From positions 1-64,000 of the forward strand of contig NZ_MVQB01000060.1 in NCBI RefSeq assembly GCF_002067035.1: 64,000 bases of DNA, in the 5' to 3' direction. Below, piece by piece: positions 1 to 64,000 of this stretch. The translations under genes and the position numbers were made by a program. Under the pieces are notes generated by a model that worked only from the letters and a program-made list of their open reading frames with translations, did not search any database and was not told where the DNA came from. The stretch's first letter is position 1, and the number at the start of each line of letters is the position of its first letter. This DNA comes from Methanoregula sp. PtaB.Bin085. GTDB lineage: Archaea; Halobacteriota; Methanomicrobia; Methanomicrobiales; Methanospirillaceae.

Positions 1-569
1 AGTTGATCAAAGGAGAAATTTCCGACAAAAAACTGGCAGGGTTTGCAGGTAAACTGGAAGAGGCTCTGGGAAAGATTTCCCATTCATTGGAATTCGCACA
101 CAGTTATCAGGACATGGGTATGAAACCACCCCGGTGGTCGGAAGTAAACCAGATATTTCTCCTTGCTATCTCCCATCTGGATTTTTCGAGGATCAAACAC
201 ATCGTGAAACTTGACGGGCTTGAAATTTTTGCAGATCCGCTGCTTGAACGGGCTTTCCAGATCCTTGCCGGAAATACCATCACCCACGGAGGTAATGCAA
301 AGCAGGTTTCGCTTACCTGTGTTGAAATGTCCGATGGAGACCTGAAGATTGTTTACCAGGATGATGGTCAGGGTATTGCAGAAAATGTGAAAAGGGAAAT
401 ATTTTCAAGGGATTTTTTACATAAGAAGGGGCTTGACCTCTATCTCGCACGGGAAATACTTGAGATTACCGGCATGTCCATTGTGGAAAATGGGGTACAG
501 GGTGAGGGGGCACGGTTTGAGATTACAGTACCGAAGGGGGCATGGCGGTTTACCGGTAAAAAGGAATAA
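1..569 (+). CDS. Sensor histidine kinase, C-terminal ATPase part (5' end cut by window)
   Basis: The reading frame is open from the left edge and ends at 569, so only about the last 188 residues are visible. They match the GHKL/HATPase catalytic domain of sensor histidine kinases: an N-box-like stretch with N and H (GNTITHGGNA), a G1-type box DDGQGIAE and a C-terminal GLDLYLAREI stretch like the G2 lid. The domain binds ATP and phosphorylates the dimerisation-domain histidine, which lies outside the window together with any sensor domain. The gene ends 8 bp before the stop of the minus-strand viral-like cassette, so it probably marks the chromosomal left flank of the integrated element. The domain call is firm; ligand and partner regulator are unknown. 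Confidence 0.8.
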   Translation, partial: LIKGEISDKKLAGFAGKLEEALGKISHSLEFAHSYQDMGMKPPRWSEVNQIFLLAISHLDFSRIKHIVKLDGLEIFADPLLERAFQILAGNTITHGGNAKQVSLTCVEMSDGDLKIVYQDDGQGIAENVKREIFSRDFLHKKGLDLYLAREILEITGMSIVENGVQGEGARFEITVPKGAWRFTGKKE

Positions 570-577
570 TGTGAAAA

Positions 578-1162
578 TCACACACCCATTCCCATTATCA
601 TCCCGACAATCTGCTGAGCTGTTGCCGGGTCCAGGACCTGAGTCAGGACCAGCCCAGCCATCGAGATGAACAGGGTCCAGAATACTTTCTTGACCTGCTC
701 ATTCTTCCCGAACGCTTCGATCGCTGCATCCGTATCTGTCTTCATGGCCTGCTGAATCAGCTTCGGCAGGAACAAGAAGAGCGGTAGGAATAGGACTGCA
801 GCACCGATGAACGCAAGGGAGATCTCTGTCCGGCCTGCCATGAAGATCCCGAGCGGGACCGCAAACACCCCGGCCAGGATCGCTGCCATCCCGACCTCAC
901 CGAACCAGAAGTAATGCCGCTTCTCGGCATAGGTCAGCCGTTCGATATCTGTCAGCGCTGACAGATCGAAGATGCCGAGCGTGTTCAGCATCCCATACCA
1001 TACCGCGTGCGTCTCTTCCGGGTCGGCAATGATGCCAAGGAAGAGGATGATGACCGGGCCGATGAGCAGGATGATCGGGAGGTGGGCCAGCACCAGGACC
1101 AGCCCGAGCAGGATCCCGGTCCCGCAGATAGCGCACCGGGTCTGCACCTCGTTCTCAAACAT
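578..1162 (-). CDS. Multi-pass membrane protein of the element
   Basis: A 194-aa protein, taking the ATG at 1162, which lies inside the 3' end of the preceding gene (8-bp overlap). The open frame extends upstream to 1381, but that part is low-complexity Arg/Ser/Gly shadow of the neighbouring gene. An N-terminal CxxC (about residues 10-13) is followed by about five hydrophobic segments (for example residues 15-45, 95-115, 120-145 and 165-190). It is the last gene of a tight minus-strand cassette. I do not recognise the family. A virion or cell-envelope membrane protein of a mobile element is an inference from context and GC-rich composition. Confidence 0.6.
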   Translation of the reverse strand: MFENEVQTRCAICGTGILLGLVLVLAHLPIILLIGPVIILFLGIIADPEETHAVWYGMLNTLGIFDLSALTDIERLTYAEKRHYFWFGEVGMAAILAGVFAVPLGIFMAGRTEISLAFIGAAVLFLPLFLFLPKLIQQAMKTDTDAAIEAFGKNEQVKKVFWTLFISMAGLVLTQVLDPATAQQIVGMIMGMGV

Positions 1163-1628
1163 CGTCGTCCTCCGCGATCCGGATCCGGAAGACCGGGCTC
1201 GTGTACCCGCCATTGGCCGGGCTGAAGTCCCGGACCCGGCCCATCTGGGCCCACTTCCGGCGTCCCGTGCGGATCTGGACGGTATGGATGCCCGGGGCCC
1301 GGGGATACACCCGCCGCCCGTCAATATCGTGCATCTCCATATATGGCGGGATATCGAACCAGTCCGGCCAGAACCGGACACCGTGCGGGATATCCGTGCC
1401 CCGGTACAGGTCCTGCAGCCGCAAGGGCGACATGTTGTCGTAGATCAAATCGATGATCAGGTTTTCATCCTCCTGCTCCGGGTGCAGTTCCAGCTCATAG
1501 AAGATTGGGTTACGCCGCACTTCATCGCGGGTGAGCGGTGTATCGACCGTCAGCGGCTCTAGTCCGCCGAATTTCCCGCGATACAGGCCGGTCACGGTTG
1601 CAACCGGCTGCACATTCTCAGAATCCAT
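1155..1628 (-). CDS. Hypothetical protein of the viral-like cassette
   Basis: A 157-aa protein. The start at 1628 is chosen because it lies within the last codons of the upstream gene (11-bp overlap) and has an AGGAGGAAT stretch just before it. The sequence is rich in Pro, Tyr, Trp and Arg and predicted mainly beta, with no transmembrane segment, signal peptide or known motif. It overlaps its downstream neighbour by 8 bp, so the three genes from 1782 to 578 are probably translated from one message. Function unknown; a minor structural protein of a virus-like element is possible. Confidence 0.6.
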   Translation of the reverse strand: MDSENVQPVATVTGLYRGKFGGLEPLTVDTPLTRDEVRRNPIFYELELHPEQEDENLIIDLIYDNMSPLRLQDLYRGTDIPHGVRFWPDWFDIPPYMEMHDIDGRRVYPRAPGIHTVQIRTGRRKWAQMGRVRDFSPANGGYTSPVFRIRIAEDDDV

Positions 1629-1782
1629 GATATTCCTCCTTACATTGCTCGTGCTCGTCCCGGAGTTTCTTGAACTCCTCAACGACTTCATCGTATTTTC
1701 CGATCTTCTGGTAGATCGCAAACAGCATAGGATAGAGCGGAAGCACAGTGGCAAGCACTATCCCGAGGGTTTCCGTTTCCAT
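1618..1782 (-). CDS. Small single-pass membrane protein
   Basis: A 54-aa protein with ATG at 1782. Residues about 5-24 form one hydrophobic helix, followed by a charged helix rich in Lys and Glu that could be a coiled coil. Upstream is CGGAGGACCGTT, a good ribosome-binding site. It overlaps the next gene by 11 bp. Small one-helix proteins next to larger membrane proteins are common in archaeal virus cassettes, but nothing here identifies the family. Confidence 0.5.
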   Translation of the reverse strand: METETLGIVLATVLPLYPMLFAIYQKIGKYDEVVEEFKKLRDEHEQCKEEYHGF

Positions 1783-1820
1783 AACGGTCCTCCGAAATGA
1801 CGAGAGAACCAAAAGAGAGG

Positions 1821-1836
1821 GTGACCGGGGGGTCAC
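1821..1836 (-). terminator. Short GC hairpin between cassette genes
   Basis: GTGACC and GGTCAC, six perfectly complementary bases, surround a GGGG loop. It lies between the 167-aa gene (stop at 1867) and the membrane-protein cassette. It could act as a processing or attenuation site that makes the upstream gene more abundant than the downstream ones. No T-run follows, so true termination is uncertain. Confidence 0.35.
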
Positions 1837-1866
1837 ATTCCCTCCCGGCTCTATTCGTCAGGCTGT

Positions 1867-2370
1867 TCAGGCGAGAGCTGCCACAGTGTCCGCCCAGGTC
1901 TCAACGTTCGTCCGGATTGCGTCATCCGAGTACGAGGTGATGGTGACCCGGTCGCGGCTGAAGTTCACCATGTAGATCTCACCGTTTGCGTCGTGGCACC
2001 GCAGGGTTGCCGAGAATGCGTCCTTCCCGAGATCGTGGACCACGGTGCCGCCGTGTGCCGTGCTGACCGCAGCGGCTGCAATGATCGCAGTCACACCGGC
2101 ATTGAACTTTGCCAGGGTGTCGAACTTGTGGCTGCCCGTCCCGACGGACTTGGCTTCGGTGTCCTGATAGACGAACTTCGCGGTGTATGCCTCCTTGGTC
2201 TTCTCGACCGGGGGGTGGCTCTCACCGGCAGTCATATACGCTACACACTCAAAGGGATTGTCGGTGATGACCGACTGGACGATCGTGTTGAACGTCGCAA
2301 CATCCGCAATGGGTTCTGCAAGGGTGCGGGTTGCACTCTTGACATTTGCACTCTGTACGAAATCTGCCAT
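1867..2370 (-). CDS. Putative virion-type protein, first gene of the cassette
   Basis: A 167-aa soluble protein starting at 2370 behind a strong GGGAG ribosome-binding site seven bases upstream. It is rich in Ala, Thr and Val with few charged residues in its second half and has a central Ala stretch (IIAAAAV). No transmembrane segment is predicted and no enzyme motif is visible. The gene leads the minus-strand cassette and is set off from it by a hairpin, an arrangement often seen for an abundant structural protein. The virion role is inferred only from position and composition; it is not a recognised capsid family. Confidence 0.55.
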   Translation of the reverse strand: MADFVQSANVKSATRTLAEPIADVATFNTIVQSVITDNPFECVAYMTAGESHPPVEKTKEAYTAKFVYQDTEAKSVGTGSHKFDTLAKFNAGVTAIIAAAAVSTAHGGTVVHDLGKDAFSATLRCHDANGEIYMVNFSRDRVTITSYSDDAIRTNVETWADTVAALA

Positions 2371-2423
2371 ACTTCACTCCCGCCCTTGGGCCCTTGGGCT
2401 GAACAGTACTCTATTAGACAGGG

Positions 2424-2442
2424 GGCTTAGCCTTTGCTGAAG
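2424..2442. repeat. Left copy of a 19-bp direct repeat flanking the defence cargo
   Basis: GGCTTAGCCTTTGCTGAAG is found again at 15603-15621 with 17 of 19 bases identical (consensus GGCTTAGYCTTTRCTGAAG). Both copies lie just upstream of minus-strand element genes (start at 2370 and start at 15576) and on either side of the helicase/methylase and CBASS cargo. It could be a shared promoter element of the parent mobile element or a junction left by cargo insertion. Confidence 0.5.
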
Positions 2443-2483
2443 GGGGGAAAAGAGGGAAAACCGAACCTTTAACGCTCATAAAA

Positions 2484-5400
2484 ATGAAGATTCAGCAAGG
2501 TGTTCATACGCAGGAAATTCAACCAGGCAATATTATCAAAGGTTCTCTCTGGCCGGAACCAATTGAGATTAAATCGATAAATAAAACTGGAAATTTTGTT
2601 CATATCGTTGGAGCCACGACGGTTTCAAAAAAACATATCGATCAGATAATCCCGGTTTCAGCAATTGATTCATTCGTAGTATTGGGAAAGGAATGCAATT
2701 GCTGTGAAGAGCCCCTCAAAGTTTTTCTTGCCCTTGAAACACTCCGCTATCGTTATGCATCAATGTATGATCCCCTCCTTGCGATGAATACATCAAAAGT
2801 CGATCCGCTCCCTCACCAGATCGAAGCTGTCTATGGTTATGTCCTGAAACTTCCTAGAATACGTTTCCTTATCGCAGATGACCCTGGTGCCGGGAAAACC
2901 ATCATGGCCGGTCTCATCATAAAAGAACTTAAATTGAGAAATCAGGCAAACCGAATTCTCATTGTTGCCCCGGGGCATCTTAAAGATCAATGGAGACGGG
3001 AACTTCTGGAGCGGTTCAAAGAACACTTCACTCTCATAGACCGGAGCATTCTTGATGCTCATTTTGGAGAGAATGCCTGGGAGCGTGAGAACCAGATTAT
3101 CACATCGATTGATTTTGCGAAACGAGAGGAAATTCTTCCCACAATAGCCTCAACACGGTTTGATTTGATCATTGTTGATGAAGCTCACAAGATGAGCGCA
3201 TACAAGTATGGCGATGATACCAAGAAGACCGATCGCTATCAGATGGGTGAGACATTATCCCGCATTACTGAGCACATGCTATTCCTCACGGCAACTCCTC
3301 ACCGGGGAGACCCGGAGAATTTCAGGCTGTTTCTTGATCTCCTTGAACCGGGATTCTTTGCAACGAATGACATGCTTAATGCATCCATTCGGGGAAAAGA
3401 TAATCCCCTGTTCATCAGGAGGGTGAAAGAGGATCTCAAAGATTTCGAGGGAAAGCCACTCTTCCTCCCCCGCCATGTGAGGACCCAGCAATTTAATCTC
3501 GGGCGGGATTCACAGGATGAGATGCGGCTCTATAATGAGTTGTCGCGATATGTTAATACCGAATATAACAAGGTCCTGAGTAAGGATAAAAAACGGAATG
3601 TTGCCTTTGCTTTGGTAATTTTGCAGCGCCGCCTCGCTTCCAGTACATTTGCCCTCCTCCGGTCTCTCGAACGAAGAAAAAAACGGCTGGAAGAATTGCT
3701 CGAAGGAGCCCAAGAAAAATTGAAGGCACCAAATCTTGCCTCTGATCTGGACGCACTGGAGGAGTTAAGTGAGGAAGATCGCTGGAAAGAGGAGGAAATC
3801 TGGGAGACCCTCAGTGTCGCTGAGAACCGGGAGGATCTTCGGAAAGAGATCGGCATTATTGATCAGATGATCTCCCACTCGAAGACCATCATCCAGCGAG
3901 AAGATGAAATAAAATTGAGGGAGTTGCGCGATGCCCTCCAACGATTGAGTTCCACTTTCCCAAATAAACCTGACCGGAAGATCCTTATCTTTACCGAATC
4001 GCGGGATACCCTCGATTATCTGGAGAAAAAGATCAGGGAGTGGGGTTATTCTGTTAATGTGATTCATGGTGGAATGCGGCTCGATGACAGGATAAATGCT
4101 GAGAAGGTTTTCAAGAATGAGACCGAGGTGATGGTCGCCACCGAAGCGGCAGGAGAAGGTATCAACCTGCAGTTCTGTCACATGATGATCAATTATGATA
4201 TTCCCTGGAATCCGAACCGGCTTGAACAGCGGATGGGGCGTATTCACCGGTATGGCCAGCAGAAGGAAGTCTATGTTGTTAATCTGGTTGCCGAAGATAC
4301 CCGGGAAGGTCAGGTACTTGTTCGGCTGTTCGCCAAGCTCAAGGAAATCAAAGATGCAATGGGGAACGATAAGGTATTTGATGTGCTCTCGGAAGTGCTG
4401 TACAATACCAGCCTCACGCAACTGTTGATGGATGCTGCCGCGAATGCCCGTAATATCGACGAGATATTGAAAGACCTGGAATTCACCGTTGATGACGAGT
4501 ATATCAGCAAAGTAAAAGAAAATCTCGGGGAGACCCTTGCGACCCGGTTTATCGATTATACTCAAATAAAAGAGATGGCGCAGCGGGCCCGCGAGTATCG
4601 GTTGATCCCAGAGTACACCGAGAGTTATTTCAAGAAAGCTTTTGTTAAAACCGGCGGAACTCTCAAGGAACGGAAGAATGGCGGTCTGACGATTGATACC
4701 ATATCCGCTGACATTAAACGGATTTCAGAGCGGGATACCTTCAAGCGGGCCTTCGGGACGTTATTGAAACGGTATCCTTACATCGTATTTGACAAAGAGG
4801 TTGCATTTAAAAACTCGGAAGCAGAATTCGTATCCTTTGGTCATCCGCTTTTTGAGGCAGTCATGCTCTGGACCGAGGAAACATTTATCGAGGCACTTAG
4901 GAATGGTGCGACTTTTATTGATCCTGATGGCGTCCTTGATGGGTATATTCTCTACTTTGAAGGGGAGATCCGCGACGGCACCCTGGAAATTGCGGGCAAA
5001 CGACTCTTCGCATTTTTCACTGATGGGAAAAATGTCACACCGATTGCCTCCGATGTAATCTGGGATCTCGCCGAGAGCACCATTACAACTCCACAATGTG
5101 TCGAAGTTGAGGACCTCAAAAATCTGGTGTTCACGTATGCTCTCGAAAAGCTTCAGCACTATCAGCAGGAACTTTTAACGGAACGGAAACGGCAGGCATC
5201 GATCAAGACAAAATACGGCGAGAAGTCTCTTGAATATTTGATCTACAAACTCGAAGAGGAACTTATCACGCTGAACGACCGTAAGGAGCGGGGTGAAGCC
5301 GTTGATCTTCCGATCCGGAATAAGGAATTGCAGAAATCCGGGTATCAGCATGCCTTGGTTGATCTCAAAGACCTCATCAAGAAAGAGACAAGCCTGACGA

Positions 5401-5846
5401 TGTCTGCACCGCATTATGTCGGTATCATACGGGTGCAACCGCCCGAGCATATCGGTCGTGAGATGCGGAGCGATGCAGAAATCGAGCGGATTGGCATGAT
5501 ATTTGTCATTGAGCATGAACGCACAGCCGGGAGAATACCGGAGGATGTTTCGGTAGAAAATCTTGGGTTTGATATACGGTCAACAGCCAAAGACGGGAGC
5601 ATTCGGTATATCGAAGTGAAAGCCCGGGCTGAGATTGGTAAAGTCGCGCTCACGCAAAACGAATGGTTCAAAGCAAAACGGTTCAAGAATGATTATTACC
5701 TGTACGCAGTCATGAATGCCGGGTCGAATCCGCAGCTCTATATCATCCAGAACCCGGTTGAACGAATCAAGGCGGAAGAGCGGGTTGATGTCGTGAGGTA
5801 CATGATTGCTTTTGAGGAGATTCAGAAAGCTGGAGGAATACAATGA
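2484..5846 (+). CDS. SNF2-type DEAH helicase with C-terminal DUF3883
   Basis: A 1120-aa superfamily 2 ATPase. Walker A is DPGAGKT near residue 132, the DEAH box (VDEAH) is near residue 231, and motif VI (EQRMGRIHRYGQ) is near residue 580. These are SNF2/RapA-type double-stranded DNA translocase features. A coiled-coil insertion lies around residues 390-500. The last about 110 residues match DUF3883, a restriction-endonuclease-like domain common in defence helicases (motif YIEVKAR). It overlaps the methyltransferase gene by ATGA, so the two are translationally coupled. In DISARM-like modules such helicases act with a methyltransferase to recognise foreign DNA. Composition is AT-richer than the viral-like cassette next to it. 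Family call firm; exact defence class inferred. Confidence 0.9.
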   Translation: MKIQQGVHTQEIQPGNIIKGSLWPEPIEIKSINKTGNFVHIVGATTVSKKHIDQIIPVSAIDSFVVLGKECNCCEEPLKVFLALETLRYRYASMYDPLLAMNTSKVDPLPHQIEAVYGYVLKLPRIRFLIADDPGAGKTIMAGLIIKELKLRNQANRILIVAPGHLKDQWRRELLERFKEHFTLIDRSILDAHFGENAWERENQIITSIDFAKREEILPTIASTRFDLIIVDEAHKMSAYKYGDDTKKTDRYQMGETLSRITEHMLFLTATPHRGDPENFRLFLDLLEPGFFATNDMLNASIRGKDNPLFIRRVKEDLKDFEGKPLFLPRHVRTQQFNLGRDSQDEMRLYNELSRYVNTEYNKVLSKDKKRNVAFALVILQRRLASSTFALLRSLERRKKRLEELLEGAQEKLKAPNLASDLDALEELSEEDRWKEEEIWETLSVAENREDLRKEIGIIDQMISHSKTIIQREDEIKLRELRDALQRLSSTFPNKPDRKILIFTESRDTLDYLEKKIREWGYSVNVIHGGMRLDDRINAEKVFKNETEVMVATEAAGEGINLQFCHMMINYDIPWNPNRLEQRMGRIHRYGQQKEVYVVNLVAEDTREGQVLVRLFAKLKEIKDAMGNDKVFDVLSEVLYNTSLTQLLMDAAANARNIDEILKDLEFTVDDEYISKVKENLGETLATRFIDYTQIKEMAQRAREYRLIPEYTESYFKKAFVKTGGTLKERKNGGLTIDTISADIKRISERDTFKRAFGTLLKRYPYIVFDKEVAFKNSEAEFVSFGHPLFEAVMLWTEETFIEALRNGATFIDPDGVLDGYILYFEGEIRDGTLEIAGKRLFAFFTDGKNVTPIASDVIWDLAESTITTPQCVEVEDLKNLVFTYALEKLQHYQQELLTERKRQASIKTKYGEKSLEYLIYKLEEELITLNDRKERGEAVDLPIRNKELQKSGYQHALVDLKDLIKKETSLTMSAPHYVGIIRVQPPEHIGREMRSDAEIERIGMIFVIEHERTAGRIPEDVSVENLGFDIRSTAKDGSIRYIEVKARAEIGKVALTQNEWFKAKRFKNDYYLYAVMNAGSNPQLYIIQNPVERIKAEERVDVVRYMIAFEEIQKAGGIQ

Positions 5847-8602
5847 CCACGGACAAACGCTTTATCGAAGAATCTTTCCCGGTCAAAGAAGTCGGACTTG
5901 AATCTGCTCGTGAGAAATCTATTCGACATGGCCACATCTCAACGCTGCATATTTGGTGGGCTCGCCGTCCCCTTGCATCATCTCGTGCGACTGCTTACGC
6001 GGCGCTTGTTCCTCCCAAAAAAGGGGAATCTGAACAGAAGAAACAAAGAGATTTTATTATTGAACTCTCGAAATGGGAAAACTCCAACAATCATCCACTT
6101 CTCGAAAAAGCCAGAGAAGATATCTTCAAGGCTAACGGGGGTATGCCGCCAAAAGTACTAGATCCTTTTGGAGGAGGGGGATCTATACCTCTCGAAACAT
6201 TACGACTTGGTTGTGAAACATATTCTAACGATTACAACCCCGTTGCGGTATTAATTCAGAAGTGTACGCTTGAATATCCACAAAAATATGGATATCAATC
6301 ACACAAAGACAATTGGGGCGAACTTTCAGGAAGAACTACAAATCCCCTTATTGAAGATGTAAAAAAATGGGGAAACTGGGTACTTCAAGAGACGATGAAT
6401 GAGATTGGGAAATTTTATCCCCCCGATCCTGATGGATCTGTTCCTATTGGTTATATTTGGGCTAGGACGGCCTCTTGCCAGAACCCATCGTGTGGTGCGG
6501 AAATCCCATTATTAAGACAATATTGGCTTTGCAAAAAAGAGCAAAAACAGATTGCATTGTTTCCTTTTGGTGTTAAAGGAAAAATCCAATTCAAAATCGT
6601 TGGTGACGGTTATGAGGATATACCTGATGGATTCGATCCAGATCAAGGAACGATCTCTGGGGCAGTGGTGTCTTGTCCAATTTGTGGTTCAACTATAGAT
6701 GCTAAATCCAATCGAAAAGTATTCCAAAACCAAACCTCACAAGAAAGAATGCTATGTATTATTTCTCATAAAAAAGGCGCACCCGGAAGGACTTACAGGC
6801 TTCCAACGAAAAAGGATTTGGATATTTTTAAAGAATCGGGTTTGTATTTAAGTAAAAAAGAGGAGGAATTAAGAATTAAATGGGGAATGGAAGCAGTCCC
6901 CGATGAACCTATTCATACACCGGACCATAGAGAATACCAACCGGGAAATTTATTGTATAATTTTACTCCTGTGGTTTTATACGGATTGACAAAATGGCGA
7001 GATCTGTTTAATATTCGTCAAAAATTAGCAATGGTTACTTTTTCAGAGAAAATCCGTGAATCCTTCAAATTAATGGAGAAAAACAATTTAGATCCGGAGT
7101 ATTCCAAAGCAATTCTCACATATCTTGATTTTATTTTAGCTCGTCAGCTTGATTACAATTCGTCTCTCTGTGTTTGGGTACCGGTGGGAGAATTTGTGGC
7201 TCATACATTCGGTCGTCAAGCTCTTCCAATGGTGTGGGACTATTTCGAGTTATACCCAGATAGTAATGCTACTGGTGATTGGAATTCCGCAATGGAATGG
7301 ATTTTAAGAGTAATTGAGCATACTTCATCGGTATCAAAAGAATTTGCAACGATTACACAATTCTCCGCAACGGCGTTGGAATATCCTGAAAATCACTTCG
7401 ATGCTATTTTCACAGACCCACCTTACTATGATAATGTTCCGTACGCGGACCTCTCTGATTTTTTTTACGTATGGTCAAAGCGAGTAATCGGAGACCAATA
7501 TCCAGAACTATTTTCGACTCCCGCAACTCCAAAATCCAACGAAATTATTGCTGAGTTACCCTTGTTAAGAGGATTGAATAAAGAAAAAGCTTCGAAAAAT
7601 CTGAGTGGTATTAAGACCAAAGAACATTTTGAATCAATGCTAAAGAGAGCATTTAAAGAAATTTTCCGCGTATTAAAACCGAACGGCATTGCAATTATTG
7701 TTTACGCTCATAAATCCACAGAAGGGTGGGAAACACTCATTAATTCTTTACTAGACTCTGGATTGATTGTTTCAGGAGCATGGCCAATCAATACCGAAAG
7801 AGCAGGCCGCCTCCGTTCACATGATTCTGCTGCTCTCGCCTCTTCAATCTATATCGTCGCCCGTAAAATGGAACGGCAGCCAACCGGATTTTACAATAAC
7901 GTGAAAGAAGAACTCAAAACCCATCTGAATAAAAAGCTCGAACGACTTTGGCACGAAGGGATTTCAGGAGCAGACTTCTTCATCGCAGCTATCGGTTCCG
8001 CCATCGAGGTTTTTGGAAAATATGAGCAGGTAATGGATTACGAGGGCAACGTTGTCAGAGCCGATCGGCTACTCCTGGATGTTCGTAAAATCGCGACCGA
8101 TTATGCCGTGAGACAGATCCTCCACAATGGATTCGCTGGCGAGATATCGGACATGGCTCGGCTCTATGTTCTTTGGCGATGGAACTATTCTGAGGCAAGA
8201 GTGCCATTCGATGAAGCCCGCAAACTCGGGCAGAGCTGTGGTATCGATATCTCGCATGAATGGAGCCATACCGGATTTATCAAAAAGGATAAGGAGTTTG
8301 TCCGGTTGCTCGGTCCGCAGGAGAGGAAACTGGAGGACTTGGAAGGATCGAAGGATATGATTGATGTCCTCCACCAGGTCCTCCTCCTCTGGGAAAGAAG
8401 TAAACGGGATGAAATGATCAAAGTCTTACAACAGACAGGGTATGGTAAAAGTGAAGCATTCTATCGTGTGGCGCAGGCAATTTCTGAATCCTTACCAAAT
8501 GAAAGCAAGGAGAAGAAATTGCTGGAAGGCTTCACTGCCGGACGTGAGCGGTTGACAGAAGAGGTAAGAAGAGAGGGAAGACAAGCGAGGCTGGATGTAT
8601 GA
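5843..8602 (+). CDS. DUF1156 DNA methyltransferase
   Basis: A 919-aa protein. The N terminus (about residues 8-55, ESFPVKEVGLESAREKSIRH, then an IWWARRPLASSR stretch) is the DUF1156 signature. SAM-binding motif I is DPFGGGG at residues 107-113. The catalytic motif DPPY of amino-methyltransferases is near residue 525 within FTDPPYYDNVPY. Cysteine pairs (CQNPSCG with a later C, and CPIC) between the two motifs suggest a zinc-binding insertion, which accounts for the unusual distance. It probably methylates an exocyclic amine (N6-A or N4-C) and marks self DNA for the module. The start overlaps the helicase stop by ATGA. The middle third is clearly AT-richer than its ends. Confidence 0.9.
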   Translation: MTTDKRFIEESFPVKEVGLESAREKSIRHGHISTLHIWWARRPLASSRATAYAALVPPKKGESEQKKQRDFIIELSKWENSNNHPLLEKAREDIFKANGGMPPKVLDPFGGGGSIPLETLRLGCETYSNDYNPVAVLIQKCTLEYPQKYGYQSHKDNWGELSGRTTNPLIEDVKKWGNWVLQETMNEIGKFYPPDPDGSVPIGYIWARTASCQNPSCGAEIPLLRQYWLCKKEQKQIALFPFGVKGKIQFKIVGDGYEDIPDGFDPDQGTISGAVVSCPICGSTIDAKSNRKVFQNQTSQERMLCIISHKKGAPGRTYRLPTKKDLDIFKESGLYLSKKEEELRIKWGMEAVPDEPIHTPDHREYQPGNLLYNFTPVVLYGLTKWRDLFNIRQKLAMVTFSEKIRESFKLMEKNNLDPEYSKAILTYLDFILARQLDYNSSLCVWVPVGEFVAHTFGRQALPMVWDYFELYPDSNATGDWNSAMEWILRVIEHTSSVSKEFATITQFSATALEYPENHFDAIFTDPPYYDNVPYADLSDFFYVWSKRVIGDQYPELFSTPATPKSNEIIAELPLLRGLNKEKASKNLSGIKTKEHFESMLKRAFKEIFRVLKPNGIAIIVYAHKSTEGWETLINSLLDSGLIVSGAWPINTERAGRLRSHDSAALASSIYIVARKMERQPTGFYNNVKEELKTHLNKKLERLWHEGISGADFFIAAIGSAIEVFGKYEQVMDYEGNVVRADRLLLDVRKIATDYAVRQILHNGFAGEISDMARLYVLWRWNYSEARVPFDEARKLGQSCGIDISHEWSHTGFIKKDKEFVRLLGPQERKLEDLEGSKDMIDVLHQVLLLWERSKRDEMIKVLQQTGYGKSEAFYRVAQAISESLPNESKEKKLLEGFTAGRERLTEEVRREGRQARLDV

Positions 8603-8642
8603 TATCAGAGAAAAATTATTGGATGAGAGGGCAGGGTAAACT

Positions 8643-11180
8643 ATGAAGGCATTTCATACCGTAGCGGTGCCCCACAAAGATATTCTCGACGGCAGACTCA
8701 CCATGGATGTTTTTGCTGCGGATCTGTGGGAAGTCAGCAAGAACCGGGGACCAGATGAATATCGCGATGCAAAGAGATTCTTCGAGCATACATATCGCAC
8801 AGAAGGACTCTCTAACCTCCTCGATGTTGTTCAGAAACGCCTCGAAGGGAAAGGTGGAGATCCCGTTATCCAGATTCAGACTCCTTTTGGTGGCGGCAAA
8901 ACCCATACTCTCATTGCACTCTATCATAATGCAAAAATCTGGGATTCAAAAACGATTGTCATCGTTGGAACAGCATTAAGTACTGATACCACGCTTTGGG
9001 GAGCACTCGAACAACAACTCACCGGAAAGATTACAAAATGCAAAGGACAGACTGCCCCTGGCAGAGAAGTGTTAAGAGATTTATTGGATTCTCACCAGCC
9101 GGTTCTCATCCTTATGGATGAGGTCCTCGAGTACGTTACCAAGGCTGCTGGCGTGAAAGTCGGGGACAGTACACTTGCATCACAAAGCATTGCGTTCATG
9201 CAGGAACTGAGTGAATGCGCCGGGATATGTGAAAAGGTCTGTCTGGCCGTCACCCTCCCTGCAAGTATTCTCGAACATTATGATGAGAAAGCCGAAACCC
9301 TCTATCAGCAATTACAAAAAGTATCCGGCCGCGTTGAAAAAATCTATACACCCGTCGAAGAACACGAGATAACAATGATTATCCGTCGCCGCCTGTTCTC
9401 AACTATCGACGATAAATACGCAAAAAAAGTCGTAAAGGAATTTATGGATTATGCCGATAAGGAGGGTATCCTTCCCGCTGGTGTCCAGCCCAGCGAGTAC
9501 CGGGACCGCTTCGTTGCTTCTTACCCGTTTATGCCGGAAGTAATCGATGTACTTTATCACAAGTGGGGAAGCTTCCCGACATTCCAGCGGACCCGGGGTG
9601 TGCTTCGCCTTCTCTCCCTCGTAATTTATGCTATCAAAGGTCTGAACAAACCTTACATCAGCCTTGCAGATTTTGATCTATCCAACCAGGAAATACGCCA
9701 GGAATTACTCAAACATATTGGAGCGGAATACAACAGCGTACTCGCAGCAGATATTACCGACGCACACGCAGGAGCAAAACTTGTCGATTCACAAATCGGC
9801 AATGCATATCAGGGATTCCAGTTAGGAAGAAGAACGGCGACAACAATTTTTATGTATTCATTCTCAGGAGGGGCAGAAAGAGGGACAACCGTTGGGGAAA
9901 TCAAACGCTCTGCAACAACTATGGACAATCCTTCCAGCGTGATTGTTGTAGCTGTTGACTTACTGAAAGGAAAATTATTCTACCTCCAGAACATCGGCGA
10001 TAAATACTATTTCAAAAATCAGCCAAATATCAATCGAATAATTCTCTCAAAGATCGACAATATCAAGGAGTCGGAAATTGTTGAAGCGGAAAAGGAGAAC
10101 CTTAAAGCCAATCTCAAAGGCGGGAAATTCCGAATATCGCTGTGGACAGAAAACTCTGCTGATATCCCTGATACTGATGAACTGAAACTGGTTATTCTTC
10201 GGAAAGAAAATAAGAAAACCATTGAGGATATCATTAAGAACAAAGGCGGGACACCCCGAGTCTATCGCAACACGCTCTTCTTCCTGTGTCCGCTAGAAAG
10301 TGAACGTCCTGTTTATCTCCAAACTTTATCAAGAAGCATCGCCTACGCCCAGGTTGAAGGAGATAAGGAACTGGGGATATCTGAAGAGCAACGGCGTGAA
10401 ATTAGCAAAGAACACAAAAAATTCCAAGATACTGTCAAAGAGTGTGTGCAGCGGCTCTATCGTATAGTGTGGGTTCCCGGAAAGGAGCCATCTGATCTCG
10501 GCATTCCAACATTTGGAGAGAACAGGGGATTGGATGCCAAGATCTTTGATGATCTGCGGACCGCTGGGGAGATCCTTGAACGGACAACCCCGCTGTTCCT
10601 TAAAACAAAATATCTCTCAAAGAATGAATTCGTTTCAACCGAACAAATCTATCAATCAACACTCAAAACTCCTGGTGAACCCCGGTTTGTGAATAAATCA
10701 ATCCTTGAGAATGCAATCTCTGAAGGAGTTCAGAATGGAATCTTCGGTCTAGGAATTCTTGAGAATAATACACCAAAATGTGAATATTTCAGGAAAACGC
10801 CCTCAGTCTCCTTATCGGCAAATGAAGTTATTATCGTAGAGGGTCTTTGCAGGGAGGCTCGGGAAGAACCACCTGCGGATGTGTGGAAGGATACCGGATC
10901 GCGGGGCGAAGGAGCAACGGGAGGGGCAACCGTAAAGGGCGGAAAAGAGAGTGGGGAATCCCAGACCTCATTAACAGACATGAAAAACCTCCGACTATCA
11001 TTCACAATCCCAATGGGAAAAGTGTCCAACATCCTCGGAGTTATTAATTTCCTGACAAATCGGTTCAAGAACGTGGATATCATCATCAATGCACAGGACG
11101 GCTCACTTTCCGAACAGGATTATGAAAATAAAATTAAAGAGGCGTTTGAGCAAATTGGGGTTGAATTAAGAGAAGAATAA
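8643..11180 (+). CDS. DUF499 AAA+ ATPase of the defence module
   Basis: An 845-aa protein. Walker A, PFGGGKTHT, is at residues 81-89, and a Walker B-like LILMDEV is near residue 157. This is the pattern of DUF499 ATPases, which regularly occur with DUF1156 methyltransferases and large helicases in archaeal and bacterial defence islands. A low-complexity Gly/Glu linker around residues 740-775 separates a C-terminal domain of about 70 residues. The gene lies 40 bp after the methyltransferase, behind AGGGCAGGGT. Its stop is two bases from the stop of the convergent SLATT gene. The ATPase role is certain from motifs; whether it loads or regulates the helicase or methyltransferase is unknown. Confidence 0.88.
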   Translation: MKAFHTVAVPHKDILDGRLTMDVFAADLWEVSKNRGPDEYRDAKRFFEHTYRTEGLSNLLDVVQKRLEGKGGDPVIQIQTPFGGGKTHTLIALYHNAKIWDSKTIVIVGTALSTDTTLWGALEQQLTGKITKCKGQTAPGREVLRDLLDSHQPVLILMDEVLEYVTKAAGVKVGDSTLASQSIAFMQELSECAGICEKVCLAVTLPASILEHYDEKAETLYQQLQKVSGRVEKIYTPVEEHEITMIIRRRLFSTIDDKYAKKVVKEFMDYADKEGILPAGVQPSEYRDRFVASYPFMPEVIDVLYHKWGSFPTFQRTRGVLRLLSLVIYAIKGLNKPYISLADFDLSNQEIRQELLKHIGAEYNSVLAADITDAHAGAKLVDSQIGNAYQGFQLGRRTATTIFMYSFSGGAERGTTVGEIKRSATTMDNPSSVIVVAVDLLKGKLFYLQNIGDKYYFKNQPNINRIILSKIDNIKESEIVEAEKENLKANLKGGKFRISLWTENSADIPDTDELKLVILRKENKKTIEDIIKNKGGTPRVYRNTLFFLCPLESERPVYLQTLSRSIAYAQVEGDKELGISEEQRREISKEHKKFQDTVKECVQRLYRIVWVPGKEPSDLGIPTFGENRGLDAKIFDDLRTAGEILERTTPLFLKTKYLSKNEFVSTEQIYQSTLKTPGEPRFVNKSILENAISEGVQNGIFGLGILENNTPKCEYFRKTPSVSLSANEVIIVEGLCREAREEPPADVWKDTGSRGEGATGGATVKGGKESGESQTSLTDMKNLRLSFTIPMGKVSNILGVINFLTNRFKNVDIIINAQDGSLSEQDYENKIKEAFEQIGVELREE

Positions 11181-11182
11181 TT

Positions 11183-11782
11183 TTATTTCTTTAAATTTTC
11201 AGTCATTTCATGCATTTTCATTGCTTGGTCTATGTCCAGATTATGATCTTCATCTAATTTTCTGCTTATATCGACTTTCCGATAGAATTGTTGTTTGATT
11301 TTTAAAAATTCAGAATCTGAAATATTAGTTGTGGGCAATAGCTGCTGTATTTGAGAATAACTATTCTGTAGTGAATCCAGTTTCATCAATTTTTTTTCTT
11401 CACCATATTTTTTTATTTCGACATGCCGGAACTGGTGACAATCCCGAATGAAATCAGTCAATAATTTAGTTCCTTGAATATGTCCCGCGTATCGCTCATT
11501 TATACCAAATATTCGGTCCGATATGGAAAGAAACAAAATTGCCAGGCCGGCAAGAGCAATTACGATTCCAAAGATATTTTTTCCGTTGTCGTCAAGTGAA
11601 ATCAGAAAAGGAACAGCGAGAGAGAGGAACGTAATCGCCATAGTAAGGATTATTGTGAGAAGAAGAATGAGATCTGCCCATCGCTTACATTTTTTTGAAC
11701 TGGCAATATGAATCTCCCGGGAAATCTCCGCCTTGCGTTCGAGATCCCGAACAACATGCTCAACATCGGTCAAATCAATCAC
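11183..11782 (-). CDS. SLATT-type two-helix membrane effector of CBASS
   Basis: A 199-aa protein starting with GTG at 11782. A charged N-terminal helix (residues 1-32) is followed by two transmembrane helices (about residues 34-60 and 68-90) and a long soluble alpha-helical tail with YAGHIQGTKLL. This is the layout of SLATT domains (SMODS and SLOG-associating 2TM effectors), predicted to damage the membrane once a cyclic nucleotide signal is sensed. It is the last gene of the CD-NTase operon, 26 bp after the OGG-like gene, so it is the natural effector. No caspase, nuclease or phospholipase alternative lies in the operon. Pore formation is inferred from the family. Confidence 0.8.
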   Translation of the reverse strand: MIDLTDVEHVVRDLERKAEISREIHIASSKKCKRWADLILLLTIILTMAITFLSLAVPFLISLDDNGKNIFGIVIALAGLAILFLSISDRIFGINERYAGHIQGTKLLTDFIRDCHQFRHVEIKKYGEEKKLMKLDSLQNSYSQIQQLLPTTNISDSEFLKIKQQFYRKVDISRKLDEDHNLDIDQAMKMHEMTENLKK

Positions 11783-11808
11783 TCTTCAAGATTTTTCTTT
11801 ATTTTTTT

Positions 11809-12525
11809 TCATTGAAACATTGAGAGCTCAGGCATATAAGAATAATTCTGCTCGAATAAAGAACGGTTGTCTTTTTGTTCATAATTACCCCCATTTAGCG
11901 AAGAGAGCACATTCAGATAATCATGGTCAATTGTTGCGAATCTCCAGAATACAATATCAACAACCGGTATGGGATCTCCGGACATTCGGGAAATATCTCC
12001 GCAAAAAGACTGAACATCAGGATAATTTTCCTGTGTTGCGATTCTGACAAGATGGCGATCGGGTTTGGCAACCGGTAGTCCAATATTTTTGGCAAGGTGA
12101 TAGACCGTAACAGGGCCGATATAATCAAATGTCTGCAGGAATGTTATCGGATTTGATTGAATTTTCCTCTTAATTGTTTTAAAACCAATATTGTTGATCT
12201 GATCCGCCGCATAAAGAATTGCTGCAATTTTTTGCTCATTGTTGAATATTTTAAGAGCCGATCTTTGGCATTTTTCACGGTTAGATAAAATTTTTTGAGC
12301 GGAAGACCACTGAAAAAAGCATCGGGAAATGTCTTCAAACCTGTTCCGAATAATGGATTCCTTCATTCCACATGTTAAAATCACCCATGCGATCTCCCGA
12401 AGAAATGTGGTCTCATTGAGATCATTAAAACAAAGAGTGGATTGCCAGGATATTTCATCCTGAAAGCCCTCATCTTGGACGATCGTTTTTGCAAATGCGT
12501 ATTTCAGCATCAGACTATTGTCCAT
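11809..12525 (-). CDS. Cap11-like HhH-GPD (OGG-type) protein of type IV CBASS
   Basis: A 238-aa protein, choosing the ATG at 12525, which overlaps the CD-NTase stop by 11 bp and has GGGG ahead of it. An in-frame ATG six bases earlier is possible. Residues about 145-190 contain a helix-hairpin-helix (YIGPVTVYHLAKNIG) followed by KPDRHLVRIA, in which Asp and His match the catalytic Asp region of OGG1-type DNA glycosylases. The lysine nucleophile expected in the hairpin (GxK in OGG1) is Val or Thr here, so lyase activity is doubtful. An OGG-like gene (Cap11) next to QueC-like and TGT-like genes is the hallmark of type IV CBASS. Confidence 0.75.
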   Translation of the reverse strand: MDNSLMLKYAFAKTIVQDEGFQDEISWQSTLCFNDLNETTFLREIAWVILTCGMKESIIRNRFEDISRCFFQWSSAQKILSNREKCQRSALKIFNNEQKIAAILYAADQINNIGFKTIKRKIQSNPITFLQTFDYIGPVTVYHLAKNIGLPVAKPDRHLVRIATQENYPDVQSFCGDISRMSGDPIPVVDIVFWRFATIDHDYLNVLSSLNGGNYEQKDNRSLFEQNYSYMPELSMFQ

Positions 12526-13462
12526 TGACATCCCCGAGTATCTTATCCCACTCTTCACTATTGGCGCTTGCATCCGCATTTTTCATTCTGTTGGAGATTC
12601 GGTAGAGAGTATAACTTGCACGTAACCGTTGAGGAGAATTTTCCGGTCCGAGATCATCATCTACATGGATAGATTGCTGAGTGCTGTCTTTGATGGGTAT
12701 TTTCACCTCATCCTTTGCCTCTGCAAAAAAATATTTTAGCATTGCTTTCGGCGTTCTCGGGGCATCCTCGGGGTAATTCCTGAAAATCTTAATTGCGAGT
12801 GACTCGATGTGATATCCTGATAATTGCTGATCTTCAGGTAATTGTCCGTTAATGCTTTTGGCGATTTTTATAACCGGGACAACCTTTTGACCACATGCTT
12901 GATTGACTTCAGTTAATTTAGCCGCAAATTTATCAGGACGTGTCACATTGGACCAGGTATTTCCTTTTTCTGCCGGGATCCGGTATCCATCCCCTTTCTT
13001 AAGGGCAGGGAGTAATTGAATTTCAGTACCATCCTTAAAACGAACAGTAACTGCAAGACTTCCAGTGCGGATTTCTTCGACATTTGTTAATTTTTGCTGC
13101 AATCGGGATTTGATATATTCTTTTATTTCCGCGGGCGTTTTGTCCGCCAACTCTGAATTATTGACGAGGACTAAAACATCAACATCGCTCAGTCCATCGA
13201 CATATGTATGTTTACTGACGGAACCGGCGAATTTTAATTCAACATCCCCATCCTTATCAGATTCAATTATTTGTTTGATATCATTCAGGTGTTCACGATG
13301 AGTTTCTGTATCCCTGGCATTATAGGATCCAAGTTTTTCATTGATTTTTTCGTTCACGCCGGTTTCAAATGCTTCATCTTTTGTTTTGTCACGAATTTCC
13401 CGGATCTCCCGTTTATAATCATCAGGAGATCTACTATGGAAAACGCCGCCTCCACCACCCAT
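12515..13462 (-). CDS. CD-NTase (cGAS/DncV-like nucleotidyltransferase) of type IV CBASS
   Basis: A 315-aa nucleotidyltransferase. The active-site signature GSVSKHTYVDGLSDVDVLV, near residues 81-99, supplies GS and the metal-binding DxD. The third acidic position reads TEIQLLPA, with Gln where Asp is common and Glu two residues earlier. On sensing infection such enzymes make cyclic oligonucleotides that switch on an effector. The protein begins M-GGGGG-V, a glycine N terminus that fits the reported N-terminal deazaguanine conjugation of type IV CD-NTases by Cap9. The start is fixed by a TAATG overlap with the TGT-like gene and GGGAGGTG upstream. The product nucleotide cannot be told from sequence. 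Confidence 0.9.
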   Translation of the reverse strand: MGGGGGVFHSRSPDDYKREIREIRDKTKDEAFETGVNEKINEKLGSYNARDTETHREHLNDIKQIIESDKDGDVELKFAGSVSKHTYVDGLSDVDVLVLVNNSELADKTPAEIKEYIKSRLQQKLTNVEEIRTGSLAVTVRFKDGTEIQLLPALKKGDGYRIPAEKGNTWSNVTRPDKFAAKLTEVNQACGQKVVPVIKIAKSINGQLPEDQQLSGYHIESLAIKIFRNYPEDAPRTPKAMLKYFFAEAKDEVKIPIKDSTQQSIHVDDDLGPENSPQRLRASYTLYRISNRMKNADASANSEEWDKILGDVNGQ

Positions 13463-14442
13463 TACAAAACACCTCCCATTTTCTCGTTTAAATCGTTGAA
13501 AGCACTTTGAAAGAATTCTGACTTAACTCCTAATTTTGTGAAATCTCCGGTCGATTGATAATGTTCAAGATTGATCTTTAATCGTCCCAAATAGTTGTAA
13601 TTCTGGTAGACACTCCGTATCCACACCCCGTCGGAATTCTCATGAATGCCAAATTTTTCAGGACCATATGTGTTAATATAATGAGTCTGTCCATCATCAA
13701 AAACAAATCTCAACCATGATAGCCCATCAAAAATGTCAGCCCCGGAAATGTAATACAAAGGTGTCGTTATTGTATCCAAACTGCCAAAAATATGTAATGG
13801 AATTTCAATAGAATGTTCTTCCAGCTGTTGCCTGATTTTCGCGATTGCGGTCATCCTGTCAAGGACTGATTTTCCGAGTTCCTTTTCCGTAAAACCCAAA
13901 ATGTCAAAGTCTGAAATGCTTTCAATGTTATCAAAAAACCCTGCAAGCTTGACTCGTCTGGAGTTTTCGGATTCGGGTTTGATTAAGAGTTCTTTGATTA
14001 TCCCTTCTTTCGTCCTGAATAGTTCGTTGGCATGCTTTATCTGTTTATCAATAGTCATTCTTTCGGAGGGATGATCATAGCTGATGATTACCTTAGGGAT
14101 CTCCTCATCGAAACGATTGACAGCTTCGGAATGCTTGGCTCGGTTCCATTCAAAGGGGTCGGGTTTGTATAAGCCGAATTCCTCAACTTCTTTATCTATT
14201 GCCGATTCGTAACCACCACTATCAAAAAATACCAACTCAGAGAATGTGATTTTTGGAAACGGATCTGTGTGATAAAAATCATAGGCACTCAATAGGAACG
14301 GGCCGGTAATAACCTCGCTTAAAACATCCAATGTTTTTCGATATTCAATATTTACCCGGCTTGATAATGATGGAACGAGCATCGGGGTAGAACCGACTTC
14401 ACCCCATTTTTCAGATTGTATTTTTAATTTTCTAGCAAACAT
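13462..14442 (-). CDS. Cap10-like tRNA-guanine transglycosylase homologue
   Basis: A 326-aa protein. The start ATG at 14442 lies 11 bp inside the QueC-like gene with GGAG upstream; the open frame up to 14502 is shadow. FFDSGGYE (about residue 70) corresponds to the DSGG active-site region of TGT enzymes, and FGSLDTITTPLYYISGADIFDGLSW to the C-terminal barrel motif G-x-D...GAD..D. The cysteine-rich zinc site of housekeeping TGT is absent. In type IV CBASS this homologue (Cap10) works with Cap9 on a 7-deazaguanine-based modification rather than on tRNA; that role comes from published work on the family, not from this sequence. Confidence 0.8.
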   Translation of the reverse strand: MFARKLKIQSEKWGEVGSTPMLVPSLSSRVNIEYRKTLDVLSEVITGPFLLSAYDFYHTDPFPKITFSELVFFDSGGYESAIDKEVEEFGLYKPDPFEWNRAKHSEAVNRFDEEIPKVIISYDHPSERMTIDKQIKHANELFRTKEGIIKELLIKPESENSRRVKLAGFFDNIESISDFDILGFTEKELGKSVLDRMTAIAKIRQQLEEHSIEIPLHIFGSLDTITTPLYYISGADIFDGLSWLRFVFDDGQTHYINTYGPEKFGIHENSDGVWIRSVYQNYNYLGRLKINLEHYQSTGDFTKLGVKSEFFQSAFNDLNEKMGGVL

Positions 14443-14992
14443 TGAGTGCACTCCGATCAAGGCATGAAAGACATTTCCCGCAGGGTTCGTCCCCGGTTTC
14501 ACAACTATAGGTCAAATGAATAGGAACTCCCGAATCCCGACAATACGAGACAATCATTTTTTTATCCCAATCGATGAATGGGGTGTCAATTTTAATCTGG
14601 CCATCTGAATATTCTGTTACGACACCGTTCATTTTTTTGATGAATTCTTTAGAACAATCATAATAAGGAACTCCCCTGTGAATGCCCAGGGAAAGCAATC
14701 CTGAAAAATCTGGCTTTGCAAGTAATGCGGCCATAATTAAAAAGCCATTTCTTCCCCTGATTTCTCCAGATGACAGATTCAGGGTGTTGTGGATTGTCAG
14801 CGTGTCAGAATTAATTTTGTAATAATCAGCAATTTTTTCAACAGACTGACACTCCTTTAGACGAGCTTTTTGCCCATAATCAACAAAAAAACCTTCAACT
14901 TTGAATCCGAGGTCCTGATAATATTTGATACAGGCGGTTGAGTCAATTCCCCCACTGATGAGTATCAATACTCTTGAAGGATTTCCGCCCAT
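14432..14992 (-). CDS. Cap9-like QueC homologue (7-deazaguanine enzyme of CBASS)
   Basis: About 186 aa from ATG at 14992; a GTG at 15001 would add three residues. The PP-loop ATP-pyrophosphatase motif SGGIDSTA is near the N terminus, and a four-cysteine zinc site (CETGDEPCGKCLSC) near the C terminus matches QueC, which turns 7-carboxy-7-deazaguanine into preQ0. It is the first gene of the CBASS operon. Linkage to a TGT-like gene and a CD-NTase identifies it as Cap9. Archaea make preQ0 for archaeosine, so the precursor should be available in this host. Confidence 0.85.
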   Translation of the reverse strand: MGGNPSRVLILISGGIDSTACIKYYQDLGFKVEGFFVDYGQKARLKECQSVEKIADYYKINSDTLTIHNTLNLSSGEIRGRNGFLIMAALLAKPDFSGLLSLGIHRGVPYYDCSKEFIKKMNGVVTEYSDGQIKIDTPFIDWDKKMIVSYCRDSGVPIHLTYSCETGDEPCGKCLSCLDRSALNVC

Positions 14993-15035
14993 TACCGACA
15001 CCGGTTATATAAATAATTGAGAAACTCACTTTTTT

Positions 15036-15051
15036 ATTTATATTTAAATCT
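15036..15051 (-). promoter_or_regulatory. Putative TATA box of the CBASS operon
   Basis: Read on the minus strand, TTTAAATATAAATAA lies about 45-58 bases before the ATG at 14992. A second AT-rich block, TTATATAA, lies at about 15002-15009, too near the start to be a standard TATA box. This would place transcription start near 15015, between the upstream adenine methyltransferase stop (15055) and the QueC-like gene, so CBASS probably has its own promoter. Confidence 0.4.
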
Positions 15052-15054
15052 TCT

Positions 15055-15576
15055 CTAGATTTCGACCCTGGTTGGTACCACCCACACCGCCCCTATCCCC
15101 ACAAACGCCTTCTCAAATCGTTCCGGTCTCTCCCCAACATAAAATAGCGCCGGTGAAAACGTCGGCCCCGACTCATTTCCTGCTGGTCCAACAAACCGGA
15201 TGCGGGCCGAAGGAAAACATACCCGGCACGATATCGCTGTCAACGTCTTCCATGCCGAGGTCTCGGTCGCGGACTTCCATAATACAATCGCCTCCGTGGT
15301 CCGGCCTGCGGTTCGCTCCTGGTATAACTTTGAAAACCATCGCTCGATACCGGGTCCGAACGGAGGATTGAGAAAGATCCGGCCTACCCACGGCTGCACA
15401 AGCCCGTTGTCCTGAGCTGTATAGTGCCTCGCTGCCAGCACATTCGGGATCTCCCGGCTGTTGCTGGCTGGATCAAGGTCGATCGCGCCCAGGCACGCAA
15501 TCACTGCATCGAGGATGTACTGTGGCGTGTAGTGCTCCGTGCTCTTATGGGAGAGCAGGGCTGGCGGGACCGTCAT
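15055..15576 (-). CDS. Phage-type DNA N6-adenine methyltransferase
   Basis: A 173-aa protein. The N-terminal block STEHYTPQYILDAV with DPASN and the catalytic motif FLNPPFG (about residues 67-73) match the small Dam-like methyltransferases of phages, which lack a separate target-recognition domain and methylate adenine. It is GC-rich like the viral cassette, unlike the CBASS genes 53 bp downstream on the same strand. Its upstream region carries the right copy of the 19-bp repeat also found before the viral cassette, so it is better seen as part of the mobile-element backbone than of CBASS. A role in protecting element DNA from restriction is plausible. Confidence 0.8.
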   Translation of the reverse strand: MTVPPALLSHKSTEHYTPQYILDAVIACLGAIDLDPASNSREIPNVLAARHYTAQDNGLVQPWVGRIFLNPPFGPGIERWFSKLYQERTAGRTTEAIVLWKSATETSAWKTLTAISCRVCFPSARIRFVGPAGNESGPTFSPALFYVGERPERFEKAFVGIGAVWVVPTRVEI

Positions 15577-15602
15577 ATGATGAGAGGATGTGTAAAATCA
15601 CC

Positions 15603-15621
15603 GGCTTAGTCTTTACTGAAG
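15603..15621. repeat. Right copy of the 19-bp direct repeat
   Basis: GGCTTAGTCTTTACTGAAG matches 2424-2442 at 17 of 19 positions in the same orientation. It begins 27 bases upstream of the adenine methyltransferase start. The DNA between the two copies (about 13.2 kb) holds both defence modules. Confidence 0.5.
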
Positions 15622-15774
15622 ACTGGCACGCAGGACGGGGACAAAGATCGCACATAATATTAAAAAGCATATTTACATCGGCCACCCAATATCTCATATT
15701 CATCTTATCAACATCTTCTGCTCCATGATGAGCACGACCATGACAATGATGATAACAACAAGCAGGACAACGAC

Positions 15775-17214
15775 ATGATTGGCATCTTCATCAGTAGCGT
15801 GCAGAAGGAATTCAGCGATGAACGCCGTGAAGTCCGTGAATTCATTCACAATGATCCTCTTCTGAAACAGTTCTTTCATACATTCATATTCGAGGACCTC
15901 CCTGCTGCCGATCATCGGCCGGATGAAGTCTATCTTGATGAAGTGAATCGGTGCACAATATATCTGGGAATTTACGGAACGCACTATGGACCAGAGGACG
16001 CAGAAGGACTTTCCCCGACTGAAAAGGAATTTAATCGCGCAACCGAACAATGCAAGCACCGGCTGATTTTCGTGCAGGGTTCCGATGACGCAGGAAGGCA
16101 CGACAAGATGTCTGCTCTTATCCGGAAAGCAGCAGGGCAGGTAATACGGCGACGTTTCACGGATATTTCAGATCTGAAAACTCAGGTCTATGCGGCGCTT
16201 GTCCAATACCTCAGCGAGAATGGCCTTCTGCGACACAAGCCTTTTGACGAAGCGATATGTAACGGTGCATCGATCGACGATATTTCTCCGGAAAAAATCG
16301 CCTGGTTCCTCTCGGTCTCAAAGAAGGAGCGGAAATTTCCCCTCCGGGCAGGCACACCGGTAGAGGTGGTACTGTCTCACTTAAATCTGCTTGATGGATC
16401 ACAGCCTACGCATGCAGCGGTACTTCTCTTCGGGAAAAACAGTCACCATTTTCTCCCATCAGCGGAGATCAAATGCCTGAGCTTCCGGGGCACAAAGATC
16501 GAGAAACCAATTCCCTCCTATCAGATTTACACTGGGACGCTCTTCGATCAGGTGGATGATGCTGCAGATTTTGTACTTTCAAAACTCGATCGCCGCGTTC
16601 CTGCACGTGATGAAACACCGGTGAGTGATACCGACTATGAGATCCCGGTCCCTGCTATTCATGAGGCAATTGTGAATGCTGTTGTCCACCGGGATTACAC
16701 ATCCAAGGCAGCAGTTCAGGTTATGGTTTTCACTGACCGAGTAGAAGTATGGAATCCTGGAGCCTTGCCCTCGGACCTGACACCCGACAGCCTCAAGGCA
16801 GAACATCCCTCAATTCCACACAACCCGCTCATTGCCCATCCACTGTATTTAACGCATTATATCGAGAAAGCCGGTACCGGAACGCTCGATATAATCACGT
16901 ATTGCAAGGAGGCGGGTCTTCCAGAGCCAGGTTTCGAACAGCGCGGAGGACAGTTCGTTGTCACACTTTGGAGAGACTGGCTGACAGATGCGATAATGAA
17001 AGAATTAGGGATCAGTGCCCGGCAAAAAATCGCCATAGAAATTGTAAGAGACACGGGTCGTGTGAATAGTACTGAGTATTCCACTCTCGCGAAAATCTCT
17101 CGGCAGACCGCGTTCCGTGACCTGAACGATCTTGTTCATAAAGGGATCCTCGAAAAGCAGGGAATAACCGGAAAGGGTACTTTTTACACGTTAAGCAAAC
17201 GACTCAGAAAGTAA
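15775..17214 (+). CDS. DUF4062 and AlbA/Schlafen-type ATP-binding protein
   Basis: A 479-aa protein. Residues 1-90 (IFISSVQKEFSDERREVREF, later YLGIYGTHYG) are DUF4062, a TIR- or SLOG-like fold seen in defence and signalling proteins. Residues about 190-400 form a GHKL-like ATP-binding module with the N-box HEAIVNAVVHRDY and the G motif AGTGTLDII, typical of AlbA_2/Schlafen-type transcription-regulator ATPases. The last about 70 residues look like a winged helix (STLAKISRQTAFRDLNDLVHKGIL). It stands alone between the methyltransferase and a tandem repeat, and its last codons match the first unit of that repeat. Probably a regulator or defence sensor; target unknown. Confidence 0.75.
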   Translation: MIGIFISSVQKEFSDERREVREFIHNDPLLKQFFHTFIFEDLPAADHRPDEVYLDEVNRCTIYLGIYGTHYGPEDAEGLSPTEKEFNRATEQCKHRLIFVQGSDDAGRHDKMSALIRKAAGQVIRRRFTDISDLKTQVYAALVQYLSENGLLRHKPFDEAICNGASIDDISPEKIAWFLSVSKKERKFPLRAGTPVEVVLSHLNLLDGSQPTHAAVLLFGKNSHHFLPSAEIKCLSFRGTKIEKPIPSYQIYTGTLFDQVDDAADFVLSKLDRRVPARDETPVSDTDYEIPVPAIHEAIVNAVVHRDYTSKAAVQVMVFTDRVEVWNPGALPSDLTPDSLKAEHPSIPHNPLIAHPLYLTHYIEKAGTGTLDIITYCKEAGLPEPGFEQRGGQFVVTLWRDWLTDAIMKELGISARQKIAIEIVRDTGRVNSTEYSTLAKISRQTAFRDLNDLVHKGILEKQGITGKGTFYTLSKRLRK

Positions 17215-17480
17215 CATAAGACTCAGTGCACGGGGAAAGGTGATGGTACGTTTGCAACAACACACCGGATACCCGCTCCGGTCAAACGACTCAGAATGGT
17301 AACATCGGACTCAGTGCACGGGGAAAGGTGATGGTACGTTTGCAACAACACACCGGATACCCGCTCCGGTCAAACGACTCAGAATGGTAACATAAGACTC
17401 AGTGCACGGGGAAACATGATGGTACGTTTGCAACAACACACCGGAAACCTGCTCCGGTCAAATGACTCAGAATGGTTGGA
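17196..17480. repeat. Tandem 87-88-bp repeat, three units plus a partial
   Basis: Units begin at about 17196, 17283 and 17371, and a fourth, degenerate copy starts at 17459. Each contains CAAACGACTCAGAA, then GACTCAGTGCACGGGG, GATGGTACGTTTGCAACAAC and an inverted repeat CCGGA-7-TCCGG. Units 1 and 2 are almost identical; unit 3 has scattered substitutions. The first unit overlaps the stop of the DUF4062 protein gene. No long frame crosses it. It could be iterons, a terminator cluster or a small-RNA repeat. Confidence 0.85.
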
Positions 17481-17536
17481 CTCGGTGCATTAAGTTTAAA
17501 AAACGCAATAGATTTCGATCATTCAAGTGATCGTGT

Positions 17537-17564
17537 GTGCGTATGATCGTACGATCATACGCAC
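17537..17564. repeat. 28-bp perfect palindrome
   Basis: The two 14-base arms, GTGCGTATGATCGT and its exact reverse complement, meet with no spacer; the match was checked base by base. It lies about 60 bp beyond the tandem repeats and 33 bp before the stop of the 197-aa gene. Perfect symmetry without a loop suggests a protein-binding or cruciform site (origin, partition or resolution) better than a terminator. Confidence 0.8.
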
Positions 17565-17597
17565 TGTAGGCGGATTAAGCTTTTCATTGAAGAAAAT

Positions 17598-18191
17598 TTA
17601 GTCCATCAGCCCTAATTTCTTTAAATGCGCCTCAATAGCGCTTTCCTGACGCTGAAAGATTTCAGATAATTCCCGCATATTTTTCCCGGCAAGAAATTTT
17701 CTTTCCAGATCTGAATCCTCATTGGAATCCCATGGAGTGTAGGCATTTGAGAATTCTTTTCGTGCTTTTTCAACAGATGATTCAGGGTCTCTCAGATTAT
17801 GAAGTCTTATCATCTTTGTCTTAATTTGTTTCTTAATGTCCAAGACTCCCGGATCAATCAGAAGAAACTGGTAATTTGATTCATCCAGGTAATTAAAGAA
17901 GGGGATATCCAATTGTTTAAGGATCACTTTCAAACACCTTTTTTTAAGAATTCTCGCTCCCGTCTCTGTCGTCTGAACATAGCGATCGGCTAATTCACGT
18001 GGTAGGAGAGAAGCAACTTCTTGACGAAAATAGAAAGTCGAGAATGAATAATGATGTTCAACCTTGTAGCCATTCAGGGTGATATTTGAGAAAATATGAA
18101 GACCCGGCGTTTCCTCGATCACTTTTTTTGCTTTGGCAGCCAGTTTTGCTCTTATTTTTTTGGAGTCATTTTGAATATGTTTCCATCCCAT
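17598..18191 (-). CDS. Hypothetical protein with C-terminal HTH
   Basis: A 197-aa basic protein starting at ATG 18191. The last about 45 residues (TPWDSNEDSDLERKFLAGKN followed by MRELSEIFQRQESAIEAHLKKLGL) form a helix-turn-helix like those at the end of RecQ-like and SNF2-associated proteins, where an acidic W-D-S-x-E-D stretch leads into the HTH. The first 150 residues are helical and not recognised. It is AT-rich like the cargo genes rather than the GC-rich replication module 116 bp away. Likely DNA-binding; the palindrome just downstream is a candidate site. Confidence 0.6.
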   Translation of the reverse strand: MGWKHIQNDSKKIRAKLAAKAKKVIEETPGLHIFSNITLNGYKVEHHYSFSTFYFRQEVASLLPRELADRYVQTTETGARILKKRCLKVILKQLDIPFFNYLDESNYQFLLIDPGVLDIKKQIKTKMIRLHNLRDPESSVEKARKEFSNAYTPWDSNEDSDLERKFLAGKNMRELSEIFQRQESAIEAHLKKLGLMD

Positions 18192-18307
18192 GAATTTTCC
18201 CTTTCAACATTTCATGGGCAACTTGCCAAACTATAAAGAAATCGGTTTGTTTGATTATTGGCGGAATGCCACTTCCTCGGATGATTGTCTGATTCAAAAA
18301 GCCATAT

Positions 18308-21300
18308 TCACACCACCCCACTCTCCTCCGCCTCTTCTCTCAACCCTCTCCCGTAACAATGCTCACAGAGCTTAACGCCCGCTTCGGGGTCGAGCCACAC
18401 CGCTTTCGCAACCCCGCAGATCGAGCACTTCCCGATATCAGCGGTCACCCGACTACATCGGGAGATCTCCACGGCTCCGGGCAGCGGGACCGAGGCGGTC
18501 TGCTCCGCTTTCACCGACTCGTTGAAGCACGTGCGGCAGATCCGCCGTGCCTGCTGCTGGTCCTTTGGCCGAGCCCGCCGTTCTGCCGTGTACTTCTCAA
18601 CATAACGGGAGCCTTTCTTCCCACAGGACCAGCACGGACTTTTCGGCTCCGGGACCTCGAGTTTTTTGTAGTCGCGGGCTCTGATGGGTCGGACCTGGTC
18701 CGTGTTTACTGCAGGGGGGTCCGGATCCGGGTTCATTTCAGCAGTTTTACTGCACGTGCTGTAAGAATCCGGGGTGACCGGTAGGCCCGGATTCGCTGTT
18801 TGTCCAGCTCCGGTCCGAGATCGATTTTTATTTACAGCATTTTCAGAATCATGGAGATACGGATCTGTATTTTTCCCGGAATTTTGACCGTCTCCATAAT
18901 TCCGGTTTTGCTGTAAATGACCTTCTTTTAGTACAGAATTATTTGTACAATCATCTTCTTTGCTGGAACCGGGCGCTCCGGGTTTGCCATTTTGATTTAC
19001 AGCAGTTGCTGTAAAACTGCTGTAAACATGCTGTAATGCTGAAAACGAACCCGAGCCACCGTCGTCATCGCCGCCTTTCGGGTCGCGGTCGAGCCAGCAG
19101 GCCCCGCCATTCACCCACTCTCGGTAGATCTCGCGGCTCCATGTGAACGCTTCGGTCCTGCGCCGGACCGATACGCCTTCCTCGTCGCTCATCGTTACCG
19201 TCCGGTCCGTGAACGAGAGGGCCGGGCACTTCTCTAAGAGGCCCGTGTAGTTCTTCCCCCGGCTGTCGTAGCCCTTGAGCATCCGATAGATCCCCATGTA
19301 GGACCCGCCCGTGAACCGCTGCAGGTCCTGGATGGTGAACTCCGGCAGGTCTGCCTTCTCGATGATCGCGAGCAGGTCCGACTCCTTCTTCGTCATCTTC
19401 GATTCCTGCCCGCCCGCCGTGCCGTTCAGGAGTGTGAAGACATCGTTCGCTGCCGTGAAATCCGCCTCGTTCGCGTACACGCAGAGCGTCCCGTCCTCGC
19501 TCATCTTCTGCTGTCGCTGCATGAAGAACAGGGCTGCATGGCTTTTGATTAGGTCATAGAGCATGTCGGGGTTGCGCCGGTTGCAGATGGCGTTGAACCG
19601 GATCTGCCGCGAGTACGGGATAATGATCCAGATCAGCTTATCGTGCAGGATCTCCCAGATGGCCCTGCAGGTCCTGAGCTCATCGGATTCCTCAACAAAG
19701 AGGTCCGGGTCCAGCATCTCGCGGGCCTGCTTCGCCACAAGTACCCTGGCGTCCTGCTCCGAGGATTCGTCAATCCAGCAGGTGAGCATACGGTTCATCA
19801 CCTGATCGTCCCCGGTCCCTTCTTTCTTCGCAATCCACCAGATGCACCGCTCAGGGATCGTGCAGACCCGCGAGGTAAGGTCCTTGGTGACCGTCGTATG
19901 CGTGATCGGCTCGTGGAAGTTCGAGGTCGCGGACTTCAGGATTTCCTGAATCCCGTCCGAGAGCTCAGTGTCGTCGCTCATCAGGACCGTGCGGGGCCGG
20001 AGGTCCTTCATGTAATAGAGGGCCTTGTTGCTCACCGTGCCCTTCACCTTGTACTCATCCGGCACCTGGCGCATCATCTTCCGGAAGGCATGGGTCTTGC
20101 CCTTGCCGGAATCCCCGGTCACGGAGACATGCAGCCCGTCCGAGTTCTTCACATGCTGCGATGCCATCGAAAGGATCATACACCGGGCTACAATCTCGTC
20201 GCCGACATGCTCCTGGGCGAAGGTCCGGAGCATCAGAGCCACCGGGTCGCCGTGTTCGAGAACGTCGAGAGCCGTAGCCTTAGTGTCGGGAGAAGCCGCG
20301 ACCGGGGCCGGCCCCGGGTCGGTTCTCCCTTCCTGCTCGGCCTTCGCCCGGGCCCGGTCCCTCCGGGAGGTCTGCTGATTCTGCTCCCACTGCTTCCGCT
20401 TCGCTGCTCTGTCCGGCTCGTACCGCTCGCGGAGCTCCTGCCACCGCTGCGTTCCGCCGCCGCAGGATGTGTGTTTGCAGCCGGCGAAGACAGCGCCATT
20501 CGCAAACTGGATAGCAAAGGCCCCGTCCTTGTGGGCCGACGAAAACGGGCACTGGTCGAGGATGAAGAGAGTCCCGCCGCTGTACGGCTTCTCGGACCGC
20601 ACCCCAATGCTATGATCGGAAAGCCAGCGGCGCAGGTCGAAACCCTTGCCCTTTGCCGTGGCCGGCTGCGGCTGCGCTGTGGTCTCTGTCGGCAGCCGGG
20701 CCGCGAGGTCCCTGAGCTGTTCAACTGTCGCGACTTTCAGCTCAGCGGGGGCCGAGAGAATCCGGCTTCTTCTGTGCGGGCGTTCGGGCGTACTATCGCC
20801 CTTCCGCGATATCGTGCCGTAGAGTTTCCAGATGCGGGCGGCGTTGAAGTTCGCCGTATCCACTGTCACGCGGTCGTCCGAGAAGAGCGCATCGAGCGTG
20901 GCAAGGCAGCCCTTCACCAGGGCCAGGGCCGCATCATCGTTCGGCAGGTCGATGCGGTACAGCAGGTGGGCCCCGTTGCCGGAGTCGGCCCGGACCGGGT
21001 CCGGGAAACCGAGCCCGGCGAGCCAGCGGGCAACCTCATCAACTTTCGCCAGCGCAAGGCCGTGCTCCTCATCCGTGCTCGACATTCCACTCGGGCGCAG
21101 CGGGTCGATATCGACCGGCAGCCAGCGGCGGCGCAGGATATCCGCATCGCTCGTCGTGCTGTCTTTCTTGCCCAGGCGCATCTTGATCCGGTTCGCCCGG
21201 CGCGAGAGCAGGGCCGGGTTCACCTCGTTCAGAGTCACATAGATGCCGTGAACCGTGTTATCGGCATCGAGCGGTTCAACGGCCCGCACAAGCGCGGCGG

Positions 21301-21409
21301 GATCGCTGAAGTATCCGCTGTGGGTGAACAGGTCGGTGAGCGCCCGGACCTCGACAACCTGCCCGGGCCTGGCTAGAAGGCTGACAGCATCACGGAGCAG
21401 ACCATCCAC
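18308..21409 (-). CDS. PrimPol-type primase fused to P-loop ATPase (element replication protein)
   Basis: A 1033-aa protein. The N-terminal half has archaeo-eukaryotic primase motifs: D100 and D102 in PVDIDP, H148 in SGNGAH, and D184 followed by ARIWKLYGTISRKGD. A middle ATPase has Walker A GDSGKGKTH near residue 430 and an acidic LMSDDTE near 475. The C terminus carries two four-cysteine zinc modules (CWSC...CRTC and CSIC...CEHC). Primase plus helicase-like ATPase on one chain is the usual replication protein of archaeal plasmids and proviruses. It is GC-rich and ends a row of small overlapping genes. The linker around 780-920 is low-complexity and probably disordered. Confidence 0.85.
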   Translation of the reverse strand: MDGLLRDAVSLLARPGQVVEVRALTDLFTHSGYFSDPAALVRAVEPLDADNTVHGIYVTLNEVNPALLSRRANRIKMRLGKKDSTTSDADILRRRWLPVDIDPLRPSGMSSTDEEHGLALAKVDEVARWLAGLGFPDPVRADSGNGAHLLYRIDLPNDDAALALVKGCLATLDALFSDDRVTVDTANFNAARIWKLYGTISRKGDSTPERPHRRSRILSAPAELKVATVEQLRDLAARLPTETTAQPQPATAKGKGFDLRRWLSDHSIGVRSEKPYSGGTLFILDQCPFSSAHKDGAFAIQFANGAVFAGCKHTSCGGGTQRWQELRERYEPDRAAKRKQWEQNQQTSRRDRARAKAEQEGRTDPGPAPVAASPDTKATALDVLEHGDPVALMLRTFAQEHVGDEIVARCMILSMASQHVKNSDGLHVSVTGDSGKGKTHAFRKMMRQVPDEYKVKGTVSNKALYYMKDLRPRTVLMSDDTELSDGIQEILKSATSNFHEPITHTTVTKDLTSRVCTIPERCIWWIAKKEGTGDDQVMNRMLTCWIDESSEQDARVLVAKQAREMLDPDLFVEESDELRTCRAIWEILHDKLIWIIIPYSRQIRFNAICNRRNPDMLYDLIKSHAALFFMQRQQKMSEDGTLCVYANEADFTAANDVFTLLNGTAGGQESKMTKKESDLLAIIEKADLPEFTIQDLQRFTGGSYMGIYRMLKGYDSRGKNYTGLLEKCPALSFTDRTVTMSDEEGVSVRRRTEAFTWSREIYREWVNGGACWLDRDPKGGDDDGGSGSFSALQHVYSSFTATAVNQNGKPGAPGSSKEDDCTNNSVLKEGHLQQNRNYGDGQNSGKNTDPYLHDSENAVNKNRSRTGAGQTANPGLPVTPDSYSTCSKTAEMNPDPDPPAVNTDQVRPIRARDYKKLEVPEPKSPCWSCGKKGSRYVEKYTAERRARPKDQQQARRICRTCFNESVKAEQTASVPLPGAVEISRCSRVTADIGKCSICGVAKAVWLDPEAGVKLCEHCYGRGLREEAEESGVV

Positions 21410-21459
21410 ACGTCACCACCCGGTTCCCCGCTCTGGTCTGCTGCGCGAAACATTCGGGA

Positions 21460-21699
21460 TCAGCCATGCCCGTCGCCTTCTTCCGGGGCAGGCTCCTCCT
21501 GCTTCACCCGCTCCGCGTGCTCGTCGAAGGTCTCGACCTTCACGGTATAGCGGTGATGGAATTTGCGCTCGACAAAGATATGAAAGACCGATTCGCCCTT
21601 CTTCTTGATCAGGTCCGCGATCGCTTTCGGGATCAGGTAGAGCGGGATGCCTTCGATCTTCTCGGTCGTGACGTCAGGCTTCTGCTTCTCATCGGGCAT
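21460..21699 (-). CDS. Small hypothetical protein of the replication module
   Basis: A 79-aa acidic and basic mixed protein. The start ATG at 21699 overlaps the end of the upstream gene by 11 bp; the longer frame to 21795 is Ser/Arg shadow. It contains PLYLIPKAIADLIKKKGESV and an acidic tail (EEPAPEEGD). No motif is known. Position directly upstream of the primase gene suggests a replication accessory. Confidence 0.5.
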   Translation of the reverse strand: MPDEKQKPDVTTEKIEGIPLYLIPKAIADLIKKKGESVFHIFVERKFHHRYTVKVETFDEHAERVKQEEPAPEEGDGHG

Positions 21700-22060
21700 A
21701 GGCAGCCACCTCCCGGATGGAGTCGGGCAGGACCTCATAGCAGTGGATCGAGCCGTTCGGCGAGATGACCCAGACCTCGCACCGGATGAAGACATTGCCC
21801 GGGTTCATCGTCAGGAGCGAGCGGAACTGGCAGATCTCAAACCGACAGAATGATTCAACATACGGCTCGCTGACGCTGCCGTAGGCCGCCCGGATCTTCA
21901 CGCCGAGCATTTCATAATCGCCCCGCAGCCCGACCAGGTGGACCGGGATGTACCGGGCAAGGAAACTGCTCTCGACCGGCAGCACCGGCTCGTACCCCCG
22001 GGCCGCCAGCAGTTCGGTTGCCCGTTCCAGCGAGACAACAAAAGTGCTCTTCGCGATCAT
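21689..22060 (-). CDS. Nuclease-fold-like protein, paralogue A
   Basis: A 123-aa protein with start ATG at 22060, in an ATGA overlap with the upstream gene. It is clearly homologous to its neighbour (22057-22461): both share ATELL/ARELL-x3-GY, an HLV strand, an R-x-EIW/VW strand and CYEVLPDSIREV/CFEVFGDSIREI. The mixed alpha/beta order resembles small restriction-endonuclease-like or Holliday-junction-resolvase folds, but the acidic catalytic residues are not evident. Function unknown; the tandem duplication is the main observation. Confidence 0.6.
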   Translation of the reverse strand: MIAKSTFVVSLERATELLAARGYEPVLPVESSFLARYIPVHLVGLRGDYEMLGVKIRAAYGSVSEPYVESFCRFEICQFRSLLTMNPGNVFIRCEVWVISPNGSIHCYEVLPDSIREVAAYAR

Positions 22061-22461
22061 GCCACACCTCCGGCCCGGGATACACTGAGGTCCTGCAGCG
22101 TGAGCTTTGGGATCTCGCGGATGCTGTCCCCGAATACCTCGAAGCAGCGGAACCCATGCGTGAGCGAGTAGATCCAGATCTCGTAATGGTACCCGGCTTC
22201 GCGTGCATGTCGGGCGAGGTGTTTCCGGAATTGTGCCAGGTCCATCCGGCACTTCAGCATCACCGTGTCAATGGTGGACGGCAGATGCGACAGTTTCCGG
22301 ATGCGGATGAACCGCGTCTCGCCCGTGGGCAGGGTCGCAACGAGATGAGCCGGCGGGTACTTCTTGTTGAACCCGGGCGGGATGACCTCGACTCCATAGC
22401 CGTGCAGGCGGAGTAGCTCGCGGGCCCCGTCCTCCACGAGCGTACCGCGACGGCTGGTCAT
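22057..22461 (-). CDS. Nuclease-fold-like protein, paralogue B
   Basis: A 134-aa protein starting at 22461 in an ATGA overlap. It pairs with paralogue A downstream: EDGARELLRLHGYGVEVIPP and HLVATLPTGETRFIRIRKL resemble the first strands of PD-(D/E)xK proteins with His in place of the usual Asp. The C-terminal YEIWIYSLTHGFRCFEVFGD strand pair is the best conserved part. Likely DNA-binding or an inactive nuclease-like accessory of replication; this is inference. Confidence 0.6.
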   Translation of the reverse strand: MTSRRGTLVEDGARELLRLHGYGVEVIPPGFNKKYPPAHLVATLPTGETRFIRIRKLSHLPSTIDTVMLKCRMDLAQFRKHLARHAREAGYHYEIWIYSLTHGFRCFEVFGDSIREIPKLTLQDLSVSRAGGVA

Positions 22462-22826
22462 GAGGCGACACCTCCCTTCTTCGGTGAAATTATCTCCGGC
22501 TCCGGAACATCACCTGGGACCTCGAAGAGGATGCAGGACACATCCTCACCGAGCGCAACCGCAATGAACCGGTCGCGGGGGAGCATGTACCGGATGCTGC
22601 CAATCGACAATATCACGGCCCGGCCCGAGGGATTGAGCGAGACGGACCCGGAGGTAACGGATGAGCCGGTCGGATCCGGATTCTTGTGCAGCAGCGGCAC
22701 GGTTTCGCCGACAAACAACAGCATCCCCATATCTTCGGGACAGATGAAGTACGACTTGTCCCAGATCCGCACATGAACATAGCCGTCGCTCCCGGTCATG
22801 ACGATGCCGGCAGAGAAGCGGGTCAT
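22458..22826 (-). CDS. Hypothetical beta-rich protein
   Basis: A 122-aa protein from ATG 22826, coupled by ATGA on both sides. Predicted mostly beta strands (YVHVRIWDKSYFICPEDMG, AVILSIGSIRYMLPRDRFIAVAL) with Gly and Pro turns. No transmembrane helix or catalytic motif. It belongs to the run of small genes before the primase. Confidence 0.5.
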   Translation of the reverse strand: MTRFSAGIVMTGSDGYVHVRIWDKSYFICPEDMGMLLFVGETVPLLHKNPDPTGSSVTSGSVSLNPSGRAVILSIGSIRYMLPRDRFIAVALGEDVSCILFEVPGDVPEPEIISPKKGGVAS

Positions 22827-23089
22827 GCTACACCCCGCTGGCGCGTGTCCGGATGACGGTTCGCGTGCGCCTGGGCCCGTGACCGTGCAAGCTCTTCTTT
22901 CGTGACGATGATCCAGTGCCCGTCCTCGACCATGATCCTCCCGATACCTACGAACCCGGTCCGCCGCTCGTAAGCCTCGATAGCTTCCTGGGTGACCATC
23001 AATGGTTCTTCAGTCGTCGTTCCATTCGATACGTTTGCCGGCGTGGGAATGTCCTTCCGCACCGCCGCGTGTGCAGATGCGTTCTGCAT
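22823..23089 (-). CDS. Small hypothetical protein, first of the replication module
   Basis: An 88-aa protein with start ATG at 23089 preceded by GGAGGAAAAAA; the frame continues to 23155 but that start has no ribosome-binding site. It has VTQEAIEAYERRTGF, then a short beta hairpin (GRIMVEDGHWIIVTKEEL) and a basic tail. Possibly a small regulator. It begins a five-gene run joined by overlaps down to 21460, with the primase 50 bp further on. Confidence 0.45.
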   Translation of the reverse strand: MQNASAHAAVRKDIPTPANVSNGTTTEEPLMVTQEAIEAYERRTGFVGIGRIMVEDGHWIIVTKEELARSRAQAHANRHPDTRQRGVA

Positions 23090-23298
23090 TTTTTTCCTCC
23101 ATGTGTTGAATCGTTCTGTTGTTCTCCTCTGCATCCGGGGCGCCCACATCCACACGTCCCGCTTTTCCCGTGGTGTTCCGAAGGTCCGGGCCGAAAAGAG
23201 CCACGGCTATAATCCGGTCAGATGTCGTTCTTCTCGAAACGGCAGGTGGCCTATTGGATTAATGCCATGAACGGATCACGGTTGCCGGTTATCCGGAA

Positions 23299-23541
23299 CT
23301 ACTGACGATCACCAAAGAATGTAAAGAGAGAGAATATCGGGGCGTGGCTTTGCGTCAATCGGCTCCACTGTCCCGTGTTCATGCTGCATCCGGCTTTGGA
23401 CGCGAAGCTGTTCAGCCCTGCCTGGCACTTCAGCTGAGTAACGGGGTCGGGCCTGCGGAACAAATCAATGATTCGATCACCGATCGATTCTGCCGCAGCC
23501 TTCAGTCGTTTACCCGTCTGTGTTAGGAAGTAGCACAGCAT
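23299..23541 (-). CDS. Possible small hypothetical protein
   Basis: An 80-aa frame from the ATG at 23541 (MLCYFLTQTGKRLKAAAES), with TTTATAAAAG about ten bases ahead, which could be a promoter. A longer frame to 23631 lacks support. Part of the sequence looks like a helix with basic residues. There is no homologue I recognise, and composition is mixed, so this is a weak call. Confidence 0.3.
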   Translation of the reverse strand: MLCYFLTQTGKRLKAAAESIGDRIIDLFRRPDPVTQLKCQAGLNSFASKAGCSMNTGQWSRLTQSHAPIFSLFTFFGDRQ

Positions 23542-23818
23542 TGTAATACTTTTATAAATTCGTGGTTGTTTAAAGGGTTTTCTGAACCAGCGAGTTACAT
23601 GGGCGCTTTTTGTCATACAAGTGTAAGACAAAGAGTTGATTTTACTGCACCAAAATGCATAGCGCGGCCAAAAATTTTGAAAATTGGAAAGGCTATCATC
23701 AAGATTGTGGTTGGAAGTTTTACAGAGGCGGGAGATGCCGCATTAGAACCTAAAACGTAAAAAAAATAATCACACATTTATCATATGAGCGAGAAGAACG
23801 ATGTATTGAGGTGCGTGA

Positions 23819-24550
23819 ATGGTAAAATTTTATACAACTAATGGCGTTTCAGCTGCCTTAGACGAGTTAGTGAAGAATGCTCGTAAGCAGTTATTTCTAA
23901 TAAGTCCGTATCTTCAAATCTCGAAAAATTTGAGAAGCTTGATTAAAGAGGCAGACCGTCAGCCATTAATCGATATTAAGGTAGTTTGTCGGACAGACAG
24001 CAAATGGTCTCCCGATGATATTAGTTTTCTTCAAGACCTTGAAAACGCGAAAATCAAATCGATTGAAGGTCTCCATGCAAAAATATATCTTAACGAATCT
24101 ACGGCGATAATCACTTCAATGAATCTGTACATGCATTCCCAGCAAAATAACAAAGAAGTAGGTCTGATTTTCGACGCTGCGGAAGATAAGGAAATCTACG
24201 ACAAAATACTCAAAGAAGTTACACGATTAATCGAAGATGCTGATAAAATCCAATATAAAGTTACATACGACACTGAACAAACGAAACCTGCAAAGGCAGA
24301 ACCAGCCAAAGAAAAGCCAGTAATAAAACCCCTCCCCAAATCAGAAAAAAATGTTGGTTTTTGTATTCGGTGTCACGCACAGATGGAACTAAATCCGGAT
24401 AAACCATTGTGCTCAAAATGCTATCCGGTCTGGGCAAAATATTCTGACAGAACCTACCCAGAGAAATATTGTCATGTATGTGGAAAAGAATCGAAACAAT
24501 CCGTTGAAAAACCCGTCTGCTATACCTGTTATAAAAAAATGTATAAGTAA
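23819..24550 (+). CDS. PLD-like protein with two C-terminal zinc ribbons
   Basis: A 243-aa protein with GAGGTG shortly before the ATG. Residues 1-145 form a single phospholipase-D-type domain with HxK in GLHAKIYLN (about residue 90) and downstream SMNLY. Such domains include nucleases (Nuc, BfiI type) as well as lipases. After a Lys/Pro/Glu linker come two four-cysteine modules: CIRC...CSKC and CHVC...CYTC. The zinc ribbons suggest nucleic-acid binding, so a nuclease is likelier than a lipid enzyme. It is AT-rich, next to the integrase and convergent with it. DISARM uses a PLD protein (DrmC), but this gene is 12 kb from the helicase module. Confidence 0.7.
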   Translation: MVKFYTTNGVSAALDELVKNARKQLFLISPYLQISKNLRSLIKEADRQPLIDIKVVCRTDSKWSPDDISFLQDLENAKIKSIEGLHAKIYLNESTAIITSMNLYMHSQQNNKEVGLIFDAAEDKEIYDKILKEVTRLIEDADKIQYKVTYDTEQTKPAKAEPAKEKPVIKPLPKSEKNVGFCIRCHAQMELNPDKPLCSKCYPVWAKYSDRTYPEKYCHVCGKESKQSVEKPVCYTCYKKMYK

Positions 24551-24557
24551 TTTTTTT

Positions 24558-25796
24558 CTATTTTGCCCCGGCCCTCGCCATCTTCTCCTCAACCATCTCA
24601 TCGACGAGTTTCCTGAGGGACTGCGGATTCTCCCGAACACTCCGGGCGATCCTCTCGGTATCATCCATCGCTTCCTCTGTAAGTTCGCCGCCGCATTCCG
24701 GACAGTATGTGGCAGTCGGCGGCACCTCCTTGCAGAGACAATGCGGGCAGACACCAGGGACAAAAACCGATTTCTGCACTTCCATATCCTTTATTCCGGC
24801 GATACCCATCACCGCGTTCTCTACATCAACAGATGAGAGGTTCACGTACTTCTCGACCATACCGGATCGCTTGCCCCAGCCGATCTTGCAAAGGATTGAT
24901 TCATTCATGTTCTGCTTCGCGTAATGGGTCAGCTTTGAGTGCCGCAACAAATGGAAGTGAATTTTGTCGGCCAGCACCTTATCGCCCTGCTGCTTCAGCT
25001 TCCTGCTGAATTTTTTCATGAGATACTGGAATCCGCTGTAAAGGTATGGCTTCCCCTCATGCGTCAGGAAAACAAAGTTATCGCCTTCAGGCGGAATGCC
25101 GTGGATTGCCGGATAATCCATCTTCCAGGTCTTCAGATAGGTCCACGCGGTCGGGCAGGGAATGTACCGGGGATAGCCGGTCTTCTTGTCGGTCGTGATG
25201 GAGATCCCGTGTTTGAGCTTCTGGATCTGCCGCCATCTCAGGTAGCCAGCCTCCTCGATGCGCAGGGCCGCATCAAAGACACACGCGATCAGGGCCCGCT
25301 CTTTGGAGTTCTCACAGACACCAATCAGCTTCTGCACATCCTCCTCCGTGAGCATGTCGTCAGGAGTTTTTGTCATCATCGGGGCCTTGGGGACCTTGAT
25401 CTCCTTGATTTCCTCGATCGGGATATTAACGATCTTTTTCTTGACAAGCCATTCCGAGAAAACCTTGAGGGAGAGGATATAATCGTGAATCGTATTTTCC
25501 GAGAACTTGTCACCATTAAGCCGCTTGCCGGTCTTGATCTTGGAGATTGCCTCCATGTATGCGCCGGTTGTCATTTCATTGTAAGGCCCTGGTAAAAAAT
25601 CACGGAGTCTGATGAGATGATCAACATAAAGTGCAATTCGGCCCCCGGATAAATTCTTCTTGGCCTTTCGCTCATAGAGGAATTCTTTTATGAGGGATAC
25701 ATCTGAGGGACTCAGCCGACCTTTTTCCATCTGTGGAGTCAGACGGGAATCAATGTATTCAGGACCGTCCCTTTGGTGAAAAACGTGATCCTGCAT
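24558..25796 (-). CDS. Tyrosine recombinase/integrase with zinc ribbon
   Basis: A 412-aa site-specific recombinase. An N-terminal SAM-like core-binding domain (about 35-125) precedes the catalytic domain, where Arg in DAALRIEEAG, the HLLRHS box and the nucleophile Tyr in GMVEKYVNLS are all visible. The C terminus carries CPHC...CPEC, a zinc ribbon seen in methanogen integrases. It most likely inserts and excises the element spanning the defence cargo, its gene being the right-hand end. It ends 8 bp from the PLD gene (convergent). No tRNA attachment site was found next to it. Confidence 0.88.
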   Translation of the reverse strand: MQDHVFHQRDGPEYIDSRLTPQMEKGRLSPSDVSLIKEFLYERKAKKNLSGGRIALYVDHLIRLRDFLPGPYNEMTTGAYMEAISKIKTGKRLNGDKFSENTIHDYILSLKVFSEWLVKKKIVNIPIEEIKEIKVPKAPMMTKTPDDMLTEEDVQKLIGVCENSKERALIACVFDAALRIEEAGYLRWRQIQKLKHGISITTDKKTGYPRYIPCPTAWTYLKTWKMDYPAIHGIPPEGDNFVFLTHEGKPYLYSGFQYLMKKFSRKLKQQGDKVLADKIHFHLLRHSKLTHYAKQNMNESILCKIGWGKRSGMVEKYVNLSSVDVENAVMGIAGIKDMEVQKSVFVPGVCPHCLCKEVPPTATYCPECGGELTEEAMDDTERIARSVRENPQSLRKLVDEMVEEKMARAGAK

Positions 25797-25825
25797 ATAT
25801 GAAATGAAGACTATGCGGAAGATAA

Positions 25826-25853
25826 GTGTAGTGGTCTTGATGTTCTACTACAC
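25826..25853. repeat. Inverted repeat ahead of the integrase
   Basis: GTGTAGT at 25826-25832 is complementary to ACTACAC at 25847-25853, 30 to 57 bases upstream of the integrase start. It might be an integrase arm site, operator or part of an attachment region. The remainder of 25797-26027 shows no gene. Confidence 0.35.
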
Positions 25854-26027
25854 TACGGGGGTTGGTGCTCTGCCCTGTCCTGAAACAGGAAAAAGGCGAA
25901 ATATCATTGGAGGTCCGGTGTGATAAGGATACCTTCGGAATGATCCCGGACAGGCACGACAGCCGTCATCTGCCGTGCAATCCGGAGATTTAACGGCGAA
26001 GACTGGAGAGAAATGGAAAAACCGATA

Positions 26028-26489
26028 TCATGACCCGATCATGATATCCGCAGGCGGCTTTTCGTGCCCCGGCTTTTTCACCGGCTCCTTGTGCTCCGGG
26101 GATCTGGGCTGTGCAGGAGGTTTCTGGATATGTTCCTCGGTCTTCGGTGTCCACTTGGGGAGATAGCCGAGAATCTCTTTTGTCACCTGCAGTTGTTCCC
26201 TGACAAGGACGGATATCTCAGTAAGGACCTTGTTCTGGGTGGCAATCATATTCACCAGTTCCGGAGGGATCGTTGCTGCCCCTTCAGGGATCTCGGGCTC
26301 CGGGTGGAGTTTTTTTATAAATTCCCCCCGGCGTTTCCATATCTTGCCGATGGAGTCAACGCCCTTCTTCTTGTCAGGAAAGGTTTCGCGGTAACGCTTG
26401 TAGAATTCGTGGCTGTCCTGGCACTGGACCACGAGGTCAATCTCGGACTGGTCGATCTTTTCGTATTTGCGTTTGTGGACACGGGGCAT
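26028..26489 (-). CDS. Hypothetical protein beside the integrase
   Basis: A 153-aa protein. The N-terminal half is helical and charged (KYEKIDQSEIDLVVQCQDS, FYKRYRETFPDKKKG) like a small DNA-binding domain with a possible HTH. The middle helix (ELVNMIATQNKVLTEISVLV) could form a coiled coil, and the Pro/Lys/Glu tail is disordered. It shares strand and spacing (231 bp) with the integrase and may be an accessory protein. Not a family I can name. Confidence 0.5.
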   Translation of the reverse strand: MPRVHKRKYEKIDQSEIDLVVQCQDSHEFYKRYRETFPDKKKGVDSIGKIWKRRGEFIKKLHPEPEIPEGAATIPPELVNMIATQNKVLTEISVLVREQLQVTKEILGYLPKWTPKTEEHIQKPPAQPRSPEHKEPVKKPGHEKPPADIMIGS

Positions 26490-27424
26490 GTCAAAAGATT
26501 GGATTTTTTCTGATTTGAACGTTACTCCGTCATAAAATCATGCGACTTCATTCATTGGATCGCATACTTTCTGCCGTTGTCACAGAGATTACCTGAAAAA
26601 TGGATTCGTTCAGGTCATGGTTTCTCTCCAGAAACTGATATTCATCGGAATGTCCGGATTACAATAGAAATCGAAAGTTTTCAATCCATATAGTCTCCAT
26701 CCGATGAATTGAAAATCAAAATTCAGGTTTTTTCAAATAATGACGATGATTAAATGATTCAGAATAATCAGTGGCAAACAATAGAACCGGGAGAGGTACG
26801 CTGCAGGAGGTTTCCAGCCCATGGCTTGCCAGGGGCACAACTCCGTGAGAGAAAAATGAAGATGATGGATTTTCACGACTGCAATTTGAAAATGAAAAAA
26901 TTTGCTTTTTAAAGTATTAAGATGTAAGAAATCAAAAAATTGAAAACAAAAAAATTCATCACAAACCGACAGGACAATGATATCGTCATTTCCAAAATTA
27001 TAATTGGAAATCCAGGAATATCCAATGATTTACACCGATAATTAAATGTTTAAAAAATTAAGAGGGCGAAATTTTCAGATGTAGAATTTGAAGAATTCTG
27101 ATTATGTTCACAAAATCAACGCCCTGAAATTTCACAATTCCATAATTTACGAAGGAGAAGAGAAGTTGATTCGATTACAATTTTCGGATGCTCAATGAAA
27201 CCTATAACGAGGCCGGAATCCAGCCGGGGAATACCACCGGCGCTGTCAAAAGCCGCATAGCGAGATCAGAGTCCAATTGCCATCGTCCCTCACATGGATA
27301 CGGGGGAAAGAATACCAGAATCGATGTGCGGGACGGAGCGACGCACATCCGGGAATGGAAGAAACCGCCCCTGGAGAAGATCAAATACAAAAATATAAGA
27401 GATCAAGGTCAAAAATACACCGAT
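26490..27424. other. AT-rich region without a supported gene
   Basis: About 0.9 kb with no reading frame that has both a start signal and protein-like composition. It is rich in A/T runs and short frames only. The 81-aa frame at 27188 lacks a ribosome-binding site and looks random. Confidence 0.6.
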
Positions 27425-27433
27425 TTTATATAG
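27425..27433 (+). promoter_or_regulatory. Putative TATA box for a small gene
   Basis: TTTATATAG. With transcription starting about 25 bases further on (near 27453), a short leader with GGGAG (27472-27476) would precede the ATG at 27485. Confidence 0.35.
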
Positions 27434-27484
27434 CATTATGTGGTTTATGATAAGGGGCGACGCGGTTATTCGGGAGAGAAAAAT

Positions 27485-27637
27485 ATGAAATTAAAAGACA
27501 CGGAATTTAAAAAGAGACCTTTCTGGGGGATTTCCGTACGAAAGGATTCACAGTCACCGGAACCGCAGGATGAACGCAAGAAACAGGGTGCTTATGCCTT
27601 CTCATCTGTCCCGGAGAGGGGGAAATACTGCTGGTAG
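27485..27637 (+). CDS. Possible 50-aa basic protein
   Basis: A short frame beginning MKLKDTEFKKRPFWGISVRK behind GGGAG and a well-placed TATA-like box. It is strongly basic and overlaps the 3' end of the convergent XerA-like gene by 46 bp. Support comes only from the start signals, so it remains tentative. Confidence 0.3.
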   Translation: MKLKDTEFKKRPFWGISVRKDSQSPEPQDERKKQGAYAFSSVPERGKYCW

Positions 27638-28512
27638 ACCTGCCGCCGTTCATCAATATCTGTGTGGAGATAAATCTCCGTGGTCTTGATGGAGGTATGG
27701 CCGAGGTTCTCCTGGACAACGCGGAGGTTCTTCGAACGCTTGTAGAGTTCGCTTGCATAACTGTGACGGATCTTGTGAGGGGTGATGCCCTGCGGAGCGT
27801 AGTGGCGGAAGATATGCTGGATGGCACGGGAGGAGATATGCTTTCCCTGCTGTCCGACAAAGAGCGGCCCGATGATCCGGTTGCCGATGAACTTCGAGAT
27901 CTCGCCAAGGGTTTCCTCGTCAACAAAAACGGTCCGGATCTTATCACCCTTCCCGCGGATCCTGATGGTATGTTCATCGAAATCGATGTCTTCGATATTG
28001 ATGCTGCAGAGCTCCGAGACCCGGACCCCGGTTGCGTAGATGGTCCTTACAATCAGCTTGTCCCGGATGTCCCCGATGGAATCGATAAGGCGGAGAACCT
28101 GATTGTGTTTCAGGTATTTTACTTCCTGCTGTTTGATTCGCGGCCGGTCGATCCCGGTCAGGGGATTGGCCCTGACAACATTCTGGGAGTAGAGAAAGCG
28201 GTAAAAGGAGCTGAGTGTCGAGATAATCCGGTGGAACGTCTTGGGTTTATAGGTCTGCATCGATGAGACAAACGATAAAAAATCATTCACCATGACCGGA
28301 CTCACCTCAACAGGTGTGTCGAGCCGGGCCTTTTCGAAGTCCTTCCAGTAGAAAACGAGCTTCGTCACATCCGTGTTGCGGCGGAGCCATATATAGTACC
28401 CGAAGTGCCTGATGACCTGTTCGTAACTGTCCAGGGTACGGGGGGAATAGTTGCGCATACGGAGGTAATTCCGGTAGCTCTTGAGCCACTCAGAAAAATA
28501 CCCGCTTTCCAT
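27592..28512 (-). CDS. xerA: XerA/XerC-D-type tyrosine recombinase
   Basis: A 306-aa recombinase of standard Xer length. The N-terminal SAM-like domain (about 1-100) is followed by the catalytic domain with Arg in ATGVRVSEL, the HKIRHS box, His in LGHTS and the nucleophile Tyr in TEIYLHTD. Archaeal XerA resolves chromosome dimers at dif; paralogues move plasmids. It lies outside the proposed element end at 25796 and faces a 3.8-kb gene-free region, where a dif-like site could be sought. A housekeeping role is favoured by length and lack of extra domains, but a mobile-element origin cannot be excluded. Confidence 0.8.
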   Translation of the reverse strand: MESGYFSEWLKSYRNYLRMRNYSPRTLDSYEQVIRHFGYYIWLRRNTDVTKLVFYWKDFEKARLDTPVEVSPVMVNDFLSFVSSMQTYKPKTFHRIISTLSSFYRFLYSQNVVRANPLTGIDRPRIKQQEVKYLKHNQVLRLIDSIGDIRDKLIVRTIYATGVRVSELCSINIEDIDFDEHTIRIRGKGDKIRTVFVDEETLGEISKFIGNRIIGPLFVGQQGKHISSRAIQHIFRHYAPQGITPHKIRHSYASELYKRSKNLRVVQENLGHTSIKTTEIYLHTDIDERRQVYQQYFPLSGTDEKA

Positions 28513-31150
28513 GCTCTATTCTATCTTATCTCCAAATAATAAAGGTTTGCGCAGAATAGACGTTCTGCGAAGTGCCCAAATTGCGATATCTCCACAGGAA
28601 ATCGCGCAAATTTTCTGATGGGATGATTCCTGCCTTCCCGCCGGAAACAAACTCCACTGGAAACAATGGTTGGGCCTTATCATGCAAAACGACCGATTTT
28701 TCATTTGCCGCTGACAATTCATCCAAAGTTTATAGGATCCTTGTACAGAACGCGAATATGAGGATTTTCAGTCGTTACTTCCAGGGGACCGTATTATTCA
28801 TCGCATTATGGTGAACAGCGAGCGGGCATACTTTTATGGATTATGACCTGAAAACGGGATGCAGGAAATGAAAAAAAATCCCTGGCGGGTCTGCAGCTGG
28901 TCTTCAGGATATGCAACCGGAGGATACAGGGTTTTTCCTGCTTTCCTCCCGATCATCAGGGGCACGATCTGATATTGACAGGATTGCCATAACCTGTTTC
29001 TCTCCAGCAATCAGGCCCTGAAAGGATCTTTGTTGTTACTTTCCGGGGCTATGGCAATCTTGTATGCCGGGTTACGGTAACCTTTTCAGGAACGGTTACA
29101 GCACCGTAATTTCATACACGAAAAACTGGAAGATAGTACCAGGGAGATCAATTTCCAGGAGTGCGGTTCCCAAGCCACGCAAACCACATTTTCTGGTTCG
29201 GAATCAGATTTTTTAGACAATCTGCATCTTCACAGATATGGTTGTTGGGAATTTACTGGTTGAAATAACCGCAATGCAGGAATCCTCCCGTCCGCGTTTC
29301 AACCATGGCTTGTTTGGAATTGTGATGAAGGTCAAGAGCCACGGATAATCAGGGCAAGTTACAATAATCACTCTCGCCTGAGACAGAATGCATAATGTCT
29401 CATTCATGTAAACCAATGAGAATAGCAAATAACCATCGCTATCATCCCGAAGGAAAATATTGTCGAAGAGAGACTGGTGCAACCGAGGCCTGATTGTCGG
29501 AAGACAGTTATCCCAATTCCGCACATTTCCGAAAATTCCGGTTTTTTGCTTTGCTCCAATGCATTTTCGGGCATCACATATAATGATCTCCGTAAGAATG
29601 TATGAAACAATAGAAATTTCGGATTTCCAAAGTATGGGGTAAAAACAGGAATTCGTAGGATAAAAATGATCGGGGTAATAATTTTCCAGTATCACCGGGT
29701 AAAGGGGAAATCGTAATAGACACGGAATAGAGGATTGAAACCTTCTTGCTGGATGCCTCGGCTATCAGACAGAAATGCCATAATAAAAATGGGGGCACCA
29801 TTTTTCCCGATTGTATCTGAGAAGGTTGTGGTATAGACCAGGCATCACGAGGGCAGATTATTTATCCTGACATATGATCCAGTTCAATTGGAATCCGAAA
29901 AAAATTGTATAAGATACGAGATAAAATAATTATCTAAAGTTTTGAGATTCACATTTCTTGTTTGGGTAATTTCAGGAAATTATTTCAATTTGGAATCATT
30001 TTCAAGGGAAAAAGGGTGTTATTGAGAGAGAAAAACGATGAATATCAATCTGACAGGATCAAACAGAATGTTTCCAATATATCTGAATCCAAAAAAATCT
30101 ACTATTTACGACAATAACCAGAATTTTAAAAATTCAGCATTTCCAATTTATGACGTATTTTTCGCAATCAGCAATAATATTTGATGACTATCCCGGATTA
30201 CTCCGATAAATATGAGTATTGAACGCGAAGTACCAAAAAATAGGTTTCCCAATGCTTTTATTCTTCATGACGATAAAATGGATATCTGAATATCAGGATT
30301 TTCCAATTAACATCAGGATTTTTATCCGATACGTATTTGGAATGAAATCATTTGGTCTGTTGAGCACGGATCTGATATCCACCGGGAGAAGTAGGCAGAT
30401 GCAGGGTGTTGGAATATTGAGATTCGAATTTTCTCATTCAACCTGATTTGATTTCGAAAAATTTCGATATATGATGAGAGATTAGAGAATCGAATTCTTT
30501 TGATATACAAATAATTATCGGGAATAAACCGCCGCTGAAAAATCAGGAACGCAAAATAAATCCGCACTTTTTATCATTATACCAAAATCATACACGATTA
30601 TTAACGAGGAAAATACCGCGCAATTAACAAAATATCAACAACCCGACAGAGGCCTGCCGGCTCAGGATTTATTGAAGACCGGAAGAATGGTGAGAGGATA
30701 ATCAGAGCATTAACCGGAAACATCCCGGGATTTTCTTCGTACATGTGTCCGGGACATGTCATTTGACTCCGCCTGGCATTAGTGGTCTCATAGGACTCCC
30801 CATATCTCTCATCGATAGGATTCCGATACTTGTTGTACCTGTGTCTGATGGATTCGGCTCACCAGGGTTTCCCATTGTATCAACGGCCCTTAAAGATTAA
30901 AAATTAGGCTTCTTTTTGCGATCTAACCGAGATTTTTCGATATAAAAACAGAACCAATTGAAATCCCGGTTCTTATTATAAACCATATATTGCTATAACA
31001 AAAAGGGGAATTTCTAGCCCCCTTCCGCTAATAATTGCAGATTTCGCTTCTTGCAGGTATTTCTTCATGAAAGCCCTCTTACGAACCTGCCTTTATCACG
31101 GCAAATCCGAAAGTTGAAGCACCTTCATCATCATTCAATAAGCTGATTCG
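28513..31150. other. Gene-poor AT-rich region
   Basis: About 2.6 kb with no convincing gene on either strand. Frames up to 160 aa exist (29213-29695 minus) but have no start signals and atypical composition (many Cys, Trp and Ile in random order). Stretches around 29.9-30.6 kb are especially A/T-rich. Probably decayed DNA after insertions. Confidence 0.6.
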
Positions 31151-31229
31151 ATGAGGATATTAGTCTCCGATGACCGGTTTTACTTCCATGGGCTTACACA
31201 AGAGTGTATTCGAACCAGCAGATCAAAAT

Positions 31230-32130
31230 TTTATAACAACAGAAGAAATGACCGAGGACAAGTCATGGAAAATCACCAATTCGATTACATCAGATACCTG
31301 GTAGCGGCGCAATCCGATGAATCGTGTGCGTAAACAGCCGGGTGTTATTCGGTTAACGATCTGATAGGAGCGCATGACAGAATCAATCCGTTTCTGACAA
31401 GGCGGTCCCTAACTCCGGGAGAGTTGTGGAACGAGGTTGAACGATATATTGAACGAAGATGTCGCTGGCTGATACCACACGAAACGGTCATCGGTGCAAT
31501 CCAATAGAAACAGATCAAACTGAGGTATTACCGATGGAGTTGCAAGCACCCTTCAGGAGTTAAGAGAATCGGTATGATAACTCTTGTCCGGAACGATGAT
31601 GTCAATACTTACACGGTCGATTGCCGGATTTATGATATAGACGGCGATGCGTTTTCAAGGAACGATCATTTCCGGGACCTGCTCAAGGGAGCATCATGGA
31701 GAGGGTCCCAACCGTATTTCGTAATGTTTGAGAGTTGGTATTCCGGAATTGACAGCCTGAAATGTCGGAGGGAACTGATTCACACGCATCAGGAAGAACC
31801 GAAAAGTAAACCCGGACCATACCGACGATCGCCCGATATCTTCCCTCACAATTCCTGACGATGGCTTGAATGTTCATATGAAGAATCTGAGTTTGTTCGA
31901 GTTTTCGTATGGATTGGATGGGAAAGAGCGGTTCCGGGCAACGAATTTCCTCACTAGGGATCACCAGGGCAGAAGAAATCTTCAGGATATCAGCTGGTAT
32001 CACCGCAATCTTAAAGAACTATGTTGCGTGGAGCATTCCAGAAGCTGGCCATGCAGATTATCTGGCTCAGCTGAAATATGCACTCGATATTTTTCTGGTG
32101 GACGACCCTAATTCCTTAAGATTAACAATG
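31230..32130 (+). pseudogene. Decayed transposase (IS701-like DDE type)
   Basis: Several frames together carry pieces of one transposase: KQIKLRYYRWSCKHPSGVKR near 31510; DCRIYDIDGDAFSRNDHFRD with FESWYSGIDSL near 31620-31760, which resembles the DDE core of IS701-like enzymes; and WYHRNLKELCCVEHSR near 32000, like the last DDE motif (YHR..K...GVE). Frameshifts and stops break it. A block of about 190 bp bounded by GCAATCC at 31309-31315 and 31496-31502 interrupts the 5' part. The first 80 bp resemble DNA at 35390-35470 in opposite orientation. Confidence 0.6.
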
Positions 32131-32349
32131 AACGACACATTGCGCGAGTGTATTATCATAGTACCTGCATGGTGACCGGCCTTACGCATTCCTGATGACC
32201 GGCAATATTCATTCTCCGACGTAAAATCGCATTTTTAATCCTTAATGTAAACCAAATACTGCTATATGTTATAATACCCTATAGGTAACCGGAATGACAT
32301 CCGGTCTGAAAAAAAACCTTTATCGACGACATGGAAAGGAAGTAATGCA

Positions 32350-33210
32350 ATGGATAATCTGGATTCACGGCAGGAGATAAATAAATATAAAAAATTCAAA
32401 AAAGTTGACGGAGCAGCATACCGGAAGGTTAATGCTTTCCTTCGTAAGCGGACATATATCACAGCCAGGGAATGGGCCCTCGCCCGTCTCTGCACGGATT
32501 TCCGTACCTCCGGCGGTGCTGAAATGACATTTATCGGTCAGCATCTCCCCGAACTTGTTCCATTCATGGAAGATACCTATACTCCCCAGGCAGTGAACCA
32601 GGCCCGCAACGCCTTCAAGAAAAAAGTGCGTAAATCGAGTGCTACCTTCTTTTACGGGGCCATGTGCGGTTTTTTTACCACTGACGAACTGGACGATCTG
32701 CTGTTTGAAGCAAGTGAGGTAGCACGTTTTCTACTCGAAGTCGAAGGCACAACGCTGGATATTGACGAAGAGATTGATATTGAGGATCGTATTACCAAGG
32801 TGATGCGAGGAGTAGGGGAGGCTGCCAAAACCCTCCTGAAAAATCGGGGAGAGGAAAGCCGCTCCCAAGATACACCGGAAGGATCGGTTGTTAAAGCAAT
32901 TGCTGCAGGTGGGGAGGGGCAGCCAGGGGAATCCGGAAACCCTCCCGAGGGAACAATGGCTGATGATAGTAAAACCTCTCCTGCTTTTTTCCCGACACCT
33001 TCGGATCCTGCAGCGGAATCAGAAGTACATGATACTGAACGGGAAAATTCCCATGAAGTCCCTGTTTTTAATAAATCAGGAGACATGTCCGACCTTGAAC
33101 GACAGGATACCGGGACCACACGATATTCCGCAGATATGAATAATCCTGAACCACAGACAGACAAGAACATACCTTCCGGTGAGAATGTCCCGGAAAAGGA
33201 TGATGCATGA
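32350..33210 (+). CDS. Conserved euryarchaeal protein (DUF5806-like)
   Basis: A 286-aa protein. Residues 10-135 (KYKKFKKVDGAAYRKVNAFL, ITAREWALARLCTDFRT, FFYGAMCGFFTTDELDDLL) form a compact helical domain that I recall as conserved in haloarchaea and methanogens under DUF5806. The second half is low-complexity, rich in Pro, Ser, Glu and Asp, and probably disordered. Its stop overlaps the start of the MobB gene by 4 bp (ATGA). Function unknown. Confidence 0.6.
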   Translation: MDNLDSRQEINKYKKFKKVDGAAYRKVNAFLRKRTYITAREWALARLCTDFRTSGGAEMTFIGQHLPELVPFMEDTYTPQAVNQARNAFKKKVRKSSATFFYGAMCGFFTTDELDDLLFEASEVARFLLEVEGTTLDIDEEIDIEDRITKVMRGVGEAAKTLLKNRGEESRSQDTPEGSVVKAIAAGGEGQPGESGNPPEGTMADDSKTSPAFFPTPSDPAAESEVHDTERENSHEVPVFNKSGDMSDLERQDTGTTRYSADMNNPEPQTDKNIPSGENVPEKDDA

Positions 33211-33620
33211 AAATCATTCAGGTTACCGGACGATCCAATTCCGGCAAAACAACATTCATTAAAACCCTCATCCCGCAACTGAATAAAAAAGGGAGGGTTG
33301 CGGTGATCAAACACCTTGCTGACCATGAATACATACTTGAAAAAGGAAAAGACACAACCTTGTTTTTCGCTGCCGGTGCAGATATCTCTACGGGTATCGA
33401 CGGGGATAAATCAGTAGTTGCTATACGGAACAATTCGCTGGACACGATCCTCAAATTGCTCAAGGCACTTGGGATGGACTATGTTGTTATTGAAGGGTTC
33501 AAGGAGCGTAATTTCAAGAAAATCGTCATTGGCGATCTGCAGATTGAAGGATGTATTTTACGCGATCCTGCCGTAGAAGATGTAGTATCTTCAGTTGATC
33601 AGTTTGATACTTACAATTAA
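33207..33620 (+). CDS. mobB: MobB-like GTP-binding protein
   Basis: A 137-aa P-loop protein with TGRSNSGKTTF at residues 7-17 and VIKHLADHEY, matching MobB, which binds GTP and aids attachment of GMP to molybdopterin. Methanogens need molybdo- or tungstopterin for formylmethanofuran dehydrogenase and formate dehydrogenase. It is shorter than bacterial MobB (about 170 aa) but the core is present. Coupled by ATGA to the upstream gene and 22 bp from the mutase gene. Confidence 0.8.
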   Translation: MKIIQVTGRSNSGKTTFIKTLIPQLNKKGRVAVIKHLADHEYILEKGKDTTLFFAAGADISTGIDGDKSVVAIRNNSLDTILKLLKALGMDYVVIEGFKERNFKKIVIGDLQIEGCILRDPAVEDVVSSVDQFDTYN

Positions 33621-33642
33621 TACAGGGTTCAAGGGAAGGGGT

Positions 33643-35007
33643 ATGACTACACAAAAAATGCAAAAACGATTGTTCGGCACGAACGGTGTCAGGGGGATTG
33701 CAGGGAAAGACATGACACCGGACCTCGCTTTTTCTATCGGCCTGGCGCTGGGTAGTATGAGGAGGGGGAGGATAGCCGTCGGCCGCGATACCCGGACTTC
33801 TGGTGAAACGCTCGGCAAGGCACTCAAGGCCGGTGTGCTGGCAACCGGATGTGATGTTGACGATTGCGGTATTCTCCCGACACCAGCTCTCCAGTATATC
33901 GTCAGAGACGGGTATTCCGGAGGCGCGATGATCACTGCTTCCCACAATCCTCCTGAATATAATGGTGTCAAGATTATCGAACCTGACGGTACAGAAATGG
34001 GTGATGAAGAAACAATCCGCCTGGAGGGGCTGATCTTCTCTTCCAAATCGGAGGCAGCATCATGGGATAGGGCGGGTAAGGAGAAACAGGTCACCCATCT
34101 CATTAACCGGTATATTGAAGGAATCATCAGCCAGTTTCCTGGTTTGCCGGGAAACGGAATGACTGTTGTTGTGGATCCCGGGTCAGGCCCTGCATGTATC
34201 ACCACACCAAAGATCCTGGAAGGACTTGGCTGCCGGGTCCTCACGGTCAACGGTATTATGGATGGAACGTTTCCCGGAAGACTTCCGGAGCCTTCTGCAG
34301 AAGGCCTGAAAAACCTATCAGATCTGGTAGTCAGCAGCGGGGCTTCCTTTGGAGTTGCCCATGACGGAGATGCTGACCGGGCGGTTTTTGTCGATGAGAA
34401 GGGCGGATATATTGAAGAAAATGCAGAATTTGCCCTTGTCGTACAAAGTATCTGCAGGAAGAAAAAAGGAATAATTGTTACACCGGTAAGCTCAGGTCAG
34501 GTAGTCGAAGAGACTGCCCGTGCCGAAGGGAGTACTGTCAGATATACTCCTGTCGGTAGTATCTATGTAGCGCGGACGATGCGTACACTCCTTGAGAACG
34601 GAGAACCGGTGATTTTTGGAGGGGAAGGAAATGGCGGCCTGATCTTTCCGGATCACCAGTTCTGCCGGGACGGGGGTATGACTGCTGCCATGATGGTGTC
34701 CCTCCTTGCCGAATCAAGGAAAAAACTTTCAGATCTTATCAGTTACCTTCCGGAGAGATACATCGTAAAAGAGAAAATTGCCGTAAAAAATGGTGCTGAT
34801 ATAATCGCTTCTCTCCCCCGGTGTTATCCCGACAGCAGGCTCGACCTTACAGACGGAGTAAAAATATATAACGGTGACTCGTGGGCCCTTGTCCGGGCAT
34901 CGGGAACAGAACCGATTATCCGGATTATTATCGATACAAACAGTTCTTCAGCAGGTACTGAATTCTATCAGGATCTGAAATCCCGTTTAAAGACACTCCT
35001 GGAATAA
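33643..35007 (+). CDS. glmM: Phosphoglucosamine mutase/phosphomannomutase family
   Basis: A 454-aa alpha-D-phosphohexomutase. All four domain signatures are present: the phosphoserine loop TASHNPPEYNG with Ser100, the metal loop DGDADR near residue 245, the sugar-binding GGEGNGG near 327, and the phosphate-binding RASGTEPIIRI near 425. It interconverts glucosamine-6-P and -1-P (or mannose phosphates) for surface polysaccharides. The start at 33643 is chosen because GGGAAGGGG lies just before it; the frame extends to 33595. Substrate choice between GlmM and ManB cannot be settled by motif alone. Confidence 0.85.
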   Translation: MTTQKMQKRLFGTNGVRGIAGKDMTPDLAFSIGLALGSMRRGRIAVGRDTRTSGETLGKALKAGVLATGCDVDDCGILPTPALQYIVRDGYSGGAMITASHNPPEYNGVKIIEPDGTEMGDEETIRLEGLIFSSKSEAASWDRAGKEKQVTHLINRYIEGIISQFPGLPGNGMTVVVDPGSGPACITTPKILEGLGCRVLTVNGIMDGTFPGRLPEPSAEGLKNLSDLVVSSGASFGVAHDGDADRAVFVDEKGGYIEENAEFALVVQSICRKKKGIIVTPVSSGQVVEETARAEGSTVRYTPVGSIYVARTMRTLLENGEPVIFGGEGNGGLIFPDHQFCRDGGMTAAMMVSLLAESRKKLSDLISYLPERYIVKEKIAVKNGADIIASLPRCYPDSRLDLTDGVKIYNGDSWALVRASGTEPIIRIIIDTNSSSAGTEFYQDLKSRLKTLLE

Positions 35008-35104
35008 GCAGCATCGGAATAATTATGGGTGATTACTCGATAAGATTCACCATACTTATATTTTCAAGGGCGAATCAAAACATTGTCGTTCCGGTGATTA
35101 TACT
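35008..35104. other. Spacer after the mutase gene
   Basis: No gene. Contains the 3' boundary between the chromosomal operon and the transposase debris that follows. Confidence 0.4.
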
Positions 35105-35500
35105 GATCGGAACTTATCCGTGTAGATGAGATTTCCACGTTTCACTTTTTTAATGTCAGAGTTTGGAGCGTATCACCCTTAACATCATCAACAGCATCAA
35201 TTCGGTTCTTTTCTCCGCGTTCCATGATTTCGAATACCGGGATCTTGTTGGCCGCTCCCATGCAACGTTTACCTTTTCTCCGTCCTCCAAAGGAACATTT
35301 ATCACCTTCAATCTCTCCTTTGAATCGTTTCTTTCGAATGGTGCTTATCGTTCATTGGTAATACCTCAGTTCGATCTGTTTCGCCGCTAGCAGGAATTTG
35401 ATGCAATCCGAATCGGTGATTTTCCATGACTTGTTCACGGCCATTTCTTCTGTCGTTATGAGAATCGAAAAATACCAATCTCATGGAACTTCTATATAAA
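35105..35500 (-). pseudogene. IS1595/ISXO2-type transposase fragment
   Basis: Read on the minus strand, frames give FKGEIEGDKCSFGGRRKGKR, GAANKIPVFEIMERG and TLKKVKRGNLIYTDKF, matching the central DDE region of ISXO2-like transposases (E-x-DE..FGGRRKGKRG, then G..Y.D). It stops soon after YTDKF and lacks both ends. The 5' side (about 35390-35470) resembles 31230-31310. The rest of the 3' domain type is seen separately at 45020-45296. Confidence 0.7.
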
Positions 35501-35641
35501 CACATACGGTTCGATTTTTCACAAATATTGTTCAGTATTCAAAATGAGATTAGATTTAAGGCTGAAACGATTCGAAAGGCATATTAATGGATTACTTCAA
35601 ATTGTCTGTACCAACAATTATAATTCTCCTGTGATTCGCCA

Positions 35642-38600
35642 ATGGTCCGATCGACAGAAATTATTGAAAAAATACAACACACCCTCTCAAAAGAGGATTG
35701 GCTCAGTGTTGAGGCTCCTGTTCTCGAATTAAAAGCCCAGCAGGTGCGAAAATCCCGGAAGATCCTTATCAGTCAGATCAATCAAATTATCATTGATACT
35801 GCACTTAAAAACGATAGACCCGGCATCCTTCTGGCCTTACCGGATATTCAGGGAAGTGAGATCGATGATCTCTTCTCACGGATTGTCCGTCAGTATATTT
35901 CATCGAAACGTGATAAGTGGTATACGATAATTTATTCACTCGCAGAAAAACTGGGTAAAAAAAGCAACCAGTCCCGCGTCTTCGCCATGGTTGCCCGTGA
36001 TCTTATCGATGCCGGGGTATCTGAAAAAGATCCGGATTTCATTGGAAATGGTATGGAAATCCTTGGCCATATCAGTTTCCGGAAATACCGGTCTGATATC
36101 ATGATAGATATCATCCCCCTTCTGATTGTCTGGGCTGTCACTATCCACGACAAGAAACTGCTTTGTACATCCCTTCGTCTGATCGGAGAGATCGGGGACA
36201 TTTCAAAACGATCCGTGCTTCATGCAGAGCTTTCCAAGGCTCTCGCGACCATCGCCATCCAGAAAAGAGACCGTACTGCATTCTTCTACAGTATCCAAAG
36301 CGCTGCCGAGATACACCAGAAGATCCGAAGGCAGACCTGCATTGCAGCCATCATTGAAAGAGGTGCAAAATCGCTCTTTGGTAAAGAGATGGCAGATATC
36401 CCCCAGTTTATTGATAATTTCGGGACAATTTCACCGGAAGCACAACTTGAGATTATCAGCGCACTGACTGCACAGCTCCTGGAACGAATAAAGGATAAGG
36501 AACAGATCGAGACCGTCCTACAGGCTATCTGCGGGAAAAGACCCTCCGCAACGGGGACAATCATCATTGATCTTTTAAAGAAAGCAGAACGTTCCGGGGA
36601 ACTCTGGTACCTTTCAACTGCACTTGATCTGCAACAGCATATCGGCGAAAGCAGATCCTATCCTCTGCGGGAAATGATCCATGCTGCAATCGCGGTTGCG
36701 ACGGCAACAGGCAATATGCAGGTCCTGAATGACCTGATACCGGTAATTGAAAAGAACAGCAGCATTGTCGGAATATCGAGAACCTACCTCCAGTTTTCCC
36801 AGATAATGCTCGCATCAGGAGATTTCGGATCAGCACTTCAATTATTTGGTAAAATCAGCCATGATACCGAAACTCATCCCCAGTATTCCGATATTCTCAC
36901 GCAGATCCTGAAAGGGGGATTCCGGGATGACAGTATACCTATCGTGGATAAAATTCTTCTTGCCAAACTCAACGAAACCACGGTCTCGGGAGCTGTGTAC
37001 CGGGCTGCTGTTGAAATTGCCAAGGAAGCCCCGTTTGAGGACATAGTCTCTCATATCCGCTCGTTCAATGATTTGATCGTCCTCCACCCGCGGCAAGATC
37101 ATCTCTTTTTTGAGTGTATCACGATTCTTGGTGACCGAGGCTTTCTCAATATTCATGATCCCGGTATTCTTATTCGTCTGGCAGAAGCAATTTTTGATCA
37201 AGGTATAAAGGAACGGGCTGTCTCATCAATTGTCATAAAGATTGCCAAGATTGGGGTTCAGATAAAAAACCGCGATTATCTGCAGCGGGCTGTCGGACTC
37301 ACCTGTGAGATTGACGGGCAGGAGACCCGCTCAGCAACCCTGAGCAGTATCATCGACGAAGCATCGCTGCTTGCAGCACAACAGGGAGATCTCGACCTCC
37401 TCCTCCGGATGCGGGCCTGGAGCAGCTCACTCCTCAAACAGGAACTTGCCGTTTACGCGATGGCTAACATTATTGACGGCGTTGTTAAATACGCAATTGA
37501 TAAAAAATCGTCCGATGCCCTCGAGGAAGCATATCTCATTGCACGAGAAATTAACGATCCCTCCCTGAAGGCACAGCTGTTCGAGCGGATCGCGGAATGT
37601 TTTGTCCGGATCGGATGTATAATCCTCAAAGAGCCCTCCACTTCTTCAGCTAAGGAAGATTTTGCATCAGCCAAGAGAGCCTTCTCCCGGGGTCTTGAGA
37701 TCATCAATCAGGATATCAAATCTCCTCAGGTTTCATTGAAAATTGCCGGCATTATCGATATAATAATAAACCATTCAAAGTCCAGCAGCAATCCCGATTT
37801 TATTATTCCACTAGCAATGTACACAGCGGAAATTCATAATACGTTCGAGAGGGATGCGATGATGTCGCGGATCATCTCAAGCCTTCAGACTGATATCATT
37901 CACCCGAGTTCTACCGATCCCTATGAGATCATGGCATACCTCCTCCAGAGAAGTGAAATGGCAAAGGTGGATCCCGACGTCATCGATCTGGTATCGCGTA
38001 TACTACGGATGATTGTCGATCCGTTTGTCAGGTTATCCGGCCTTGCCGGTCTCGCAGAGTCTGTAATCCAGCTGCAGGACCTCGCACAGGCAAAACCTGT
38101 TCTGGAAGAGATAAAAAACGGATTAAAAGATCTCCCTGCGGAATATCAGAAGATCCTCCTCCTTTCCGATCTGACAATCCTCTATTGCCGTATCGATACC
38201 GGAACAGCCTCAGAGTGTCTCAGGGAAGGAATACGGCGTCTTGAGGGGGTCGAGTATAACCGGGAAGCTCTTGCCCGCCGTCAGATTGTTTTTGCTATTG
38301 TCCGGCTTAACACTGTACTTCCCGAATCCCGCTGGGTGGATACTGCCCTGCAGGTGATCAGCAAGATAACCGATCCTATCGAATATATCAATTCCCTTAT
38401 CGCGGTTTATGGTATGATCCGAGAGGACCATGAGCGGGGAAACGAGATTCTTGGCTACATGACAGATGCCGTAGAAAAGATCGCATCGCCATATGAAAAG
38501 GTCTCCACACTTCTTGATATCATCCCGCTTGCGATCCAGAGCACCAATGGTGACACACCCTCAAAACTTCTGAAGAAGGCAGAGGTACTGACAAAAAAAA

Positions 38601-39205
38601 TCAACATCCAGTTCATTGCCGACAGGATGCGCGATAATATTGCACAAATCTATATTATGCTTGCACAAAACAATCCTGATAAGAAATACATTGACTCAGC
38701 AATCGCTGTCATCAGGAACATCGATGATGATAATCTCCGGCAGAATTACCTGACAAAGATCGGGTATCCGGAAACCTACGAGATCCCCCCGCAGTATGTC
38801 AAGATAAAAACTCTTTCGGAAAAAATGATCGCCGAGGGATTCCATCAGAACCAGGTAACAGTCCTGGAACGTCTGGTAATGACCGTTGCCGATCGTGGCC
38901 GGGAAGCCCTCTTCTTTTCAGAGCTCGCCATTTTTTTCAGAAAAGCAAAGGAAGAAAAGGTTGCATCACGGATGCTCCAGAATGCTGTCAGGGAAGCACG
39001 GATCATACGCCCGCTCTCGCGGCGATCCTATATCATGTGCGATATTGCCCTCAAACTCCATGCAGCAGGGTGTGTCCGCACAGCGCAGGATATCCTCGAT
39101 AATGCTATCGATGCAGCTACCAACATCAGGCAGTCTGCGCTCAGGGATGAAGTTTTTGATGAACTCGGCCTTGCAATCCGGATCATGCAGGAGATGGAGC
39201 AGTGA
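35642..39205 (+). CDS. Large all-helical repeat protein (HEAT/TPR-like solenoid)
   Basis: A 1187-aa protein. It is helical throughout, with repeated about 35-40-residue units of two amphipathic helices marked by patterns such as R-xx-A-xx-I-x-I-A and L-xx-I-A-x-A-x-x-I. No signal peptide, transmembrane segment, P-loop or zinc motif. Some units read like TPR (EEAYLIAREINDPSLKAQLF), others like HEAT. Such solenoids usually serve as protein-interaction scaffolds. The stop overlaps the acylphosphatase start (GTGA), so the two are co-translated. The start ATG at 35642 has no strong ribosome-binding site. Family not recognised. Confidence 0.75.
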   Translation: MVRSTEIIEKIQHTLSKEDWLSVEAPVLELKAQQVRKSRKILISQINQIIIDTALKNDRPGILLALPDIQGSEIDDLFSRIVRQYISSKRDKWYTIIYSLAEKLGKKSNQSRVFAMVARDLIDAGVSEKDPDFIGNGMEILGHISFRKYRSDIMIDIIPLLIVWAVTIHDKKLLCTSLRLIGEIGDISKRSVLHAELSKALATIAIQKRDRTAFFYSIQSAAEIHQKIRRQTCIAAIIERGAKSLFGKEMADIPQFIDNFGTISPEAQLEIISALTAQLLERIKDKEQIETVLQAICGKRPSATGTIIIDLLKKAERSGELWYLSTALDLQQHIGESRSYPLREMIHAAIAVATATGNMQVLNDLIPVIEKNSSIVGISRTYLQFSQIMLASGDFGSALQLFGKISHDTETHPQYSDILTQILKGGFRDDSIPIVDKILLAKLNETTVSGAVYRAAVEIAKEAPFEDIVSHIRSFNDLIVLHPRQDHLFFECITILGDRGFLNIHDPGILIRLAEAIFDQGIKERAVSSIVIKIAKIGVQIKNRDYLQRAVGLTCEIDGQETRSATLSSIIDEASLLAAQQGDLDLLLRMRAWSSSLLKQELAVYAMANIIDGVVKYAIDKKSSDALEEAYLIAREINDPSLKAQLFERIAECFVRIGCIILKEPSTSSAKEDFASAKRAFSRGLEIINQDIKSPQVSLKIAGIIDIIINHSKSSSNPDFIIPLAMYTAEIHNTFERDAMMSRIISSLQTDIIHPSSTDPYEIMAYLLQRSEMAKVDPDVIDLVSRILRMIVDPFVRLSGLAGLAESVIQLQDLAQAKPVLEEIKNGLKDLPAEYQKILLLSDLTILYCRIDTGTASECLREGIRRLEGVEYNREALARRQIVFAIVRLNTVLPESRWVDTALQVISKITDPIEYINSLIAVYGMIREDHERGNEILGYMTDAVEKIASPYEKVSTLLDIIPLAIQSTNGDTPSKLLKKAEVLTKKINIQFIADRMRDNIAQIYIMLAQNNPDKKYIDSAIAVIRNIDDDNLRQNYLTKIGYPETYEIPPQYVKIKTLSEKMIAEGFHQNQVTVLERLVMTVADRGREALFFSELAIFFRKAKEEKVASRMLQNAVREARIIRPLSRRSYIMCDIALKLHAAGCVRTAQDILDNAIDAATNIRQSALRDEVFDELGLAIRIMQEMEQ

Positions 39206-39495
39206 AAACCATAGAGATCACTATCTCCGGACGGGTTCAGAGAGTCGGATTCCGAGCATGTGTACGGAAGATTGCTGCTGATCTCTCTGTTACCGGTACC
39301 GTATTGAATCTTCCGGATGGCAGGGTACAAGTATTTGCCACTGGAGAATCCATGATACTTGAAAAATTCATCTCAATGCTCTATGGATGTCCGCGTGCGG
39401 TCATCCGTGATGTAAAACATACAGAAATCCTTCCAAGAACATTTGAAGGATTTTCTATTATAAAAAATGAAGACAGAATCAGTACTGAACTGTAA
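39202..39495 (+). CDS. acyP: Acylphosphatase
   Basis: A 97-aa protein starting with GTG at 39202 in a GTGA overlap. The signature GRVQRVGFR (Arg18) and the catalytic Asn in TGTVLNLPDGRVQV (Asn36) are both present. It hydrolyses acyl phosphates such as acetyl phosphate. Length is typical. It is coupled to the helical repeat protein and converges with the Cas1 homologue, overlapping it by 17 bp. Confidence 0.9.
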   Translation: MKTIEITISGRVQRVGFRACVRKIAADLSVTGTVLNLPDGRVQVFATGESMILEKFISMLYGCPRAVIRDVKHTEILPRTFEGFSIIKNEDRISTEL

Positions 39496-40555
39496 ATTCA
39501 CTGCCTTTCCGGATCGCATCCGCGAGATCTGACACCAGGTTATTGATTTTTTCAGTATTGATTGACAAGTGGAGCCGCCGGGTGATCTCTTGTATAAGAT
39601 CGTCAGAAAGCATGCATCTGTTTGGCGTCAGCTCATAATCCTCGCTGTTAAGACCTTCATTTACTCTCCGGAAGATAACGGAATCGACCATTCCGGGTCT
39701 GAAGGGATCGGCGAGATCATAAATTAGGCCGTTTTTTCCGTCATGCAGAAAACCTGCATCCGGATCGAGCCGGGCACCAAACGATGCTATAGTGCAGTTA
39801 CCTAACAGCAGTGCATATCCAAAGGAGAGCATGGCATTGACCGGATCTACGTAAGGCCGGGGGGTCCGACGCCTGAATCCCAGATCCGGCGGCAGACTGC
39901 GGGCCATTATTTCATAGTACATATCCGAGACCAGCCGGTGCAGGCGCCGGATTTCATCTATTTTGATGAGAAATGCGAACTCATCCCTGGACTTGAGGAG
40001 AAATTCCAGTTCACCCTCATAGAAAAGGTGAGTGTTTTTCAGCTGCTCTTCCTGTTCCATGAGGAGAATCCGCGCCTGGGCGGAGTTCTTCGCAAGTGCA
40101 GTAGCAAAGCGCTGGTGAGGAATCATTCTCTGAAGTTCGCAGAGTTCAGAAATATTCCGGTCACCAGAAGGGAGGATGGTACCGGCGGGCGTTCCATCAG
40201 CCTCGAAAAATGATATCAGAGCTCCGTGCCGGATCAAGTTCAACACGGTGGATGAGTGAATTGTGTGCCCCCCAACAATGAGGAGGTTTTTCACATCCGT
40301 TATGGGGTACTCCTCTATTGAATTTTTCTTATGGATGATCAGGGTTTTCGGAGTCGATTTGATATGGGCACCAAAACCGCTGACGGTAATCCACGGGTAC
40401 TCTTTCACAATCAACACCAAAAATGGTTCATCTGTTCTAATTACTACCACATATCGCCTGATTAAGCCATCGTTTTTTTCTGACTGCCGCTTCAAGAGAC
40501 CGCCGTGATTTCGGTGGATATAAACCGAATCAAGGGTCATATATACCGTTGTCAT
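39479..40555 (-). CDS. cas1: Stand-alone Cas1 homologue (Cas1-solo)
   Basis: A 358-aa protein with the Cas1 fold: N-terminal beta domain (IHKKNSIEEYPITDVKNLLI, GALISFFEADG) and C-terminal helical catalytic domain (RPYVDPVNAMLSFGYALLLG, LDPDAGFLHDGKNGLIYDLA, DPFRP). His271 and Asp280/Asp283 of the metal site are present, but the Glu expected about seven residues before the YY pair (213-214) is not (RLHRLVSDMYYE). No cas2, effector genes or repeat array lie nearby, and no PolB or terminal inverted repeats as in casposons. Stand-alone Cas1 groups are known in Methanomicrobiales. Start codons of this gene and the divergent ligase are only 24 bp apart. Confidence 0.85.
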   Translation of the reverse strand: MTTVYMTLDSVYIHRNHGGLLKRQSEKNDGLIRRYVVVIRTDEPFLVLIVKEYPWITVSGFGAHIKSTPKTLIIHKKNSIEEYPITDVKNLLIVGGHTIHSSTVLNLIRHGALISFFEADGTPAGTILPSGDRNISELCELQRMIPHQRFATALAKNSAQARILLMEQEEQLKNTHLFYEGELEFLLKSRDEFAFLIKIDEIRRLHRLVSDMYYEIMARSLPPDLGFRRRTPRPYVDPVNAMLSFGYALLLGNCTIASFGARLDPDAGFLHDGKNGLIYDLADPFRPGMVDSVIFRRVNEGLNSEDYELTPNRCMLSDDLIQEITRRLHLSINTEKINNLVSDLADAIRKGSEFTVQY

Positions 40556-40579
40556 GCAATAGCATAACAGGGAGTGTTC

Positions 40580-41869
40580 ATGTACTGGGACAAGAAGATG
40601 GAGACCCTGAAAACAGCTGACCTGAAGGAGATACAGCTGAAACGCCTGAAAAAGACCTTAAAGCAGGTGCAGAATGTAGGGTTTTACCAAAAAAAACTCG
40701 CGGACGCAGGGATCAATCCATCGTCAATAAAGACGCTGGATGACATCACGAAGATTCCATTTACAAAAAAACAGGATCTTCGGGATGGGTATCCGTTCGG
40801 TTTTTTTGCTGTGCCGATGAAGCAGATCGTCCGTATTCATACCACATCTGGTACCACCGGTAAACCTACGGTCGTGGGGTATACAAGAAACGATCTTGAC
40901 GCATGGTCGGATCTTATCGCCCGCAACATGACGATGGTCGGGATCACCGCAGATGATATCTTCCAGAACATGGTTAACTACGGGATGTTTACCGGGGGTC
41001 TCGGATTTCACTACGGGGCAGAAAAGATCGGTATGACCGTCATTCCCAGCGCAACGGGCAACACGAAACGCCAGCTTGAGATGATGCATGATTTCGGCGT
41101 CACGACTATCCATTGCACCCCCAGTTATGCCATGCACCTGTCGGAAGTCGCAGAGGAGAACCACGTCTCTCTCGGAAGCCTGAAGACCGGCCTCTTTGGC
41201 GCAGAACCCTGGTCTGAGAGCACGCGTAAGATGCTCGAGAACCGGCTCGGTATCACTGCGTATGATTCCTATGGTCTCTCAGAACTTTTTGGACCGGGCG
41301 TGGCTTTTGAATGTCAGGAACGGGATGGCCTGCACATCTGGCATGACTGTTACCTCGTCGAAATCATTGATCCGCAGACGGGAGAGCATGTTGCAGATGG
41401 TGAACACGGTGAACTCGTCGTGACTCCGCTCGTTAAAGAGGCTATGCCTCTGCTTCGCTACCGTACCGGAGACGTGACAATGTTGATGGAAGACGGCTGC
41501 CTCTGCCGCCGCGGGAAGAAGATCGCACGGATCACCGGACGGAGCGACGATATGCTGGTAATCCGCGGGATCAATGTCTTCCCCTCCCAGATCGAGCACG
41601 TACTCCTGAAGATCCCCGAAGTCGGGAACCAGTTTATGGTTTATATTGACAAAATTAATCATCTGGACGAGATGACAGTTGAAGTGGAGATAAACCGCGA
41701 ATACTTCAGCGGTGAGCTGGCCGATCTTGCAAACCTCCAGAGAAAGGTTGTGAAGGAGCTCAGGGATGCCCTAGAGCTGAGGACAACCGTGAAACTTGTG
41801 GAACCTGGTTCGCTCCCGCGATTCGAAGGCAAAGCCAAACGCGTTATCGACCGGAGGGAAAAAGAGTAA
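40580..41869 (+). CDS. paaK: Phenylacetate-CoA ligase-type enzyme 1
   Basis: A 429-aa AMP-forming acyl-CoA ligase. The AMP/ATP loop THTSGTTGKPTVVGYT-like sequence (HTTSGTTGKPTVVGY) is near residue 90, and YDSYGLSE and YRTGD further on. It activates aryl acids such as phenylacetate with CoA. In methanogens the pair PaaK-PaaK-ACT is often near indolepyruvate oxidoreductase and may salvage aryl acids into aromatic amino acids. The ATG at 40580 is preceded by GGGAG; a GTG two codons earlier is less likely. Stop overlaps the next start (TAATG). Confidence 0.9.
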   Translation: MYWDKKMETLKTADLKEIQLKRLKKTLKQVQNVGFYQKKLADAGINPSSIKTLDDITKIPFTKKQDLRDGYPFGFFAVPMKQIVRIHTTSGTTGKPTVVGYTRNDLDAWSDLIARNMTMVGITADDIFQNMVNYGMFTGGLGFHYGAEKIGMTVIPSATGNTKRQLEMMHDFGVTTIHCTPSYAMHLSEVAEENHVSLGSLKTGLFGAEPWSESTRKMLENRLGITAYDSYGLSELFGPGVAFECQERDGLHIWHDCYLVEIIDPQTGEHVADGEHGELVVTPLVKEAMPLLRYRTGDVTMLMEDGCLCRRGKKIARITGRSDDMLVIRGINVFPSQIEHVLLKIPEVGNQFMVYIDKINHLDEMTVEVEINREYFSGELADLANLQRKVVKELRDALELRTTVKLVEPGSLPRFEGKAKRVIDRREKE

Positions 41870-43170
41870 TGGTATGCTGGGATCCGCGCATCGAAGAGAT
41901 GCCAAAGGAAGAGCTGCAGCGGATGCAGTACAAACTTTTAAAAAGCCTTGTCTACCGGCTGTACAGCTTTTCGCCATTTTATCATGACCGTATGAAAGAA
42001 CAGAAAGTCCACCCGGATGATATCAGACAATTATCCGATGTAAAGATACTTCCGTTCATGTTCAAGCGGGATCTTCGTGACGGATACCCTGATAAGATCT
42101 TTACCGCTTCGCAGGACGAACTTGTCCGGTATCATGTATCTTCGGGAACAACCGGCAAACCAACGGTTGTCGGGTATACCCAAAACGATATTGATCTCTG
42201 GACAACATCGCTCGCCCGTGCCCTGACATCAGCCGGTCTCGGGCGGGGGGATGTAATTCAGGTAAGTTATGGGTACGGGCTTTTCACCGGAGGGCTGGGC
42301 CTCCACTATGGAGCAGAACGCATCGGTGCAACGGTTCTTCCCACAAGTGTCGGGAACACGGAACGCCAGATCGAGCTGATGCAGGACCTCGGGTCCACGG
42401 CAATCGCATGCACCCCCTCGTACCTCCTGCATATGGGAGAAGTTGCAGAAAAGATGGGAGTCAGCATTAAAAAGGACACAAAACTCCGTACCGGGATTCT
42501 CGGGGCAGAACCCTGGACAGAGAGTATGCGCAACAGGATGCAGGAGTGGCTTGGTATCCGGGCAATCGATATCTATGGCACAAGCGAGCTTTCGGGCCCG
42601 ATGTTTACTGAATGTACTGAGCAGAAAGGATTCCATGTCTGGGGTGACTTGGCCCTGACCGAAGTCATCGATCCCAAGACAGAGGAGCCGGTTACTCCCG
42701 GGGAGAAAGGCGAACTCACCATCACAATCCTGAAAAAAGAAGCCCTCCCGATGATCCGGTACCGTATCGGAGACATCACATCCATGGATGACAGTCCCTG
42801 TACCTGTGGGAGAACCCATCCCCGCATCCAGCGGATCACTGGCCGTGTTGATGATATGCTGATTATCCGGGGTATCAATGTCTTCCCTTCGCAGGTCGAA
42901 TATGCCCTGATGACGATCCCCGAGGTGGGGCAGCACTTCCAGATCGTAGTTGAACGGAAGGGAGCTCTCGATGATATGCTCGTCCGCGTCGAGCTGAACC
43001 GGGAATCGTTCTCCGATAAAATCACGGATATCATGGCCATACGCCAGAAAGTCGAACACAGACTCCTTAACGCACTGAATGTAAAAGCAGACGTGGAATT
43101 GGTCGAACCGGGATCGCTGCCCCGGTTTGAGGGAAAATCAAAGAAGGTTATTGACAAGAGGTCGATGTAA
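41869..43170 (+). CDS. paaK: Phenylacetate-CoA ligase-type enzyme 2
   Basis: A 433-aa paralogue of the preceding ligase, with SSGTTGKPTVVGYT, IYGTSELSGP, YRIGD and the C-terminal RGINVFPSQVE shared by both. Two CxxC-type positions (CTCGRTH) lie near residue 300. The start overlaps the previous stop by one base (TAATG). The tandem arrangement suggests either different substrates or a heteromer. It is directly followed by the ACT protein, which starts right after its stop. Confidence 0.9.
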   Translation: MVCWDPRIEEMPKEELQRMQYKLLKSLVYRLYSFSPFYHDRMKEQKVHPDDIRQLSDVKILPFMFKRDLRDGYPDKIFTASQDELVRYHVSSGTTGKPTVVGYTQNDIDLWTTSLARALTSAGLGRGDVIQVSYGYGLFTGGLGLHYGAERIGATVLPTSVGNTERQIELMQDLGSTAIACTPSYLLHMGEVAEKMGVSIKKDTKLRTGILGAEPWTESMRNRMQEWLGIRAIDIYGTSELSGPMFTECTEQKGFHVWGDLALTEVIDPKTEEPVTPGEKGELTITILKKEALPMIRYRIGDITSMDDSPCTCGRTHPRIQRITGRVDDMLIIRGINVFPSQVEYALMTIPEVGQHFQIVVERKGALDDMLVRVELNRESFSDKITDIMAIRQKVEHRLLNALNVKADVELVEPGSLPRFEGKSKKVIDKRSM

Positions 43171-43605
43171 ATGGACACCCATAATTACATTATCAGGCAG
43201 ATCTCGATATTCTCTGAAAACCGCCCGGGGCGTCTGGCAGCCATTGCCCACGCGCTGGGAGAGGAGAAGATCAACATCCTCGCTTTCAGTATTGCCGAGG
43301 CAAACGGATTTGGCGTAGTAAGGGCGCTCGTTGATAATCCGGAAAAAGCGCACAACAAACTGCAGGCGCTCGGTTTCAATATCGCATTTACGGATGTAAT
43401 CGCAGTCAAGATGAAGGACCAGCCCGGCGGATTATATGAAGTTGCAAAGATCCTTGGCGACGCAGGAATCAACATCGAATATTCCTATGCCTACTCCGGC
43501 AAAGACGGTGCGGTCCTTATTCTCCGGGTCGATCAGGTAGAAGATGCTATCAGGAAGATCCGTGCTTCGGGAGCAACCCTCCTTGAGCGATCGGTCTTCC
43601 ATTAA
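43171..43605 (+). CDS. Tandem ACT-domain amino-acid-binding protein
   Basis: A 144-aa protein made of two ACT domains (about residues 5-70 and 72-140), each opening with a ligand-binding loop (SENRPGRLAAIAHAL and DQPGGLYEVAKIL). Free-standing double ACT proteins next to PaaK genes probably sense an aromatic amino acid and adjust the ligases. The gene starts with the base after the ligase stop, so co-expression is nearly certain. Confidence 0.9.
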   Translation: MDTHNYIIRQISIFSENRPGRLAAIAHALGEEKINILAFSIAEANGFGVVRALVDNPEKAHNKLQALGFNIAFTDVIAVKMKDQPGGLYEVAKILGDAGINIEYSYAYSGKDGAVLILRVDQVEDAIRKIRASGATLLERSVFH

Positions 43606-43613
43606 AATGGTAC

Positions 43614-44900
43614 TTACCTTTTTTCCCATTTGATAAGTTCAGTCACCTTGGAGAGAGTGCTCCCTCTCCGGATCTCCTCCCGGATCCGCTCCTCATTTTT
43701 CCGGACTTCGAGTGCTCGCCTCGCGATCTCGTAAGCCCGCTCCTGTGGAACGACAACAATCCCGCTTTCATCGCCAATGATCCAGTCCCCCGGGCGGACA
43801 TACTGGCCGGCGCAGCGGATCTCGGCATTGATCTCTCCGAATCCCTTGGGTTCTCCCGCGTTAGGAACGATAGCCTTCGCAAACAGGGGAAATTTCATTG
43901 CCCGGATATCATCGATATCCCGGACAGCCCCGTCAATAACGACACCGGCGATTCTTTTCCTCCTGCAGCTTTCTGTCGCAAGTTCACCCCATGGGGCCAC
44001 ATCAGTGATGCCGTCGTTGTTGATGACAATAACATCCCCCTCACCTGCAACGTCGATAGCCTCGACCGGCTTTGCCCAGTCACCACCGATGGTATGCACG
44101 GTTACTGCCCTGCCAGCCATCTTCACGTTCCCGCAGAAGGAAAGGAGTCCGGCCATGGCTCCTTTACGGTGCATCGCGTCCGTGATGTTCGGTGTTGATA
44201 CTTTCATAAAAATTGTCCGGATTTCGTCATCACCGGACTTCTTTGTCCGTGTTTTTCCCACAGGTTTATCCATCGCTTCCCGTATCTTCCGTGCCGACGC
44301 GGTGACATCAGCAGACCGCACAATCCAGCCGCCAACGATGACAATATCTGCCCCGCGCCTGACAGCCTCTTTTGCTCCATCCGCATCGATGCCCCCCGCA
44401 ACGGCAACAGGGACATGGACCTTTTCCGCGATGGCTGAAAGGAGGGAAAGCGAATCCTTTCCTGTCATCTGCTGATCGATTCCTGTATGGGCACAGACGA
44501 TATCGATCCCCATCTTCTCAAGCTGCACAGATCGTTTCTCTGGATCAGGTGTATTGATCAGATCCGCCATCAGCCGGATGCCATAGAGCCTGGCGGCGCG
44601 GATAGCATCAGCTACAACCGCATCGTCAGCATCGGCAAGGATACAGACGATATCTGCCCCTGCTTTAGCGGCCATCTCCACTTCCATTGCTCCGGTATCG
44701 GCAACCTTCATGTCGGCAATAATCGTTGCCTGCGGAAACCTGTCACGGAGTTCACGGACTGCCTGGATTCCCTCGCTCTTAATCAGGGGTGTTCCGGCTT
44801 CTATCCAGTCGGCGCCACCGTCCACTGATTCCTGTGCTATCTGCAATGCCCGTTTCAATTCAAGGAGGTCGAGCGCTACCTGCAGAATCGCCTTTTTCAT
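43614..44900 (-). CDS. Hexulose-6-phosphate synthase fused to RraA-like domain
   Basis: A 428-aa fusion from ATG 44900 (a TTG two codons earlier is in frame). Residues 1-205 form the orotidine-phosphate-decarboxylase-like barrel of Hps ([18 protein letters not shown]). Residues 225-420 match the RraA/demethylmenaquinone-methyltransferase-like family ([39 protein letters not shown]). In archaea the Hps activity makes ribose phosphate by reversing the ribulose monophosphate pathway. The RraA part may act as an aldolase rather than an RNase E regulator, since archaea lack RNase E. It converges with the ACT gene. Confidence 0.9.
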
Positions 44901-45019
44901 AATCAATGATTGGGTTCACCTGATGTTTAATCATTACCCGTAACAGGGTATATTTCTGCGATGCTGGCCGCGCAAATGCAAAAAAATGGTGATGATGTAT
45001 AACCCACCACAAAGACCAG

Positions 45020-45300
45020 TTAATGCAACATCAAATCAACAAGAATTTCAATTGAATCTTTCTCTCCATTGTTGTATCTCCATTCCATCTTTTTGAGGGA
45101 ATAGAGAAACTTTTCTTTTGAGATCCATGATATTTCATCAGACGTTCTTTTGGCAAAGGACCGGAATCCTTCGATACCGTTGATGTTCACTTTTCCTTGC
45201 TTGAACTTGTATTGATGATCGATACGGAGGTGACGATAACCGCAGAACATGATCGAGTCATAACCGCACCATTTGTCGGCGTAAACAATTGAGCCCCGTC
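45020..45300 (-). pseudogene. IS1595/ISXO2 transposase, C-terminal remnant
   Basis: On the minus strand the frame gives GSIVYADKWCGYDSIMFCGY, RHLRIDHQYKF, VNINGIEGFRSFAKR and EFLYSLKK-like ends, which is the last third of an ISXO2-type DDE transposase (D-x-W-GY, then H.NGIEGFWS.AK). The N-terminal two thirds are missing, and DNA up to 45480 shows only further broken pieces. It complements the central fragment at 35105-35500. Confidence 0.75.
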
Positions 45301-45482
45301 GTCCTTACTACACAGTGTCATTCATTGGAGATTCGGTATACAATGGTTCTCCCCGTTTTCTCCAGATTCCAGGGAGTGTTTATCTTCAGAAACCAACTCC
45401 CAGATATCCCGAAAATTCATACCTCTCATTTCATCCACCCTGCCTTCAGATCAGTCGTGGACTTTACTCAATCACCAAAAAT

Positions 45483-45989
45483 TTATTCCTTTTCGAATTT
45501 TTCAAAGAACGTAATATGCTTCATTGTCTTTTTCTGCACAATAGCAATATCTGCCGGGTTCCCTGCTGCTATCAGGGAGACAAGCGTATACTCTTTGGGA
45601 ACATCAAGGAGTTTACGGACATCCTCTGCATAGGGTTTCTTGTCACCGGCCACCCAGCACGAACTGATCCCGTACGCCTGCAGCGCGAGAATCAGGTTTT
45701 CAGTCGCTGCACAGCAGTCCTCGAGATAGTACGGGTGTTTTTTATCGCCGAAAACCGCAAAGCAGAGCGGGGCATCTCTGATGAACTTCCCGTAATCAGT
45801 CATGGCTGCAATCTCAGAGAGTGTTTTCTTATTCCTGATGACGCCGAACAGCCATGGCTGCACATTCATCGCCGTCGGCGCCCTTGCTGCACATTCCAGG
45901 GCATCGTTGACAACGAGATCCGCCACCGGGTCAGGTTTGAATTTCCGGACACTGTGGCGTGATTTTATCACGGTTGTTACAACATTCAT
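45483..45989 (-). CDS. Nitroreductase-family flavoprotein
   Basis: A 168-aa protein with the family start RHSVRKFKPDPV and APTAMNVQPWLFGVI, the FMN-binding pocket, and GISSCWVAGD in the second half. These small FMN enzymes reduce nitro, quinone or other electron acceptors with NAD(P)H. It lies next to a transposase remnant and is divergent from nothing nearby. Physiological substrate cannot be named. Confidence 0.88.
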   Translation of the reverse strand: MNVVTTVIKSRHSVRKFKPDPVADLVVNDALECAARAPTAMNVQPWLFGVIRNKKTLSEIAAMTDYGKFIRDAPLCFAVFGDKKHPYYLEDCCAATENLILALQAYGISSCWVAGDKKPYAEDVRKLLDVPKEYTLVSLIAAGNPADIAIVQKKTMKHITFFEKFEKE

Positions 45990-46033
45990 ATTCCGGAATA
46001 GGAAAGAGGGGTAAATATAATCTCGTAAAAAAA

Positions 46034-47053
46034 TTAGTTTCTCCTGAAGATCAAGGCTGTTGCAATAAGTAACGCAGTGCCTGCAAGGACAGATTCAAAA
46101 CCGGGGGATTTTGCCGGGGTTGTTGTTACCGGGACTGTTGTCTGAACCACAGTCGCTGTTGTTGGGAGAGGTGTCGGCTCGAGGGTTGTGGTCACACTAG
46201 TGGTAGCTACCGTTGTAGGTGTTGTTGTTTTAACTGTCGTTGGAGGTGAAGTGATAATGGTTGTCGGTAATGCTGTCCGGGTAGAAGCACCAATCAGCGG
46301 ATTCCTCTCCTGGTCGAGAATACCCCACGCAGAGGTGTAGGTTTTCCCGACATCTCCGTAATTATCTTTCATGGAATTTGCATTGCATTCTGCCCAAATC
46401 CTGTACGTCCCGTACGGATAGAGAGCCGATCGTGCAGTATCCCATATGGCACCGGTTGAATAGGGTGACGTTGGGACTGCGATATTGTCGATGTTCGTAG
46501 TGACTCCATTCTTGTTGGTCAGGGCTGAGTAAATTGCCCCATCTGGTGCCTGGACCTTGATAGTGACAGGGGCACCTGTCACTCCGGGGCGCTGGCTCAT
46601 CTGGTAGAGGTTTGTCGTTATTTTGAACGAGACTTCGGAACCCGTGGTGATCCATCCGTTTTCGGATGCATCAACACCAAGTGTTGCATCCATGACCCGT
46701 AAGTCCAGGTTCGGATCTGACACGATGAAAGCGGTGCCATTGACTTTTCCGGATGTGTTAAGACGGTACCATGGACCAAGTTTCCCTGAGAATTCCGTCG
46801 GGGAAATAAAAAAGGCTGAAGGATTTGCAACCGAGATTGTATAACTCGGGGAGCTTGTCTGAATTGCTGCAGCTGAAGCCCACCAGGCGATCGTGGAATC
46901 CCCATCCATCGCGGCAACGATATTCAGGTTTTCTTCACCAAGAAAGACCACGTTACCCGGTGTGATTGTATTAAGGGCGGCAAGAACCCCCGCAGGGATG
47001 ACAAGCAGTATGAGAATCGATACTGCAAAGATTTTTCCGGATCTGTTGATCAT
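46034..47053 (-). CDS. DUF3821 surface protein with PGF-CTERM anchor
   Basis: About 339 aa. A signal peptide (FAVSILILLVIPAGVLA) leads into a DUF3821-type N-terminal domain (ITPGNVVFLGEENLNI, then IAWW). A Thr/Pro-rich stretch of about 80 residues, likely heavily O-glycosylated, precedes SPGFE and a hydrophobic helix ending in RRN, the PGF-CTERM sorting signal cleaved by archaeosortase A. An archaeosortase-like gene is in this window (62921). The ATG at 47053 is preferred over 47068 because it sits about 25 bases from a TATA box. Confidence 0.85.
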   Translation of the reverse strand: MINRSGKIFAVSILILLVIPAGVLAALNTITPGNVVFLGEENLNIVAAMDGDSTIAWWASAAAIQTSSPSYTISVANPSAFFISPTEFSGKLGPWYRLNTSGKVNGTAFIVSDPNLDLRVMDATLGVDASENGWITTGSEVSFKITTNLYQMSQRPGVTGAPVTIKVQAPDGAIYSALTNKNGVTTNIDNIAVPTSPYSTGAIWDTARSALYPYGTYRIWAECNANSMKDNYGDVGKTYTSAWGILDQERNPLIGASTRTALPTTIITSPPTTVKTTTPTTVATTSVTTTLEPTPLPTTATVVQTTVPVTTTPAKSPGFESVLAGTALLIATALIFRRN

Positions 47054-47073
47054 AAGGAACCTTGACATTTCCC

Positions 47074-47081
47074 ATTATATA
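47074..47081 (-). promoter_or_regulatory. TATA box of the surface-protein gene
   Basis: TATATAAT on the minus strand, centred about 25 bases before the ATG at 47053. The transcript would therefore start at or next to the start codon, that is, leaderless. Confidence 0.5.
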
Positions 47082-47149
47082 TACTTGTCAAATCAGCCGT
47101 TAGCATCACCAGAAAAAATCCAGGATACAAAAAATGGCTGATGGTAGGA

Positions 47150-47710
47150 TCAACTATTTTCCCGGATAATACTGTCAAAATTCAGAAATACCCGGTTCCC
47201 CTCGAACGTATGGCTGACTTCCGGGTGCCACTGGAGCCCGTAGATATGCCGGTCGGGCTTTGCAATCGCCTCTGCGCCACAGACACCGGAACGGGCAAGA
47301 AGTGTGAATCCATCAGGAATCCTTGTTACTTCGTCTGCGTGCGATGCCCAGACAGTTACCTGGTGCGGGTACCCGCTGAGAATATCGTTATGCTCACAGA
47401 TCTCGACCTCGACTGGTCCGTAGCCTCCGGATTGACCTGGATGAACGCTTCCGCCATATTTTGTTGCAATGATATGAAGGCCCAGGCAGATGCCAAGCAC
47501 GGGAAGGCCAAGATTCAGGTATTCTGCACAGTTACCTGCCCGGGTGATATCCGGCCCTCCACCGAGGATAATCCCCCGGCACTCCTCACCAATCCTTGCA
47601 GCCGGTGTGGAATTTGGGACCAGCACGGCATCAAGATCAAGATCTCGGAGGGCCCGGTGGATAAGGTGATTGAACTGCCCGAAGTTGTTGATCACATAGA
47701 TAGGGAGCAT
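47150..47710 (-). CDS. guaAA: GMP synthase glutamine amidotransferase subunit A
   Basis: A 186-aa class I glutaminase. The nucleophile elbow GICLGLH (Cys near 75) and the QWHPEVSHT box with His and Glu complete the triad. In archaea GMP synthase is split, and this subunit feeds ammonia to the separate GuaB-like ATPase subunit that aminates XMP. The 186-residue length fits the archaeal subunit. The partner gene is not in the window. Confidence 0.93.
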   Translation of the reverse strand: MLPIYVINNFGQFNHLIHRALRDLDLDAVLVPNSTPAARIGEECRGIILGGGPDITRAGNCAEYLNLGLPVLGICLGLHIIATKYGGSVHPGQSGGYGPVEVEICEHNDILSGYPHQVTVWASHADEVTRIPDGFTLLARSGVCGAEAIAKPDRHIYGLQWHPEVSHTFEGNRVFLNFDSIIRENS

Positions 47711-47751
47711 GGTTTATTCACTAAGAATGCAGTGCGATCCTATAATATTGT

Positions 47752-48762
47752 TCAACTATAGGAAGTGACCATATTCAGGATCTCCTGTCGGATTGATGCC
47801 GGAGAATGTCCCATCAGAAACGCGAGATACATTGCCCCTCCGGCCCCCATCCCCTCCTTGACTTCACCGATACAGTACCGGGCAAGGCCGGCATGTCCGA
47901 GAGAATCGAAGCCGGGATTAACATATGAGACATGGACACCAATCTTTTCTGCAAGCGACTGCACGTTGGCTGAAGTATCATCCCGCACATAGGATGTTGT
48001 GACAACGCGAGGGAGAGGCTGGTCCAGTGCCCGGATAAGCGCACTGACCGCGAGCATCTGCGTCCCTCCGGCAAGAATCAGTGTGCCGGAATACGTCTTC
48101 GAGATCCCGGCAGCGACCGGCATCATGGGATCGCCAAGTGCACGGACCAGATCATGAGGAGTTGTATACCCGGTTTTCATAACCCGCTCAAGTGCCTGCC
48201 GGCAAACCTCTTCTTTCAGCGATACCGGATTGTTAACGTAACTGCTACTCACTGATGCATTGTAACCCAGCGCCCGCAGCAGACAGAGTGCTGTGGTGGT
48301 TCCGCCGGGTACGCTCTCACCGAGAACGAGAAGATCGCAGCGGGCTGACAGGAACTTACCAATACGCTGGCCTTGTTCATATAATCGGGTGGCAGCAGGC
48401 AAGGCATCATTCGTGCGGGGATCACCGGCCGGCTCGCCATACACGTCGAGACAGGGGACTACCGGTGCATGACGGAGCCCTGCATTGATCAATAGCGGTG
48501 TCTGGCCGGTCAGCATCATCATTGCTCGCGTTATGGTAGCTGGCGTGGGGCATCCGGTTGGCGTATCGGATTTTACCGGCACACTGGTAATCGCGCCGTT
48601 CACGATAAGTTCTGCATCGAGATTCGGTGTCAGAAGAGTCTTTTCCGGAGAAGGCCCGGCGCCTGATATTCCAGGTACCGTGGAGAGGATCGTATTCGCG
48701 AGAATGCCTGCAAAGAGGGGCGACCTGAAGGAGAAGTCCGGTTTTTCCGAGATGAATTCCAT
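47752..48762 (-). CDS. CobT-like nicotinate mononucleotide phosphoribosyltransferase family
   Basis: A 336-aa protein of the archaeal CobT-like family (glycine-rich EPAGDPRTNDALPAATRLYE, CDLLVLGESVPGGTTTALCL, GTQMLAVSALI). It is expected to activate the lower-ligand base of cobamides by making alpha-ribazole phosphate. Methanogens need a corrinoid for methyl transfer. It diverges from CobZ and CobS genes 94 bp away, making a small nucleotide-loop-assembly cluster. The true archaeal reaction is less well tested than that of bacterial CobT. Confidence 0.85.
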   Translation of the reverse strand: MEFISEKPDFSFRSPLFAGILANTILSTVPGISGAGPSPEKTLLTPNLDAELIVNGAITSVPVKSDTPTGCPTPATITRAMMMLTGQTPLLINAGLRHAPVVPCLDVYGEPAGDPRTNDALPAATRLYEQGQRIGKFLSARCDLLVLGESVPGGTTTALCLLRALGYNASVSSSYVNNPVSLKEEVCRQALERVMKTGYTTPHDLVRALGDPMMPVAAGISKTYSGTLILAGGTQMLAVSALIRALDQPLPRVVTTSYVRDDTSANVQSLAEKIGVHVSYVNPGFDSLGHAGLARYCIGEVKEGMGAGGAMYLAFLMGHSPASIRQEILNMVTSYS

Positions 48763-48856
48763 GCGTATCAGTCAATATACTAATGGTTCCTGACCGGTTT
48801 CAAGATTGCGATCGGTTCCAAACCTCTAATACTGCCCCGGCCGTATCTCATGGTAC

Positions 48857-49291
48857 ATGTTTGAGATAGAAAAGCGACTTGCCGACCGTGGCATCACGCT
48901 TGACGACATGGTCGACGCTGCCATGGGACTCTACGTTTCCCACGGTATGTCTGACAGAGACGCGGCGATCGAGATTAGAAAGAAGATCCGTAAGTATCTT
49001 GACGATCCGAACGTTGCCTCGCTCCTTCTCGGTGCGATCCTTCTCGAGGACGAGCTCTATACAAAACGGAAGAACTCTGAGATAGCTGACGACCCGATCT
49101 TCTTATTAAGCGACGAGATCCTCGGTATGGCGATCGCTGAATGCATCGGCGGTACCTATGCACGTTTCGAGTTCACGCGATACGACCAGAAGAAGCCTGG
49201 CATCCTTGCACGCCTCGGGCCATTCCTTGACGATGCGGTTGCTGGTCTGATCGCTGGCTGTACCTCCCGCCTGTACAGCGAATGCCTATGA
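48857..49291 (+). CDS. cobZ: CobZ-like alpha-ribazole phosphatase (PgpA family)
   Basis: A 144-aa protein of the phosphatidylglycerophosphatase A fold with DPIFLLSDEILGMAIAE and DDAVAGLIAG. In methanogens a member of this family, CobZ, removes phosphate from alpha-ribazole-5'-phosphate in place of bacterial CobC. The ATGA overlap with cobS strongly supports that role over a lipid phosphatase role. Its start may be leaderless, as only an AT-rich box lies upstream. Confidence 0.8.
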   Translation: MFEIEKRLADRGITLDDMVDAAMGLYVSHGMSDRDAAIEIRKKIRKYLDDPNVASLLLGAILLEDELYTKRKNSEIADDPIFLLSDEILGMAIAECIGGTYARFEFTRYDQKKPGILARLGPFLDDAVAGLIAGCTSRLYSECL

Positions 49292-49998
49292 GTGCCGTTG
49301 TTTCCCTCCTGCAGTTTGCCACAATCCTCCCGCTCGGGAAACCGCAGGATCTCGAACAATTTGCGCGCCACTCATGGATCTACCCCCTTGCCGGGTATGT
49401 CATCGGCTGCCTTGCCGCACTCCCCGTCCTCTTCATTGCGGACCATGCAATCGCTGCTGCAGTCGCAATCGCGGTCGTACTTCTTCTCTCCGGTGCCCAC
49501 CATTTCGATGGCCTTCTCGATCTCGGTGACGGTCTGATGGCACATGGCGACCGGGAGAAGCGGGTCAGGGCACTCACCGACCGTCAGGTAGGGGCCGGGG
49601 GTGTCTGCGCCGGTATCGTCACGACCCTCCTCCTTTTTTCCGCTTTACAGGCCTCCGCTTCAATCGCCGCTGCCATTATCATCGGAGAAGTCTGTGCCAA
49701 GGTCTCCATGACCTACCTCACGGCATATGGGGAACCATTCCGCGAAGGAATCCACAGTTATCTTCACGGGTTCGCCCGCCCCGATTTTCCGTTCCTTGCC
49801 ATCCTGCTCTGCATTCCCCTCTTCCTTCTCCCCGTTCCACCGGTGAAGATCGGCGCTGCCGGTGCTGTGATGATCCTCTGCCCGGCGGTCCTCCTTCTCC
49901 TGTCCCGGAGGCTCTTTGGAGGGATAAACGGAGACGTTGTCGGTGCCTCGAACGAGATTACCCGGGCGCTGGCAATCATCGCGATGGTGCTGGCTTAG
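49288..49998 (+). CDS. cobS: Adenosylcobinamide-GDP ribazoletransferase (CobS)
   Basis: A 236-aa integral membrane enzyme joining adenosylcobinamide-GDP and alpha-ribazole in the last step of cobamide synthesis. The signature GAHHFDGLLDLGDGLMAHGD, with acidic metal ligands, lies near residues 70-90, and about six hydrophobic segments follow the family pattern. The start at 49288 gives an ATGA overlap with cobZ; ATG at 49282 is also in frame. Confidence 0.92.
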   Translation: MSAVVSLLQFATILPLGKPQDLEQFARHSWIYPLAGYVIGCLAALPVLFIADHAIAAAVAIAVVLLLSGAHHFDGLLDLGDGLMAHGDREKRVRALTDRQVGAGGVCAGIVTTLLLFSALQASASIAAAIIIGEVCAKVSMTYLTAYGEPFREGIHSYLHGFARPDFPFLAILLCIPLFLLPVPPVKIGAAGAVMILCPAVLLLLSRRLFGGINGDVVGASNEITRALAIIAMVLA

Positions 49999-50059
49999 AA
50001 TTCCGGCTTTAATTGACAGTAGGACGATCTGATCAGGTAATCAATCCGAGAGTAAGTGA

Positions 50060-50480
50060 GGGGGGAGGTACCTCCACCCCCCTTCTCTATTTTTTCCGGA
50101 AGGTGGTGACCACTCCCCAATCCCTTGGGGGGTGGGGGAGGTAGGGTACTCCCCCCCCTGCCATGCAGGTTGAAACCGAACCATCTCACTCAAACCCCGA
50201 TAGCCATTTTTTTTTCGGATTCGCGCCGGATTTTCCATGCGAAATACCAGAGCGGAAACAGTGGCAACAGTACAAAACTCCATTTCCGGGTGGGGGGGGG
50301 TACCCCCACCCCCTTCCTGTTTTTTTCCGGAGGGGGTACCCCAGCCATAAGGGAGTAAGGGGGAGGGGACACCTCCCATTTCAAATATGAGCCGGGATTA
50401 CAGGTATCGACGGCAATCCCTTGAGGGTCAATGGAGGAAAGCGGGAGAGGGGGGAGGGGGTACCCCTCCCCCTCTCCCTC
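50060..50480. repeat. Cluster of G-run palindromes centred on GGTACC
   Basis: Three long inverted repeats of G and C runs lie at 50060-50082, 50288-50313 and 50443-50480; each is centred on GGTACC or GTAC. Copies 1 and 2 are followed by CTTC-x-TTTTTTCCGGA and a further shorter G-run palindrome, so the unit is repeated. No gene covers 49999-50717. Structures could be hairpins or G-quadruplexes; the sequence resembles intergenic REP-like elements. Confidence 0.7.
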
Positions 50481-50717
50481 CTGTACGGATCCCTTCCGGA
50501 GTCCGGTGACGCACCAGCGATTCCGGGTTTTTATCCTGCAATGCTCATATGTGGCAATTTTTCGTATTCCGATGAGTAACGTTTCGGCTGAATATCCACC
50601 GTTCGAAACCATTTTCAACGTAAAATAGGGTTGGTTGTTTTTTCACAGGAATGTCTGAGATAAAAAATACGTCACGATATAGTATACCAGATTCGGGGCA
50701 TATCAAAGACCCGATCA

Positions 50718-51014
50718 TCAGTATAACTTTGCATAACCTGTGTTTGCATCGTCATCGCAGGCGATTGCGTGGCCGTCGCGGACAAGCGTGTTGAACATCA
50801 TCGCTGCGTTCATGAGGGTATCATCAGACCCTCTGCCCGAACGGATTGCGTCCAGCGCTTCCTTCTGGGGTGCAGGTGCTGTGCGCTTTCCGAGAATAAT
50901 CCCCGTACAGTGTCGGCAGTATGCACATTTACTGGTGACAGAGACCGGCCCATCCGCGCACGGAACGGTAACACGCCCCTTTTTCTCATCCCTTACAAAT
51001 TCGAGTGTCTTCAT
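50718..51014 (-). CDS. Small cysteine-containing hypothetical protein
   Basis: A 98-aa protein with CAYCRHCTGI (about residues 31-40), a possible metal-binding knuckle, and a helical second half. It is divergent from the EF-1alpha gene (186 bp apart). Start ATG at 51014 follows CCTGAATT, with no clear ribosome-binding site. No family recognised. Confidence 0.55.
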   Translation of the reverse strand: MKTLEFVRDEKKGRVTVPCADGPVSVTSKCAYCRHCTGIILGKRTAPAPQKEALDAIRSGRGSDDTLMNAAMMFNTLVRDGHAIACDDDANTGYAKLY

Positions 51015-51118
51015 AATTCAGGATTTTTTTCGCTTCCGATATCAGGGTTACCATTTCAGATTCAGGATCATTTTCCATTGCATTTTGTTACAGGCATTTC
51101 TCCCGTAAACCGGTAGAG

Positions 51119-51127
51119 TTTATATAG
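51119..51127 (+). promoter_or_regulatory. TATA box of the EF-1alpha/S10 operon
   Basis: TTTATATAG, with a second AT-rich box TCATATAAGT at about 51135-51144. A leader of about 50 bases with GGAGG at 51186-51190 precedes the start at 51200, as expected for a highly expressed archaeal operon. Confidence 0.5.
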
Positions 51128-51199
51128 ACCGGGCTCATATAAGTAATACTCGCACAAACTGACTGTAAGCGCACAGTCCTGCTTTGGAGGAACGATTAA

Positions 51200-52477
51200 A
51201 TGGCATCTGACAAGCCCCACATGAATCTCGCCGTAATCGGCCATATCGACCACGGGAAGTCAACCACCGTGGGACGGATGATGTTCGAGACCGGTGCAGT
51301 ACCGGCACATATCATCGAAGGTTACCGCAAGGAGGCCGAGTCCAAGGGTAAGGCTACCTTTGAATTTGCATGGGTTATGGACAACCTCAAAGAAGAGCGT
51401 GAGAGAGGTATCACCATTGATATCGCCCACAAGCGCTTCGACACCCCCAAGTATTACTTTACGGTTGTCGACTGCCCCGGGCACCGCGACTTCGTCAAGA
51501 ACATGATTACCGGCGCATCCCAGGCCGACGCCGCCATCCTTGTCGTCGCAGCTCCCGACGGTGTCATGGAACAGACCAAGGAGCACGTTTTCCTTGCAAG
51601 GACCCTTGGCATCACCCAGATCATCATCGCAGTCAACAAAATGGACGCCGTCAAGTATGATGAGAAGCGGTTCAACGAGGTCAAGAAAGATCTTTCAGAC
51701 CTCATCAAGATGGTCGGTTACAAGCCCGACGAAACTCTTTTCATCCCCGTCAGCTCCCTGCAGGGGACCAACATCAAGACCAACAGCCCCGAAACCCCCT
51801 GGTACAAGGGTCCGGCACTGGTCCCGGCACTCGATACCTTCAAGGAGCCCGAGAAACCAACCGACAAACCGCTCCGTCTCCCCATCCAGGACGTATACAG
51901 TATCAGCGGTATCGGCACCGTGCCCGTTGGTCGTGTTGAGACCGGTATCATGAAGAAGGGAATGAAGGTCGCCTTCATGCCCGCCAACAAAGACGGGGAA
52001 ATCAAGTCAATTGAAATGCACCATGAAGAGATCCCGCAGGCAGTACCCGGTGACAACGTCGGCTTCAACGTCCGCGGTATCGGCAAGGGCGACATCCGTC
52101 GCGGCGATGTCTGCGGTCCTGTCGAGGCTCCCCCGACAGTTGCAGAAGAGTTTACAGCACAGATCGTTGTACTCCAGCACCCGAGCGCACTGACCGTCGG
52201 ATACACCCCGGTCTTCCACTGCCACACTACCCAGACTGCTTGCACGTTCACCGAGCTCAAAAAGAAACTCGACCCCCGTACCGGTCAGACCAAGGAGGAG
52301 AACCCGACATTCCTCAAGTCCGGTGATGCGGCAATCGTTACCATCACACCGACAAAGCCGATGGTCATCGAGAATGTCAAGGAACTCCCGCAGCTCGGCA
52401 GGTTCGCCGTCCGTGATATGGGATCGACCATTGCGGCTGGTATGTGCATCGCAATCAAGCCAAAGCAGTTGAGATAA
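51200..52477 (+). CDS. tuf: Translation elongation factor EF-1alpha (aEF1A)
   Basis: A 425-aa GTPase. G1 (GHIDHGKST), G2 (RGITI), G3 (DCPGH) and G4 (NKMD) boxes are all intact, followed by the two beta-barrel domains. It carries aminoacyl-tRNA to the ribosome. Strong ribosome-binding site GGAGG and high GC3. Followed 19 bp later by S10, the common archaeal order. Confidence 0.97.
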
Positions 52478-52496
52478 ATTTTTTTTGGATGTGAAA

Positions 52497-52808
52497 ATGA
52501 TGCAGAAAGCCAGAATTCGCCTGACGGGGACGGACTTCAACAAGGTAGAGATGGTCTGTAACAGGATACGGGAGATTGCAGAGCGCACAGGTGTAAATCT
52601 GGCCGGCCCGATACCGCTTCCGACAAAACGGCTCGTTGTTCCCATACGGAAAAGCCCCGACGGTGAGGGGACCGCAACCTGGGACCGCTGGCAGATGCGT
52701 GTTCACAAGCGCCTCATCGATATTGATGCAGACGAGCGTGCACTCCGGCAGCTTATGCGCATCCAGGTTCCCAAAGATATCGGCATTGAAATAGTCTTAG
52801 AGAGTTGA
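52497..52808 (+). CDS. rpsJ: Ribosomal protein S10
   Basis: A 103-aa small-subunit protein beginning [14 protein letters not shown]; the second ATG (52500) is an equally good start. The [15 protein letters not shown] loop and HKRLIDIDA match archaeal S10 (eukaryotic uS10). Co-transcribed with EF-1alpha. Confidence 0.96.
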
Positions 52809-53156
52809 AGTTACTCGCGTGCAGTAAGCCGCGGGCATATCCCGGCAGAAAAAATTAATCTTAACTTTTAACAGAATCTTAATCCTCATCCTCCTCTTTG
52901 CGTTTTTCCTTCGCTTCTTCTCTCCCGACCTCAGACTGTCACCATGATGAGGCATTCCGTGCGTTATTTGTTATGATCTCCTGACAAGATTGCAGGCCTT
53001 CATAACTTATTTACCGCTTCGTGCAGACCTTAGGTATCCAATGAGTGGGTGCATTCCCGACATGAGCCGAAGCGGTATTTCGGGCACAATAACTGCTGGT
53101 ACTGCCATCGCGAAAAATTCGATTGGGATTACGAAATCCGCTGGCAGGAGAATACC
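52809..53156. other. Spacer after S10 without a gene
   Basis: No RNA or protein gene seen. It contains A/T-rich stretches and a pyrimidine-rich run (about 52880-52930) that may serve as the terminator of the EF-1alpha/S10 operon, and the promoter of the next gene. The reading frame extending from 53049 lacks start signals. Confidence 0.5.
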
Positions 53157-54785
53157 ATGAAATATTCCAGGACAACAATCGCATTTTTCCTCATCCTTAT
53201 CCTCGCATTCATCCTCCGCTTCTGGCAGCTCGACCTCAAACTGCTGCATCACGATGAGGCGATCCATTCATGGTTCTGCTTTGAACTCCTGACCAAGGGT
53301 GCGTGGCAGTACGATCCCAGTTATCACGGGCCGTTCCTGTATTTCATAACTACCGGGCTGTTTGCGCTGATAGGACCATCCGATATCGCTGCCCGTATCC
53401 TTCCATCGCTCTTTGGTTTCGCCATCATCCCGCTGGTTTACTGTATCTACCGGATTGGTTATATCAACAGGAACCAGATGCTGGTTGCCTCCCTGTTTAT
53501 TGCCATATCCCCCGATATGGTGTATTTCTCCCGTTTCCTCCGTCATGATATATTCATGTTGTTCTTCACCATGCTCATGCTGGTTGCAATCCTGTATTAT
53601 TTCGAACGGGGCCAGACGCGGTTTGCCGCACTCGCGGCTGTTGCAGCAGCAGGAGCGCTCTCCTGCAAGGAAGAGATGCCGGTAATTGTTATCATTTTTA
53701 TTTTGTTCTTTTCCTTCGCTGCATGGAAAAAACGGTTTGTTCTTCCATCACAGTGGAAAACCGACCTTCTTGTCTCATGTGTGCTGGTAGTCGCTATCAT
53801 GAGCGTCCTTTACTCGGCATTCTTTTATCATATCGACACGCTGATCGGCCAGAACTTTTCGATCACGGCGCAGGGACTGCATTTTGAGACGAATACAACT
53901 GGATGGTACCGTGCTATCGAGCACTGGACGGCAATGCACAACCAGCAGCGTCTTGGCGGACCGATGTATTACTATGTGCCGCTGTTCCTCCTGTACGAGC
54001 TCCCGATCTTCATCCTTGCGATCATCGGGACACTCCAGTTTCTCCTCGCGGGATTCCACCCCCTGATCTTCCTGAAAAAGGTAAAGAACTGGATCCGGGA
54101 ACGCAGATACAGCCTCCCCATACGCGATCTTGCTGCTGTCACGCTCATGCAAATTCGGAGCGGTGAGAATTTGGATCGGAAATCCGAGGAATTCTTCCGA
54201 TTCTGTATTGTCTGGATGATCGGGACGATGGCATTTTATGCATACGTGGGAGAGAAGGTCCCCTGGCTCATCATCGCCCAGCTGCTTCCGATGTGTTTCG
54301 TTGCCACATACAAACTGAACTGGCAGAAGGCTGCATTCGCACTTGCAGGATGCATCTTCCTCATTGTAATGACCTGGCACGTGGCTTTCATCCCTGCTGA
54401 TATCAACGAACCCATCGTCCAGGTCCAGAATTCAGAGGATATGCGCGAAGTGATGGCCCTGATGGATGCATCCGACCATGTTGTCATTGCTTCAAAGGAC
54501 TACTGGCCGCTTCCGTGGTATTACCGGGGCGACCGGTGGAACAAGATAGAATTCTATGGCAGTCAGATGAGCACGGATACGCTGACGCAGAAGAGTCCCG
54601 GAGTGATTATTCTTCATGATACGGAGAGTTACCCCTCCATACCCGGATACCAGAAAAAGACCTATAAACTCAGTTACTGGTTCTCGTTCTATGACAATGA
54701 AAAACGACTGCCGGAATACTACCTTCGCCGGGACGGGAAGATGGGGAGCATCAATATCGATGTCTTTACCCCTCTGCCGGCATAA
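53157..54785 (+). CDS. Agl23-like (TIGR03663) multi-pass membrane glycosyltransferase-type protein
   Basis: A 542-aa protein from ATG 53157, which follows AGGAGA; the 36-residue upstream extension is rejected. About ten hydrophobic helices are followed by a soluble C-terminal domain. LLHHDEAIHSWF near residue 33 is the acidic first loop typical of GT-C and oligosaccharyl-transferase-related membrane enzymes, and FSRFLRHDIFM a second conserved loop. The family was first named from haloarchaeal sugar-lipid pathways. Function in glycan transfer is likely; substrate unknown. Its stop overlaps the convergent gene by 20 bp. Confidence 0.8.
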   Translation: MKYSRTTIAFFLILILAFILRFWQLDLKLLHHDEAIHSWFCFELLTKGAWQYDPSYHGPFLYFITTGLFALIGPSDIAARILPSLFGFAIIPLVYCIYRIGYINRNQMLVASLFIAISPDMVYFSRFLRHDIFMLFFTMLMLVAILYYFERGQTRFAALAAVAAAGALSCKEEMPVIVIIFILFFSFAAWKKRFVLPSQWKTDLLVSCVLVVAIMSVLYSAFFYHIDTLIGQNFSITAQGLHFETNTTGWYRAIEHWTAMHNQQRLGGPMYYYVPLFLLYELPIFILAIIGTLQFLLAGFHPLIFLKKVKNWIRERRYSLPIRDLAAVTLMQIRSGENLDRKSEEFFRFCIVWMIGTMAFYAYVGEKVPWLIIAQLLPMCFVATYKLNWQKAAFALAGCIFLIVMTWHVAFIPADINEPIVQVQNSEDMREVMALMDASDHVVIASKDYWPLPWYYRGDRWNKIEFYGSQMSTDTLTQKSPGVIILHDTESYPSIPGYQKKTYKLSYWFSFYDNEKRLPEYYLRRDGKMGSINIDVFTPLPA

Positions 54786-55542
54786 TCCGTTTTTTGCCCT
54801 GCCGTTTTCCGCTGTGGATTTTCTTGTGTTTTCTCCGGTTCAGCATCCCGAGACTTTTTTCAACTGCAGGAAAGTCTTTCATCTCGAGGACTGATGTTGC
54901 ACCGGTCCGTTCAAGCGCCTTGAAAACCGGCGCAAAATCGATCGAACCCTCACCGATTGCGCTATGGGTATCCGTTTTTCCTCTGTTATCATGGATATGC
55001 ATATGACAAAAAGGGATTTTCAGAAATTCATCAAGACACCCGTTGAGGTAAGCATGGCCGGTATCCAGTGTAAGGCCCGAACCCTTGATCAATGAAAGGC
55101 TTTCCGGTGTTCTGAGGTTGAAATAGTTCATGTTGCCCATATTCTCGAACCAGAAGGTTACTGAATATTCACGCGCCGCATGGTTCAGTTCCCGCAGGGA
55201 TTTTTGAAATTTCCTTTCTACCGCATTGCGTTCCTGCTCCCAGGCATAATATCCCGGGTGAACGACAACACCCAATGCCCCAACCGCGGCTGCCCGGGCA
55301 AAACAATCCGATGTCACCTGTACGCTTGCTTTCCTGATAGGTTCCAGGAGTGAGGCAACATTGACGCCATGAAACGGTGCGTGGAGAATATATTTTCGAT
55401 TATAACTTTCAAACAGGCTGGCATCACGAATAAAATGGGGGCCTTCATCCATAATCTCGATGAGATCCGTCAGCGGGGAGAGCCGGTCGAGTGCTTGTGC
55501 AAGCGGTTCACTCATCAGGCAGCAGCTCGATATACCCGGCAT
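54766..55542 (-). CDS. Sugar phosphate isomerase/epimerase-type TIM barrel
   Basis: A 258-aa protein of the xylose-isomerase-like barrel superfamily. HAPFHG, VVVHPGYY, FWFENMGNM, LTLDTGHAYLNG, CHMHIHDNRGKTDTH and SVLEMKD supply the His, Glu and Asp metal ligands in the usual order. The reaction could be isomerisation, epimerisation or endonuclease IV-like cleavage; the lack of nuclease IV motifs favours sugar chemistry. The C terminus is basic (HKKIHSGKRQGKKR). Confidence 0.8.
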   Translation of the reverse strand: MPGISSCCLMSEPLAQALDRLSPLTDLIEIMDEGPHFIRDASLFESYNRKYILHAPFHGVNVASLLEPIRKASVQVTSDCFARAAAVGALGVVVHPGYYAWEQERNAVERKFQKSLRELNHAAREYSVTFWFENMGNMNYFNLRTPESLSLIKGSGLTLDTGHAYLNGCLDEFLKIPFCHMHIHDNRGKTDTHSAIGEGSIDFAPVFKALERTGATSVLEMKDFPAVEKSLGMLNRRKHKKIHSGKRQGKKRIMPAEG

Positions 55543-55743
55543 GATGAAGCGGTACGCCCGGGGGAATATAATGGTATTGAAGGGATCTCCCCGTTCACCG
55601 CTCTGCCTCGGAACGCGGGATCGCGACTGTCATCGGACATGAATTATTTTTCATAGACCAAAACAGGAATCAAGGTTTTGTGGGGGATAAATCGGTACTT
55701 TCCAGATCTTTTACGAGGAAAAATCAATACAGGCAGGGAGAAT

Positions 55744-56244
55744 TCAGCTGTTACGGGGGCCCAGCCCGTCAAGCCAGCAGAGATATCCTGTAACCGTGCC
55801 GATCGTGAGAGCGGTGATAAGCGCCGGGAGGAACCACGTTCCCCGGAAGAGAATAATGACAACGCAGACGGCAAATCCGAGACCTGTGGCGAGTGCGAGC
55901 ATGCTCATGATAACCCGGGTATCGGTGAACAATGTTGAACCGGAACGGGTATTGATATCAAAAGGGCTGTCGGCATGGATCAGTATACGCGTCCCTGCCG
56001 GCGTTCCTTCGGATATAACTGCCAAAACAACTTCATCTGTCCGGAACTCCTGGCGATCCAGCCAGACCATGTAACCGATGACGGTCCCGAGTATCACAGC
56101 CGCAAATCCAACCGGCAGGAACCATGTTCCCTGGAAAAAATACAGCAATCCCGAAAGGAGAAGACCGAGGCCGATACCGGCGAGCAGCATGCTGGTCACG
56201 ACTTTCGGGTGAGTGAAGGTGTCGTAAAGAGCCGCCGTATCCAT
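55744..56244 (-). CDS. Membrane protein made of two homologous halves
   Basis: A 166-aa protein starting at 56244 (MDTAALYDTF); the frame to 56343 is not supported. Residues 8-68 and 103-163 are duplicates: each has V-x-S-MLLA/MLAL, GTWFLP, IGTV-x-GY and WLD, with two transmembrane helices. The central loop is soluble. No family name comes to mind. It is divergent from the MFS transporter. Confidence 0.65.
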   Translation of the reverse strand: MDTAALYDTFTHPKVVTSMLLAGIGLGLLLSGLLYFFQGTWFLPVGFAAVILGTVIGYMVWLDRQEFRTDEVVLAVISEGTPAGTRILIHADSPFDINTRSGSTLFTDTRVIMSMLALATGLGFAVCVVIILFRGTWFLPALITALTIGTVTGYLCWLDGLGPRNS

Positions 56245-56567
56245 GATTACTCGTTGTTTGGCGGGGGGGACGATAAAGGATTCCGGGGAACTTCGCACGG
56301 TCCTTGACAAACGAAGAAGATGAAGGAAGCTTTCGCTCCTCACCTAGGGACGGATACTGCGACTCCATCACCACAAATACCATGTAAATATCGAAATAGA
56401 AGATGGGCAGGGGAATGAAAACAACCGCCCGGACGATCCGGTTCCATCCCCGGACATCCACGCCATCGTTCGATGAGACTCTGCAAACGATATCTCACCA
56501 GTCAGCCGGTATATGGCGCTATCTATCCGCAATACTCATCTTCTCTGATTACCAATACAACCCAACC

Positions 56568-58049
56568 ATGGATAATACAGTTGACATCAGGCGAGAAGGA
56601 TTCACTCTCCTGATTCTCTCCATTTCTCTTGCCATGTTTATGTCAAGTCTTGACGGCACAATCGTCAATATCGCACTTCCGGCTATCTCCGAGTCATTCA
56701 GAATTTCCGCAACCGATGTGAGCTGGGTTGCAACCTCCTACCTGCTGGTTCTGGTCGGATGTGTGCTGGTATTCGGGAAGATCTCCGACATGATCGGGTT
56801 CAAGAGGGTCTTCCTCGCCGGCTTTACCATCTTTACGCTCGGCTCTCTTTCGTGTGGTGTCCTGCCGGAGATCTTCGGGGGATTCTACGCGCTTATCGCG
56901 TCACGCATGTTCCAGGCAATCGGCGGTGCGATGATCGCTGCAATCGCCCCTGCAATGATCACGGCCTATATCCCCGTTGACCTGAAGGGGAAGGCGATGG
57001 GAATCATAATGATCTTCGCGGCGCTTGGCACGGCACTCGGTCCGACAATCGGAGGAGTGCTGACTCAGTATCTTTCATGGCACTGGATCTTCATCATCAA
57101 TGTACCGGTGGGAATTGTTGCAGTCCTTCTCGGGGCGAAGGTCATCCCGCCTGCAACCCCGGCAGCAGCTTCTGCCCCGTTTGACCGGTCGGGTGCCATC
57201 CTGGCATTCGCCGGTCTTGCATCGCTGGTCTTCGTTGTTTCGGAAGGTGAAACCCTTGGCTGGACATCCCCGGTTATCCTCGGACTTGCCCTCATTGCTG
57301 CCGGTTCATTTGCAGGATTTATCCGACATGAACTTTCTGCTCCCGATCCGCTTCTTGACCTTAACCTTTTTTGGAACGGGAATTTCCTCCTTGCAAACCT
57401 GCTCCTCTTTTTTGTGTTCTTCAGTTTCTCCGGGATAAACTATCTTCTCCCGTTCTACCTGAAATACATCGGCAACTATGATACATCGACCGCCGGCCTG
57501 ATCCTGACGTCGCTGTCGTTCGCGATGATGGCTGCAGGTTACCTTTCAGGACAACTCTTCAACCGGCTCGGACCACGGAGGCTCTGCATCCTTGCCGGAA
57601 TCCCCCTTATCATCGGGTATTTCATGATGACCCGGTTGCACATTGATACATCCACCCTCTATATCGTCACCAGCCTCCTTCTGATCGGGTTCGGGCTTGG
57701 GCTGGTTGTCACCCCGGTTACGACCATGATCATGATGGCGGTCCCAAGGAGCCGGTCCGGCATGATCTCGAGCCTGACAACCCTGTTGCGGACGGCACCC
57801 CTCTCTATCGGGATTGCCACATACAACCTCATCTTCATTCAGGGAATCCTTGCCATCGCGAAAAATCACGATGTAACACGATCATCTCCGATGGATATCC
57901 AGCTGCATGTGCTTTCTGCCGGGTTCGACCTTGCATTCCTCCTTTCGCTGGCACTCGGAATAATTATCCTGGCAATCGCCGTGATAACCCGGGAGGAGGT
58001 TCACCCGGACTATGCCGATGAATATACGGAGATTCTCCGGACCCGTTGA
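56568..58049 (+). CDS. MFS drug exporter, DHA2 (EmrB/QacA) type
   Basis: A 493-aa transporter with about 14 transmembrane helices. SLDGTIVNIALPAI in helix 1 is the DHA2 motif D1, and GFKRVFLAGF the loop A motif. It exports cationic or lipophilic compounds using proton flow. The start at 56568 is preferred because residues upstream are not hydrophobic and helix 1 begins soon after. Not linked to a visible regulator. Confidence 0.88.
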   Translation: MDNTVDIRREGFTLLILSISLAMFMSSLDGTIVNIALPAISESFRISATDVSWVATSYLLVLVGCVLVFGKISDMIGFKRVFLAGFTIFTLGSLSCGVLPEIFGGFYALIASRMFQAIGGAMIAAIAPAMITAYIPVDLKGKAMGIIMIFAALGTALGPTIGGVLTQYLSWHWIFIINVPVGIVAVLLGAKVIPPATPAAASAPFDRSGAILAFAGLASLVFVVSEGETLGWTSPVILGLALIAAGSFAGFIRHELSAPDPLLDLNLFWNGNFLLANLLLFFVFFSFSGINYLLPFYLKYIGNYDTSTAGLILTSLSFAMMAAGYLSGQLFNRLGPRRLCILAGIPLIIGYFMMTRLHIDTSTLYIVTSLLLIGFGLGLVVTPVTTMIMMAVPRSRSGMISSLTTLLRTAPLSIGIATYNLIFIQGILAIAKNHDVTRSSPMDIQLHVLSAGFDLAFLLSLALGIIILAIAVITREEVHPDYADEYTEILRTR

Positions 58050-58187
58050 ACAGCGTGCTGGGATTCCGGAATCCTGTTTACCAGCTCCCTTTTTATTGTA
58101 ACCATCTCATCAGATCATGCTTTCAAAATTTCGGGGTAGCAGACAGTGAAAGTTCTATTACGATACCCATGAAAAGATCTGCCGGAT

Positions 58188-58934
58188 ATGCATATACGAT
58201 CGCTTACATTCCTTCACGACAGGTTCCCAGAAGGAGATTGTTACCCGTTCAACCTTGCTGTTTTCACCAGCACGGAGAAGATTGCCTTCAATACGCCCGT
58301 CACCTTCTTCATTGGCGAGAATGGTACTGGGAAATCAACACTGCTCCGGGCAATCGCCCGGAATGCGGGCATTCATGTCTGGGAAGAGCATGAGGGGAGG
58401 CGGGACAGCAGAAACCTGCATGAAGACCTGCTGCACCAGGTTCTCCGGATCGAGTGGTCAGAAGGGAAGGTGACGGGATCGTTTTTTGCTTCAGAACATT
58501 TCCGCCATTTTGCCGAGGCTCTTGATCAGTGGAGCAGGGCAGATGCCGGCTGTCTTGACTATTTCGGCAGCACCTCGCTCATAGTAAAATCCCACGGGCA
58601 GTCGCATATGGCGTTTTTTGAGAACCGCTTCGCACGGAAAGGATTGTACCTGCTCGATGAACCCGAGAATGCTCTCTCGCCAAAACGGCAGCTTGAACTG
58701 CTGCACCTGCTTCGGGGATTCTCAAAACGCGGGGACGCGCAGTTCATCATCGCCACCCATTCCCCGCTCCTCCTTGCGCTGCCGGAGGCGGAAATATTCA
58801 GCTTTGGCAAGGCCCCGATACAGAAGGTCACGTACGAGGATACGGATTATTACCAGGTTTACCGCGACTTCCTTATCGGGAGGGAGAAGTACCTGGGATA
58901 CGGAGAAAAAGACCGGGACATCAGCCCCGCCTGA
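58188..58934 (+). CDS. Small AAA-type ATPase (ABC/SMC-like head)
   Basis: A 248-aa protein with Walker A GENGTGKST (about residue 43) and YLLDEPENALSP as Walker B and D-loop, then ATHSPLLLA as the switch His. These single-domain ABC-type ATPases resemble the ATPase parts of OLD and AbiEii-like systems, but no nuclease or toxin partner is adjacent. The stop overlaps the convergent lipoprotein gene by 14 bp. Confidence 0.85.
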   Translation: MHIRSLTFLHDRFPEGDCYPFNLAVFTSTEKIAFNTPVTFFIGENGTGKSTLLRAIARNAGIHVWEEHEGRRDSRNLHEDLLHQVLRIEWSEGKVTGSFFASEHFRHFAEALDQWSRADAGCLDYFGSTSLIVKSHGQSHMAFFENRFARKGLYLLDEPENALSPKRQLELLHLLRGFSKRGDAQFIIATHSPLLLALPEAEIFSFGKAPIQKVTYEDTDYYQVYRDFLIGREKYLGYGEKDRDISPA

Positions 58935-59373
58935 ACGAATCGATTGCGACGCTGTAAGGAGAACCGTCTTCCATATAGATCAGTTCGATCTCGTTTTCCC
59001 CCACGATCTCGCCGATACAGTACCCGCCGTACTCTTCAGTGATAAAGAGCGTCCTGCCGTCCCGCCCGATTGCACCGGCAAATCCGGATACGGATTCATT
59101 GCCGTTCAGCGTGAACAGAATTTTACCGGCAAAGATGCGGCCCTTCTGCTCCGTAACATTCATTTTTACAATAAGATTGTGGTACTCTGAAAAGCCCGTT
59201 CCCTGGTCATACCCCTGCATGGGTCCGGTCCATGTGCCTGTCAGATCAGGTATACCGGCTCCTGATGTTGAGCCGCCGCCAACAGCCCCGGACTGCTGTG
59301 CAGGTGCTGCAGCAGTACACCCGCTGGCAGCAACGGTCAGGAGACAAAGAAGGATTATTCCTGCTGTTTTCAT
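58921..59373 (-). CDS. Secreted lipoprotein
   Basis: A 150-aa protein with a signal peptide ending in the lipobox-like LLTVAASGC, so it should be lipid-anchored outside the cell. A Gly/Ser/Ala linker leads to a beta domain (GTWTGPMQGYDQGTGFSEYH, later EEYGGYCIGEIVGENEIEL). This is similar to other methanogen surface lipoproteins of unknown function. Confidence 0.75.
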   Translation of the reverse strand: MKTAGIILLCLLTVAASGCTAAAPAQQSGAVGGGSTSGAGIPDLTGTWTGPMQGYDQGTGFSEYHNLIVKMNVTEQKGRIFAGKILFTLNGNESVSGFAGAIGRDGRTLFITEEYGGYCIGEIVGENEIELIYMEDGSPYSVAIDSFRRG

Positions 59374-59435
59374 ATCCAGTCCATGAAGTATCAGGGAAGA
59401 TAATCCTTCGGGTTCTGGCGAAAAAAGAAAATTGC

Positions 59436-60293
59436 TTATGCAACTTTTGTCATGTTCCAGAAATCCGGATCAGTAATGCGGAAGGACCCGCCATCGAACG
59501 ATCCACGATAATTATAGTTACCGCGCTTTATCCGGTACTCATATCTCCCCATGCCGAGATCGGCCTTCGACCAGGTTCCCATCCTAAGAAGCGTTCCCTG
59601 GTTATTATCATAAAATAAAATAACACCATCTTCTCTGAAGGTCCATCGGATATCCGGGGAGTGATCGAGCGGGACGGACTTGTAATTGTATTCGTAATTT
59701 CCAGCTCTTGAGTAATAATTGGTTTTCGGGTCAAACTGCAGCTTGTCGAAGATGAACGAACCGATAACGGGATCGTTCTGGACTATAGGTTTCCCGAGTG
59801 GGGGTACCGTGGGATCGGGTGCGATTGGCATGCATCCCGTGGAGGTCTGATAACAATCTGTGGTTTTTGCCACAACCGGAGTATGGACAGCTGTGACCCC
59901 GCTGGCAGGTGTCGGGGATGATGCAACAGGCTGCGATGAAGAGGCAACCGGGAGGACTCCCCCAAGCCCCGGCACAATGGCAAGTGCTATGGTCCCGATG
60001 AGGAGGAGGAGGGATATGATTGAAAAGAGCACCTGGAGGGATCCAAGGATTTCGGCAATCCTGCGCAGGGGATCGTCGTCAGGCCGGAAGAGTTGCTCGT
60101 AAATCAGGAATGATGCAAAATTCAGCCCGATCAGAATGGTAGCAAACGTTCCGGTATGTACCAGGGCTGCATCGATTCCCGACCTGAGTATCCAAAAGAG
60201 GATCAGGATGATGAAAAAGACGACGTTGACAAGCAGGGTGAATTTTATTAAATTTGCCAGTGTCGGACGTCTTTCATCAGAATAAATCGCCAT
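59436..60293 (-). CDS. Membrane-anchored exported protein
   Basis: About 285 aa from ATG 60293; a start at 60341 would add 16 residues. Three hydrophobic helices fall in the first 110 residues, then a Pro/Ser/Thr linker with a pair of cysteines (CYQTSTGC) and a C-terminal beta-rich domain with repeated YEYNYKSVP- and WTFREDGVILFY-like strands. Resembles methanogen surface proteins with an outside domain. Function unknown. Confidence 0.65.
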   Translation of the reverse strand: MAIYSDERRPTLANLIKFTLLVNVVFFIILILFWILRSGIDAALVHTGTFATILIGLNFASFLIYEQLFRPDDDPLRRIAEILGSLQVLFSIISLLLLIGTIALAIVPGLGGVLPVASSSQPVASSPTPASGVTAVHTPVVAKTTDCYQTSTGCMPIAPDPTVPPLGKPIVQNDPVIGSFIFDKLQFDPKTNYYSRAGNYEYNYKSVPLDHSPDIRWTFREDGVILFYDNNQGTLLRMGTWSKADLGMGRYEYRIKRGNYNYRGSFDGGSFRITDPDFWNMTKVA

Positions 60294-60516
60294 AGGGAAG
60301 TTTTGGGGAATTCGACTGATAAATATTTCTATAATTTTCACATTTTCCTGTCAGACAAATAATCGATCTGGATGAGAATTGCAGTTATTCTTTCCGGATT
60401 GTCGTGAATTATCCTCCATGACTTGATCCGGTCACTGCTCCCGATACCTTATGGCCAGAGAGTAGAAAATACTTAACCCATGTCGACAAACGTCTCACCA
60501 GAAGACTCTTTCCGCT

Positions 60517-61857
60517 GTGCCGGAAGACAAAAACAATCAAAGGGGACGAACCGGTATGGAAGAAATTGAGGATATCATTGCCTCAGCAGAAGAAGATGCA
60601 GGGGATTTCCCGGATGATGACGAGGATTCCGCTTCGCTTACATGGACAATAGTCGATGGAAATACCGCAATAAAACAAACCGACAGGGCTGCTTTTCTGT
60701 ACCGGGAAACGATCCTTCCGCTGCCAGTTCAGGAGTTTTTCGGTGTCCTGAACCTAGATCCCGGCCATAAGAAACGGCTCGTTCTGCTTTATGGCACCCG
60801 CAGGTTCGATACGTATATTGAGAAAACCGTCCACACCTCACCAGTAACCAGGATGATATGGAAAGCAGATTTTGCAGCAATGCTCAACCAGCAGTATCCC
60901 CTGTGGCTTGATTTCTTCAAAAAAACCCGGGCTGAAGCCGTTGATGCGCCAACGATCCAGTTTACCAGGAGGCGGGATCCCGACCATTTTGACCTGGAAC
61001 TCGAGGGGGCCTGCTCACAGGAAACAGCAGGTGATTTCGAAGTCCCGTACAGTCCAGGGGATACGGTTGACAACGATACGCTCAGGACCGCGTTCCGGTG
61101 CGGTCCGCAGGGTGCGATACGGCGGTCCCACGGCATTAACAGCCTGGTCCTTGTGTCTGACCACACCAGCTCCTCGAACGAGGATAAGTGGATCGGGAAG
61201 GTCTTCCACTTTACCGGTCCGGGATCCGGGAACGAGCGGGGTCTGTCGTCTCCCCTCAACAAGACGCTCGCTGGGTCACCGGAGAGCGGCATCAGGCTCT
61301 TTTTATTCGAGGTGTTCGAAGATGCAAAATACGTGTTCATTGGCGAAGCAGAGCTCGCAGACAGCCCCTACCGTTCCCGGCAGGCGGACGGCGGGAAAAA
61401 TCCGCATGATGTCTATGTCTTTCCCCTGAAACTCAAAGGAGGAGGGCGGCCGCCGGTTACCCGGAAAGATCTGTCGAAAGAAATTACAGGGTCTGCCCAG
61501 AAAAAAGGAAAGCCCCTGCCGCTCCCCGAGCTGGAGTTCCAGGCACGGTATGCAGTCAAAACGGGAGGCAGGCGGGAAGTGGTCTCAGAGGTTTTCGAGC
61601 CCGACCGGATCGTTTCAGAATATGCAAGGCGCCGGGCAAACGGCACCTGTCAGCTCTGTAACCAGAATGCACCTTTTGTTACAGCAGATGGTGAACCATA
61701 CCTCGAGATTCACCATATCATTCCGCTCATCGATGGGGGGGAGGATGTGATCGGGAATGTTGTTGCCCTCTGTCCCAACTGCCACCGGAAGATGCATCTC
61801 CTGAACCTGCCTCCGGACGTAGCCCTGCTGAAAAGGAGGACCGAAGGAAAGAACTGA
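60517..61857 (+). CDS. SRA/HNH modification-dependent endonuclease (ScoMcrA-like)
   Basis: A 446-aa protein. Residues about 190-320 resemble an SRA (YDG) base-flipping domain (RRSHGINSLVLVSDHT, GKVFHFTGPGSGNERG, RLFLFEVFEDAKYVF). The C terminus is an HNH nuclease with zinc cysteines and active His: CQLCN, then EIHHIIPLIDGGEDVIGN and CPNCHRKMH. SRA plus HNH is the design of McrA-type type IV enzymes that cut DNA with modified cytosine (5mC or 5hmC) or phosphorothioate. The acidic N-terminal 40 residues are probably disordered. Such an enzyme would attack methylated incoming DNA. Confidence 0.8.
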   Translation: MPEDKNNQRGRTGMEEIEDIIASAEEDAGDFPDDDEDSASLTWTIVDGNTAIKQTDRAAFLYRETILPLPVQEFFGVLNLDPGHKKRLVLLYGTRRFDTYIEKTVHTSPVTRMIWKADFAAMLNQQYPLWLDFFKKTRAEAVDAPTIQFTRRRDPDHFDLELEGACSQETAGDFEVPYSPGDTVDNDTLRTAFRCGPQGAIRRSHGINSLVLVSDHTSSSNEDKWIGKVFHFTGPGSGNERGLSSPLNKTLAGSPESGIRLFLFEVFEDAKYVFIGEAELADSPYRSRQADGGKNPHDVYVFPLKLKGGGRPPVTRKDLSKEITGSAQKKGKPLPLPELEFQARYAVKTGGRREVVSEVFEPDRIVSEYARRRANGTCQLCNQNAPFVTADGEPYLEIHHIIPLIDGGEDVIGNVVALCPNCHRKMHLLNLPPDVALLKRRTEGKN

Positions 61858-61860
61858 TGT

Positions 61861-61892
61861 ACCGGGTTCAATTCCCGGCATTTAATCCATAC
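61861..61892 (+). other. tRNA T-arm-like sequence
   Basis: CCGGG-TTCAATT-CCCGG (61863-61879) forms a five-pair T-arm with the right loop, followed by seven bases, one base and CCA as in a tRNA 3' end. No matching 5' acceptor or anticodon arm lies upstream within the expected distance. It may be a tRNA remnant or an attachment-site relic, or chance. Confidence 0.2.
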
Positions 61893-61988
61893 TGCACTGA
61901 ACCGGAGCAATCAGTTTCAGATAATCGTAAAATCAAAAAAAGGGAGGCAACCAAACCAGATATGTGCGGAAACCGGCCGGAAGGGAAT

Positions 61989-62510
61989 ATGAAAAACATT
62001 GTCCTTATCGGCATGCCGGGCGCTGGAAAGAGCACAACCGGTGTTATTCTCGCAAAAGCGTTGCGACGCAATTTCATCGATACTGACATCATGATACAGG
62101 AGCGTTCAGGAAGGCTCCTGCAGGAGATCATTGATACCGATGGGCCCGATGCACTCAAGCGAATCGAGGAGGAGACAATCCTTTCCCTTCATACCAGGAA
62201 TTCGGTTATCGCCACGGGCGGAAGCGTGGTCTTCAGCAGCCGCTCGATGCTGCATCTCAGTCGGGATGGAATTATCATATACCTGCACGTTTCATTTGAA
62301 GAGATGGAAAAGAGACTCCGGAATATCATGACGCGGGGTATCATCCTCTCACCCGGCGAAACGCTCCATGAAATGTATGACGAGAGAATCCCGCTCTATG
62401 AACGGTATGCTGATTTCACGATCGATTGCTCAGATGAGGATTTCGAGGCGGTTGTTGGTAAGATAATGAGGGTGGTTGCGCCGGAAGGGATCGTGTCAGT
62501 ACCCTCGTAG
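61989..62510 (+). CDS. AroK-type P-loop shikimate kinase-like protein
   Basis: A 173-aa nucleotide kinase with P-loop GMPGAGKST (residues 8-16), DTD for metal and shikimate (residues 33-35) and the shikimate-binding GGS in ATGGSVVF. These are the AroK/AroL hallmarks. Most archaea instead use a GHMP-family shikimate kinase, so either this is a bacterial-type replacement or a related kinase of another small hydroxyl acid. The start ATG at 61989 gives the usual AroK length; the longer frame is rejected. Confidence 0.75.
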   Translation: MKNIVLIGMPGAGKSTTGVILAKALRRNFIDTDIMIQERSGRLLQEIIDTDGPDALKRIEEETILSLHTRNSVIATGGSVVFSSRSMLHLSRDGIIIYLHVSFEEMEKRLRNIMTRGIILSPGETLHEMYDERIPLYERYADFTIDCSDEDFEAVVGKIMRVVAPEGIVSVPS

Positions 62511-62611
62511 ATTTAATGACGTATCGGGGACTTCATCAGAAAAGGAGCATTCAGGACAGTAACCTTAAGTTCAGAATGACGCAAAGAACGATCCAGTCAC
62601 ATCAGAATACG

Positions 62612-62827
62612 TCAGTCATCGTCTTCATAGTCATCGTTCATTTCCGGCCACAGATATTCGTCGTTGGCAGGGTTCCTCGTATCATCTTCATACGGCCGGA
62701 GATCCCGTAGCGGATCATCCTCAGGATCCCGCTCACCCCACTGATCGTCGTTCTTTATCCTTCTGATGTGCCTGTCGACGGCATTACCGCTCTTGTCTGC
62801 TGACTGGCGCCGTTTGCCCTTTACCAT
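62612..62827 (-). CDS. Small charged hypothetical protein
   Basis: A 71-aa protein from ATG 62827 (MVKGKRRQSADKSGNAVDRH); a longer frame starts at 62866. A basic N terminus and very acidic C terminus (EDDTRNPANDEY...DDYEDDD). No domain recognised. It is a plausible gene because charge pattern and length are protein-like, but evidence is limited. Confidence 0.4.
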   Translation of the reverse strand: MVKGKRRQSADKSGNAVDRHIRRIKNDDQWGERDPEDDPLRDLRPYEDDTRNPANDEYLWPEMNDDYEDDD

Positions 62828-62920
62828 ATGATCCCACCACACCCTGACGGTTATGCTGAAAATCAAAACTCAATCCACATTTCAGAAATAAAAAGATTTG
62901 CAATGGGAGCAGAAAACCTG

Positions 62921-63727
62921 TCAGGGGGATGCTCTTCCTCCAAGACTGAGAAGTCGCTTCCGATAAACACCGACAACCTCACGGCCAAAGATGCTGAGAT
63001 GGGGAATAATCCGGATTACTGCTCCCATCAGTACCAGGAGGAAGATGAGCCCGAGTATCTCAGCACACACATTATGTGCCCAGAAGAAGTTTGCATCGCC
63101 GGTCCCCGTTGGATCCGGCAATGAACCGAACCATTTGTCTGAAACTGCAATGAATAGTACGGAAACCCGGAGCAGGTTAAGAAGGAATATCGGGGGAACG
63201 ATGATGAGAAATGCCTGGATAGCCTGCCGGGGGGTGAGATCCTTTTCTGAAGCAACGATCCCGAGCATCATCGCTATCGCCACAATACCTGTGCAGCCAA
63301 GGATGATCTGGTTGGCAAACCCGTTCTCGAAGATCACATCCCATGCAAGCATCCTGGGATGGTGGCCGAGTGCTGTAATGATCATAAACGATATCGTGAC
63401 CACAAGCGTAATGAGCCCGTTTCCCAGGGCAGGAACAAGCATGAACGGCACCAGTATAATGGTGGCGATCGCCGCGGCACGGGAGAGCTGAAGAACAACG
63501 GTATCTTCCCGAAGCAGACAATCCACGGTTATTACGAGAAAAGGAAGCGATACCAGGGCCAGCAGGGGATACAGGAAGTTCGCTTCACGGAGGAGAGCGG
63601 GCATCTCTGACCAGAGATTGAGAACAATGCAGGTCCAGCCGGCGATTGCAGGATATTTACGGTACTTCCCTGCAATAAAAAAACCAAGGAACGAGAGGAA
63701 CGCTGCACCGATGATAATGTCACTCAT
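62921..63727 (-). CDS. artA: Archaeosortase A-like membrane protease/transpeptidase
   Basis: A 268-aa protein with about seven to eight transmembrane helices. The exosortase/archaeosortase active-site pattern is present: Cys145 in ILGCTGIVA, Arg187 in NLLRVSVL and His218 in FFWAHNVCAE, each beside a membrane helix on the outer face. Archaeosortase A cleaves PGF-CTERM tails and moves the protein to a lipid. A likely substrate is the surface protein ending at 46034. It diverges from the lipoprotein gene starting at 63836. Confidence 0.82.
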   Translation of the reverse strand: MSDIIIGAAFLSFLGFFIAGKYRKYPAIAGWTCIVLNLWSEMPALLREANFLYPLLALVSLPFLVITVDCLLREDTVVLQLSRAAAIATIILVPFMLVPALGNGLITLVVTISFMIITALGHHPRMLAWDVIFENGFANQIILGCTGIVAIAMMLGIVASEKDLTPRQAIQAFLIIVPPIFLLNLLRVSVLFIAVSDKWFGSLPDPTGTGDANFFWAHNVCAEILGLIFLLVLMGAVIRIIPHLSIFGREVVGVYRKRLLSLGGRASP

Positions 63728-63835
63728 GGGGAACCTGCGAAAAGTTCTGGTACCCGTTCACCGGCCGGTTTAATATTGCTATGGATTTGCGGGGCACAAA
63801 GGATATCATCAAACACATCCTGCACTCTTGTACTC

Positions 63836-64000
63836 ATGCCCCGCATACCAGCAATTCCATTCATAACTGCAGTCTGTCTTGTCCTGTGTGGAGTGTTTCT
63901 GAGCGGGTGCGCCGAGAATCCCCGGACGCTGACACCGGACACAGGATCTGTCAGGATCCTTTCGTCGCCTCCAGGAGCGGAGGTCTATCTTAACGGGGAA
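63836..64000 (+). CDS. PEGA-domain lipoprotein, 5' part (cut by window)
   Basis: Frame open from ATG 63836 to the right edge, 55 codons. The signal peptide ends in VFLSGC, a lipobox. It is followed by SVRILSSPPGAEVYLNG, the start of a PEGA repeat, a surface beta domain common in Methanomicrobiales. The rest lies outside. The frame shows both signal and domain motif, so the gene is real despite its short visible length. Confidence 0.75.
   Translation, partial: MPRIPAIPFITAVCLVLCGVFLSGCAENPRTLTPDTGSVRILSSPPGAEVYLNGE

Follow-up and report, generated by a model that had tools for sequence, protein, structure and literature searches.

A helicase, methylase and ATPase locus of the Hma (Type-1 DUF499-centred BREX-Related) family in a methanogenic archaeon

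Gene layout and family membership of the locus

Three intact open reading frames on the forward strand, hmaA, hmaB and hmaC, span positions 2484-11180 of the window, the whole 64,000-nucleotide stretch of DNA that was analysed (Table 1). As the first-pass annotation of this DNA had described, the three large genes are connected by an ATGA overlap and a short spacer: the ATGA at 5843-5846 is common to the hmaA stop and the hmaB start, and 40 bp separate hmaB from hmaC. There are no embedded genes between the hma genes of this operon. Homologue alignments show that the ATP, SAM and nuclease motifs of the three genes are conserved, and the intact frames together with these motifs place the three-gene module far beyond chance. 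The same contig (C60, ~157 kb) carries mcrA, which identifies the host as a methanogenic archaeon and indicates that the hma locus is not on a stray bacterial contig.

Table 1. Coordinates of the hma genes, their predicted domains and motifs, and neighbouring features in the window
Feature	Position	Strand	Description
hmaA	2484..5846	+	1120 aa; SNF2/RapA-like helicase, N-terminal SH3/Tudor-like barrel, predicted C-terminal PD-(D/E)XK nuclease domain
hmaA small beta barrel (Tudor/SH3-like)	2526..2654	+	residues 15-57; AF2 strands 17-19, 27-35, 38-45, 51-57; pLDDT ~73-83
hmaA SNF2 motor	2799..4256	+	residues 106-591; Pfam; Walker A DDPGAGKT 132-139, DEAH 232-235
hmaA predicted PD-(D/E)XK nuclease domain	5475..5750	+	residues 998-1089; NOV_C; E1001, D1030, E1044, K1046
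hmaB	5843..8602	+	919 aa; DUF1156, predicted DNA amino-methyltransferase
hmaB SAM-binding motif I VLDPFGGGG	6155..6181	+	residues 105-113; columns V105-F109 and G111-G113 invariant, 14 homologues
hmaB putative Zn site, candidate target-recognition region	6476..6685	+	four Cys in insert (C212, C217, C278, C281); invariant, 14 homologues
hmaB catalytic motif IV DPPYY	7415..7429	+	residues 525-529; invariant among homologues
hmaC	8643..11180	+	845 aa; DUF499 AAA+ ATPase, BrxC-like, without HEPN domain
hmaC Walker A GGGKTH	8889..8906	+	residues 83-88; invariant, 16 sequences; Walker B DE159-160
Type IV CBASS operon, complete-looking	15001-11183	-	QueC, TGT, oligonucleotide cyclase, OGG, 2TM/SLATT effector
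Dam-like methylase	15576-15055	-
DUF4062 / HATPase_c_4 protein	15775-17214	+	between primase-like gene and Dam
1033-aa protein	21409-18308	-	primase-helicase-like by eye, without family match
Integrase	25796-24558

The PADLOC models of HmaA, HmaB and HmaC match the three products near full length, with E values of 1.4e-200 (residues 81-1094), 1.9e-128 and 1.4e-121, respectively. Pfam assigns SNF2, Helicase_C and NOV_C (DUF3883; 4.6e-23) to HmaA, DUF1156 (3.2e-22) plus weak methylase matches to HmaB, and DUF499 (7.9e-37) to HmaC, which are the domains already named in the first-pass annotation. The module had been left unclassified there and the PADLOC matches give it a name. The name Hma, for helicase, methylase and ATPase, comes from Payne et al. 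in 2021, who found 1,638 instances in 26 phyla (PMC8565338). A 2026 study by Rakesh and Krishnan traced Hma to reports from 2013 and 2020 and gave it the new name Type-1 DUF499-centred BREX-Related (BR). It found the components to be homologous to BrxC, BrxXI and BrxHII of Type-3 BREX and a C-terminal active PD-(D/E)XK to be present on the helicase in 79% of taxa (PMC12839542). As confirmation of phage defence by the BR helicase component, that paper cites an experimental study (its ref. 112). The locus has the same three components, domain make-up and gene content as Hma / Type-1 BR, with no essential difference; no HEPN domain was found in HmaC, which at 845 aa is short and represents a recognised sub-variant without the N-terminal HEPN. 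The system type is already described, and the locus is a well preserved example of it and not an undescribed DISARM- or BREX-like module.

The locus also shares homologous components with three other systems. The ATPase, methylase and SNF2 helicase of Type-3 BREX (BrxC, PglXI, BrxHII, PglZ) are homologous to those of Hma, but the Type-3 BREX ATPase belongs to DUF6079 whereas that of Hma belongs to DUF499, and the Hma helicase adds a nuclease domain that looks active from its sequence. Neither PglZ nor BrxL had a match in the whole genome, with a positive search control in each case, in keeping with the earlier description of a methylation-linked, BREX-related defence-type module without either protein. 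BrxL is not part of all BREX types. DrmD of DISARM matches HmaA along almost the entire protein (PADLOC 2e-152), from which it follows that the two helicases are homologous; the score of HmaA against the NCBIfam DrmD model is 394.6 bits, below the 610-bit cut-off. DrmA and DrmB, which had also been reported as missing, were not recognised in the neighbouring genes scanned, where the Drm profiles match HmaA itself and, weakly (DrmC-like), a PLD protein at 23819. The single MZB/DUF1998 gene of the genome is located on another contig. The methylase and ATPase of Type-2 BR, a DUF499-DUF1156-PLD-helicase antiphage set, are homologous to those of the locus (NCBIfam NF042963 and NF042962, both sub-threshold), but all three Hma proteins score far below the NCBIfam cut-offs, and the N-terminal HKD nuclease of Type-2 BR is absent from HmaA, which keeps a Tudor-like barrel. 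No PLD/HKD match was obtained for HmaA with Pfam. The standalone DUF3780 gene of Type-2 BR had no match in the genome in a search whose control was also silent.

Domains and conserved residues of the Hma proteins

HmaA begins with a modelled four-stranded barrel that appears to match the N-terminal Tudor-like domain of the Hma / Type-1 BR helicase; an N-terminal Tudor is reported on BR helicases (PMC12839542). The motifs of the SNF2 motor are invariant across 14 homologues, and the best Foldseek match of the full-length model is RapA (4.7e-31). This RapA-wide fold match is compatible with the inactive REase and alpha+beta domain of Type-1 BR in the middle of the helicase, where the model is weak at residues 621-702. 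In the AF2 model of the C-terminal tail (pLDDT 73-90), a helix at 998-1014 is followed by strands at 1031-1034, 1040-1047 and 1054-1057, a helix at 1058-1070 and a strand at 1071-1077. This alpha-beta-beta-beta-alpha-beta order is that of the PD-(D/E)XK nuclease core; D1030 marks the beginning of the first strand, and E1044-x-K1046 falls within the second. The quartet is kept in the homologous loci: E1001 in each of the 29 that extend over this position, D1030 in 31 of 32, and both E1044 and K1046 in 32 of 32. Two systems from the same genus, only ~40% identical in the nuclease domain, are included in this conservation. A PDB sequence search with the tail gave no matches.

From the modelled fold and the conserved residues, the cutting domain of the module would be the DUF3883/NOV_C tail of HmaA, a predicted PD-(D/E)XK nuclease that fits the "additional C-terminal active REase" published for the helicases of Hma / Type-1 BR. 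The first-pass annotation had seen no obvious cutting component and had offered DUF3883 or the distant PLD protein at 23819 as candidates. The former proposal agrees with the predicted nuclease core and its conserved quartet, and a domain that is predicted and intact in HmaA replaces the missing cutter. The PLD protein was rejected: it is weakly DrmC-like and unrelated to the hma module, lies 12.6 kb away beside the integrase, and is without a homologue in any Hma locus that was compared. With the predicted cutter fused to the helicase, the module would need no unknown or distant nuclease, which removes a false lead.

The DPPY motif of HmaB points away from an m5C enzyme and towards an amino-methyltransferase (N6A or N4C), and the base modification is probably N6-adenine. 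Methylation to m5C was suggested for Hma (PMC8565338), but the DPPY motif speaks against this for HmaB. Published BR methyltransferases have a Zn finger in the insert that forms their TRD, and the four invariant cysteines in the HmaB insert are compatible with the TRD insert of the Type-1 BR methylase. For HmaC, the best four PDB matches of the model in Foldseek are all BrxC from Acinetobacter BREX, which supports the kinship with BREX independently of names; a PDB sequence search with HmaC gave no matches. The C-terminus of HmaC is modelled as beta-alpha-beta-alpha at 783-837 with a low pLDDT of ~52-63, where an RRM/ferredoxin-like domain is expected in Type-1 BR.

Homologous loci and the mobile neighbourhood

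With a helicase query, 32 homologous loci were recovered, which come from archaea and a wide range of bacterial phyla. The order A-B-C is found in every homologous locus where two or three of the genes are visible, including L042, which belongs to a different genus within the host's taxonomic order. The pairwise divergences of A, B and C correlate in the close set without the outlier L043 (Mantel r 0.73-0.85, p <= 0.0013). Of 60 related genomes, only 5 have an HmaC/DUF499 match, which in most cases is to a strongly diverged version, and this patchy occurrence is as expected for defence genes that move horizontally. In the genome of the same genus that carries a divergent hmaA (G005, L044 11166-14525), this gene is split into two ORFs of 581 and 470 aa, possibly by a frameshift or an assembly error.

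Relatives often carry at least 0.6 kb of extra gene-bearing sequence within the operon, between hmaA and hmaB in ~12 of 19 and between hmaB and hmaC in ~5 of 16. Loci with inserted genes include L002, L003, L007, L009, L011, L015, L016, L018, L022 and L023, and the inserted genes are often of toxin-antitoxin types (MNT/HepT, PIN, XisI, TumE, MazE) or encode OLD/PtuA-like ATPases. The regularity of this insertion pattern suggests addiction or guard genes. The first-pass annotation had held that its reading would fail if most genomes had the triple outside a defence setting. As far as the flanks were surveyed, defence genes of TA/OLD and other types are frequent within or beside the triple.

Directly downstream of the hma operon and convergent with it lies the CBASS operon, with 2 bp between its 3' end and the stop of hmaC. 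CBASS was rejected as a fixed partner of Hma, the CBASS genes of the window having no homologue in the other Hma loci compared. Upstream of the CBASS genes on the reverse strand are the Dam-like methylase and the gene for the 1033-aa protein. Of the 60 related genomes, 44 have matches to this protein, often several in one genome, and in relatives Dam directly follows its gene. The DUF4062 / HATPase_c_4 gene between the two in the window is found at the same place in L061; in most relatives the primase-like gene and Dam adjoin. The slot past Dam is occupied in sister loci by Dnd/Pbe phosphorothioation genes (L058), type I restriction (L061), a CBASS cyclase (L066), an RmrA-like gene (L063) or the divergent Hma (L044). 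The comparison is qualitative and covers L044 and nine further sister loci; some of the nine have no PADLOC match in the proteins scanned singly. The gene for the 1033-aa protein and the Dam gene after it make up a mobile-element backbone that is multi-copy across the genus and on which the hma and CBASS operons of the window also sit. Its slot after Dam is a candidate archaeal defence hotspot. Short direct repeats were considered as bounds of the element, and only unconvincing matches of 12-14 bp were obtained. Elsewhere in the window a solitary Cas1 gene (39479-40555, reverse strand) adjoins the gene for a 1187-aa protein (35642-39205) without a family match; no other cas genes were recognised among the neighbouring genes scanned around it.

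Proposed working of the module and its alternatives

The explanation that we consider probable is a complete Hma system (= Type-1 DUF499-centred BREX-Related) in a methanogenic archaeon, working by methylation, licensing and cutting. It builds on the family membership, the motifs, the topology of the nuclease domain, the gene order, the parallel divergence of the three proteins, the BrxC- and RapA-like folds and the mobile defence context. By analogy with the family, HmaB would methylate a target sequence of the host, most likely at adenine N6, and so mark self. HmaC, a BrxC-like AAA+ protein, would assemble on or scan the DNA and license or recruit the effector where the mark is missing. HmaA would translocate by its SNF2 motor and cut unmodified invader DNA with its own predicted C-terminal PD-(D/E)XK domain. 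Methylation of self, assembly of a complex, DNA cleavage and defence against viruses or plasmids would be the activities expected of such a family member.

BREX-type systems can block replication instead of cutting, and the outcome may therefore not be decided by the nuclease. In the main alternative, which we regard as unlikely, self would again be marked by methylation while a complex of the ATPase and helicase would block replication or, like RapA, strip RNA polymerase, and the PD-(D/E)XK domain would be accessory. Such exclusion without cleavage fits the closeness of the HmaA fold to RapA and of the HmaC fold to BrxC, and PMC13326643 describes that BREX restricts phage via replication inhibition, but the motor motifs of HmaA are no more strictly conserved than its nuclease quartet, also in systems of ~40% identity, and the genome has no match to PglZ, for which the nuclease role in BREX has been proposed. 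It is also conceivable, with a lower probability still, that HmaC and HmaA would sense infection and the nuclease would degrade host DNA so that the cell dies. The predicted helicase/nuclease of Sather et al. 2023 reportedly acts through abortive infection, and toxin-antitoxin genes are often embedded between the hma genes of relatives. However, a dedicated and always linked methyltransferase speaks for discrimination between self and non-self via modification, and HmaC here is without the HEPN suicide RNase of other members.

Two further readings have very little probability. Hma and the convergent CBASS, carried on one archaeal mobile element, might form a coordinated two-layer unit in which restriction would act first and suicide by the membrane effector would follow upon failure; this is highly improbable. 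The least probable reading of all is a module for epigenetic regulation or DNA repair with no role in defence. Regulatory roles can be played by SNF2/RapA-like motors and by solitary methylases, but the patchy, horizontal distribution, the position in a mobile-element defence slot beside CBASS and the retention of the nuclease residues by the homologues covering the domain all argue against it.

The Hma family is sparse in the order to which the host belongs, and the locus provides a clean archaeal example of it. The presence of two strongly diverged Hma versions in one genus offers a possible basis for testing the methylation motif and the roles of the nuclease.
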